Source: Anabaena sp. UHCC 0187 (GTDB taxonomy: Bacteria; Cyanobacteriota; Cyanobacteriia; Cyanobacteriales; Nostocaceae). Taken from it: a stretch of DNA of 39,927 bases. Under the pieces are notes generated by a model. That model saw only the letters and a list, made by a program, of their open reading frames with translations. It did no database searches and was not told where the DNA came from. The stretch spans positions 1-39,927 of the forward strand of contig NZ_VILB01000023.1 of assembly GCF_009712035.1 (NCBI RefSeq), read 5' to 3'. The position numbers were made by a program, and so were the translations under genes. Of the stretch, positions 1 to 39,927 are shown in pieces; the stretch's first letter is position 1; each line of letters begins with the position of its first letter.

Positions 1-105
1 AAAAACCTGAAGTTGAAAAACCTGAAGTTGAAAAACCTGAAGTTGAAAAACCTGAAGTTGAAAAACCTGAAGTTGAAAAACCTGAACCTGAAAAACCTGA
101 ACCTG
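1..105 (+). repeat. 15-bp in-frame tandem repeat (7 units)
   Basis: Five copies of AAAAACCTGAAGTTG are followed by two copies of AAAAACCTGAACCTG. They encode KPEVE and KPEPE units at the start of the visible coding sequence. The array continues to the window edge, so the total copy number is unknown. Nearly perfect DNA identity suggests recent expansion or ongoing slippage. Confidence 0.95.
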
Positions 106-722
106 AAAAACCACCGATTAGACAACAATCATATCCCACAAATCCAACCCCAGAAACAACACCCATAATTCCAGAAAGTGAACTTCCTTGGAATCGTCGT
201 CAAGAAGTTAAACTAGGTGAGGGAACTCTCCTACCCCCAAATATTCCCGCTGATTCCCCAACTCCCACACCAGAACCTTCTGTAAATCCTAACCCAGAAT
301 CTTCTCCAACTTCTAATGGAGGGGGTGCTATCGCTACCGTTACTCCGATACTGAAAGAAGAAGTCAATGAATTAATACAACAAAAACAACTGCGAGCCAA
401 TGATTTACCAGATGTTTTTGCTGAATACAAAGGAAGTACAGAAAAGGAATTAGAAGCTAGTGTTCTCCCTAGCGAGAAGGATTTAAAACCAGCAAATATA
501 CTGGTTAGTTTAGTAATTGATAACAATGGACACTTTCAACAAGCGATAGTTATAACCATTGAACCTGCATCACTTCGCAAAGAAATAAATATATATGAGC
601 AAGCAATTAACCAGATATTTCAACAAGAGAGTTTTATTGCTGGTTACAATCAAGACGGTTCAAAACCAGATTTAAGCAATTTATATATTCGTCTCAAAAT
701 TAAACCAATAAATTCTCAATAG
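3..722 (+). CDS. C-terminal part of a Lys-Pro-Glu-rich hypothetical protein (5' end outside window)
   Basis: This open frame enters from the left edge with no start codon in the window and ends at TAG 720-722, leaving about 239 residues. It begins with five KPEVE repeats and two KPEPE repeats, each encoded by a 15-base tandem unit. A Pro/Thr/Ser/Asn-rich linker follows, then a compact C-terminal region of about 110 residues (for example VSLVIDNNGHFQQAIVI, and a final IRLKIKP). A charged or proline-rich spacer before a small alpha/beta C-terminal domain is common in cell-envelope-spanning proteins, including TonB-like ones. That comparison rests on layout only; I do not recognise the family. 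It reads towards tRNA-Gly, 50 bases downstream. Confidence 0.75.
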   Translation, partial: KPEVEKPEVEKPEVEKPEVEKPEVEKPEPEKPEPEKPPIRQQSYPTNPTPETTPIIPESELPWNRRQEVKLGEGTLLPPNIPADSPTPTPEPSVNPNPESSPTSNGGGAIATVTPILKEEVNELIQQKQLRANDLPDVFAEYKGSTEKELEASVLPSEKDLKPANILVSLVIDNNGHFQQAIVITIEPASLRKEINIYEQAINQIFQQESFIAGYNQDGSKPDLSNLYIRLKIKPINSQ

Positions 723-772
723 GGGCTTGCAATTTTAAAAAAGTCATGTTACATTAATTGAGTTGGAAATAA

Positions 773-843
773 GCGGGTGTAGTTTAGTGGTAAAACTCCA
801 GCCTTCCAAGCTGATCATGCGGGTTCGATTCCCGCCACCCGCT
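773..843 (+). tRNA. trnG: tRNA-Gly (anticodon UCC)
   Basis: The acceptor stem is GCGGGTG (773-779) paired with CACCCGC (836-842), with T as the discriminator base. The T arm is GCGGG-TTCGATT-CCCGC. The anticodon loop CTTCCAA holds TCC, which reads GGA and GGG glycine codons. The anticodon stem CCAGC/GCTGA has one C-A mismatch at its outer pair. The 3' CCA is not encoded, as is usual in cyanobacteria. The gene lies only 14 bases from the stop codon of pstB, which converges on it from the other strand. Confidence 0.95.
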
Positions 844-857
844 CTGTGAACAAAGTA

Positions 858-1664
858 TTAACCAAATCTGCCGCTGATGTAAGCTTTGGTGTCTTCCTGT
901 TGAGGATTACTAAAAATTACCTCAGTTGAGTTGTACTCTACTAAATAGCCACTCCGTCCACCTGTTTCTGAAGCTTTGACGTTAAAAAACGCCGTTTTAT
1001 CAGACACTCGTGACGCTTGCTGCATATTGTGGGTAACAATCACGATAGTATAATGCTCTTTGAGTTCGTGAATTAGTTCTTCAACCCGCAAAGTAGAAAT
1101 AGGATCAAGAGCAGAACAGGGTTCATCCATGAGTATAACCTCTGGTTGCACAGCGATCGCCCTGGCAATACATAAACGCTGTTGTTGTCCACCAGATAAA
1201 GATAAACCACTTTGTCGTAATTTATCCTTAACTTCATCCCATAAAGCCGCTTGTCGCAAACTTCGTTCCACCAATTCATTCATATCACCTCTGTAACCAT
1301 TAATTCTGGCACCAAAAGCAATATTTTCATAAATTGACTTGGGGAATGGGTTTGGTCTTTGAAATACCATCCCAATGCGTCTTCGCACTTCCACCGGGTC
1401 AATATTCGGTGCGTAGAGATTTTTGTCGTAGAAATAAACCTTACCTTCGGCTCTAAAGGATTCAATCAAATCATTCAGACGGTTATAACATCGCAGTAAT
1501 GTACTTTTGCCGCAACCAGACGGTCCGATAAAAGCCGTAACCTGATTTTTAGGAATATCTAGCCAGACATTCTGTACAGCGAGGAAATTGCCATAATAAA
1601 TATTCAGGTTTTCTGTACGTAAAACCGATTCAGTCCCATTCATCATGCTAATTGCAGTAGCCAT
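858..1664 (-). CDS. pstB: Phosphate ABC transporter ATP-binding protein PstB
   Basis: This 268-residue ATPase powers the PstSCAB high-affinity phosphate importer at the cytoplasmic face of the inner membrane. Visible motifs are Walker [10 protein letters not shown] (residues 47-55), signature LSGGQQQR, Walker [14 protein letters not shown] and the switch His in VIVTHNMQQ. Length and motif order match PstB. The annotated ATG gives [10 protein letters not shown]; starts at Met7 or Met8 are also possible, and no clear ribosome binding site decides between them. It is the last gene of the pstS-pstC-pstA-pstB operon, 55 bases after pstA. No phoU follows: the operon runs into a convergent tRNA gene. 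Confidence 0.97.
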
Positions 1665-1719
1665 AAATACTTAAAAAAGAAGTTATTCGGGATGAGTTTC
1701 AGTTTTGGGGGGTCTGTCA

Positions 1720-2601
1720 CTAAATCTTTTGTCTAGTAGCCCAACGAGCAATCATACTAGTAATCAAAACCATCAATACTAGAATTAAAGAAGCAGCCCA
1801 AGCCAGGGATTGCCAGGTTTCAAAGGGAGAAATAGCAAAGTTGTAAACTAAAACTGCCAAAGAAGCAGTAGGTTTGAGGATGCTATCTGGCCAAAAAGAA
1901 GAGAAAAGAGCCGTAAATAGTAACGGTGCTGTTTCTCCAGCCGCGCGAGCGATTGCCAAGGTAGAACCAGTCACAATTGCTGGCAACGCCGCCGGTAATA
2001 CTACCTGTGTTACCGTTTGGAAACTTGTTGCACCTAATCCTACGGAAGCTTGCCGCAAATCTTGAGATACTAACTGCAAAGCTTCGTCTGTAGTTCTGAC
2101 AATAATAGGCAGCATCAAAATTGCCAGGGCAAATCCCCCACCTAGGGCTGAGTAAGAGCCTAAGTTTAGCTTTAATAACGTCAAAACCACAATCCCATAG
2201 GCAAATACCCCAGCAATAATAGAGGGGACACCACTGAGTACATTGGTCGCAAAACGTATCCATCTAGCAATTTTTTTAGAACTAAACTCAGTTAAATAAA
2301 TTGCTGCTAACACACCAAAGGGGATGCTAATCATCGCTGCAATCCCTACCATCAAGAGTGTTCCTAAAATGGCATTACCAAAACCTCCACCTTTGCCAAA
2401 GGGAGCAGGTGGTAACTGGGTAAAAACATTGAGATTTAAACTACCAAACCCTCTAATAATCACATAGGAAAGCACCGCCAACAAAGGGATAAGTGCCAAT
2501 GCTCCACAGATAAAAGCTAATACAGTCATTACCGTATTAAACAATGTTCTCGGAGAAGAAGAGGAGCGAGTCAGGCTTCTTTGAGGAAAAGAAGAAGTCA
2601 T
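1720..2601 (-). CDS. pstA: Phosphate ABC transporter permease PstA
   Basis: PstA is one of the two integral membrane subunits of the phosphate importer. The protein has about six hydrophobic segments and the binding-protein-dependent permease region SQDLRQASVGLGATSFQTV, which includes the EAA-type loop that contacts PstB. The frame is open back to 2649, which would overlap the end of pstC. I prefer the ATG at 2601 (MTSSFPQRSL, 293 residues) because AGGTGA lies 6 bases upstream and the overlap disappears. It sits 19 bases after pstC, consistent with co-transcription. Confidence 0.93.
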   Translation of the reverse strand: MTSSFPQRSLTRSSSSPRTLFNTVMTVLAFICGALALIPLLAVLSYVIIRGFGSLNLNVFTQLPPAPFGKGGGFGNAILGTLLMVGIAAMISIPFGVLAAIYLTEFSSKKIARWIRFATNVLSGVPSIIAGVFAYGIVVLTLLKLNLGSYSALGGGFALAILMLPIIVRTTDEALQLVSQDLRQASVGLGATSFQTVTQVVLPAALPAIVTGSTLAIARAAGETAPLLFTALFSSFWPDSILKPTASLAVLVYNFAISPFETWQSLAWAASLILVLMVLITSMIARWATRQKI

Positions 2602-2620
2602 AATTTCACCTATCATCACA

Positions 2621-3571
2621 CTACAGACGCTGAACCCGGTTGACAACAAACTCCGCCAGAATATTGACTATCAGGGTCAATATAAATAGAACTAAAGCTG
2701 CATACATTAAAGCAGCAACTTGCAGCCCACTAGCTTCAGCGAACTGATTGGCCAGTAGGGAAGAAATTGTATTAGATGGTGCTAACAGAGAGATATTAAT
2801 ATTATTGGCATTACCTATTAACATAGTTACAGCCATTGTTTCACCCATAGCTCTGCCCAGCGCCAACATGACTGCACTGACAATGCCAGAAAAAGCAGCA
2901 GGGATAATAACTTGGACAATGGTTTCCCAACGGGTTGCACCTATTCCCAGAGCAGCTTGACGCAAACTAGAGGGTACAGAAATCAAAGCATCGCGGGATA
3001 TAGCAGTAATGATTGGTAAAGTCATAATTGCTAAGATCACCCCCGCAGGTAACATTCCTGGCCCTGTGGGTGCAGAACTAAAGAATGGTATCCAACCCAG
3101 ATAACTATGCAGCCATTTTCCCAAATTCGTGATAATTGGGACTAACACAAAAATTCCCCACACTCCATAAACAACACTGGGAATAGCAGCTAGTAGTTCT
3201 ACTAAAAATACCAGTACCAACCGCACCTGAGAGGGCAGAAAATCTTCACTCAACAGAACTGCCGTCCCCACACCAATAGGGACAGCTAACATTAATCCAA
3301 TTAAAGAACTCATCAGAGTTCCATAAACCGCAGGTAATACCCCATATTGATCATTAACAGGGTTCCAATCGCTTGTAACTAAGAAATTGATCCCGAATTT
3401 TTGGATGGCTGGACTTGCACTAATAGCAACTTGCAAAGCAATCCATAATAAAGTACCAGCAATAGCTAATGCAAAAATCCTAGTTAACCAAATAAAGCTT
3501 CGATCTAGATTCTTGTCTATTCCAGAGCGATTTTTCATTGCTAATGGGGTTTCTTGAAAATTTGTAGTCAT
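2621..3571 (-). CDS. pstC: Phosphate ABC transporter permease PstC
   Basis: PstC is the second membrane subunit of the PstSCAB phosphate importer and pairs with PstA. The 316-residue protein has a first membrane segment at about residues 29-50, then a series of further segments. It contains the permease signature SSLRQAALGIGATRWETIVQVIIPAA, equivalent to the EAA loop. The N terminus MTTNFQETPLAMKN is weakly defined; Met12 is an alternative start and neither has a strong ribosome binding site. It lies 81 bases after pstS and 19 bases before the preferred pstA start, so all four genes probably form one transcription unit. Confidence 0.95.
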   Translation of the reverse strand: MTTNFQETPLAMKNRSGIDKNLDRSFIWLTRIFALAIAGTLLWIALQVAISASPAIQKFGINFLVTSDWNPVNDQYGVLPAVYGTLMSSLIGLMLAVPIGVGTAVLLSEDFLPSQVRLVLVFLVELLAAIPSVVYGVWGIFVLVPIITNLGKWLHSYLGWIPFFSSAPTGPGMLPAGVILAIMTLPIITAISRDALISVPSSLRQAALGIGATRWETIVQVIIPAAFSGIVSAVMLALGRAMGETMAVTMLIGNANNINISLLAPSNTISSLLANQFAEASGLQVAALMYAALVLFILTLIVNILAEFVVNRVQRL

Positions 3572-3652
3572 GAATACTGACTGTAAACGTTAAATCAGCA
3601 AAAATGTGTGTGAGTAGAAGATTTGAAAGACTTAGCTTGTAGTTGTTTTGTT

Positions 3653-4819
3653 TTATTTAGTATCAGCACCAACAGAAATTTTATAATCAGGACTGATTTG
3701 ATCAGCCGCTGCCGCCACTTTGGCAATTACATTCGCTGGTAAGGGAACATACCCTAATTCAGTAGCTAACTTTTGTCCATCGGTCAAAGCATACTCAATA
3801 GTTGCTTCGACGGCTTTAGCTTTGTTAGCATCAGCATATTTTTTATAAGCCAGAATCCAGGTGTAAGTAACAATTGGGTAAGAATCCGCACCTTCTGGGT
3901 CAGAAATAAAGGCGCGAAGATTGTCTGGTAAAGTTACGGCTGCTAAGGTTTTGGATGCTGATTCTTCAGAAGCTGCAACAAACTGTTTGGCTTTATTTTC
4001 TAAAGAGGCAAACTTAAGTTTATTTTGTTTGGCGTAACCATATTCTACATAACCAATAGAACCTGGCGTTTGTTGAATTTGGGCGGTAACACCTTCATTT
4101 CCTTTAGCCCCAACTCCTACAGGCCATTTTACACTTTTTCCGTCACCTACTTTAGTTTTCCATTCTGGGCTAATGGCGCTCAGGTGTTTAGTGAAAACAC
4201 CAGTAGTCCCGCTACCGTCGGCACGATAAATAACTTTGATTTCCTCTTTTGGCAATTTAGCGCCGGGATTAGCTTTAGCAATGGCCGGATCATCCCAAGA
4301 TTTGATTTTACCTAGCAAAATATCAGTATAAACTGCTCGTGGTAGTTTGAGTTCGGGAACATCTGGCAAATTATAAGCCAGGACAATACTACCAGCAGTC
4401 ACAGGTAGTAATAACACGCCTTTATCTGCGGGTATCTTCTGAATTTCTTCGTCCTTCATGGCGACATCACTAGCCCCAAAGTCTACTGTTCCTTTGGTAA
4501 ACTGCTCAACACCAGCACCACTACCCACGGACTGATAGTTAACTTTTAAATTGGGATATTTTTTGTTTAACTCCGCAAACCAAGTTTGATAGAGGGGTGC
4601 AGGAAAAGAAGCACCAGCACCTGTTAACTCCACAGTACCTCCTAAATCTAGTTTGCTAGAACTAGAACTAGAGGTAGTTGTAGTGTTACCGGGAGATTCG
4701 CTAGTGGTGGGATTATTTGAGCTAGTTTCTCCACAGGCAGATAGACTAATTGCCAGTGCTAAGATAGATATTGAAGCTGTAAGGCGATTATTGGTTATTA
4801 CACCTAGAGGTAATAGCAT
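3653..4819 (-). CDS. pstS: Phosphate-binding lipoprotein PstS
   Basis: PstS captures phosphate in the periplasm and delivers it to PstC/PstA. The 388-residue protein has a hydrophobic signal segment ending in the lipobox-like LSAC (about residues 26-29), so it is probably a lipid-anchored precursor. A Ser/Thr/Asn-rich tether follows, then the typical PstS opening ELTGAGASFPAPLYQTWFAEL-like region. Other family landmarks are the phosphate-contact segment around GSGAG and YRADGSGTT. It is first in the operon, 54 bases downstream of a candidate Pho box, which fits induction under phosphate starvation. No convincing Shine-Dalgarno sequence is seen before the ATG. Confidence 0.97.
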   Translation of the reverse strand: MLLPLGVITNNRLTASISILALAISLSACGETSSNNPTTSESPGNTTTTSSSSSSKLDLGGTVELTGAGASFPAPLYQTWFAELNKKYPNLKVNYQSVGSGAGVEQFTKGTVDFGASDVAMKDEEIQKIPADKGVLLLPVTAGSIVLAYNLPDVPELKLPRAVYTDILLGKIKSWDDPAIAKANPGAKLPKEEIKVIYRADGSGTTGVFTKHLSAISPEWKTKVGDGKSVKWPVGVGAKGNEGVTAQIQQTPGSIGYVEYGYAKQNKLKFASLENKAKQFVAASEESASKTLAAVTLPDNLRAFISDPEGADSYPIVTYTWILAYKKYADANKAKAVEATIEYALTDGQKLATELGYVPLPANVIAKVAAAADQISPDYKISVGADTK

Positions 4820-4872
4820 TAGTGTTAATTTTCGTTAATTTTTAGATAAACATCTCTAACATACCCCTAAAA

Positions 4873-4902
4873 GATTCTTTTATAGATAAACAATAGGTTA
4901 AG
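4873..4902 (-). promoter_or_regulatory. Candidate Pho box upstream of pstS
   Basis: Read on the minus strand, CTTAACCT-ATT-GTTTATCT-ATA-AAAGAATC is seen 54-83 bases before the pstS start. Cyanobacterial Pho boxes are direct repeats of about CTTAACCT every 11 bases, bound by the PhoB-type regulator SphR. The first repeat is a perfect match, the second is good and the third is weak. Position and spacing support the call; binding is inferred. Confidence 0.6.
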
Positions 4903-5093
4903 AAGCAAAAAATTCATATTTAGGGTTTGCTCCTGATCACAAATATTTTTATCAAGAAAGAATTCAGGGGTATTGTTAACGTCACTCGGTGCTATCACAG
5001 TCTCCCTGTTGCCTATTTATGGGATACCCACTTAATTCGCCTATACTTGTTGCTATTAGTGTTCCCTATTGCTTTTTCCTTTACGCCTAATAA

Positions 5094-5681
5094 ATGTTTG
5101 CTGCGTCGAATCAACTGCTATGGTCTATGATAGGTTTGCTCCTGACAATGGGTGGTACGTTCCTAGAAGCTTATGGTATTACCTCACCTTGGAATTGGAG
5201 TCAGCACGGAATTCAAACCCTTTCTTTAGGTGTCAGCTATCAAATTGGTGCGGTGCTACTGGTAGGTTGTTTAGGTGGTCAAAATGCTGGAGCGCTCTCG
5301 CAAATTGCCTATTTAGTGATGGGATTAACCTTATTACCTGTATTTGCCGAAGGCGGCGGTATCGGTTATGTTAAGCTATCACAGTTTGGTTATTTGCTGG
5401 GTTTTATTCCCGGCGCTTGGATTTGTGGTTATTTAGCCTTTAAGGCTAGACCTCGGCTAGAAACTCTTGCTTTTAGTTGTTTTTGTGGCTTGTTTACTGT
5501 TCACGTCTGCGGTATTGCTTATTTAATTATTAGCTATGTTTTGCCCTGGAAAGGAACAGAAAATCTATCTCTAATTCAAGCCATTCTCAAATATTCTTAC
5601 TTTGCACTACCGGGGCAATTAGTAGTTGTTTGTGCTGTCACCATAGTAGCTTATGTGCTACGACATATAATGTTTTATTAG
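5094..5681 (+). CDS. bioY: Biotin transporter BioY (S component)
   Basis: This 195-residue, very hydrophobic protein has about six membrane segments. Its sequence character matches the BioY family, the substrate-binding S component of ECF-type biotin uptake; family landmarks include YQIGAVLLVG, a glycine-rich EGGGIGYVK loop and a GFIPGAWICGYLAF segment. The family is known to work alone or with shared EcfA/EcfT energising subunits, neither of which is in this window. It is followed 97 bases later by lspA on the same strand, separated by short repeats. The start ATG at 5094 gives MFAASNQLLW. Confidence 0.85.
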   Translation: MFAASNQLLWSMIGLLLTMGGTFLEAYGITSPWNWSQHGIQTLSLGVSYQIGAVLLVGCLGGQNAGALSQIAYLVMGLTLLPVFAEGGGIGYVKLSQFGYLLGFIPGAWICGYLAFKARPRLETLAFSCFCGLFTVHVCGIAYLIISYVLPWKGTENLSLIQAILKYSYFALPGQLVVVCAVTIVAYVLRHIMFY

Positions 5682-5773
5682 TCAGTGGTCAGTGGTCAGT
5701 GGCAAAGGAAAAACAACGAACAACGAACAACGAACAACTGACCACTGACAATTAACAACGAACAACTGACAAT
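5681..5773 (+). repeat. Short tandem and inverted repeats between bioY and lspA
   Basis: The stretch starts with GTCAGTG-type heptamers and continues with AACAACG-type units. GTCAGTGGTCAG near 5681-5699 is exactly complementary to CTGACCACTGAC at 5738-5749, so the transcript could fold into a stem of at least 12 base pairs. This composition is typical of the short tandemly repeated repetitive (STRR) sequences of heterocystous cyanobacteria. A related element lies at 15231-15283. Confidence 0.85.
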
Positions 5774-5778
5774 TTATC

Positions 5779-6240
5779 ATGGGTATAAAAAATCGCTTCT
5801 TCTGGATTGCTGCGTTGATAGCATTCTTATTAGACCAACTGACAAAACACTGGGTAGTGCAAACCTTTAACCTAGGACAATCGCTGCCATTGTTAAGTGG
5901 TATATTTCATTTTACCTATGTTACTAATACAGGCGCAGCTTTTAGTTTGTTAAGTGACAAAGTAGGCTGGTTACGCTGGCTATCTTTAGGTGTAAGTTTA
6001 TTATTGATAACCATTGCATTATTAGGCCCGCTGTTAAATTTTTGGGAGCAATTAGGTTATGGTTTGATTTTAGGTGGAGCAATGGGTAATGGGATTGATA
6101 GATTTACAAAAGGGTATGTTGTTGACTTTCTCGATTTTCGGTTGATTAATTTTGCCGTATTTAATATGGCTGATTCTTTTATTAGTATGGGCATTGTTTG
6201 CCTGTTAATTGCCTCATGGCAAAAAACACCAAGTAATTAA
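5779..6240 (+). CDS. lspA: Lipoprotein signal peptidase II (LspA)
   Basis: LspA cleaves the signal peptide of lipid-modified prolipoproteins in the inner membrane. The 153-residue protein has four membrane segments. Family motifs are LLDQLTKHW near the N terminus, VTNTGAAFSLL (residues 48-58), GNGIDRFTKGYVVDFLDF (103-120) and FNMADSFI (128-135). The two catalytic aspartates are expected to be Asp116 and Asp132. Length matches the family. It lies between bioY and an FHA-containing PBP on the same strand. Likely substrates in this window include PstS, the small lipoprotein at 27268 and the BON lipoprotein at 36287. Confidence 0.97.
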   Translation: MGIKNRFFWIAALIAFLLDQLTKHWVVQTFNLGQSLPLLSGIFHFTYVTNTGAAFSLLSDKVGWLRWLSLGVSLLLITIALLGPLLNFWEQLGYGLILGGAMGNGIDRFTKGYVVDFLDFRLINFAVFNMADSFISMGIVCLLIASWQKTPSN

Positions 6241-6305
6241 AAATGCAAAATTAAAAAATAAAAAATTAGATTCTTCTGTTTGAATTTTCAATTGTTAATT
6301 TGTTT

Positions 6306-8573
6306 ATGAGTTCCCCCCAACCGCCTCAAAAGCCACAAACCTTACTTGGTCAACTGACTCAAGCCGTCAATACTATTCAAGCTAGAGTTGATTTTTCCAA
6401 GCTGGCTCTCAAGCCCAATGCCAAAGTACCAAAATTATTGGTGCATGATGCAGGGGCCAATGAAACGCAAGAATATCCGCTATTAGGCGATCGCTATATT
6501 CTTGGACGTAGTTCTAAATATGATATCGTCGTCCGTAACCAAGTTGTCAGCCAAATTCACCTGTCTCTGTCGCGGGATTCCACCCAAAATACTCCCGTTT
6601 TCACCATCAAGGATGAAAACTCCACCAATGGTATTTATCTGGGCAAAAGGCGAATCAATGCTCTAGAACTGCGTCATGGTGATGTTATTACCTTGGGTCC
6701 ACCAGAACTAGCCGCTTCCGTGCGTCTTCAATATATAGACCCACCAGTTTGGTATGTAAAAGCTGCTACTTGGACAGCTTATGGTGTTGGTGGTGTCACG
6801 ATGCTTATGTCCTTGTCCATAGGTGTGGAATGGCTGAAATTTAGCGTTCGACCCTTACCTACAGCTACTCGCGCCCCTGTGGTTGTCTATGCCCGTGATG
6901 GTTCAACCCCACTCCGTGAACCTCGGAATATCGCCCACATAGACCTGAAAAAGTTATCAGACTTTGGACCTTATTTGGCTTCTGCTGTGGTAGCTTCCGA
7001 GGATAGTCGTTATTATTGGCACTTTGGGGTAGATCCTTTGGGTGTGTTGCGAGCCGTACTAATTAACAGTCGCAGCGGTGATGTTCAACAAGGGGCAAGT
7101 ACAGTTACCCAACAAGTAGCTCGGAGTTTATTCCGTGAATATGTAGGTAGCCAAGACTCTTTAGGAAGAAAAGTCAAGGAAGCTGTCGTCTCCCTCAAGT
7201 TAGAAACCTTTTACAGCAAAGATGATATTTTACTAACTTACTTAAATCGGGTGTTTTTGGGGGCGGATACTTCCGGTTTTGAGGATGCTGCTAAATATTA
7301 CTTTAATAAATCAGCCAAAGAATTAACTCTGGCCGAAGCAGCAACCTTAGTAGGGATTTTACCCGCGCCCAATGCCTTTGATTTTTGTGGCAGTGGTCCG
7401 CGGAAACTGGGAGCAGCCGATTACCGGAATCGAGTCATCAAGCGAATGCTGGAAATGGGTAAAATTACCCAAGAGGAAGCCAACCGCGCCCGCCGTTCTA
7501 CGGTCCAAATCAACCCCAAAGTCTGCGAAAGGCAAGCCAAAACCATTGCCCCCTATTTTTATGATTACGTCTTTCAAGAACTGATCTCAAAACTAGGTCC
7601 TGCAGCCGCAAGAGAAGGTAACTATATCATTGAAACCCAACTAGATCCAAGCATTCAAGCCAAAGCCGAAACCGAGTTAAAAAATTCCATTACCAAAGCT
7701 GGCTCAACTTTTGGGTTTTCTCAAGGGGGGATGGTGACTCTCGACTCGAAAACTGGGAGTATTGTAGCGATGGTAGGGGGGACTGATTACAGAAAAAGCC
7801 AGTTCAATCGGACTGTTCAAGCCCAACGCCAACCAGGTTCTACCTTTAAAATTTTTGCTTACACTGCGGCGCTTGAAAAAGGTATTTCCCCATACAAAAG
7901 TTATTCGTGCAATTCTTTACCTTGGCAGGGCTTTACCTATAAACCCTGCCGGGCTGGTGCTGGTGGTAGTTTAGATATAGCTACTGGTTTGGCACTGTCA
8001 GAAAACCCCATTGCCTTGCGGGTAGCTAAGGAAATTGGGTTAAATAAAGTAGTAGATATGGCGCAAAGGTTGGGTGTGAAATCTGATCTGGAGGCTGTTC
8101 CCGGCTTGGTATTAGGTCAGAGTGTCGTTAATGTTTTAGAAATGACTGGTGCTTTTGGGGCCATTGGCAATCGTGGGGTGTGGAATCCTCCTCATGCTAT
8201 TAGTAGAATTCTGGACAGTAGTGATTGTAAGGATCTTAAAGATCTACAAACCTGTCGGGTTATTTACTCCTTTGATCAAGATCCAGATGGTAATAAACAA
8301 GTGCTAAAAAAAGCAGTTGCCAATCAAATGACTACTTTAATGCAAGGAGTCATTACTAATGGTACAGGTCGCGGTGCAGCTATTGGTTTAGGGGAAGCAG
8401 GTAAAACTGGGACAACAAATAATAATGTTGATCTCTGGTTTATTGGCTTTATTCCTAATCGTCAACTTGTCACTGGCATTTGGTTAGGAAATGACAATAA
8501 TTCCCCTACCTCTGGCAGCAGCGCCCAAGCAGCCCAACTTTGGGGTAATTATATGAGGAAAGTTGCCAAGTAA
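6306..8573 (+). CDS. Class A penicillin-binding protein with N-terminal FHA domain
   Basis: This bifunctional peptidoglycan synthase has 755 residues and joins glycan strands and cross-links peptides outside the membrane. In order it has an FHA domain (about 55-140, with GRSSKYDI and SQIHLSL phosphopeptide-binding landmarks), one membrane segment (about 155-177) and a GT51 glycosyltransferase domain. The latter has EDSRYYWHFGVD with catalytic Glu232, then GASTVTQQ. A penicillin-binding transpeptidase follows, with STFK (Ser512), SEN (565-567) and KTGTT (700-704). All catalytic motifs are intact. The frame is open from a TTG at 6300, but the ATG at 6306 is the more likely start. The FHA domain would face the cytoplasm and could read Ser/Thr phosphorylation; that link is inferred. 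Confidence 0.93.
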   Translation: MSSPQPPQKPQTLLGQLTQAVNTIQARVDFSKLALKPNAKVPKLLVHDAGANETQEYPLLGDRYILGRSSKYDIVVRNQVVSQIHLSLSRDSTQNTPVFTIKDENSTNGIYLGKRRINALELRHGDVITLGPPELAASVRLQYIDPPVWYVKAATWTAYGVGGVTMLMSLSIGVEWLKFSVRPLPTATRAPVVVYARDGSTPLREPRNIAHIDLKKLSDFGPYLASAVVASEDSRYYWHFGVDPLGVLRAVLINSRSGDVQQGASTVTQQVARSLFREYVGSQDSLGRKVKEAVVSLKLETFYSKDDILLTYLNRVFLGADTSGFEDAAKYYFNKSAKELTLAEAATLVGILPAPNAFDFCGSGPRKLGAADYRNRVIKRMLEMGKITQEEANRARRSTVQINPKVCERQAKTIAPYFYDYVFQELISKLGPAAAREGNYIIETQLDPSIQAKAETELKNSITKAGSTFGFSQGGMVTLDSKTGSIVAMVGGTDYRKSQFNRTVQAQRQPGSTFKIFAYTAALEKGISPYKSYSCNSLPWQGFTYKPCRAGAGGSLDIATGLALSENPIALRVAKEIGLNKVVDMAQRLGVKSDLEAVPGLVLGQSVVNVLEMTGAFGAIGNRGVWNPPHAISRILDSSDCKDLKDLQTCRVIYSFDQDPDGNKQVLKKAVANQMTTLMQGVITNGTGRGAAIGLGEAGKTGTTNNNVDLWFIGFIPNRQLVTGIWLGNDNNSPTSGSSAQAAQLWGNYMRKVAK

Positions 8574-8577
8574 GCTG

Positions 8578-8627
8578 TTGTGGGTTTAATTTCTATAAAT
8601 CTGGCGGGCAAGATGCCCACCCCACAA
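8578..8627. terminator. Hairpin between two convergent genes
   Basis: TTGTGGG (8578-8584) pairs with CCCACAA (8621-8627) and encloses a second stem GGGCA-AGA-TGCCC (8606-8618). The element fills the gap between the convergent PBP and ComEC genes, so it may end transcription from both sides. There is no long T tract. The motif looks like a dispersed palindromic cyanobacterial repeat. Confidence 0.4.
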
Positions 8628-8638
8628 GATTTAATGAT

Positions 8639-11035
8639 TTAGAAAACAGAAGATTTATTTTCTGTTGTTTGGATGAAAGTTTGAAAATCCCCATTGGGTG
8701 TCCATTGAATTGCACCATCTTTACCAGTAAAGAAAAGTTTTGTTTGTCCTTTACTCAACGAAGATAATGTTTGATCATCTAGATTATTAGCAGGAGTTAT
8801 TGCTATTTGTGGTTTGAGTGCTAAAACTAAATCTTGTAGAGATTCTGATGGACACCACAGCACCTGGGGAGAAGACAACTCTCCGCTTTTAATCAATTCT
8901 GCAATTTGTTGAGATTTAATATTACCTACTAATAACCAACTCTGATTAAAAATTTGTAACTTTAAAATCGGGACTTGGTCATTAATTAATTGTGCCGTAA
9001 TTGTGGGATTACTTATAGGTTGTCCAACTGCTAAATTTTGATAGATTCCTTGATGTTTTTGGAGTTGCTGTTGGAGTAATTGAGTTGTAATATCATCTTT
9101 TAACTTAGGACTATATTCATACAGATTTTTAATTGGTAAATTTTGCATAATTTCCATCCAAGCATCATTGGTATAACCAGGAAAATTACTAGCAATTGCC
9201 CAATCAATTTGATTTATCCCTTGCTGTCTTAAAAATGGTAAAATTGTAAATCTACCCGTGCCTTCATTCCCACTATTAATTACAGCAATATTGCCTCTGT
9301 CTTGAATTACTAAAACAGGTTCTGTTCTGGTTTCTAACAAAGTAATTCTCAGCAAATTATTAGCAGAATGCCAAAGGGGAATAAGTACCAAACCAACTGC
9401 TACTAAAGCCGCAAACCACCAGCGTTTTTGCCACCACCGAACTAACCAAGCTAAAATAATTAAAATATAGATAGTTAACATTTGCCAAATTGAGATACTC
9501 CCAACTGCCACCAAGCTGCCTGGCAAATTAGCAAAAAATTCCACCATTTGAATTAACCAATGGGTAGGATAATATAAAAAACTGGCTAAAGTCCCTCCTA
9601 AATCTGGGGAAATCAAACTTACCAAACCACTAATCATGCCCCCAATACTAATGATAGAAATAAATGGTGTTGTTAGAATATTTAGAGGCACACTATAAAT
9701 GGGAATGACACTAGAAAACTCCAGCAGTCGGGGTAAAGTCCAAATTGTTGCTGCTAGAGGGACAGAAATTAAAGAAGCGATGGCAGGTGGTAGCCAATCT
9801 AAACGCTGCGTGATTGGTGATGCAGTGACAATTAATCCCAGTGTCGCTAAAAAACTGAGTTGAAAACCTAAATCCCAAATCCACAGAGGATTAAATAACA
9901 GTAATAATGTTGCGGCTATTAATAAAGATCCCAATTGCTTGATATTTCTTTCTAAAGCCAAACCTACTAAAGCCGCAAAACCCATAATTACGGCTCTTAA
10001 TACTGCCGGTTGAAAACCTGATAAAAACAAAAAAGTAATTAATCCTAAGCCACCCAGGGTAATCTGCGTGGCTTTATTTGTCCGTTTTGTGAGTTGTAAA
10101 ATTACACCCAAAATCAGAGAAGTTTGAAATCCAGATGCTGCTAAAGCATGGGCTAAACCTGCTTTTACAAATAAATCGCGGATATCATAGGGTAAATCAA
10201 CGGCTTTACTACCTAAAACCATTGCACTGACAAGGGGACCTTCAGGAACACCCAATAACCGGGCTTGAGATTGCCCAATTTTCTCACGAATTTGCCACCA
10301 TCCCCAAGGATGTTCATCATCGAGAATATTAATTTGGCTGCCAATTAAACCCGCAAAAGTTCCCTCCTGTCGCAGATATTTCTGAAAATCAAAACCACCA
10401 GGATTTGAAGCTGCTGTTGGTTTATACAAAAATCCAGTCACCGCAATTTGTTGTCCAGGATATAAACCAGTAGATTGTAGTATCGGTACAGTTACATATA
10501 ACTTACCCGTCACCCCCTTGGGAATTCCCGCAGGTTTTTGACCAGCTTGCAGCGGCGCTTTGCTATCATTTTTCACTTCCTCTAACTGAGTCGCTGCTAA
10601 CCAAAATTGTCCTCGTTGACTACGAGTTAAGCGAGGATTGCTATCTACCAAACCCCGCACAATTACCAATTGTTCAAGATTGCTATTACCCTCAGTCGTA
10701 AACTGACTAATATCTTTGATTCCCGGTTGAGGAACTCGCAATTGCAAATAAACAGTAGCCAACAAACCCACTACACCAGCTATTAACCATATTCTAGGAT
10801 GGGGAGTACCGATCCACGGTGGAGACTTGATATCTAACTTCTCTACAGCCTTGTTTTTGCCGACAGCACCTTTTTTTTTAAGAGCAAATTTCCGCAAATT
10901 AGCATATATTCGCCGAAACAGAACTGCCCCAACCACACCCAATAGCAAAATCCAGACACCACCCCAAGGAATTGCCGTAAACAACAAACCCAAAATATAA
11001 CTAAGACAGATAATTATTCCACTTGTCTGCATCAT
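8639..11035 (-). CDS. comEC: ComEC/Rec2-family DNA uptake channel
   Basis: ComEC proteins form the inner-membrane channel for single-stranded DNA during natural transformation. This 798-residue protein has N-terminal membrane segments (about 5-40 and 80-98), a DUF4131-like soluble region (about 100-245) and a Competence domain with many membrane segments (about 260-545). The conserved GLAHALAASGFQ region lies at 293-304. A C-terminal metallo-beta-lactamase-like region follows (about 560-780). The metal-binding HxDxDH motif expected near residue 615 is absent; the sequence there is DWAIASNFPGYTNDAW. The hydrolase domain therefore looks inactive while the channel region looks intact. It is transcribed away from the ABC exporter, 76 bases downstream of it. 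Confidence 0.9.
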   Translation of the reverse strand: MMQTSGIIICLSYILGLLFTAIPWGGVWILLLGVVGAVLFRRIYANLRKFALKKKGAVGKNKAVEKLDIKSPPWIGTPHPRIWLIAGVVGLLATVYLQLRVPQPGIKDISQFTTEGNSNLEQLVIVRGLVDSNPRLTRSQRGQFWLAATQLEEVKNDSKAPLQAGQKPAGIPKGVTGKLYVTVPILQSTGLYPGQQIAVTGFLYKPTAASNPGGFDFQKYLRQEGTFAGLIGSQINILDDEHPWGWWQIREKIGQSQARLLGVPEGPLVSAMVLGSKAVDLPYDIRDLFVKAGLAHALAASGFQTSLILGVILQLTKRTNKATQITLGGLGLITFLFLSGFQPAVLRAVIMGFAALVGLALERNIKQLGSLLIAATLLLLFNPLWIWDLGFQLSFLATLGLIVTASPITQRLDWLPPAIASLISVPLAATIWTLPRLLEFSSVIPIYSVPLNILTTPFISIISIGGMISGLVSLISPDLGGTLASFLYYPTHWLIQMVEFFANLPGSLVAVGSISIWQMLTIYILIILAWLVRWWQKRWWFAALVAVGLVLIPLWHSANNLLRITLLETRTEPVLVIQDRGNIAVINSGNEGTGRFTILPFLRQQGINQIDWAIASNFPGYTNDAWMEIMQNLPIKNLYEYSPKLKDDITTQLLQQQLQKHQGIYQNLAVGQPISNPTITAQLINDQVPILKLQIFNQSWLLVGNIKSQQIAELIKSGELSSPQVLWCPSESLQDLVLALKPQIAITPANNLDDQTLSSLSKGQTKLFFTGKDGAIQWTPNGDFQTFIQTTENKSSVF

Positions 11036-11111
11036 AAAAATTTCATTGCCAAAGCGCCCATGGGAAACAATACAGCATAATTCAAAATTTCCCTACTTTC
11101 ACAACGGAGGA

Positions 11112-12992
11112 TTAAGTTCCTAGCATTTGCAAATTGTGTAAAGTGGCATAAAATCCTTGCTGTTGTAATAGTTGTTCATGGCTGCCTTGTTCAATCAACT
11201 CTCCTCGCTTTAACACAAAAATCTGGTCTACGTTGCGAATTGTAGAGAGACGGTGAGCAATAATAATTGCTGTCCGTTGTATCAACAACTGATTTAATGC
11301 TTCTTGAACTAAAGCCTCCGTTCCCACATCTAAACTAGCTGTAGCTTCATCTAATACCAAAATTTGAGGATTACGAATAGCCGCACGGGCAAAGGCTAAA
11401 AGTTGTTTTTGTCCACTAGAAATATTTGTCGCCCGTTCTCGCAGTTGAGTATCATAACCTTGGGGTAGTTGGTTAATAAAGGCTGCTACATTAGTTTTTT
11501 CCGCTGCTTGTTGAATTTCTGCAAAACTGTAATTATCACCCAAAGTAATATTACTTTTAACATCACCAGCAAACAAAAACGCTTCTTGTAAAATTACTGT
11601 CATATAACGTCTTAGTTCCGCTTGGCGAATTTCCCGGATATCCACACCATCAATGAGAATACGTCCTTGAGTTGGTTCATAAAGACGACACAAGAGGCGA
11701 ATAATCGAACTTTTACCCGCACCTGTGGGACCGACTAAAGCCACTTTTTCCCCTGGATGAATAGTAAAGTTTAAATTTTTAATGACGTAATCGTTATCTT
11801 TATAAGCAAAGGAAACATTTTCAAACTTAATTTCTCCCAAATTTGGAATCGGTGTAAAGTCTTGAGATTCTAATTTAGAAACTATCTCATTAATATAGCC
11901 AAATTTAAAATCTACATTGGCAGTTGGAGGCAGAGAGTAATCTTTAATTTCAATGGGTTCATCTAAAATATCAACTACCCGTTCAATAGCTGTAAAACCA
12001 GATTGAATCACCGTAAACTTTTCGGCAAAATTTCGCAAGGGTTCAAAAAATTGTTGGGCATACAAAATAAATGCTGATAAAATCCCAAAAGAGATTTGTT
12101 TATCGAGTAACAATGAACCACCTAACCATAATACCCCAGCAATAGCAATTAAACCCACCCATTCTAAAGTTGAAGAAACTGCTGAATCATACCAAATGCT
12201 AGTATCTACTTCCTTGATATAATGTTGATTAGTCGTCCGAAATAACTCGGCATTAAATTTTTCTCGACGGAATAATTGGACTACATTAATCCCGACAATA
12301 TTTTCTTGCAGTTGCGAATTGAGTTTAGAAAGTTCTTCCCTGGTTTTATAATTAGCATCTCGATACTGCTGTTGAAAATAAATCATTAACCAAGTTACTG
12401 GGAATAGGATAAATATTAACAAACAAGCAAGTTGCCATTGGATTGAAAACATCAACCCAATAATCACTACCATAGACAATAAATCGGAAACAATGCCTAC
12501 AGCCCCAGTGGAAAAAACATCTCCTAAACTTTCCACATCACTCGTTAGTCTAGTAATCAATTTACCCACAGGTGTGCGATCAAAAAACCGCACAGCTAAA
12601 GATGTCACATGATGAAATAAATCCTCACGAATATCCGCCGTGATTTTTTGTCCTAGTTTCTGAACTAAAAAACCTTGGAGACCTGTTAATAATAAGCGGA
12701 TAGCAGTTGCTACTACCAACATTCCTATGAGGATATTTAAACCTTGCCATAAAGGCATATTTTGGAGAAATTGATATGTGCTAGGTTCTTTGCGAATTAA
12801 AGAAATTGCCTGTCCCACCAACATTGGTTTGATAGCACTAGCAACAGCAATAGGCACAAGCAGAAACATGGATACTGCCAAGAGTTTGCCATGACGACGA
12901 CCATAGGGAACTAAGCGCAAAAATAACCGCCAGTCATTGTCTTGACGACGGTATTCTGGATTAGATTTAGTTGGAGATGGGGAGATGCTCAT
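11112..12992 (-). CDS. ABC exporter, fused permease and ATPase
   Basis: This is a 626-residue half-transporter of the MsbA/MdlB type that would work as a dimer. The membrane domain (about 30-335) has six hydrophobic segments, and the nucleotide-binding domain (about 387-620) contains Walker A GPTGAGKSS (421-429), signature ISSGQ (524-528), Walker B ILVLDEATASLD (544-555) and switch His580. An unusual spacer of about 40 residues (347-386) separates the domains. All ATPase motifs are intact. The substrate cannot be told from sequence; lipids, drugs or polysaccharide precursors are all possible. The start ATG gives MSISPSPTKS. The small unrecognised gene at 13040 lies 47 bases upstream on the same strand and may share its transcript. 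Confidence 0.93.
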   Translation of the reverse strand: MSISPSPTKSNPEYRRQDNDWRLFLRLVPYGRRHGKLLAVSMFLLVPIAVASAIKPMLVGQAISLIRKEPSTYQFLQNMPLWQGLNILIGMLVVATAIRLLLTGLQGFLVQKLGQKITADIREDLFHHVTSLAVRFFDRTPVGKLITRLTSDVESLGDVFSTGAVGIVSDLLSMVVIIGLMFSIQWQLACLLIFILFPVTWLMIYFQQQYRDANYKTREELSKLNSQLQENIVGINVVQLFRREKFNAELFRTTNQHYIKEVDTSIWYDSAVSSTLEWVGLIAIAGVLWLGGSLLLDKQISFGILSAFILYAQQFFEPLRNFAEKFTVIQSGFTAIERVVDILDEPIEIKDYSLPPTANVDFKFGYINEIVSKLESQDFTPIPNLGEIKFENVSFAYKDNDYVIKNLNFTIHPGEKVALVGPTGAGKSSIIRLLCRLYEPTQGRILIDGVDIREIRQAELRRYMTVILQEAFLFAGDVKSNITLGDNYSFAEIQQAAEKTNVAAFINQLPQGYDTQLRERATNISSGQKQLLAFARAAIRNPQILVLDEATASLDVGTEALVQEALNQLLIQRTAIIIAHRLSTIRNVDQIFVLKRGELIEQGSHEQLLQQQGFYATLHNLQMLGT

Positions 12993-13039
12993 AAATAACC
13001 AATTAGAAGTAAAATAATTTTGAATTCTGCCCTGGGATA

Positions 13040-13504
13040 CTAATTTTTTTCAAAATTTAAACCATTGATTTCTTGACATTTTGCCTGTGCAGTTTGATAA
13101 GCTGCTAAATATTCTGGACCACCTAACATGACATCACCATAATAATCATAGGGGGCTTCACCATAAATAGGTAAAGGATCATCTTCTGGATAATCTTCTT
13201 TGGATTCTTCCACAATGGCTTTGAGTTTTTTGGCGCTCAGACTTTGAGCAGAAAAATAATAAAGTTCTGGGTGATTTTTTTGCAAATAAGGAAGTGTCGG
13301 ATCTATAATCACATCATTAAGTTCAATCCAACCATGCTCAACTGGTTTATAGGGCTGACCTGCAAATACTAAAAAACCTTGAACATACTTTGCCCCTTCT
13401 GTTACTAAAACCGCTTTGTAAGCATTATCAAAAGGTTTTTTGGCTTTACTTTTGATGGTTTTGGCAATTTCATTAGATAAGGTTTCATCTAATAATTTGT
13501 TCAT
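13040..13504 (-). CDS. Conserved-looking hypothetical protein, 154 aa
   Basis: I do not recognise this protein. It is soluble and acidic, with no signal peptide or membrane segment. A central block reads GFLVFAGQPYKPVEHGWIEL, followed directly by NDVIIDPTLP. A His-Gly-Trp followed by Ile-Asp-Pro-Thr recalls the His and Asp/Asn surroundings of some papain-fold or transglutaminase-like proteins, but no matching catalytic Cys is obvious, so this is only a weak hint. The C-terminal half is rich in Tyr, Pro and acidic residues. Codon use and a stable frame support a real gene. It precedes the ABC exporter on the same strand. Confidence 0.75.
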   Translation of the reverse strand: MNKLLDETLSNEIAKTIKSKAKKPFDNAYKAVLVTEGAKYVQGFLVFAGQPYKPVEHGWIELNDVIIDPTLPYLQKNHPELYYFSAQSLSAKKLKAIVEESKEDYPEDDPLPIYGEAPYDYYGDVMLGGPEYLAAYQTAQAKCQEINGLNFEKN

Positions 13505-14087
13505 GGGCTAAATTTCTCCTTTTATTATTTTGTCAATTATTAATTTAATATACACTGTACCTTGGCTGAATATGTCTATTGTTTTTCGATAATTTTGTCA
13601 GAAATGGCTATAGCTTGCGTGACGACGTAGGAGTCATACGCCACGCTCCGCTAACAGGATTTACAAGATTATAAGGATGCACAGGATTTTATTTTTTTCA
13701 TATCCTGTAAATCTTTAAATCCTGGTGATCCTGATTCTGACAATTTTCATATCCTGTAAATCTTTAAATCCTGGTTATCCTGATTCTGACAATTTTCATT
13801 TATTATAAAAATTTAGATATAACATTCCCTTGGATTATACACTTGACATAATAGCATAAAAAGTCAAGAGTTAATACCCTAGTAAAATCGTTAGATTATT
13901 GCGACAATTCTCAATAATCTTGAGAATTTACTAGATTTATTCTCAATAAACATAGTCTTGTGCTTTTTTTTGTAAAAGTCATATTTAAAAAACTTATAGT
14001 ATTCAGCTTTTAACTGACAACTGACCCACCTTCCCAAAATGTGTCAAAATGAAGAATTGTAATAAAAAATATTGTTAAGGTAATTTA
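13505..14087. other. Gene-free region upstream of chlI with dispersed repeats
   Basis: These 583 bases between divergent genes contain no supportable gene. At 13610-13655 there is a GC-rich patch with GCCACGCTCCGCTAACA, related to GCTAACGCCACGCTTTGC near 30287. It is followed by CAGGATTTACAAGAT-like sequence in partly inverted orientation to the 49-base tandem repeat listed separately. The last 200 bases are AT-rich and should hold the chlI promoter. I cannot assign a specific promoter element. Confidence 0.7.
13695..13799. repeat. 49-bp tandem direct repeat (2.1 copies)
   Basis: The unit TTTTCATATCCTGTAAATCT... starts at 13695 and again at 13744, with a third partial copy (TTTTCAT) at 13793. 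The two full copies differ at only one position (CCTGGTGATCC versus CCTGGTTATCC). The core ATCCTGTAAATC / AATCCTGG belongs to a dispersed cyanobacterial repeat type. No spacer-like variation is present, so it is not CRISPR. Confidence 0.9.
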
Positions 14088-15206
14088 GTGACTTCAACTG
14101 CTCAAGCTAGTGCGAGTGCGCGTCGTGCGGTCTTCCCATTTACAGCCATCGTCGGCCAAGAAGAAATGAAACTGGCGCTGCTGCTAAACGTCATTGACCC
14201 CAAAATTGGTGGTGTAATGATTATGGGCGATCGCGGCACCGGCAAATCTACAACTATCCGCGCCTTGGCGGATCTTTTACCAGAAATCCCTGTTGTCGCC
14301 AATGACCCATTCAACAGTGACCCCAGCGACCCAGACTTGATGAGTGATGAAGTTCGTCAACAAGTAGCCCAGGGAATGGAAATTCCCATCGCTCACAAAA
14401 AGGTGCAAATGGTAGATTTACCATTAGGAGCTACAGAAGACCGGGTTTGTGGGACGATTGATATTGAAAAGGCGTTATCTGAGGGTGTCAAAGCCTTTGA
14501 ACCCGGACTACTAGCCAAAGCTAATAGGGGTATTCTCTACGTGGATGAGGTCAACTTGTTAGATGACCACTTGGTGGACGTACTTCTCGATTCCGCTGCT
14601 AGTGGCTGGAACACCGTGGAACGGGAAGGGATTTCTATTCGTCACCCCGCGAAGTTTGTGCTTGTTGGTTCGGGAAACCCAGAAGAAGGGGAACTACGTC
14701 CTCAACTTCTTGACCGTTTTGGAATGCACGCAGAAATCCGCACTGTTAAAGAACCAGCTTTACGGGTGCAAATTGTGGAAGAACGGGGCGAATTTGACCA
14801 AAATCCTCCGGTGTATTTAGAAAAACACCAAGCCCCCCAAGTGGCATTACAAGAGCAAATTGTCAATGCCCAAAACTTATTACCACAAGTTAGTTTAGAC
14901 TATGACTTCCGGGTGAAAATTTCCGAAGTTTGTTCAGAATTAGATGTGGACGGGTTGCGCGGTGACATCGTGACCAACCGCGCTGCGAAAGCCTTAACTG
15001 CTTTTGAAGGCCGGACAGAAGTTACAGTTGACGATATCCGTCGGGTAATTACTTTATGTCTGCGTCACCGTTTGCGGAAAGATCCCTTGGAATCCATTGA
15101 TACTGGCTACAAAGTGGAAAAGGTCTTTTGTCGGGTTTTTGGTGTGGAACTACCAGAAGATTCCGCACAGAAAAACGGTGCAGGGATGAAAGCCGGAGTT
15201 CGTTAG
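14088..15206 (+). CDS. chlI: Magnesium chelatase ATPase subunit I (ChlI)
   Basis: ChlI is the AAA+ motor of the ChlIDH complex that inserts Mg2+ into protoporphyrin IX, the first committed step of chlorophyll synthesis. The 372-residue protein has Walker [10 protein letters not shown] (47-55), Walker B ILYVDEVN (149-156), a sensor region [21 protein letters not shown] with an arginine finger, and a C-terminal AAA lid. Length and motifs match the family. The start is GTG at 14088, with AAGG seven bases upstream. A small membrane-protein gene follows 85 bases later on the same strand. chlD and chlH are not in the window. Confidence 0.97.
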
Positions 15207-15230
15207 TTAATTTAGTTAATTAATATAGAT

Positions 15231-15283
15231 GTCAGTGGTGAGTGCAACAACTACTAACCACTGACAACTGACAACTGACAACT
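15231..15283 (+). repeat. Short tandem/inverted repeat downstream of chlI
   Basis: GTCAGTGG (15231-15238) is complementary to CCACTGAC (15258-15265), and ACAACTG heptamers follow. The same words occur between bioY and lspA (5681-5773), so the two are members of one dispersed repeat family. The hairpin could also act as a processing or stability element between chlI and the next gene. Confidence 0.8.
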
Positions 15284-15291
15284 AATAAATT

Positions 15292-15609
15292 ATGAGAACT
15301 TGGAATTTTTGGTTAAATAGCTTGATTTTATCTTGTCAATATCATCCACCCCGGTTTGTGGAATTATTAATGTTGACATTAGCGATCGCTATGTTAGCAA
15401 TTTCTATCATTGTCCCAGACCGACCTTACATAATTCTAGGTTTAAGTCTCGTAGTTGGAGCATCAACTTCTATATTAGTCCGGGAAGCAATGTTTCCTCA
15501 TGGACACAACCACACAGCTTTTACTCAACAACGGATTACCCAAGTTACCGCATTACTGTTATTAGGAATTAGCATTTACGGTTTTGCAGATTTAATTCAT
15601 ACGCTTTGA
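15292..15609 (+). CDS. Small membrane protein, 105 aa, unknown function
   Basis: I do not recognise this protein. It has three clear hydrophobic segments (about residues 24-41, 46-62 and 85-104). A polar loop between the second and third contains REAMFPHGHNHTAFTQQR, with three histidines close together that might bind metal; this is speculative. It lies 85 bases after chlI and 74 bases before pheT on the same strand. The ATG start gives MRTWNFWLNS. Confidence 0.7.
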   Translation: MRTWNFWLNSLILSCQYHPPRFVELLMLTLAIAMLAISIIVPDRPYIILGLSLVVGASTSILVREAMFPHGHNHTAFTQQRITQVTALLLLGISIYGFADLIHTL

Positions 15610-15683
15610 AACAAAAAAAATCTCATAATTTTCACCTAATATATAAAATTAGAGCGAAAGACAAATCTAAATAAACAGACTCC

Positions 15684-18119
15684 ATGCGTATTTCTCTAGA
15701 CTGGTTAAAAGAACTCGTAGAAATCAAACTCACCCCAGAAGAACTGGCGGAAACCTTGACAATGGCAGGGTTTGAAGTAGAAGATATAGAAGATCGCCGC
15801 ACATGGGCAGATGGTGTAGTTGTGGGGAAAGTGCTAGAACGTCAACCACACCCCAACGCCGATAAATTGAGCGTTTGTACCGTAGATATTGGGGCTGCTG
15901 AGACTGTAAATATCGTTTGCGGTGCTGGGAACGTCCGCGCAGATATCTATGTTCCCGTCGCAACTACAGGAACTTATTTACCCAACATTGATTTAAAAAT
16001 CAAACCCGCAAAACTGCGCGGTGTTCCCTCCAACGGCATGATATGTTCTTTAAAAGAACTAGGTTTACCCACTGAAATTGACGGTATTCATATCTTCCCT
16101 GAAGAAAATATGGTGGTGGGTAGTGACGTGCGCCCCCTGTTGGGTTTAGAAGATGTAATTTTAGATGTCACCGCTACCGCTAACCGGGCTGACGCTTTAT
16201 CTATGGTGGGTATTGCGAGGGAAGTAGCAGCTTTAACTGGGGGAAAATTATCAATTCCCCAAATTGCAGAAGTAGAAAATACCAAAACCGCAAAAAACCT
16301 AACTGTAAAAATTTCCGAAACCCAAGCAAGTCCTGCTTATATTGGTACTGTTGTTGAAAACATCAAAATTGCGCCCTCTCCTGAATGGTTAAAACAGCGT
16401 TTGCTGGCTGCGGGTGTCAGACCAATTAATAATGTAGTTGATATCACTAACTACGTTTTATTAGAAAGAGGACAACCTCTTCATGCTTTCGACAAAGAGC
16501 GTTTACAATCTGTAGGTGGAGGAGAAAATTTAATTATTGGTGTCCGTTTTGCGGAAGTTGGAGAAACTTTAAAAACCTTAGATGGAAATAATCGGACTTT
16601 ATCAACTCAAAATTTATTAATTACTGCTAATAATAAGGCAGTAGCTTTAGCAGGTGTTATGGGTGGTGAAGCAACAGAAGTTCATCAAGGTACACAAAGT
16701 CTAGTTTTAGAAGCTGCGTTATTTGATTCTGTTGCTATTCGGCGTTCTTCTCGCAGTGCTGGTTTAAGAAGTGAGGCTTCCGGCAGATACGAAAGGGGCG
16801 TAAATCGGGCAGAATTAGAAATAGCTTGTCACCGCGCTTTATCCCTAATTAGTGAATTAGCAGCAGGTGTGATAGTTCAGCAGGAAATTTCCGATTATCG
16901 TCCTGATGCTTCTACCTGGTCGCATTCTATCAACCTGCGTTTAGATAAAGTTAATGAAGTCCTCGGACCCATTGAATTGGGACCCGAAACTGGAGAATTA
17001 CAAGGGTCAGATGTCGAAAAAATTCTCACTGCTTTAGGATGTAAATTGGTAAAAACTGATGAACGGAATTGGACAGTTACCGTACCTCCCTATCGTTACC
17101 GCGATTTAGAACGGGAAATTGATTTAATTGAAGAAATTGCCCGTTTATATGGTTATGATAAATTCTGTGATACTTTACCAGAAAAGTCTGAAGCTGGCTA
17201 TCTATCTTTAGATCAAGAATTAATTCGCAGATTACGCAGTTATTTACGCGCTGAAGGTTTGACCGAATTAATTCATTATTCTTTAGTCAAACCAGGGGAA
17301 GATAAACAGATTGTTTTAAGTAACCCTTTATTTGCCGAATATTCAGCTTTACGGACTGATTTAATTTCCGGTTTAATTTCCGCTTTCCAATATAATATAG
17401 AGCAAGGAAATGGGGCATTAAACGGTTTTGAAATCGGGCGCGTTTTCTGGCGCGAAGAAACCGGGTTACAAGAAGCGGAAATGCTGGCTGGGATTATCGG
17501 TGGTGATATAACTGCCGGTAAATGGTCACGAGGTGGTAAGGAAGAAGCCATTACTTGGTTTGAAGCTAAAGGCATTTTAGAAAGTGTCTTTAAACAATTA
17601 AAATTAACAGTAGAATTTCAACCTGAAAACCGAGATTCTCGCTTACATCCTGGACGCACAGCTTCATTGTGGATAAAAGGCAATAGACTGGGAACATTCG
17701 GACAAATTCACCCCCAATTACGGCGCGAAAAAGATTTACCAGAAGCTGTTTATGTGTTTCAATTAGATTTAGATGCCCTGCTGGATGCCTGGGATAATGA
17801 TGATTTGTTAGTTCCCAAATTCAGTTCCTATTCTACTTATCCAGCCAGTGATCGAGATTTGGCATTTTTTGCCCCTGTGAAAGTGACAGTTTCTGAACTA
17901 GAAAAAGTCATTAATAAAGCGGGGAAAGGGTTATTAAACTCGGTGGAATTGTTTGATGAATATCGTGGTGAACACGTTCCCACAGGACAACGCAGTTTAG
18001 CTTTTCGCTTAGTATATCGTGCAAGCGATCGCACTCTTACCGAAAATGAAATTGAACCAGTTCATAATCAAGTGCGGACAGCTTTAGTTGAAAAATTTGG
18101 TGTGAGTCTCAGAAGTTAG
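15684..18119 (+). CDS. pheT: Phenylalanyl-tRNA synthetase beta subunit
   Basis: This is the beta chain of the alpha2-beta2 enzyme that charges tRNA-Phe. At 811 residues it has the full bacterial architecture: an N-terminal tRNA-binding OB fold (about 40-150, after [14 protein letters not shown]), B3/B4 editing domain (about 210-400, with [19 protein letters not shown]), B5 domain (about 410-490), catalytic-like core (about 490-690) and a C-terminal anticodon-binding FDX-ACB domain (about 715-811, with [15 protein letters not shown]). The alpha subunit gene pheS is not nearby. A hairpin of GGTAATG/CATTACC follows its stop codon. Confidence 0.97.
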
Positions 18120-18124
18120 AATTT

Positions 18125-18161
18125 GGTAATGGGTAATGGGTAATTCCCCATTCTCATTACC
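18125..18161 (+). terminator. Hairpin after pheT
   Basis: GGTAATG (18125-18131) pairs with CATTACC (18155-18161), with a second inner pairing AATGGG/CCCATT. It starts five bases after the pheT stop and is built from repeated GGGTAAT words. No strong T tract follows, so it may be a repeat-derived stability element rather than a full terminator. Confidence 0.4.
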
Positions 18162-18225
18162 ATATTTCCAGTAAAAAAATGAAAACTTGTTTTATATTAT
18201 TAATAGGTATCACTAACAAGTAATT

Positions 18226-18495
18226 ATGACAAAATACATCATGTGGGGAAGTTATTGTGAAGACGTTCTCACCAAACGTGAACCCTATCGTCAAGCCCAT
18301 TTAGCCGGATTAGCACAACAGAAAGAATCTGGGATTTTAATTACCATTGGCCCCACAAAAGATGTAACTCAAGTTTTTGCCATTTATGAAGCCGAAAATG
18401 AAAACACCGTTCGTCAATTAGTAGAATCTGATCCCTATTGGCAAAACGGCATTTGGATAGAGTATTTTGTTAAAGAATGGATTCAGGCTTTTTAG
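18226..18495 (+). CDS. YciI-like family protein
   Basis: This 89-residue protein resembles the YciI/YCII domain family, small alpha/beta ferredoxin-fold proteins. Supporting features are the length, the N-terminal beta strand TKYIMWGSYCEDV, the helix with a conserved-type His (YRQAHLAGLAQQ), the GILITIGPTKD turn and the C-terminal DPYWQNGIWIEYFVKEW segment, which resembles the usual DPF...G...v.i..w pattern. Enzymatic roles are known for few members, so no reaction is proposed. It lies about 100 bases after pheT on the same strand. Confidence 0.75.
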   Translation: MTKYIMWGSYCEDVLTKREPYRQAHLAGLAQQKESGILITIGPTKDVTQVFAIYEAENENTVRQLVESDPYWQNGIWIEYFVKEWIQAF

Positions 18496-18556
18496 TCAAT
18501 TGACACAATTTTCCACAAAGATAATTAATTCATCATTACAAACTACGAATTATGAC

Positions 18557-18751
18557 TTAATTACCTTTCAGTGCCTTCTGAAAATTGCGCCGATAGGATG
18601 GATTAACTAAAAACAAAGCAGGCCACAGCAAAGCCAAACCGATGCGATTAGGTAAAGTTTGATTAAAATTAGTTCTCCTAAATCCAGTCCAAAACTTCCA
18701 AACACCACCGATATAAACCACGATTATTCCGAAAACAAGTAAATCAATCAT
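18557..18751 (-). CDS. Small membrane protein, 64 aa, unknown function
   Basis: This 64-residue protein has one clear N-terminal membrane segment (about 2-22) and a second hydrophobic stretch, IGLALLWPALFLVN (about 39-52). Charged residues lie between and after them. I do not recognise the family. The frame opens at a TTG (18760), but the ATG at 18751 (MIDLLVFGII) is preferred because GGGAG lies about nine bases upstream of it. It converges with the YciI-like gene, 61 bases away. Confidence 0.65.
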   Translation of the reverse strand: MIDLLVFGIIVVYIGGVWKFWTGFRRTNFNQTLPNRIGLALLWPALFLVNPSYRRNFQKALKGN

Positions 18752-19109
18752 GACTATCAACTCCCTTAATAACTGACATAATTTTATGTAAAGAAACTTG
18801 ATTGCTGACTACAGGAAAATTAAAACCTCTTTCATTACTTATCGGCATTGGACTTACTTAATTCTAGTTTAAATTAGGATCACAGGTTGCTGCTATTCAT
18901 CCTATAGCAGGAACAGGGAACAGGGAACAGGGAACAGGAAACAGGAAACAGGAGAACAGAAGAGAAAAATATTCTTTATTCTTTCCTCCTGACTCCTGAC
19001 TCCTGAATTCTTTCAGAGATGTTTCCTATGGAAGTTCCTTAAATCTCAATATCCATAGGAGACTAAAGAAAGAATAACATCATGATTTTAGTCAAGTTTA
19101 GGAGGATTT
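18752..19109. other. Intergenic region with heptamer repeats
   Basis: These 358 bases between divergent genes hold no gene that I can support. The centre (18909-18954) is a run of AGGGAACA/AGGAAACA-type 7-base units, followed by GACTCCT repeats near 18988-19007. Both are STRR-type elements. The last 10 bases, AGGAGGATTT, give a strong ribosome binding site for the gene at 19110. Confidence 0.8.
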
Positions 19110-21638
19110 ATGCGTGCAGTTTTAATGGCAGGTGGTTCGGGAACGCGGTTACGTCCTTTGACTTGCGATTTACCCAAACCAATGGTTCCGATCTTAAATC
19201 GTCCAATTGCTGAACATATTATCAATCTCCTCAAGCGACACCAGATTTATGAAATAATTGCTACGTTGCACTATTTACCAGATGTCCTCCGTGATTACTT
19301 CCAAGATGGCGGTGATTTTGGCGTACAAATGACCTATGCTATTGAAGAAGATCAGCCTTTGGGAACAGCAGGTTGTGTCAAAAATATTGCTGAACTTTTA
19401 GATGAAACTTTTTTAGTGATTAGCGGTGATAGTATCACAGATTTTGATTTGACTGCGGCCATTGAATTTCATAAACAAAAACAATCAAAAGCCACTTTAA
19501 TTTTAACCCGTGTGCCTAATCCTATTGAATTTGGTGTGGTAATTACGGATGCTGAAGGACGGATTAACCGATTTTTAGAAAAACCTTCCACCAGTGAAAT
19601 TTTTTCTGATACCGTTAACACTGGCACTTATATTTTAGAACCAGAAGTTTTAGACTATTTACCAGAACATACTGAATGCGACTTTTCTAAAGATTTATTT
19701 CCCCTATTACTAGCTAAAGATGAGCCAATTTACGGTTATGTTGCCGAGGGTTATTGGTGTGATGTGGGTCACTTAGATGCTTACCGAGAAGCTCAGTATG
19801 ATGGTTTAGAAAGGAAAGTTAAGCTAGAAGTAGCTTATCCAGAAATTGCGCCGAGTTTATGGATAGGACAAAATACTTATATTGATCCTACAGCCAAAAT
19901 TGAAACCCCAGCCATAATTGGCAATAATTGCCGCATTGGCGCAAGAGTAAAAATTGAAGATGGAACCATAATTGGTGATAATGTCACAATTGGTGCTGAT
20001 GCTCATTTAAAGCGACCAATTATTTGGAATGGTGCAATTATTGGCGATGAAGCCCATCTATCGGCTTGTGTAATTGCCCGTGGGACTCGTGTAGATAGAC
20101 GCGCTCATGTATTAGAAGCGGCTGTAGTGGGTTCCCTGTCCACCGTGGGGGAAGAAGCACAAATTAGCCCTGGGGTGAGGGTGTGGCCAAGTAAAAAGAT
20201 TGAGTCCGGTGCAGTTTTAAATATTAATCTGATTTGGGGAAATACTGCCCAACGGAATTTATTTGGACAGCGCGGGGTACAGGGATTAGCCAATATTGAT
20301 ATTACTCCAGAATTTGCGGTGAAGTTGGGCGCTGCCTATGGTTCGACTTTAAAACCTGGTTCAATAGTCACGGTTTCCCGTGACCAACGCAATGTTTCGC
20401 GGATGGTGACACGCTCTTTGATTGCAGGTTTGATGTCTGTAGGTGTGGATGTCCAGAACCTAGATACTACAGCTATTCCCATCGCTCGAACTGTGATCCC
20501 AACAATGTCAGTAGCCGGGGGTATTCATGTCCGAGTCCACCCAGAACGCCGAGATTATATCTTGATTGAATTTATGGATATTAAGGGCATTAATATCTCT
20601 AAAGCCCAAGAAAAGAAAATTGAAGGGGCGTATTTTAAAGAAGATATGCGTCGTTCCCAAAGTCATGAAATTGGTGATGTCGTCTATTCTAGCCAATTGA
20701 TGGATTGCTATGGCAAGGCTTTTGAAAAGTTATTGAATGTGGATACTCTGCGGAACAGTCGGGCAAAAGTGGTAATTGACTATGTTTACGCCGTATCCGG
20801 GGCAGTTTTGCCGCAAATGTTAGATAAATTTGGGGCTGATGCGGTGGTACTAAATGCTAGTTTGAATAAAACGGCAATTTCTAACGCTGATAGAGAAGGA
20901 TTGCTAACTCAATTAGGCCACGTTGTGGAAGCGGTAAACGCTAATTTTGGTGTGCAAGTATCAGCCAATGGGGAACAATTAATCTTAGTTGATGAATCGG
21001 GTTTTCCCATTCGCGGGGAAATGCTGACGGCGTTGATGGTGGATATGATGTTAACTGCTAATCCTAGAAGTTCCGTGGTTGTCCCGGTTCATGCTTCTAG
21101 TGCAGTGGAATTAGTCGCCCATCGTCATGATGGTAATGTAATTAGAACTAAAGCGAATCCGACGGCTTTAATGGAAGCTTGTCAAAAAAATCCCAATGTC
21201 GTTTTAGGTGGGAGTGGGGAAACTGGATTTATTTTCCCGCAATTACATCCAGGGTTTGATTCTATGTTCTGCATTGCCAAGCTAATTGAAATGTTAACCA
21301 TTCAAGAGCGATCGCTGGCAACCGTGCGTTCAGAATTACCCCGTGTCATTAATAGAAGCTACACAGTCCGCTGTCCTTGGACTGCTAAGGGGGCGTTAAT
21401 GCGTTATTTGGTGGAAACTCACCCGGCGCAAAATTTGGAGTTAATTGATGGTGTAAAAATTCGTCAACCCTATGATGACAATTGGCTGTTGGTTTTACCT
21501 GATGCCAGTGAGCCGTTAGTCCATCTCTATGTTAACAGTAGCGATCGGGATTGGGTTGATGAAACCCTCAGAGATTACCGCGCCCGTGTGCAGTATTTTG
21601 TGGAACGCGAACAGGAGAATTACCGTTTGGATATGTAA
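19110..21638 (+). CDS. Sugar-1-phosphate nucleotidyltransferase fused to a degenerate phosphomannomutase-like domain
   Basis: Residues 1-232 form a nucleotidyltransferase with MAGGSGTRLRPLT (6-18), PKPMVPI and the metal-binding GDSITD (106-111); such domains make GDP-mannose or similar sugar nucleotides for polysaccharides. Residues about 250-375 form a left-handed beta-helix of hexapeptide repeats. Residues about 380-842 match the phosphoglucomutase/phosphomannomutase fold. In that half the catalytic serine loop (normally TASHNP) reads RVHPER near 475-480. The metal loop (normally DxDxDR) reads DESGFPIR near 628-635. The sugar loop remains as GSGETGF (701-707). The transferase half looks active; the mutase half looks catalytically dead. 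The start has a strong AGGAGG site. It is probably a mannose-1-phosphate guanylyltransferase, with the exact sugar uncertain. Confidence 0.9.
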   Translation: MRAVLMAGGSGTRLRPLTCDLPKPMVPILNRPIAEHIINLLKRHQIYEIIATLHYLPDVLRDYFQDGGDFGVQMTYAIEEDQPLGTAGCVKNIAELLDETFLVISGDSITDFDLTAAIEFHKQKQSKATLILTRVPNPIEFGVVITDAEGRINRFLEKPSTSEIFSDTVNTGTYILEPEVLDYLPEHTECDFSKDLFPLLLAKDEPIYGYVAEGYWCDVGHLDAYREAQYDGLERKVKLEVAYPEIAPSLWIGQNTYIDPTAKIETPAIIGNNCRIGARVKIEDGTIIGDNVTIGADAHLKRPIIWNGAIIGDEAHLSACVIARGTRVDRRAHVLEAAVVGSLSTVGEEAQISPGVRVWPSKKIESGAVLNINLIWGNTAQRNLFGQRGVQGLANIDITPEFAVKLGAAYGSTLKPGSIVTVSRDQRNVSRMVTRSLIAGLMSVGVDVQNLDTTAIPIARTVIPTMSVAGGIHVRVHPERRDYILIEFMDIKGINISKAQEKKIEGAYFKEDMRRSQSHEIGDVVYSSQLMDCYGKAFEKLLNVDTLRNSRAKVVIDYVYAVSGAVLPQMLDKFGADAVVLNASLNKTAISNADREGLLTQLGHVVEAVNANFGVQVSANGEQLILVDESGFPIRGEMLTALMVDMMLTANPRSSVVVPVHASSAVELVAHRHDGNVIRTKANPTALMEACQKNPNVVLGGSGETGFIFPQLHPGFDSMFCIAKLIEMLTIQERSLATVRSELPRVINRSYTVRCPWTAKGALMRYLVETHPAQNLELIDGVKIRQPYDDNWLLVLPDASEPLVHLYVNSSDRDWVDETLRDYRARVQYFVEREQENYRLDM

Positions 21639-21644
21639 TTGTCG

Positions 21645-21679
21645 GGGTGGGGTTTCCCCGCCCTTTATTATGTTTTTTT
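21645..21679 (+). terminator. Intrinsic terminator after the nucleotidyltransferase fusion
   Basis: GGGTGGGG (21645-21652) pairs with CCCCGCCC (21656-21663) across a TTT loop, and the stem is followed by TTTATTATGTTTTTTT. It begins six bases after the stop codon, which is the classic position and form of a Rho-independent terminator. Confidence 0.8.
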
Positions 21680-21709
21680 CTCACGCAGAGACGCAGAGGC
21701 GCAAAGAGG
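21680..21709. repeat. Dispersed repeat CACGCAGAGACGCAGAGG
   Basis: The segment TCACGCAGAGACGCAGAGGCGCAAAG is a widely dispersed cyanobacterial intergenic repeat whose translation gives the recurrent peptide HAETQRR. It lies directly after the terminator and before the end of the convergent KAP-family gene. Confidence 0.7.
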
Positions 21710-21724
21710 AATTAAGAGTTTGGT

Positions 21725-23935
21725 TTAAGGATTTTGGAAACCATATTGTTTTTGACGGTCTTCAAATCTATATTCACGATTGTAGTTATCATCTGGATCA
21801 TAGCCAATATCGCCAACGAAGCAGAAGGAAACGGCTAAGTTAAAGGTTCTTTTTTCAAATACAAATTCTTTTTCTGGTGGCATTTTACGAAAGTCGTTTT
21901 TAAACTTTTTCCATTCTCTTTGGTTATGTCTATCCATAAATACATCTAAATTCTGTAAGTGATTTAGCCATTTTTCTTTGTTAATTGTGACTGTATTTTC
22001 ATCGGTTTCTTCAAATTCTAAATAAATCTCTTCCAATAATTTCCGCATTTCTTTGGGATATCTTCCAGCTAAAGCTAAAAATGCAATTAATGTTTGTTTA
22101 TGTTCTGCTGTGGGTGGTTCTTTCCAGGTTTTATCATTCTCTGTGGGAGTCCAGATAATTCTAATAATTTTGCAAATATTAATTAGTCGTTTTGCGGTTC
22201 TGGGAGTTAAATCAACGTGCTGACAACATTCTTTTATCCATCTAAATTCTTCCGCAGTAAAGCATTCAAAAGTAACTAATGGGTCGGTATTTACAGAATG
22301 TAGGATTTTTTGATTATTCTTTTCTAAATTATCTTTTTTAGTTCTGGGTTCAGAAACTCTTTGAATATCTGAAGTTTTAGCAGGAGGATAGTTTTCTTCG
22401 ATTTTTTCCTCATTATTAACTGGTATTTCTATACTTTCATCTTGAGATAATTTCTCTGGTAATTCTTCTAGAACCTTTATTTCTGTTGGTTCTGTTGTTT
22501 GTGTAACAATAGATGAATCTTCCCTAGCATCCTTTTGAGATTTCTCTTCAATATCTACCAAAGATTTTAAATATATTGCTGTCACATCTTTGCTAATAGG
22601 ACGCATTCTGTAGGGAAGTTGGATAATTTTCTCCAAATAATCAACACCGGAGGGAGTACCACCACGTTTTAAAACTCCTCTATAAATGTTTTCTAAAGCC
22701 CGACCGATATAACGATCATCTATTGCTAAGACAATGATGAAAATATTCGTATTTAACAACAATTGTACAGCTTCTAAGACTTCAACGACTTTATCAGGAG
22801 GACAACGATCTAAATCATCTATATATAAAACTATTCTTGCTGGTCCTCTAGGGAAATGTTCTTTCAGAATTTTGAGTTTTTCAGGATTTGTTTTTCCTGG
22901 TTTATAGGTTAAATGGTCAGATAAATCCGCTAAATCATCTTGAATTTGGTGCATTAAACCCAGCAATTTTTGATAGGAATTATCCTCTAATCGGTTATTG
23001 ACAAAATCTAATAGTGACTTATATTGAGCAGTTAAACCAATTCGCTGTTTTTGTCGTTCGATTTGTGATTGGAGATTTTCAATTTCTTGCTGGATTTCAG
23101 AATTATTGCTTTTAATTTTATCTTGAATTTTCTGATCCTTATCAACAGCTAGTTTCTGTTTTTCCTGTTCTACACTTTCCTTTGCTACTTGGAATAATTT
23201 GCTGGTTTTGGCTTGGAAAGTCCTAAATTTTTTAAATATTTCAATTCCGTTACTAGCTATAGGGGTAATTGTTGTTAAAAGTGTAGTAAATACAATTGTT
23301 AAGGTAGATGCAATTTCTTTTAATGATGGCAAAAAAATGAATATTATACTATAAATTATAAATGGCAAACATATTATAATTATGATTTTGGGAAGTATTG
23401 TTTTATCTTGTTTAATAAATTCAAGTAAATTAACTATTCTGCTAGGGGTTTCTTCTACAAAATTCTTAATTTTCTCGGATTTTTTAATGAAGTTTTCTAT
23501 TTTATCATCTTTATTTTTAATTAAATTTTCAATTTTTTCAATTAGCTCAGATTCCCCCCATTTATCCAAATTATTAAAAATCGGAAATTGAGTTTCTAAA
23601 TCATTTCTATCTTTAAAATCGTAGGTATTGAGAAAATCTTTAAGAATAGAATTACCAAAATCATCTTTACTCAGTTCTTTAAGTTGAGTTAAAAAGACAA
23701 TAATTCTTGATTTATTTTCAAATTCTTGATTTGTTTCTTTTTCTATTTTCTCCTTTTCTTTTCGTGCTTGTGTCTCTAATTCTTGTAATTTATCTTCTGA
23801 TTCTTTTAATTTTTCCTGTTCTTCCTTTCTAACTTCACTGAGAATCGTCCAAAGGGCATTATCATCCTTGAGGTTAGTAAATACATCTTGTCCCAATTCT
23901 AATTTTAAAATTGCCTTTCTGTCACTATCACTCAA
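21725..23935 (-). CDS. KAP-family P-loop NTPase-like protein, N-terminal Walker A part missing
   Basis: The frame encodes 736 residues. Residues 30-75 and 250-300 are coiled coil, two membrane segments lie at about 179-202 and 209-229, and a strong Walker B region RIVLYIDDLDRCPPDK (367-382) is followed by family-like VLAIDDRYIGRALE and VDYLEKIIQLPYRMRP. This is the C-terminal two thirds of a KAP NTPase, a family often linked to anti-phage or membrane functions. KAP proteins have the Walker A motif before the membrane insert; none is present here. The first start codon is TTG 23933-23935, with a TAA two codons upstream and no ribosome binding site. The next gene ends only about 140 bases away, so the missing part cannot fit. 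It is probably a 5'-truncated remnant, although the frame is intact. Confidence 0.7.
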   Translation of the reverse strand: MSDSDRKAILKLELGQDVFTNLKDDNALWTILSEVRKEEQEKLKESEDKLQELETQARKEKEKIEKETNQEFENKSRIIVFLTQLKELSKDDFGNSILKDFLNTYDFKDRNDLETQFPIFNNLDKWGESELIEKIENLIKNKDDKIENFIKKSEKIKNFVEETPSRIVNLLEFIKQDKTILPKIIIIICLPFIIYSIIFIFLPSLKEIASTLTIVFTTLLTTITPIASNGIEIFKKFRTFQAKTSKLFQVAKESVEQEKQKLAVDKDQKIQDKIKSNNSEIQQEIENLQSQIERQKQRIGLTAQYKSLLDFVNNRLEDNSYQKLLGLMHQIQDDLADLSDHLTYKPGKTNPEKLKILKEHFPRGPARIVLYIDDLDRCPPDKVVEVLEAVQLLLNTNIFIIVLAIDDRYIGRALENIYRGVLKRGGTPSGVDYLEKIIQLPYRMRPISKDVTAIYLKSLVDIEEKSQKDAREDSSIVTQTTEPTEIKVLEELPEKLSQDESIEIPVNNEEKIEENYPPAKTSDIQRVSEPRTKKDNLEKNNQKILHSVNTDPLVTFECFTAEEFRWIKECCQHVDLTPRTAKRLINICKIIRIIWTPTENDKTWKEPPTAEHKQTLIAFLALAGRYPKEMRKLLEEIYLEFEETDENTVTINKEKWLNHLQNLDVFMDRHNQREWKKFKNDFRKMPPEKEFVFEKRTFNLAVSFCFVGDIGYDPDDNYNREYRFEDRQKQYGFQNP

Positions 23936-24030
23936 GTGTTACCAGTCGGGTGTAGGTATTACTGGTTTATACTATGTTGCTGTTGCGTTGTAAAGAGTTT
24001 TATACGTTTGTTCACGTTTCCTTTTTTTAC

Positions 24031-24062
24031 CCCCTACACCCCTACACCCCTACACCCCTACA
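24031..24062. repeat. 8-bp tandem repeat CCCCTACA, four copies
   Basis: Four perfect CCCCTACA units are followed by imperfect CCCTTACCCCCTA up to the stop codon of the LCP gene. It is a cyanobacterial STRR-type element and sits at the truncated 5' side of the KAP-family gene. Confidence 0.95.
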
Positions 24063-24072
24063 CCCTTACCCC

Positions 24073-25491
24073 CTACGGATTACTGGAGTTTTGGAAAACA
24101 GCCTGATTTTCAAACCAATCCTTACCCACTTGGATAGTAATATCTGAACCAATATTACCTGTGCTTTCTACCCGCACTTCCCCAAATCCCAGCAGACTAC
24201 GGACTGATTCGGCGCTATCGCCATCTCCTTGTTGTGCCACAATGTGAGTCACATCTAAGGGTTGTCCCCAGGGTTTAGAAACAAAGATATTAGTGTATCC
24301 AGCTTTTTCCAATGTTTTAATTAAGGGGCGCAATTGAGAGCGATTGATGCCTGTACTATCTTGAATAGCTATCCGCAGATGACTAGAATCAGTGGACTGT
24401 GTGTCTTCTATTTTGGATTCTACACCAAAGTGCTGCGTCATTAATTTGGCTATAGTCCGTCCCTGTGGTATCCAGTAGCTGGCATCAAACTCGCCCTTTT
24501 CGCTAAAGCGTCCAGGTAACATTAACATCTGCATATTTGAGCGATTGGTTTTTGAGCCGAAACCAACTAAGGCTACTAATTCTTCAACAGATAAGTTGGT
24601 ATCAATATTTTCTTTGACCACATTAAGAATGTCTGGGACTCGTGTGATAGTTGTTGGGTTCAGAGTTTGTTCAATTAAAGCCCGCAAGACCATTTGCTGG
24701 CGCTGAATCCGACCAATATCTCCTAATTCATCATGACGATAGCGGAGTAATTGCAAAGCCTGTTCACCACTAAGATGTTGTTGACCCGCTTTTAAATTAA
24801 TATATAAATGCTGGGACTCATCCCGATATTTCATATCTTTGGGGACATAGACATTTACGCCTCCCAAAGCCTCAATTAACTTACTCACTCCTAAAACGTT
24901 AATGCGGATATAGCGATCAATCCCTACTCCACCTAAAAGATTACTAACTGTTTTTGCAGTTAAGGCTGGACCGCCACTCACATTGGCAGCATTAATTTTT
25001 TTCGTTCCATGCCCTTCAATTTCTGTGCGGGTATCTCTGGGAACAGAAAGCATGACTATTTTTTGTGTCTCTGGATCAAATTTGATCAACAGCATGACAT
25101 CAGCAAGACCGTCAAAAGAGTTAATTTGGGGTAGATAACCCAAACTTTTACTATCAGATGGGGGGTTTTCTACATCTGGAGGCAGGACACTCATGCCCAT
25201 TAACAGGATATTAACAGGGCGAGTGAGTTGGGAAAATTGTAACCCATTTCCAGAAATGCGATCGCCATCAAATACCGCCTCTTCCTGGGGACTGAGTTGA
25301 GCCTGTTGCAAAGGCGTACTTTCCCAAGAAACCGCTAACAATGCCCCCGCAAGTCCTGAGACTATGGCAATTCCCCCCATACCCACGGCAAACCATAACC
25401 ACCGTCCCGATTTTGAGGGGCGAGAACTTTTACCCTTATATTTAGCTTTTGCGGATTTTTGTTGTGATGCTGTTGTTTTTTGACTAGTCAC
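24073..25491 (-). CDS. LytR-CpsA-Psr (LCP) family protein with C-terminal LytR_C domain
   Basis: LCP proteins transfer lipid-linked polymers onto peptidoglycan or other acceptors at the outer face of the membrane. The 472-residue protein has a basic cytoplasmic N terminus, one membrane segment (about 31-54) and an LCP domain (about 90-290). Landmarks are VNILLMGMS, ADVMLLIKFDPETQKIVMLS, the conserved SVPRDTR, KINAAN, an ALGGV-containing strand and LRYRHDELGDIGRIQRQQ with arginines that bind pyrophosphate. A LytR_C domain follows (about 370-465). The start is GTG 25489-25491, with AGAGGAAG five bases upstream. In cyanobacteria it may attach exopolysaccharide or cell-wall glycans; which one is inferred. 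Confidence 0.93.
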   Translation of the reverse strand: MTSQKTTASQQKSAKAKYKGKSSRPSKSGRWLWFAVGMGGIAIVSGLAGALLAVSWESTPLQQAQLSPQEEAVFDGDRISGNGLQFSQLTRPVNILLMGMSVLPPDVENPPSDSKSLGYLPQINSFDGLADVMLLIKFDPETQKIVMLSVPRDTRTEIEGHGTKKINAANVSGGPALTAKTVSNLLGGVGIDRYIRINVLGVSKLIEALGGVNVYVPKDMKYRDESQHLYINLKAGQQHLSGEQALQLLRYRHDELGDIGRIQRQQMVLRALIEQTLNPTTITRVPDILNVVKENIDTNLSVEELVALVGFGSKTNRSNMQMLMLPGRFSEKGEFDASYWIPQGRTIAKLMTQHFGVESKIEDTQSTDSSHLRIAIQDSTGINRSQLRPLIKTLEKAGYTNIFVSKPWGQPLDVTHIVAQQGDGDSAESVRSLLGFGEVRVESTGNIGSDITIQVGKDWFENQAVFQNSSNP

Positions 25492-25628
25492 AGACTTCCT
25501 CTCACCTACGATTTTAAATAAATTAAATTTGCCGACTCAATACATCTAAAACAAATCAGACTATAATAACCAACTCTTAATCAAGTTTGCTATAGGCAAC
25601 TTCTCAATATAATAATCTTGAACCAAAT

Positions 25629-26009
25629 TTATTTTTGATCCAACACTCGCTCCGCCAAATTGCTAAATCCTGGTAAACGCGAAGATTTGCCTTGAATCAC
25701 CCGAAAAATTAACCAAACACTCACCAAAAAGTAACCAGAAGTCAGGAAACTATTGAGAATTAATAGGCGCAACGTCAAAAAATCCGCAGCCGCCCCTGTC
25801 GTTAACAATAAATAACCTAACATCCATAAAAAAGACAAGGTAATAGACAAACGGCTTACAGCTAGTTGTTCCCGGCTACCCTGACGCTGGTAGAGAGTCC
25901 ACAGCGAGGGAAAAAAGCCAACAATGGGAATCAAATGTAAAATAAGTTGTGTTTTTGAGCTATCTGGATCTTTCGGTGGCAGGTTATTCATAGTGGTTGA
26001 TGTGATCAT
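25629..26009 (-). CDS. Small membrane protein, 126 aa, unknown function
   Basis: This protein has about three to four membrane segments: LILHLIPIVGFFPSLW (about 22-37), LSITLSFLWMLGYLLLT (about 54-70), a segment around LLILNSFLTSGYFLVSVWLI (about 82-103), and short polar ends. I do not recognise the family; proteins of this form are common in cyanobacteria as conserved hypotheticals. Start is ATG 26009, with Met7 (MNNLPPKDPD) as an equally plausible alternative. It is 137 bases upstream of the LCP gene on the same strand and divergent from the AI-2E permease gene. Confidence 0.7.
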   Translation of the reverse strand: MITSTTMNNLPPKDPDSSKTQLILHLIPIVGFFPSLWTLYQRQGSREQLAVSRLSITLSFLWMLGYLLLTTGAAADFLTLRLLILNSFLTSGYFLVSVWLIFRVIQGKSSRLPGFSNLAERVLDQK

Positions 26010-26100
26010 AAACTAGAGATGGTGAATAACAGTCAAGAAGTTAGAGATAATAGTCTGTAAAGAAGAAATCAAGTTAGTTCTATAGTGTAATTATCTAAAA

Positions 26101-27261
26101 ATGCAGACACGTAAGCTACTCAATTGGTGGCAAACACTGACACCCATAGCTAGATTTTTAGCGATCGCCCTATTTGCGCCTCTATTAGTTCTCAATGGTT
26201 GGGCTATTGCGGCAATTTTCAATTATTTTCATTCCCTGATCGTGATTTTAGTCGGAGCTTCTGTACTGGCATTTCTACTCAATTATCCTGTGAGTTGGAT
26301 GGAATCCCACGGAGCTAGACGGGAACAAGTGGCTATTTTAGTATTTTTGTTAGCATTATCCATTCTCTTAGCTCTAGGTGTCACCCTGTTTCCCCTAGCT
26401 CTGACTCAAGCCCAACAATTGGTGGCTCGTTTACCAGAGTTAATTGACTCAGGCCGTTCTCAATTAATGATACTCAACGAAAAAGCAGAAAGCGCGGGTT
26501 TACCCATCAACTTAGATGCTTTAGCTTCACAAATTAATGATCGTGTCAAGGGACAATTACAGGGTATAGCCGGACAGGTATTAAATTTGGCTGTAGTCAC
26601 CGTCACCAGTTTACTGGATTTCCTGCTGACAATGGTATTAACGTTTTATTTATTACAGCATGGCGGTGAACTGTGGCAAAGTTTAGTAGAATGGCTACCT
26701 TCTAAATTTCGCGCTCCTTTTTCCAAAACAGTCCGTTTGAGCTTTCAAAACTTTTTTATTACCCAATTAATTTTATCAACCTGCATGGCTTCTGCCCTGA
26801 TTCCTACCTTTTTGTGGCTGAAAGTTCCTTTTGGCTTATTATTTGGGTTAACTATTGGAGTCATGGCACTTATCCCCTTTGGTGGTTCTGTCGGTATTGC
26901 CCTGACAACTTCTTTAGTTTCACTCCAAGATGTTTCTATGGGGGTGAGGGTATTAATAGCAGCGGTAATTGTGCAGCAAATCCTCGAAAATCTGATTGCA
27001 CCCCGGATTTTAGGCAGTTTTACCGGTTTAAATCCCGTTTGGATTTTAATTTCTGTCTTAACTGGAGCGAGAATTGGCGGACTTTTAGGGGTAATTGTGG
27101 CTGTCCCCTGCGCTGTTGTCATTAAAAGCGTAATCAGCGCCATTCGTCCTCCAGTCCTTAGTCTTGACACAGAAGACTCTTCTCCGGATGAGATAGCTGC
27201 ACCCATGACACCAGAAGAATCTTCAAAAATAGAAGCGAATAATTCTTTGAGTGTTTCTTAA
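26101..27261 (+). CDS. AI-2E transporter (PerM/YdiK) family membrane protein
   Basis: This 386-residue protein has paired membrane segments at the N terminus (about 17-37, 40-60, 70-95), a central soluble region (about 100-155) and further C-terminal segments up to about residue 350. Family landmarks include LAFLLNYPVSWME, the PSKFRAPF stretch before a helix, and the conserved C-terminal VQQILENLIAPRILG followed by TGLNPVWILIS. Members were named for autoinducer-2 export, but many act as permeases or Na+/H+ antiporters, so the substrate is open. The acidic C-terminal tail is dispensable-looking. It converges with the small lipoprotein gene, six bases away. Confidence 0.9.
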   Translation: MQTRKLLNWWQTLTPIARFLAIALFAPLLVLNGWAIAAIFNYFHSLIVILVGASVLAFLLNYPVSWMESHGARREQVAILVFLLALSILLALGVTLFPLALTQAQQLVARLPELIDSGRSQLMILNEKAESAGLPINLDALASQINDRVKGQLQGIAGQVLNLAVVTVTSLLDFLLTMVLTFYLLQHGGELWQSLVEWLPSKFRAPFSKTVRLSFQNFFITQLILSTCMASALIPTFLWLKVPFGLLFGLTIGVMALIPFGGSVGIALTTSLVSLQDVSMGVRVLIAAVIVQQILENLIAPRILGSFTGLNPVWILISVLTGARIGGLLGVIVAVPCAVVIKSVISAIRPPVLSLDTEDSSPDEIAAPMTPEESSKIEANNSLSVS

Positions 27262-27267
27262 ACCAAC

Positions 27268-27474
27268 TTATTGATCTGAAAACGGATTTTTTTCCGGTGA
27301 AAAGCTTGGTTCTGCAATAGGTAGATAAGATTTAGTGAAGACATTCTTGCTATTGTCTACGGAGGAACAACCAACTACACTTAGTAGCATGACACTAGCA
27401 GCGGCTAAAACATAACGTCTTCCTAAACTTACTCCGTAACGTCGTTGTAGAAAATTAATTTTTACAGAATTCAT
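27268..27474 (-). CDS. Small lipoprotein, 68 aa, unknown function
   Basis: The N terminus is basic (MNSVKINFLQRRYG), then a hydrophobic segment leads to the lipobox VVGC with Cys36, so the mature lipoprotein would have about 33 residues. The mature part is Ser/Pro-rich and has no recognised domain. The lipobox and position support a real gene. Its ATG overlaps by four bases (ATGA) the end of an upstream open frame that has no ATG start. Confidence 0.65.
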   Translation of the reverse strand: MNSVKINFLQRRYGVSLGRRYVLAAASVMLLSVVGCSSVDNSKNVFTKSYLPIAEPSFSPEKNPFSDQ

Positions 27475-27715
27475 AAGAATACCCGGTAAGTGGGAAACTC
27501 AGCCACAAAGCGTGCTGAGAGGAAAGCGACACGAGCGGTTAAAACCGCCTTGAATATTTTTTCATTACCGCCTTGGAGTTGGAAAATTCGGGGTACTCTT
27601 GTGATGTACTTTCAACGGGACAATTACCGATTCAAAATTCCCAACTCTGTACGCATAATGTTTTGCTCCAAAGAGCCTCCCATTTCTGGGGTAATGTTAG
27701 CTTAGACCAGTTATT

Positions 27716-27993
27716 AGAGCTTGTTAGGCTTGCAACACTGTTCCAGTGACCTTAGAACTGTTTAATCACAAGCGACAGAGCGGGGAACTAGTGAAGCAGC
27801 GCGGTCTTGGGGGTTTCCCCCATGAGCGACTGCTGAACCCCGAAGGGGCTACGCATTCCCAGGTGTCGTGACTCAAATAACGGCTACCATGAGACTAAGC
27901 TCAGGGTGGTCTGGTCAGTACAGCTTGTTTGATTACTCTTGCAAGCTCAGTCCCTTTAGGGCTGGGTTACTGACTTTACCTCAGTCGCTTTTT
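27716..27993 (+). ncRNA. Candidate structured RNA ending in a terminator-like hairpin
   Basis: Successive stems can be drawn on the plus strand: CACTG-TTC-CAGTG (27736-27748), a palindromic repeat with TGGGGG/CCCCCA (27808-27822), CCCC-GAA-GGGG (27838-27848), ACCATGAG...CTCAGGGTGGT (27886-27910), AGCTTG/CAAGCT (27922-27947) and CAG-CCC-TTTA-GGG-CTG (27948-27964). The last stem, ACTGA/TCAGT (27969-27985), is followed by CGCTTTTT. It could be a stand-alone small RNA or a leader of the glutaredoxin-murE unit 240 bases downstream. I looked for tmRNA, RNase P RNA and SRP RNA hallmarks and found none. 6S RNA is not excluded. The 5' end is a guess. Confidence 0.4.
27969..27993 (+). terminator. Terminator-like hairpin with T tract
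   Basis: ACTGA (27969-27973) pairs with TCAGT (27981-27985) and is followed by CGCTTTTT. The stem is short but the T tract is in the right place. It would end a transcript from the 27716-27990 region on the plus strand. Confidence 0.45.
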
Positions 27994-28233
27994 GATTTTC
28001 GGGTGTCTATCTAGTCAGACGTTGATAATGTGCTAATTGTTCACTATCTCATGTCCAGATTGATAAATCTGAGACGGTTACAATTTTGGTAACGACTATA
28101 GTAGACAATGGGGGAATAGAGTTGAAAGTCTTTGTGTGTCAGAGTTTTATCATAGCTGAATCTCAATTCTTATCTGACATCTGCTATAAAAATATGAAAA
28201 AAGTCACGGTTCAATTTTATTAAATATCAACCC

Positions 28234-28515
28234 ATGCAATTAATTCTCTACAGCAAACCCGGTTGTCATCTTTGTGAAGGGTTGCAGGAAAAACTAGCAC
28301 AAATCAAAAATCTCAGTTTTGAGTTAGAAATTCGGGATATTACTACCCGTGAAGATTGGTTTGCAGCATATCAATATGAAATTCCTGTACTGCACTTACT
28401 CACTAGCGACGGTGGAGAAAAACCTATACCCCGTCCTTCTCCTCGTTTGAGTGTGGAACGTCTGGAAAAAATATTAGGTGATTATCTCTCCCAATATATA
28501 AAAAATAATGCTTAA
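28234..28515 (+). CDS. Glutaredoxin-like (thioredoxin-fold) protein
   Basis: This 93-residue protein matches the short glutaredoxin-like family (DUF836 type). It has an N-terminal strand QLILYSKPGCHLC with a CHLC redox motif (Cys11-Cys14), then IRDITTREDWFAAYQYEIPVLHLL containing the cis-proline IPV typical of thioredoxin folds. It ends in a helix of the type seen in glutaredoxins. It is probably a cytoplasmic thiol-disulfide protein; the partner is unknown. murE begins 36 bases downstream on the same strand, so they may be co-transcribed. Confidence 0.85.
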   Translation: MQLILYSKPGCHLCEGLQEKLAQIKNLSFELEIRDITTREDWFAAYQYEIPVLHLLTSDGGEKPIPRPSPRLSVERLEKILGDYLSQYIKNNA

Positions 28516-28551
28516 ATAAGCGCAAGACAAGCTTGTGGCGAGGTTCACTAG

Positions 28552-30042
28552 ATGAAATTGCGGGAATTATTAGCGACTGTAGATGGGATTGAGTCTGTAA
28601 ATATACCAGATATTGATATTCAAGGACTTAAAACTAATTCCCATGCCTGTACTGTGGGAGATTTGTTTATAGGAATGCCAGGAACTAGAGTAGATGGGGG
28701 GGAGTTTTGGTCGAGTGCTTTGGCTGCTGGTGCTGTAGCGGCGATTATTTCCTCGGAAGCAATTCAAAAAAATCCGCCTACACCAAATTCTGTGGTCATT
28801 AGTGCTGATAATATGACCACAGCCTGCGCTCAAATAGCCGCCACTTTTTATGGTTTTCCTGGACAAAAACTGAAAATGGTGGGTGTGACGGGGACAAATG
28901 GTAAAACTACCACCACTCACCTGATTGAATATTTCCTAACTCACGCTAATTTACCGACCGCTTTAATCGGCACACTTTACACCCGCTGGCCTGGTTTTGA
29001 AGAAACTGCTGTTAATACTACGCCTTTCGCTGTGGATTTACAGCAGCAATTAGCTAAAGCCATGAATGCTGGTTGTGAAACTGGGGTAATGGAAGTTAGT
29101 TCTCATGCTTTAGATCAAGGTAGGGTGTTGAGTTGCGCTTTTGAAGTGGGAGTATTTACCAATCTCACTCAAGATCATTTGGACTATCACAAAGATATGG
29201 AGGACTATTTTGCAGCGAAAGCGTTGTTATTTAGTCCCAATTATCTCCACGGACGGGCAATTATTAACGCTGATGATGCTTATGGTAAACGGATAATTGC
29301 GTCTTTAAATCAGGAACAGATTTGGAGTTATAGCGTTAACGATCATACTGCTGATTTTTGGATGAGTGATTTAAATTATCAACCTAATGGTGTGAGTGGA
29401 ATTTTACATACTCCCAAAGGAAATGTAGATTTTAGTTCGCCTTTAGTTGGTCAATATAACCTAGAAAATCTTTTAGCTGCGGTGGGGGCTGTTGTCCATT
29501 TGGGGTTAGATTTACAATTGGTGGCAAATGCTATTCCTACCTTTCCCGGTGTTCCTGGACGCATGGAACGGGTGCAAATTAACCCACAGCAAGATATTAG
29601 CGTGATTGTGGATTATGCCCATACTCCTGATAGTTTGGAGAATTTGCTGAAGGCTGCTCGGCCATTTATTCCTGGTAAAATGATTTGTGTATTTGGCTGT
29701 GGAGGTGATCGTGATCGCACTAAACGCCCGAAAATGGGGAAAATAGCGGCGGAACTTGCAGATGTAGCTGTAGTAACATCAGACAATCCTCGCACAGAAA
29801 ACCCAGAAAAGATATTACAGGATGTGCTGGCAGGTATTTCGCATATGGTACAACCAATGGTGATCAGCGATCGCGCTACGGCAATTCGGACTGCTATTTT
29901 GCAAGCTCAACCTGGAGACGGTGTATTATTAGCTGGTAAAGGTCACGAAGATTATCAAATTCTCGGTACTGAAAAAATCCACTTTGACGACAGAGAACAA
30001 GCACGAGAAGCTTTACAGCAAAGAATAAATAGCCAAAATTAG
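28552..30042 (+). CDS. murE: UDP-MurNAc-tripeptide synthetase MurE (meso-diaminopimelate-adding)
   Basis: MurE adds the third amino acid to UDP-MurNAc-L-Ala-D-Glu in the cytoplasm during peptidoglycan synthesis. The 496-residue protein has the ATP-binding motif GTNGKTTTT (114-122), the Mur ligase EVSSHALDQGR region with catalytic residues (181-191), the VDYAHTPDSL stretch (353-362) and the DNPR motif (411-414). DNPR marks specificity for meso-diaminopimelate over lysine, as expected in cyanobacteria. Length is normal. It follows the glutaredoxin-like gene by 36 bases. Confidence 0.97.
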   Translation: MKLRELLATVDGIESVNIPDIDIQGLKTNSHACTVGDLFIGMPGTRVDGGEFWSSALAAGAVAAIISSEAIQKNPPTPNSVVISADNMTTACAQIAATFYGFPGQKLKMVGVTGTNGKTTTTHLIEYFLTHANLPTALIGTLYTRWPGFEETAVNTTPFAVDLQQQLAKAMNAGCETGVMEVSSHALDQGRVLSCAFEVGVFTNLTQDHLDYHKDMEDYFAAKALLFSPNYLHGRAIINADDAYGKRIIASLNQEQIWSYSVNDHTADFWMSDLNYQPNGVSGILHTPKGNVDFSSPLVGQYNLENLLAAVGAVVHLGLDLQLVANAIPTFPGVPGRMERVQINPQQDISVIVDYAHTPDSLENLLKAARPFIPGKMICVFGCGGDRDRTKRPKMGKIAAELADVAVVTSDNPRTENPEKILQDVLAGISHMVQPMVISDRATAIRTAILQAQPGDGVLLAGKGHEDYQILGTEKIHFDDREQAREALQQRINSQN

Positions 30043-30339
30043 AATCATTAATTTTGTCAGGGTGGGACAACCCCACTCTCCCTTCTCCTAAGAGGATGTT
30101 TTAAAAGTTTTTAATGTGTCAACAGACCCCTCTCCAAACCTCTCCCCTACCAGGGGAGAGGCTTTAAAACCCCCATTCCAGCAACAAAAGTTTTTCCGCT
30201 TCCCTCTCCTTGTAGGAGAGGGTTAGGGAGAGGTAGGGAAGGGGGGTTAGGTTTTTGGAGATTATGGGTTTCATATAATACTTTATGGCTAACGCCACGC
30301 TTTGCTATCAAACAACCTCTAACTCCTTCTCCTGACTCC
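30043..30339. repeat. Dispersed palindromic repeats between convergent genes
   Basis: Two strong stems are present: CCTCTCCCCT-ACC-AGGGGAGAGG (30139-30161) and CCCTCTCCT-TGT-AGGAGAGGG (30202-30222). Longer complementary words (CCCCTCTCC...GGAGAGG) link them, as in the pyrimidine-rich dispersed elements common in cyanobacterial intergenic DNA. A GCTAACGCCACGC word (about 30287) is shared with the region near 13640. The stems could end transcription of both murE and the convergent kinase. Confidence 0.75.
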
Positions 30340-33300
30340 TTAAAAAGGAATCCTAACTGTAAATGTTGTTCCCTTCTGTACTTCGCTATCTAATGTAATT
30401 TCACCTTGATGTTGATCAACACATTTTTTGACTATAGCTAAACCCAACCCTGTACCAGAAATACTACCAACGTTAGAAGCTCTATAAAATGATCCAAATA
30501 AATTAATTTGATCTTTTTCAGGAATACCAATACCAGAATCTTTAATTTTAAAGATTATTTGGTCATTTTCGATATTCAATCTGAAATCAACTGAACTATT
30601 TTCAGGAGAATATTTAATAGCATTACTGAGGAGATTTGTGAGAATTTGGCGAATCAGTTTTGGGTCAAACTGCACAATTAAAATATCATTTAATGGTGGC
30701 TCGCTGGTATTCACAGAAAATTCTATTGTATGTTTGCTGCTAGTAGCTTCTATTTCGTTTTTGAGATGACGACAAAAGCCAATTATATCTAGTGATTCTG
30801 GTTTCAATTCCATTTTCTCGGCTTCAGCGCGGTTGATCATGAGAACATCATCCAGAAGTTGGACTATATGCTTAATGGTTTTTTGAACAACCTCTAGGTG
30901 TCCTTGTATTCTTTCTGAATTGAGGCGATCAATAAAATTTTGTAAAATCCCTGTAGATGAGGAAATAATGGCTAAAGGTGTGCGAAACTCATGGGATGCC
31001 ATACTAATGAAGCGCGATCGCATTTGACTGACTTCTTTTTCTTGAATTAAAGATTTTTGTAGTTGCTCAAATAAGTGCGCTTGTTGAATAGCGATCGCTA
31101 ATTGGTTGGCTATTTGTTGCAAAACTTCTGCTTCGGATTCTTCCCAGATGCGTTTTGTACTACAAGCATGAACAACTAAAATACCCCAGAGTTTATTATG
31201 AGGATTATTTACCCAGCGGCCAGTTTCATTATCTGCGATGTCGTGCAATATGGGAGCGACAATTTTCGACTGAATTTGTCCTTCTAAGGAATATTCTACT
31301 AGGCAATCTTTCCAGATATCGTTCATCACATCAGGAACAATCCGGGGTTGACCTTGCCAGTAGCATTCTAAAATGTCCTGTGGCCATGTTTCATCGTCCC
31401 AATGACGATCTTTCAAAGCCACATAACCGCTAGTAACGACTTCTTCGACAATTTTACTTTTACCATCATCAAACAGACGGTAGATAATCACCCGATCAGC
31501 CTGCATTAATTCTTGGACTTTTTGGCTGACAGTAGCGAGAATCTGATTTAAGTCTAAGGTTGAGCGAATTTCTTCGGTGATTTGCTGAATGATTTTTTGC
31601 CGTTGTAGTTGCAGTAAAGTAGCTTGTTCAGCTTGATTTCTAATAATTAGTTCTGATTGTACTTGCTCATATAAATGCGCTTGTTGAATAGCGATCGCTA
31701 ATTGTTCAGCTAATTGTTGGACAAGTTCAACTTCAAAATCTTGCCAATGACGGGGTGCAGAACATTGATGAATACACAACAAACCCCATAAATTTTCTCC
31801 CTGTAGTAATGGCACAATTAAATTAGCGCGAATCTGAAATTGTGCCAAAATATCACGATGACAATCTGTGAGTCCGGCATTGTCAATATCATCTACTACT
31901 TGGATTCTCCCTTGTTGATAGTAGGGAGTATATTGTTCACCAAAGCAGTGGTCATGAATTTTAGTTTCTAGAGCAGATTTAAAACCACCAACTACAGCTT
32001 CTGAAACAAATTCACCATCATGATAATTACTGTCAGGATCGAATTTAAAAATTCCTACCCGATCTACATTGATTAATTGCCGGATTTCTTCAGCAGCGGT
32101 ATTAAAAATAATAACTAAATCCAGGGATTGACGAATGCGTTGGGTAGTCTCGCGCAGTAAATGTTCTCTTTCTACTTGCTGCTTAATTTTTTGTTCTGCT
32201 TGTTTGCGTTCTGTAACATCAATATTCACCCCAATCATCCGTTGTCCTTCCCCTTGGGAATTGCGCTGGACAATAGCGTAAGCTTGGATAATCCGGACTT
32301 TACCATCCGGCAAGACTATTCTAAATTCAGGATCACAGTCTCTTTCACCCCTAATCGCTTGCCATATCCACTCACGGGTATGTACTGCATCCGCTGGATG
32401 TAAGCCCCTTTCCCATGCGTCCACCGTACCTGAAAATTCTGAGGCTTTGACTCCATAGATTTTATACATTATGTTATCCCAAATCAAGCGATCATTGACT
32501 AGATCCCAGTCCCAGATGCCAATTTCCGCAGATTTGACTGCTAATTCTAGACGATTGGAGAGGTTAAACAGTTCGGCTGTCCGTTGTTGGACTCTGGTTT
32601 CTAGTTCTTGGTTAAGTTGATAGAGGGCTGATTCTGCCTGTTGTTTTTGTGTGAGTTCAATTTGTACCTGTTGGTAAGTCTTTGCCTGTTTAATAGCAAT
32701 TGCCACTTGAATTGATAGTTGTTGCACCAGTTGGATTTCCTCAACTTCCCAATGGTGAGGAATATCGCGGTAACTGGTTAACATCAACCCCCAAATTTTA
32801 TTTTCCACAATAATGGGAATCATCAGTTTAGATCGAATATCAAACCCGATCAGCATCTCCTGATGGCATTGAGTCATGGATTCCAAGTGAATGTCATTAA
32901 TTACCCGAATTTTCCCTTGAAGATAAGATTCTAGGTATTCAGGAGTAATACAAGGATCATGGGGTTCGGTATGGAGAACGGAAATTCCACCGGCAAGAAT
33001 AGATTCGGCAATCACTTTACCACTAAAGTCAGGACGGAACTGGTAAATAATTACGCGATCGCATTGCAACAGCGATCTAATTTTTGCAACTGTGGTATTG
33101 AGAATTTCTTCTACATCTAAAGATGAGCGAATTTGATCACTAATTTTAGTAATTAACTGCTCATGCTCTACTTTTTTTCTGAGTGTAATGGTGCGCTCTT
33201 CTACTTGCTGTCCTAGTTCAACATTGCGATTTTCTAATAATTGTATTTTCTCTGTTTCTAGTTGCGATACTTTTTTTTCTAATATTGCTGTTAATTTATA

Positions 33301-34176
33301 TAATTCTAAGGGGTTGATAACTTGTAAAATACTGGTTTGGGTAACAATGCCCAACAATTCCCCTTGCTGTCCTGTTACTGCTAAACGCTGAATCAATCGC
33401 TGTTCCATGATCTGCTGCACAGCCCACAGAGATTCATCAGCATTGACGCAGAAAACAGGGGTACTCATCACATCTGCTGCTGTATAGGTATCAAAATTTA
33501 GGTCTAGAGCCTGAAACTGGACAATATCACGCTCAGTTAAAACGCCAATGGGAATTGTTAAAGATGCCTGTGTTTGCACAATCATCACGGAACTAATGCG
33601 ATTTTCTGCCATTAAGCGAGCGATCGCTAATACGGAAACATCCGCAACCGCACAAATTACCTTGGTCGTCATCACTTCATTTACCAACCGCAATCGTAAC
33701 AAGTCCGTAGGCCGTGATGTTTGCCGCAAACTTTCATGAGTCAGCATTCCCACCAGTTGATTTTGGTCATCAACCACTGGTAGATGGCGAATGTGGTGAT
33801 GTTGAAGCAGATTAATGGCAAAAAACAGGTCATGAAACTGTGACTCGCGCAAGGTGACGACAGGATGATTCATGACATCACCGATGGCTAAATTTGCCAA
33901 ATTTCGTTTCTGTGCGCTGATTCGGACTACATCCCTTTCTGTAAAAATCCCCACAGGTTGATTATTTTCTACCACCAGGACACAACTAGAACGCGCCTCT
34001 ATTTGTAATTTATCCTGTTGATTATCAGTGGTTTCGGCAACTGAACAAACTCGTCTTATCCCACTCATGAGGGTGATCGCTTCTGTAACAGTTGTATCCG
34101 ATTGCACTATTAGCGGGTTACGAACGATAGCTAATTTTAATTCCGCTTCACTAATAGCATTGATAGGTGTTAACAT
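30340..34176 (-). CDS. CBS-GAF-PAS-GAF-GAF histidine kinase with cyanobacteriochrome-like GAF domains
   Basis: This cytoplasmic sensor kinase has 1278 residues. In order: two CBS pairs (about 10-150 and 165-290), a coiled coil (about 295-340), GAF1 (345-495), PAS/PAC (540-660), GAF2 (680-835), GAF3 (870-1037), HisKA with SHEFRTP and phospho-acceptor His1062, and an HATPase domain with NLLSNAIKYS (1181-1190), DSGIGIP (1213-1219) and GTGLGLAIV (1241-1249). The kinase motifs are intact. GAF1 has D-P-C-I (407-410) and C-H (437-438). GAF2 has D-H-C-F (742-745) and C-H (772-773). Both Cys pairs are 28 residues apart, as in DXCF cyanobacteriochromes, so bilin binding and light sensing are likely. 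GAF3 keeps one Cys (958), followed by Leu. CBS pairs usually bind adenine nucleotides. No response regulator lies nearby. Confidence 0.92.
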   Translation of the reverse strand: MLTPINAISEAELKLAIVRNPLIVQSDTTVTEAITLMSGIRRVCSVAETTDNQQDKLQIEARSSCVLVVENNQPVGIFTERDVVRISAQKRNLANLAIGDVMNHPVVTLRESQFHDLFFAINLLQHHHIRHLPVVDDQNQLVGMLTHESLRQTSRPTDLLRLRLVNEVMTTKVICAVADVSVLAIARLMAENRISSVMIVQTQASLTIPIGVLTERDIVQFQALDLNFDTYTAADVMSTPVFCVNADESLWAVQQIMEQRLIQRLAVTGQQGELLGIVTQTSILQVINPLELYKLTAILEKKVSQLETEKIQLLENRNVELGQQVEERTITLRKKVEHEQLITKISDQIRSSLDVEEILNTTVAKIRSLLQCDRVIIYQFRPDFSGKVIAESILAGGISVLHTEPHDPCITPEYLESYLQGKIRVINDIHLESMTQCHQEMLIGFDIRSKLMIPIIVENKIWGLMLTSYRDIPHHWEVEEIQLVQQLSIQVAIAIKQAKTYQQVQIELTQKQQAESALYQLNQELETRVQQRTAELFNLSNRLELAVKSAEIGIWDWDLVNDRLIWDNIMYKIYGVKASEFSGTVDAWERGLHPADAVHTREWIWQAIRGERDCDPEFRIVLPDGKVRIIQAYAIVQRNSQGEGQRMIGVNIDVTERKQAEQKIKQQVEREHLLRETTQRIRQSLDLVIIFNTAAEEIRQLINVDRVGIFKFDPDSNYHDGEFVSEAVVGGFKSALETKIHDHCFGEQYTPYYQQGRIQVVDDIDNAGLTDCHRDILAQFQIRANLIVPLLQGENLWGLLCIHQCSAPRHWQDFEVELVQQLAEQLAIAIQQAHLYEQVQSELIIRNQAEQATLLQLQRQKIIQQITEEIRSTLDLNQILATVSQKVQELMQADRVIIYRLFDDGKSKIVEEVVTSGYVALKDRHWDDETWPQDILECYWQGQPRIVPDVMNDIWKDCLVEYSLEGQIQSKIVAPILHDIADNETGRWVNNPHNKLWGILVVHACSTKRIWEESEAEVLQQIANQLAIAIQQAHLFEQLQKSLIQEKEVSQMRSRFISMASHEFRTPLAIISSSTGILQNFIDRLNSERIQGHLEVVQKTIKHIVQLLDDVLMINRAEAEKMELKPESLDIIGFCRHLKNEIEATSSKHTIEFSVNTSEPPLNDILIVQFDPKLIRQILTNLLSNAIKYSPENSSVDFRLNIENDQIIFKIKDSGIGIPEKDQINLFGSFYRASNVGSISGTGLGLAIVKKCVDQHQGEITLDSEVQKGTTFTVRIPF

Positions 34177-34277
34177 TTAAGTATAATTATTCTATGTAAT
34201 TACTCTTGTGCTTTTATTATATTATAATGCTTTGATAAAGATTACCACAAAATATGGATCACTTGTTACAGATAAAT

Positions 34278-35729
34278 TTAGACTTGGTGACTAACTTCCA
34301 AAGGTAAGAAAATAGTCAATACTTCCCCATTTTGAGGACGTTGACGCACAATCAATTTTCCACCAATTGCTTGAAATAAATGCTTAGTTGCCGCCATATT
34401 TAAACTAATTGCTCCTGTTTCCGGCTGAAACATTAATAATTGACCTAAAGATTTACGAATTGGTGGTGTTGTCGTATAGCCTTTATCTTGACAATCAAAC
34501 TGAGGAGATAATTGCAATTTTAGTTGATCACCAGCAGGAATGACTTGCACTTGAATACTACTACCAGGAGGTAAACTGCGGGTAAAATTCTCTATTAAGC
34601 CGGTGAGTACCCGGTCTAGCATCGCTGGATTACTAACCACTGTGGGCAATTGCTTGGGTAAAACCACATTTAAAGTTAAATTACGGCGATTTGCTGCTTG
34701 TTGCCAACGGGGAATACTTTGCTGTAAAACTTGATCTAAACACATTGGTGTCAGTTGGGAATTAGCAAATTTTGAAGGTTGTGATAAATTTTCTAATTCT
34801 GCTGCTTTAAATAATAACTCCATCCGGTCGATTTGCTCAGTACATTCATGATCAATAACTTCTAAACGACTGATAACATTCACAGGTAAATCCTGGCGTT
34901 TTAATAGTAACCGTGTCATCATCCGAATTGTTGTCAACGGAGTGCGGACTTCATGGGCAAAGGCTTGGAGTAATTCCACATCAGAACGAGATGGAGATTT
35001 TGGCGGTGGAGTTGGTGAATGACAATATGATGCAGTATGTGTAACTGGATTATTTTCTGTAACTGTTAATTCTTGCAGTAATAACTGACTAAATTGAATT
35101 ATAGTGTGATAGTCTGGTGCAACTAAAGGATAGTTTTGCACCTTAATGTCTAAATCAGCAAACAATTCTGGATTAGTTAAAACTACCCTAGCACCTAAAG
35201 ATTGCCAAGCTTTTTGTACTACTTCTGGTTCAAAGGAAAATAAAAACTCTTTTTTACCATTTTGATGTTCTGCCAAAACCAGAACTAATCTAAATTTATC
35301 TGTAAATACTAAACAAAACTGTTCCGAACCCAGAGGATCAGCCGGTAATAAAGGTAAGATAGATTCTTGAAAAGTGGGATGATGGTGATTAATTTCGGCT
35401 ATACTTTCTATATTATTAATATTCTGCGCCATTTCTGATGGCATCATGAATGGCATCAAAGCCAAAGGGTTAAAGGGTCTGGCTGTAAAAGTTACTGTTT
35501 GTAACTGCTGTGTTAGTTTTGGATGACTAAATAAGGGTGCAGGTGCAGCTAATACCAAACCTTGAGTAGTATCAAATGAAGTTGTGGCTAAAGTTTTCAA
35601 CAGCAGGTTTTCCGTAGCTGCTAGACTAACACGCCATTGCTGTTCTGCTTTAGCCGTAGAACACTCAGCGATATGAGATTGACTTCCAGATAAAACTTCC
35701 TTGAGACTTGGTAAAATCCATTCGTACAC
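34278..35729 (-). CDS. Histidine kinase-like protein with degenerate ATP-binding domain
   Basis: This 483-residue protein has an N-terminal region of about 220 residues that I do not recognise (it includes a DICT-like or GAF-like stretch around EQFCLVFTDKFRLVLVLAEH), a proline-rich linker (about 238-248), and a HisKA domain with AFAHEVRTPLTT (256-267, His259). The C-terminal HATPase-like region has only a remnant N box (IENFTRSL, with Asn381), no DxGxG box and no GTGLGL box; the equivalent position reads QPETGAISLNMAA. Autophosphorylation is therefore doubtful, although it might be phosphorylated in trans or act as a scaffold. It lies 101 bases upstream of the CBS/GAF kinase on the same strand. 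The start ATG gives MYEWILPSLK. Confidence 0.82.
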   Translation of the reverse strand: MYEWILPSLKEVLSGSQSHIAECSTAKAEQQWRVSLAATENLLLKTLATTSFDTTQGLVLAAPAPLFSHPKLTQQLQTVTFTARPFNPLALMPFMMPSEMAQNINNIESIAEINHHHPTFQESILPLLPADPLGSEQFCLVFTDKFRLVLVLAEHQNGKKEFLFSFEPEVVQKAWQSLGARVVLTNPELFADLDIKVQNYPLVAPDYHTIIQFSQLLLQELTVTENNPVTHTASYCHSPTPPPKSPSRSDVELLQAFAHEVRTPLTTIRMMTRLLLKRQDLPVNVISRLEVIDHECTEQIDRMELLFKAAELENLSQPSKFANSQLTPMCLDQVLQQSIPRWQQAANRRNLTLNVVLPKQLPTVVSNPAMLDRVLTGLIENFTRSLPPGSSIQVQVIPAGDQLKLQLSPQFDCQDKGYTTTPPIRKSLGQLLMFQPETGAISLNMAATKHLFQAIGGKLIVRQRPQNGEVLTIFLPLEVSHQV

Positions 35730-36286
35730 AGGTTTTCACCCCTTGATTGCTATGAGCAGCTAACGGTGGCTATAGTAGACATTGCACGCTATATCTACGA
35801 GAGTATAGTCATTGGTGTGAAGATAGAAAGTAGTATAACCGAACAATTAAGGTGCAATTTCCTCTCTTGGTCAGATATTTTGCGGAAATAGGAGTCAGCA
35901 CTTCGACAAGACTTTGGCGTGAACTCAGTCGAACGCTCAGTGACCAGTCAGAAGTCAGAAGGAAATTACCCAATTCTCAATTACCAATTACAAATTACCA
36001 ATCCAGGAAAAGATGCGGCTGAGTCTCTATCACAGAGAATATAGAGATAGTAGCTACCTGTGAGAATCAAACCGTCAATAGTCTATGGCTATGAATACAA
36101 CTACATTGGCTATTTTCAACAAAAGTGTTTTAATTTAGTTATTGGAAAGTTGTCATGTTGTCAGTTATCTGGGTGTTTGGTTTATGAATTTTGGGTGTAG
36201 CAATTTAATTCTTTTTCTAAGATTTGCTCCTCGGCATCACTCACAGTAAAATCCATCACTTCAAGTATTCAATTTTGGAAATCAAC
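35730..36286. other. Intergenic region with dispersed repeat
   Basis: These 557 bases between divergent genes have no supportable gene. A dispersed cyanobacterial repeat, CTTCGACAAG...ACTCAGTCGAACGCTCAGTG, lies at about 35899-35942. AATTACCAATTACAAATTACC repeats follow to about 36001. A hairpin TCTCTAT/ATAGAGA lies at 36024-36047. The region should hold promoters for both flanking genes; none can be assigned from sequence alone. Confidence 0.65.
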
Positions 36287-36718
36287 ATGAAAAAACTCAT
36301 TTCTTTTCTAGTTAGTGGCGTTTTATTAGCTGGTATGGTCGGTTGTCAAGAAGCACCTAAAACTGGTTCAGAAACTACTGGTACTACTGGTGAAACTCCC
36401 TCTGTACCAGCAAAACCTGCTTCTGATGTTACACCGATTACTGCAACTCCCACTGTAACTCCCACTGTAACTCCCACTGCAACACCTACAGGAACTCCTA
36501 CACCTGCAACGAATTTAAAAACCGAAGTTAGCAAAAAGCTAAAAGAGGGTTTACCTGGAAATAAGTTGGAAGTAGTCAACAAAGATGGTGAAATTACCCT
36601 GAAAGGAACAGCAACTTCTAAGGAAGAAATCACCCAAGCTGAAATTTTGACCAAGGAAGTAGTCGGTGTGAAAACTGTCAAGGTTGAAGCTAAGGTGAAG
36701 ACTGTTAAGAAACCGTAG
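36287..36718 (+). CDS. BON-domain lipoprotein
   Basis: This 143-residue protein has a signal segment MKKLISFLVSGVLLAGMVGC with a typical lipobox (AGMVGC), so it should be lipid-anchored after LspA cleavage. A Thr/Pro-rich tether follows, with PTVTPTVTPTATPTGTPTP repeats encoded by 12-base units (ACTCCCACTGTA). Residues about 80-140 form a single BON domain (LKTEVSKKLKEG..., EITLKGTATSKEE, VVGVKTVKVEAKV), a fold thought to bind membranes or ligands. The frame is open from 36224, but the ATG at 36287 is preferred because it begins the signal peptide directly. It is followed by a strong hairpin. Confidence 0.85.
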   Translation: MKKLISFLVSGVLLAGMVGCQEAPKTGSETTGTTGETPSVPAKPASDVTPITATPTVTPTVTPTATPTGTPTPATNLKTEVSKKLKEGLPGNKLEVVNKDGEITLKGTATSKEEITQAEILTKEVVGVKTVKVEAKVKTVKKP

Positions 36719-36805
36719 TTATTTGATTTTATACCATTTGGGATTGTGAATTGGTTTTTTCATGATCCATTTTTTAACTTGGTATAACTTAGGATGAAAA
36801 TCTAT

Positions 36806-36833
36806 CAGGACTTACTTTTGTTAGTAAGTCCTG
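36806..36833 (+). terminator. Perfect 11-bp hairpin downstream of the BON lipoprotein
   Basis: CAGGACTTACT (36806-36816) pairs exactly with AGTAAGTCCTG (36823-36833) around the loop TTTGTT. It lies about 90 bases after the stop codon. The T-rich context after it is weak (TTGTCGTGATCTTT), so it could be a terminator or an mRNA-stabilising stem. Confidence 0.6.
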
Positions 36834-36862
36834 TTGTCGTGATCTTTACAAGATTAAAAATA

Positions 36863-36885
36863 CCTGGTGGTTTCTAATCACCAGG
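36863..36885 (-). terminator. Intrinsic terminator of the acyltransferase gene
   Basis: On the minus strand CCTGGTG pairs with CACCAGG around a nine-base loop and is followed by TATTTTTAATC. It begins seven bases after the stop codon of the gene at 36892-37734, in the right orientation for a Rho-independent terminator. Confidence 0.75.
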
Positions 36886-36891
36886 CTGATA

Positions 36892-37734
36892 TTAATGATT
36901 GGCTTCTTGAATTAAAGTATCCAACTCTTGCTGCATTTTCCTTCTGACTAACTCATAACATTCGTTAACATAGGTGCGATCGCTTGCGGCTTCTTTTCCA
37001 TAGCGTTCAAACACTATCGGGGGACAAACCCTAGTGTGAATAGATATGGGTAAGGGAATATTAGGCCAAGGTCCAAAGGCCAATCCCCAAGGTAATCCCA
37101 GATAAATGGGAAAAACCAGGGGGTCAACCCCAAATAGCCAAGGCATCCCCATTTTGTGGAATTGCTCCATGATTTCATATATATCAGCCAGGACAATCAA
37201 AGTATCATGTGATCCCCAGGAAATCGCCGGGACAATCGGTACATTTTCCCGCAGTGCCAACTTGATAAACCCCTTGCGTTCGGCAAAGTAAATTTTATCC
37301 CGCATCGCATGGGGTCGAAACACATCCTCAGCACCACCAGGATAGACTAAGACACTAGCACCAGCCCGCAAAGCCGTGTAAGCCATTTTGGGATGCGCTC
37401 TCACTGCACCAGCCTTCATCGCCATTTCTGCCGCTGGAGGAAATACATCCCAAACTTTAGGGTGCATTAAACCATAAATTTGCCGTTCTACACCAAAGCG
37501 ACGCAACCAATCATATAACATCATTGATGTGTCCGGAGAGGCAAGACCGCCATTATGAGAACCAACAATGAGAATTTTTTCATCTGGGACATTTTCCCAG
37601 CCACTGGTTTGGACTCGAAAATAACAGTTATATAACAAGCCTAAGATAGGTATCATAGACTCGATGAACTTTGGATCTCGTTGATCCAAAGACCACCCTG
37701 TGTTAGTGTTTTGAGGATGTTTTAGTTTGAACAT
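36892..37734 (-). CDS. PlsC/DGAT-like acyltransferase
   Basis: This 280-residue protein belongs to the lysophospholipid/diacylglycerol acyltransferase superfamily, which moves fatty acyl groups onto glycerolipids or other alcohols at the membrane. The acceptor-site region is IVGSHNGGLASPD (about 56-68), where His is followed by Asp eight positions later instead of the usual five (HX4D). The second landmark is VLVYPGGAEDVFRPH, close to the FPGG-type motif of DGAT2 and plant phytyl ester synthase-like enzymes. A third block is VPIVPAISWGSHDT. I infer triacylglycerol, wax or phytyl ester synthesis as possibilities; phospholipid synthesis is less likely. It ends in a clear terminator. Confidence 0.82.
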   Translation of the reverse strand: MFKLKHPQNTNTGWSLDQRDPKFIESMIPILGLLYNCYFRVQTSGWENVPDEKILIVGSHNGGLASPDTSMMLYDWLRRFGVERQIYGLMHPKVWDVFPPAAEMAMKAGAVRAHPKMAYTALRAGASVLVYPGGAEDVFRPHAMRDKIYFAERKGFIKLALRENVPIVPAISWGSHDTLIVLADIYEIMEQFHKMGMPWLFGVDPLVFPIYLGLPWGLAFGPWPNIPLPISIHTRVCPPIVFERYGKEAASDRTYVNECYELVRRKMQQELDTLIQEANH

Positions 37735-38068
37735 CAGGAAATTTTATCAGGATTTACACGGATGAAACAATCCGTCGTTTTGCAGTTTTGTAAGAAAGTA
37801 GGCTGAAAACCCCGAAATTGAAACCTAAAAACCCAAAAAGTTTTGAGGTTTTGGTATCAACTAGCCTAACGTAAGCCCCCCACGATTTCCCAGACTTCAA
37901 CTAAGAATCCTCTCATACTACACAGGTTCTCAGCATAGTCAATTATAGTTTTAGTTTTGAAGACATTTAGTAGGAACACAATCTGATTGCCCCCGTCTAA
38001 GAATATAGGCTATTTAGGATTGGTATATTAAGAAATTGTGTATAAACAGTTGGGGTCATGGAAATAAA
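37735..38068. other. Intergenic region, divergent promoters
   Basis: These 334 bases between divergent genes hold no gene. A hairpin ACGGAT-GAAACA-ATCCGT lies at 37758-37775, just upstream of the acyltransferase start. TCAGGATTTACACGGAT next to it resembles the CAGGATTTA dispersed repeats near 13660. A T/A-rich stretch with an imperfect AAACCT...AGGTTT pairing lies at about 37822-37853. No promoter could be assigned with confidence. Confidence 0.6.
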
Positions 38069-38500
38069 ATGAAGACTTTGAGGCCATTTACACTTGTTCC
38101 CCTAGGGTTAGCAATGAGTTTATTGCTAACCCAGGCTAGTTTTGCCAAACCCCCAATTACTAAAATTAAAAATCCTCTTCAGATAGACCCAATAATTTTA
38201 ACTGGTATCTCTGGCGGATCAGTAAAAACTGATTGCGGGTATATTTCCACTACACCCAGTCAAGTCATTGAGGTTATGGAGTCACTGCCTTATCTACAGT
38301 TAACAGCAGAAAGTCAAGGACAGCCAACGCTATTGATTGACGGACCAGGAGGCCGCTTTTGTGTACTCAGTGATGATGATATTAAGAGTAAACCAAAACT
38401 TTCTGGTTACTGGACTGTAGGAAAATACTCAGTCTATGTAGGTGAATTGTCGAGAAAAAATTACAACTACACTCTCTCCATTTCACAACAACAAAAATAG
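38069..38500 (+). CDS. Secreted or periplasmic protein, 143 aa, unknown function
   Basis: The protein has a typical cleavable signal peptide, MKTLRPFTLVPLGLAMSLLL followed by TQASFA, with cleavage expected before KPPITK. The mature part of about 117 residues has two cysteines (in KTDCGYIS and GRFCVLSDD), which might form a disulfide, and a C-terminal beta-rich segment GKYSVYVGELSRKNYNYTLSIS. I do not recognise a named family. The frame is open from a TTG at 38036, but the ATG at 38069 starts the signal peptide and is preferred. Confidence 0.75.
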   Translation: MKTLRPFTLVPLGLAMSLLLTQASFAKPPITKIKNPLQIDPIILTGISGGSVKTDCGYISTTPSQVIEVMESLPYLQLTAESQGQPTLLIDGPGGRFCVLSDDDIKSKPKLSGYWTVGKYSVYVGELSRKNYNYTLSISQQQK

Positions 38501-39105
38501 CAATTTCAGCTTTTTCACCTCTATGCTAGCCAGAAATTAGGTTTTCACGCGCTACTTACTAAAGCCGTCAAAACTACCTATGGTTTTTTGCTAACTTTGC
38601 GGATTTTTAACTAGTTAGTATCCTTGAAAATTAGTAGCCATAACAGACCTGCCCAAATTTTTGCTAAAGGCACTTAAAAAAAATATACTTAACTCGACTG
38701 AGATTATGATAGTCTAACCTATTTTTGCCAACAAATTGGACTCCTAACATGATATTGGTATTAAAGTGACTCAATCTCTATTATAAGTTCTCAAATGTTA
38801 TGGGTTGTCCAAAGCTATTAATCGCAGAGATAGCAGCCTACTACAGTCATCCTGTAGAAAGAGTGTTTCTTCTGTGTAACCAACTCTTAATTGCCTGTAA
38901 ACATCATCAAACCCCTTGGGAGTGAGAAGGTATGAAGGTAATTTTTTCTCAACTATTGTTGGTAACGCATACACGAAATTTTGCTGACAACAATTAGTAA
39001 TAATGGCTATTAGCAAAGACAAATCACCCATCAAGAATGAACAATATAGAGATTTAGCATCGCTATCAAAGCTTGTGTTGAGCATCAAAATCTTTAAGGG
39101 GAAAT
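38501..39105. other. Gene-free region upstream of psbV
   Basis: These 605 bases should hold the psbV promoter and leader. An open frame on the minus strand (38798-39088) overlaps the leader but has no family resemblance or ribosome binding site and was not accepted. No clear repeats or structured RNA were found here. AAGGGGAAAT (39095-39104) before the psbV ATG is a reasonable ribosome binding site. Confidence 0.65.
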
Positions 39106-39597
39106 ATGTTTAAAAGACTAATTGGCGTTGTTGTGGCTACTATTTTGCTGACATTTCAGATGCTTGTCGGTAGTGCAACAGCAGTGGAACTGGATGAAGC
39201 TATCCGAACAGTGCCATTAAATGCCCAAGGTGATACCGTTGTACTGAGCTTAAAACAAGTCAAAGAAGGCAAACGATTATTCAATTACGCTTGCGCTCAA
39301 TGCCATGCTGGTGGTGTTACTAAGACTAACCAAAACGTGGGACTTGAACCAGAAGCTTTGGCACTAGCTACACCCAACCGCAATAATATTGAAGGTTTGG
39401 TGGACTATATGAAAAATCCCACTACCTATGATGGTGAAACCGAGATTTCTGAATTCCACCCCAGCATCAAAAGTGCGGATATTTTCCCAGCAATGCGAAA
39501 TCTGACCGATGAGGACTTGGTATCCATCTCTGGACATATTCTATTACAACCAAAAGTTGTCGGCACTAAGTGGGGTGGCGGTAAGATTTATTACTAA
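39106..39597 (+). CDS. psbV: Photosystem II cytochrome c550 (PsbV)
   Basis: PsbV is an extrinsic lumenal subunit that stabilises the oxygen-evolving Mn4CaO5 cluster of photosystem II. The 163-residue precursor has a signal peptide ending SATA, giving a mature protein of 137 residues that begins VELDEA, the usual length. The heme-binding motif is CAQCH (63-67), so the first axial ligand is His67 (His41 of the mature protein). The second is likely His117 in EISEFHPSIKSAD. The C terminus GGGKIYY is typical. A terminator lies about 150 bases downstream, beyond a MITE-like element. Confidence 0.98.
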   Translation: MFKRLIGVVVATILLTFQMLVGSATAVELDEAIRTVPLNAQGDTVVLSLKQVKEGKRLFNYACAQCHAGGVTKTNQNVGLEPEALALATPNRNNIEGLVDYMKNPTTYDGETEISEFHPSIKSADIFPAMRNLTDEDLVSISGHILLQPKVVGTKWGGGKIYY

Positions 39598-39624
39598 ACT
39601 TACCCAAGTATGGTCAAATAACCA

Positions 39625-39743
39625 ATAATACGTCTTATGTGAACTAGGTGTTGATTCCGTTGATAATTCTAAAATCATCGTTTTGGGTAATGCTAGAAAC
39701 CTTGATAACAACAAGATTTGTTAACTCACATAAGGCGTATAAT
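39625..39743. mobile_element. MITE-like element with 18-bp terminal inverted repeats
   Basis: ATAATACGTCTTATGTGA (39625-39642) and TCACATAAGGCGTATAAT (39726-39743) are inverted copies matching at 16 of 18 positions. They bound a 119-base element with no coding capacity. It sits between the psbV stop and its terminator, so it would be transcribed as part of the 3' UTR and fold into a long stem. No transposase is present, so mobility is inferred from form only. Confidence 0.6.
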
Positions 39744-39747
39744 ATAG

Positions 39748-39780
39748 AGTAAGGGCAAGGTAATTCTACCCTTACTTTTT
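39748..39780 (+). terminator. Intrinsic terminator downstream of psbV
   Basis: AGTAAGGG (39748-39755) pairs with CCCTTACT (39769-39776) and is followed by TTTT. It is the first good terminator on the plus strand after psbV. Confidence 0.75.
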
Positions 39781-39894
39781 ATAGGTAATTGTACAGAATT
39801 AAACAATTAAGAATAATATTAATAAGCTATAAAAAACAAAATCTGCAATAAAAACCAGTATCATATCAAAATTTAAGGCTAAAATATCAAAAAC

Positions 39895-39926
39895 AAAACC
39901 CCATCTAAATGAATAGAAGGGGTTTT
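39895..39926 (-). terminator. Hairpin terminator for a gene beyond the right edge
   Basis: AAAACCCC (39895-39902) pairs with GGGGTTTT (39919-39926). On the minus strand the stem is followed by GTTTTTGATATTTTAG, the form of a Rho-independent terminator. This suggests a minus-strand gene that ends just outside the window. Confidence 0.65.
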
Positions 39927-39927
39927 A

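Follow-up and report, generated by a model that had tools for sequence, protein, structure and literature searches.

A putative light-sensing histidine kinase of Anabaena sp. UHCC 0187 closely resembles a known far-red photoreceptor

Domain organization of the kinase

The window analysed here, 39,927 nucleotides of Anabaena sp. UHCC 0187, carries a gene whose product we regard with good confidence as akin to Anacy_2551, a histidine kinase with several sensors that occurs in heterocyst-forming cyanobacteria; it is predicted to sense far-red light, to carry two dual-Cys sensors besides, and perhaps to respond to a nucleotide. Judged from its sequence, the product is a cyanobacterial light-sensing kinase that closely resembles this known far-red photoreceptor, and it probably holds three bilin light sensors rather than two. 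A Pfam search of the 1278-aa open reading frame returned four CBS stretches, three GAF stretches, PAS_3, HisKA and HATPase_c, with every family above its cut-off (Table 1).

Table 1. Features of the kinase gene and their positions in the window
Feature	Position	Strand	Basis
Whole gene, 1278 aa: CBS x4, GAF1, PAS, GAF2, GAF3, HisKA, HATPase_c	30340..34176	minus	
Four CBS domains at the N-terminus, residues ~10-290 (ends set by eye)	33307..34149	minus	Pfam CBS, 4 stretches
GAF1, residues 347-505; dual-Cys DPCI + CH, Lys450, Ser468 in place of the customary His	32662..33138	minus	
Cys409 codon (second Cys, DPCI)	32950..32952	minus	
Cys437 codon (canonical Cys, C-H)	32866..32868	minus	
PAS_3, residues 565-651	32224..32484	minus	Pfam
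GAF2, residues 679-840; DHCF, CH, RAN, HQC	31657..32142	minus	
Cys744 codon (DXCF Cys)	31945..31947	minus	
Cys772 codon (canonical Cys, C-H)	31861..31863	minus	
GAF3, residues 868-1040; far-red cyanobacteriochrome type	31057..31575	minus	71% identity to 2551g3/6UV8
Cys958 codon (canonical Cys, C-L)	31303..31305	minus	
HisKA, H-box HEFRTPL (His1062)	30817..31023	minus	Pfam + motif
HATPase_c; NLLSNAIKY, DSGIGIP, GTGLGLAI	30343..30666	minus	Pfam + motif

The initial annotation had given the reading frame, strand and coordinates exactly, and the four cysteines that it listed are found where it placed them: Cys409 (HDPCI), Cys437 (TQCHQ), Cys744 (HDHCF) and Cys772 (TDCHR). Its domain description was right for the CBS domains, GAF1, GAF2 and the kinase, but it overlooked the third GAF domain at about residues 868-1040. 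Both Pfam and the alignment to 2551g3 recover this domain, and we reject the two-GAF reading.

The H-box histidine, the N-box and the G-boxes of the kinase are all intact, and no receiver domain was found on the contig carrying the gene. The PAS_3 domain varies among relatives in both sequence and copy number. AlphaFold models of the protein (pLDDT 81 and 83) match bilin GAF domains and CBS proteins in fold comparison; their pTM values are low (0.44 and 0.58), and therefore the spatial arrangement of the domains is not established.

GAF3 is of the far-red type

GAF3 adjoins the kinase and is 71% identical over 167 residues to the crystallised Anacy_2551g3 (PDB 6UV8), with the C-L motif common to both; its model matches 6uv8 at 72% identity in Foldseek. 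In the tree, GAF3 and 2551g3 fall in an 8-row clade (100/98), which is nested in a 14-row clade (100/100) beside RcaE. The RcaE-type triad consists of Cys followed by Leu, together with Glu and Lys, and these positions are filled in GAF3 by Cys958-Leu959, Glu929 and Lys971. By homology, then, GAF3 is a far-red cyanobacteriochrome type, and far-red absorbance is predicted for it; 2551g3 itself is described as a far-red cyanobacteriochrome absorbing at 728 nm in PMC11480761. Our main reading is backed by the identity of GAF3 to 2551g3, by their shared clade and by the same domains in the Anacy_2551 reading frame, and also by the cysteine alignment of GAF2 with TePixJ, the retention of both GAF1 cysteines in most relatives, the bilin reductase and haem oxygenase matches of the genome, the intact kinase motifs and the fold matches of the models. 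The far-red-type GAF domains of G151 and G217 are without the canonical Cys, and L002 is without GAF3; both points speak against this reading.

These data bear directly on the initial annotation, which suggested a two-chromophore blue/green photoreceptor like TePixJ, with an energy sensor in the same kinase. Two dual-Cys GAF domains and CBS domains are indeed present, but there are three candidate chromophore domains, the kinase-proximal one is 71% identical to a far-red receptor, and the tree places both GAF1 and GAF2 apart from TePixJ. We consider that description of the protein very improbable.

GAF2 carries the DXCF motif set

GAF2 reads DHCF at residues 742-745 and has Cys772-His773. In support of the initial annotation, its DHCF aligns over DPCF of TePixJ, and its CH over CH; it is from this alignment that both cysteines are predicted to line the bilin pocket. 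With this motif set, GAF2 likely absorbs blue light in one state, where Cys772 would make the permanent bilin link and Cys744 the reversible one. The GAF2 clade (12 rows, 100/95) contains 11 DXCF rows and joins the red/green clade at 89/86, TePixJ being the sole characterised DXCF reference in the tree.

GAF domains of the genome

Dual-Cys GAF domains are not rare in this genome, accounting for 13 of the 47 aligned GAF rows, GAF1 and GAF2 included. The genome also encodes one bilin reductase match and two haem oxygenase matches. The 28-residue distance between the paired cysteines had been offered as a further likeness to TePixJ. The cysteines are there, but this distance is the commonest one between both Cys columns (22 of the 47 rows), and 10 of those 22 rows lack at least one of the two cysteines; the spacing therefore carries no independent weight, and we discarded it as evidence.

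GAF1 and GAF2 lie inside a 74-row group together with all eight solved bilin references and apart from the distant GAF domains of the genome, so that both cluster with bilin GAFs, although the forks that split the bilin group from the distant ones (74 rows, 85/91; 82 rows, 92/77) are not among the best supported.

GAF1 as a diverged dual-Cys domain

GAF1 reads DPCI in place of the strict Asp-X-Cys-Phe, and forms a clade of its own (16 rows, 99/93). The fourth letter of this motif is variable among 31 CBS-bearing relatives: F in 15, I in 10, L in 5 and S in 1. Membership of the DXCIP lineage was rejected, since GAF1 reads DPCIT and its canonical Cys437 is present; that lineage is described as D-X-C-I-P with the canonical Cys absent in PMC6628166.

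We suppose that GAF1 is a diverged dual-Cys domain that probably binds bilin too. It is conceivable that bilins reside on GAF2 and GAF3 only, and that GAF1 is a dimer or relay domain without chromophore between the CBS module and the remainder of the protein. In keeping with this, Ser468 sits where all eight solved bilin references carry His, Tyr or Asn, and the position is T, S or A in 29 of the 31 relatives. Moreover, cysteine losses do occur (DTWF for the second Cys in G168, YH for the canonical Cys in G198), and five of 36 CBS-bearing reading frames lack the early GAF1 altogether. However, both cysteines are kept in 28 of the 31 relatives counted; Asp407, Cys409, Cys437, His438 and Arg448 rank in the top 40 of the 158 GAF1 columns by conservation; and distant GAF domains of the same genome, for example L064, L067, L070 and L072, have no such cysteines. 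A GAF1 without bilin seems unlikely to us.

A bilin-binding GAF1 may have a new photocycle, because both cysteines are kept while Lys450 stands for the Asn of TePixJ, and Ser, Thr or another small residue occupies the site that is His, Tyr or Asn in solved bilin GAFs. Extending this, GAF1 could represent an uncharacterised CBS-linked dual-Cys cyanobacteriochrome lineage, in a kinase that would compare short-wave with far-red light under gating by adenine nucleotides; we put this forward tentatively, as an improbable variant.

The CBS module

The N-terminal CBS module is real, as the initial annotation had it, being recovered both as Pfam stretches and by fold matches. GxxTERD is present in CBS1 and CBS3, and TxxS in CBS2 and CBS4. 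Thr/Ser-x-x-Asp is the ribose motif of nucleotide-binding CBS modules, and motifs of this type occur as GIFTERDV at 76 and GVLTERDI at 211. The module may thus be a nucleotide input that reads the energy state of the cell. Alternatively, it might be purely structural, serving dimerisation and sensing no ligand: the Asp of the CBS1 motif is absent from 4 of 19 proteins, and the whole-chain fit to the nucleotide-bound matches 3ddj and 4eak is poor (rmsd 18-20). We find this rather unlikely, as TxxD is kept in 15 of the 19 proteins in CBS1 and in all 19 in CBS3, and the fold matches include 3ddj with bound AMP and the ATP-bound AMPK structure 4eak.

The module had also been called unusual, which is not borne out. 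It is normal for kinases of the Anacy_2551 type, because the 1277-aa Anacy_2551 reading frame shares the layout and 29 of the 36 Nostocaceae genomes having a far-red GAF fuse CBS and far-red GAF in one reading frame. The idea of a unique fusion of CBS and cyanobacteriochrome was likewise abandoned, as this genome encodes three CBS-GAF kinases besides the one described here. One CBS paralogue of this genome, on contig C5, has lost both cysteines.

Proposed mechanism and implications

We infer the chromophores, their colours, the ligand and the direction of signalling as follows. Most likely, up to three bilins would be bound, GAF1 probably contributing one. GAF3, joined to HisKA, would hold phycocyanobilin on Cys958 and act as the far-red-absorbing, main light input to the kinase. 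The four CBS domains would probably take adenine nucleotides through the GxxTERD motifs of CBS1 and CBS3, biasing the dimer, and His1062 would hand its phosphate on to a response regulator whose gene lies elsewhere.

Far-red cyanobacteriochromes are known chiefly from work on GAF domains taken singly. Our survey suggests that in Nostocaceae they usually end one array that starts with CBS, and that in most cases a dual-Cys GAF comes next after this start. Should the CBS domains bind nucleotides, such kinases would offer a direct way to study how light colour and energy state are balanced in a cyanobacterium; GAF1, for its part, is a clear and testable candidate for a photocycle not yet characterised. 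Literature searches confined to cyanobacteriochromes with CBS, CBS-GAF kinases and Dolichospermum cyanobacteriochromes returned nothing evidently on topic.

Comparison with known systems

The closest known system is Anacy_2551 of Anabaena cylindrica PCC 7122 (GAF3 = PDB 6UV8), whose frame contains a 100% match to 2551g3 and whose Lys956 agrees with the published numbering. It has the same CBS-GAF1-PAS-GAF2-GAF3-HisKA-HATPase order and is 67% identical overall (CBS 77%, GAF1 71%, GAF2 78%, GAF3 72%, kinase 68%), whereas the PAS domain differs, with only 25% identity. Anacy_2551 reads C-Y in GAF1 and NKCF in GAF2, where the window protein has C-H and DHCF; this difference counts against our preferred reading of a far-red-sensing relative with two further dual-Cys sensors, as do Ser468, the cysteine losses in relatives and in the C5 paralogue, the reading frames without an early GAF1, the position of GAF2 away from TePixJ, the low pTM of the models and the absence of a receiver domain from the contig.

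TePixJ (PDB 3VV4/4FOF), listed as a chemotaxis protein, shares DXCF, C-H, RAN and HQC with GAF2 at aligned positions, but is 41% identical to it, and the GAF2 clade stands beside the red/green clade instead. PPHK (PDB 6OAP), a dual-sensor histidine kinase, is the top-scoring solved match to both GAF1 (39%) and GAF2 (48%); it reads DQYF where GAF2 reads DHCF, and is therefore without the second Cys there. The green/red receptor RcaE (PDB 7CKV) agrees with GAF3 at Glu, C-L and Lys and falls with it in one 18-row clade (97/83), although the two are 35% identical and GAF3 sits within a distinct far-red clade (100/100).

Domain composition and the third GAF domain

The initial annotation, a CBS-containing histidine kinase with two dual-cysteine GAF domains, was correct but incomplete: its cysteines stand where it placed them in the receptor (Cys409/Cys437 in GAF1 and Cys744/Cys772 in GAF2), and a third GAF domain (GAF3, residues ~868-1040) had been omitted. 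Pfam recovers four CBS stretches, three GAF stretches, PAS_3, HisKA and HATPase_c, and the kinase part contains the H-box HEFRTPL (His1062) together with an N-box and G-boxes.

GAF3, which directly precedes HisKA, matches PDB 6UV8 with 271 bits in a search against solved structures and with 71% identity across 167 residues by BLASTP. It holds Glu929, Cys958-Leu959 and Lys971; Glu929, Leu959 and Lys971 occupy the positions of the Glu-Leu-Lys triad of RcaE. A model of residues 664-1046 (pLDDT 83, pTM 0.58) aligns with 6UV8 at 72% identity, with a TM-score of 0.77 by target and an rmsd of 9.8. According to PMC11480761, 6UV8 is the far-red-absorbing state (peak 728 nm) of Anacy_2551g3 from Anabaena cylindrica PCC 7122, and Lys956 of this protein is the basic residue at a propionate. 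The window protein is best read as another far-red sensor kinase of the Anacy_2551 kind, with two more dual-cysteine GAF domains and a CBS module.

Features in the window and at a related locus
Feature	Coordinates	Strand	Remarks
PBP1A-type penicillin-binding protein	6300-8573	plus	FHA domain at N-terminus
KAP-family P-loop NTPase	21725-23935	minus	weakly similar to QatA defence ATPase
Receptor-murE gap	30043-30339		several short near-repeats of the CCCTCTCC type (by eye)
Receptor ORF	30340-34176	minus	1278 residues
PAS domain of the receptor	32224-32484		
Histidine-kinase-like gene	34278-35729	minus	directly upstream of the receptor; HisKA match, no HATPase_c match (Pfam)
Receptor-gene remnant, locus L008	4470-5620		close relative; two internal deletions

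The kinase-like gene upstream, 95% identical to its copy at L008, may be a degenerate kinase.

Lineages of GAF1 and GAF2

In a GAF tree of 96 rows, with 47 of 93 inner branches starred, all three window GAFs and all eight solved bilin references belong to one group of 74 rows. Unstarred forks (85/91, 92/77) separate this group from the genome's most distant GAFs. GAF2 belongs to a 12-row clade (100/95) with DXCF in 11 rows. Since this clade is sister to the red/green clade of AnPixJg2 and Slr1393g3 (89/86) and TePixJ stands separately, GAF2 appears to be a DXCF domain by motif, not by tree. PMC11284453 reports that DXCF domains are spread across lineages and that some domains of the red/green lineage have regained the second cysteine.

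GAF1 is the mildly interesting part of the receptor. Its clade (16 rows, 99/93) consists of CBS-linked GAFs, all 16 with both the second and the canonical cysteine, as judged by eye. A wider count covered 36 CBS-bearing ORFs, mostly from genomes picked for their far-red GAF. Five (in G042, G057, G153, G166 and G175) have no GAF before residue 420; among the remaining 31 GAF1s, one of them truncated, the second cysteine is found in 30, the canonical in 29 and both in 28. At the usual His position 15 of them have T, 12 have S, two have A and one has H, with a gap in one; His, Tyr or Asn fills this position in the eight solved references. The RAN position is Lys in 29 of the 31. The first GAFs of L057 (a CBS paralogue on contig C5) and of L029 have neither cysteine, and count against a general rule.

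CBS module

CBS1 and CBS3 of the receptor read GIFTERDV and GVLTERDI, and CBS2 and CBS4 have TxxS; among 19 proteins, 15 have TxxD in CBS1 and all 19 have it in CBS3. Because the model of residues 1-515 has a mean pLDDT of 81 but a pTM of 0.44, its predicted domains are credible, their relative arrangement not. Foldseek places bilin GAFs at the top for this model and also returns CBS proteins, including AMP-bound 3ddj, MJ1225 and ATP-bound AMPK, with a poor whole-chain fit (rmsd 18-20).

Host genome

The window is the complete contig 15 of a 5.1-Mb genome in 57 contigs, to which Dolichospermum-group records are nearest among the loci found. The genome has one bilin reductase, two haem oxygenase matches, three further CBS-GAF kinases and 59 Pfam GAF matches (58 above cut-off); both cysteines occur in 13 of its 47 aligned GAF rows. 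None of its 98 receiver-domain matches lies on contig 15.

Distribution and loss

With a cut-off of E <= 1e-40, far-red GAF matches occur in 36 of 217 genomes of the family, the window's own included. We surveyed loci from all 36 and from two order-level genomes (G042 and G057), defining a far-red-type GAF by Glu, Leu after the Cys position, and Lys, and scoring CBS as a BLASTP match to window residues 1-296 within the same stop-to-stop frame. Both occur in a single frame in 31 genomes, or 29 of the 36 when G042 and G057 are set aside; in some of them (G168, G175) the CBS match is incomplete. The far-red-type GAF of G151 lacks the canonical cysteine, and G008 has a truncated GAF1 that continues into its GAF3. 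Outside the 31 are G001, G012, G018, G065, G200, G217 and G223, with the far-red GAF and CBS parts on separate ORFs in G001 and G018. The PAS complement ranges from a single PAS_3 stretch (window) to seven (L005). GAF2 frequently differs: the 35 GAFs that immediately precede a far-red-type GAF comprise 25 with both cysteines, nine with the canonical one alone and one, truncated, with the second alone.

The L002 frame (1081 aa) is without GAF3, and its GAF2 reads DHYF. L008, on a contig of G014, retains the receptor's neighbours (BON, kinase-like, murE, glutaredoxin, AI-2E and LytR; 73-98% protein identity); of the receptor there remain only a short start, which meets a stop after 62 codons and is out of frame with the rest, and two segments that correspond to residues 670-800 and 1065-1277. 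A far-red GAF match is found in 10 of 16 listed genomes of the genus, own genome counted. The receptor is therefore dispensable in some lineages. By BLASTN coordinates, the joins of the L008 remnant have 8-base and 2-base overlaps. The L001 copy (88% identical) has no murE within the flanks examined and murE is present in L004 and L008; the gene may have moved.

Comparison with Anacy_2551

Searching the 217 genomes with Anacy_2551g3 gave a 100% match within a 1277-aa open frame of G062, which also holds a second ORF of the same kind (1886 aa). Numbering the 1277-aa frame from its Met places the QSKIV lysine at position 956; because this agrees with the published Lys956, the frame is very probably Anacy_2551. 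At the threshold applied it shows CBS and GAF stretches, three of each, together with PAS, HisKA and HATPase_c; its identity to the window protein is 67% overall (CBS 77%, GAF1 71%, GAF2 78%, GAF3 72%, kinase 68%). The PAS domains, in contrast, share only 25% identity over 97 residues (locus L088). Since the flanking domains are 71-78% identical, this difference suggests that the PAS domain was swapped.
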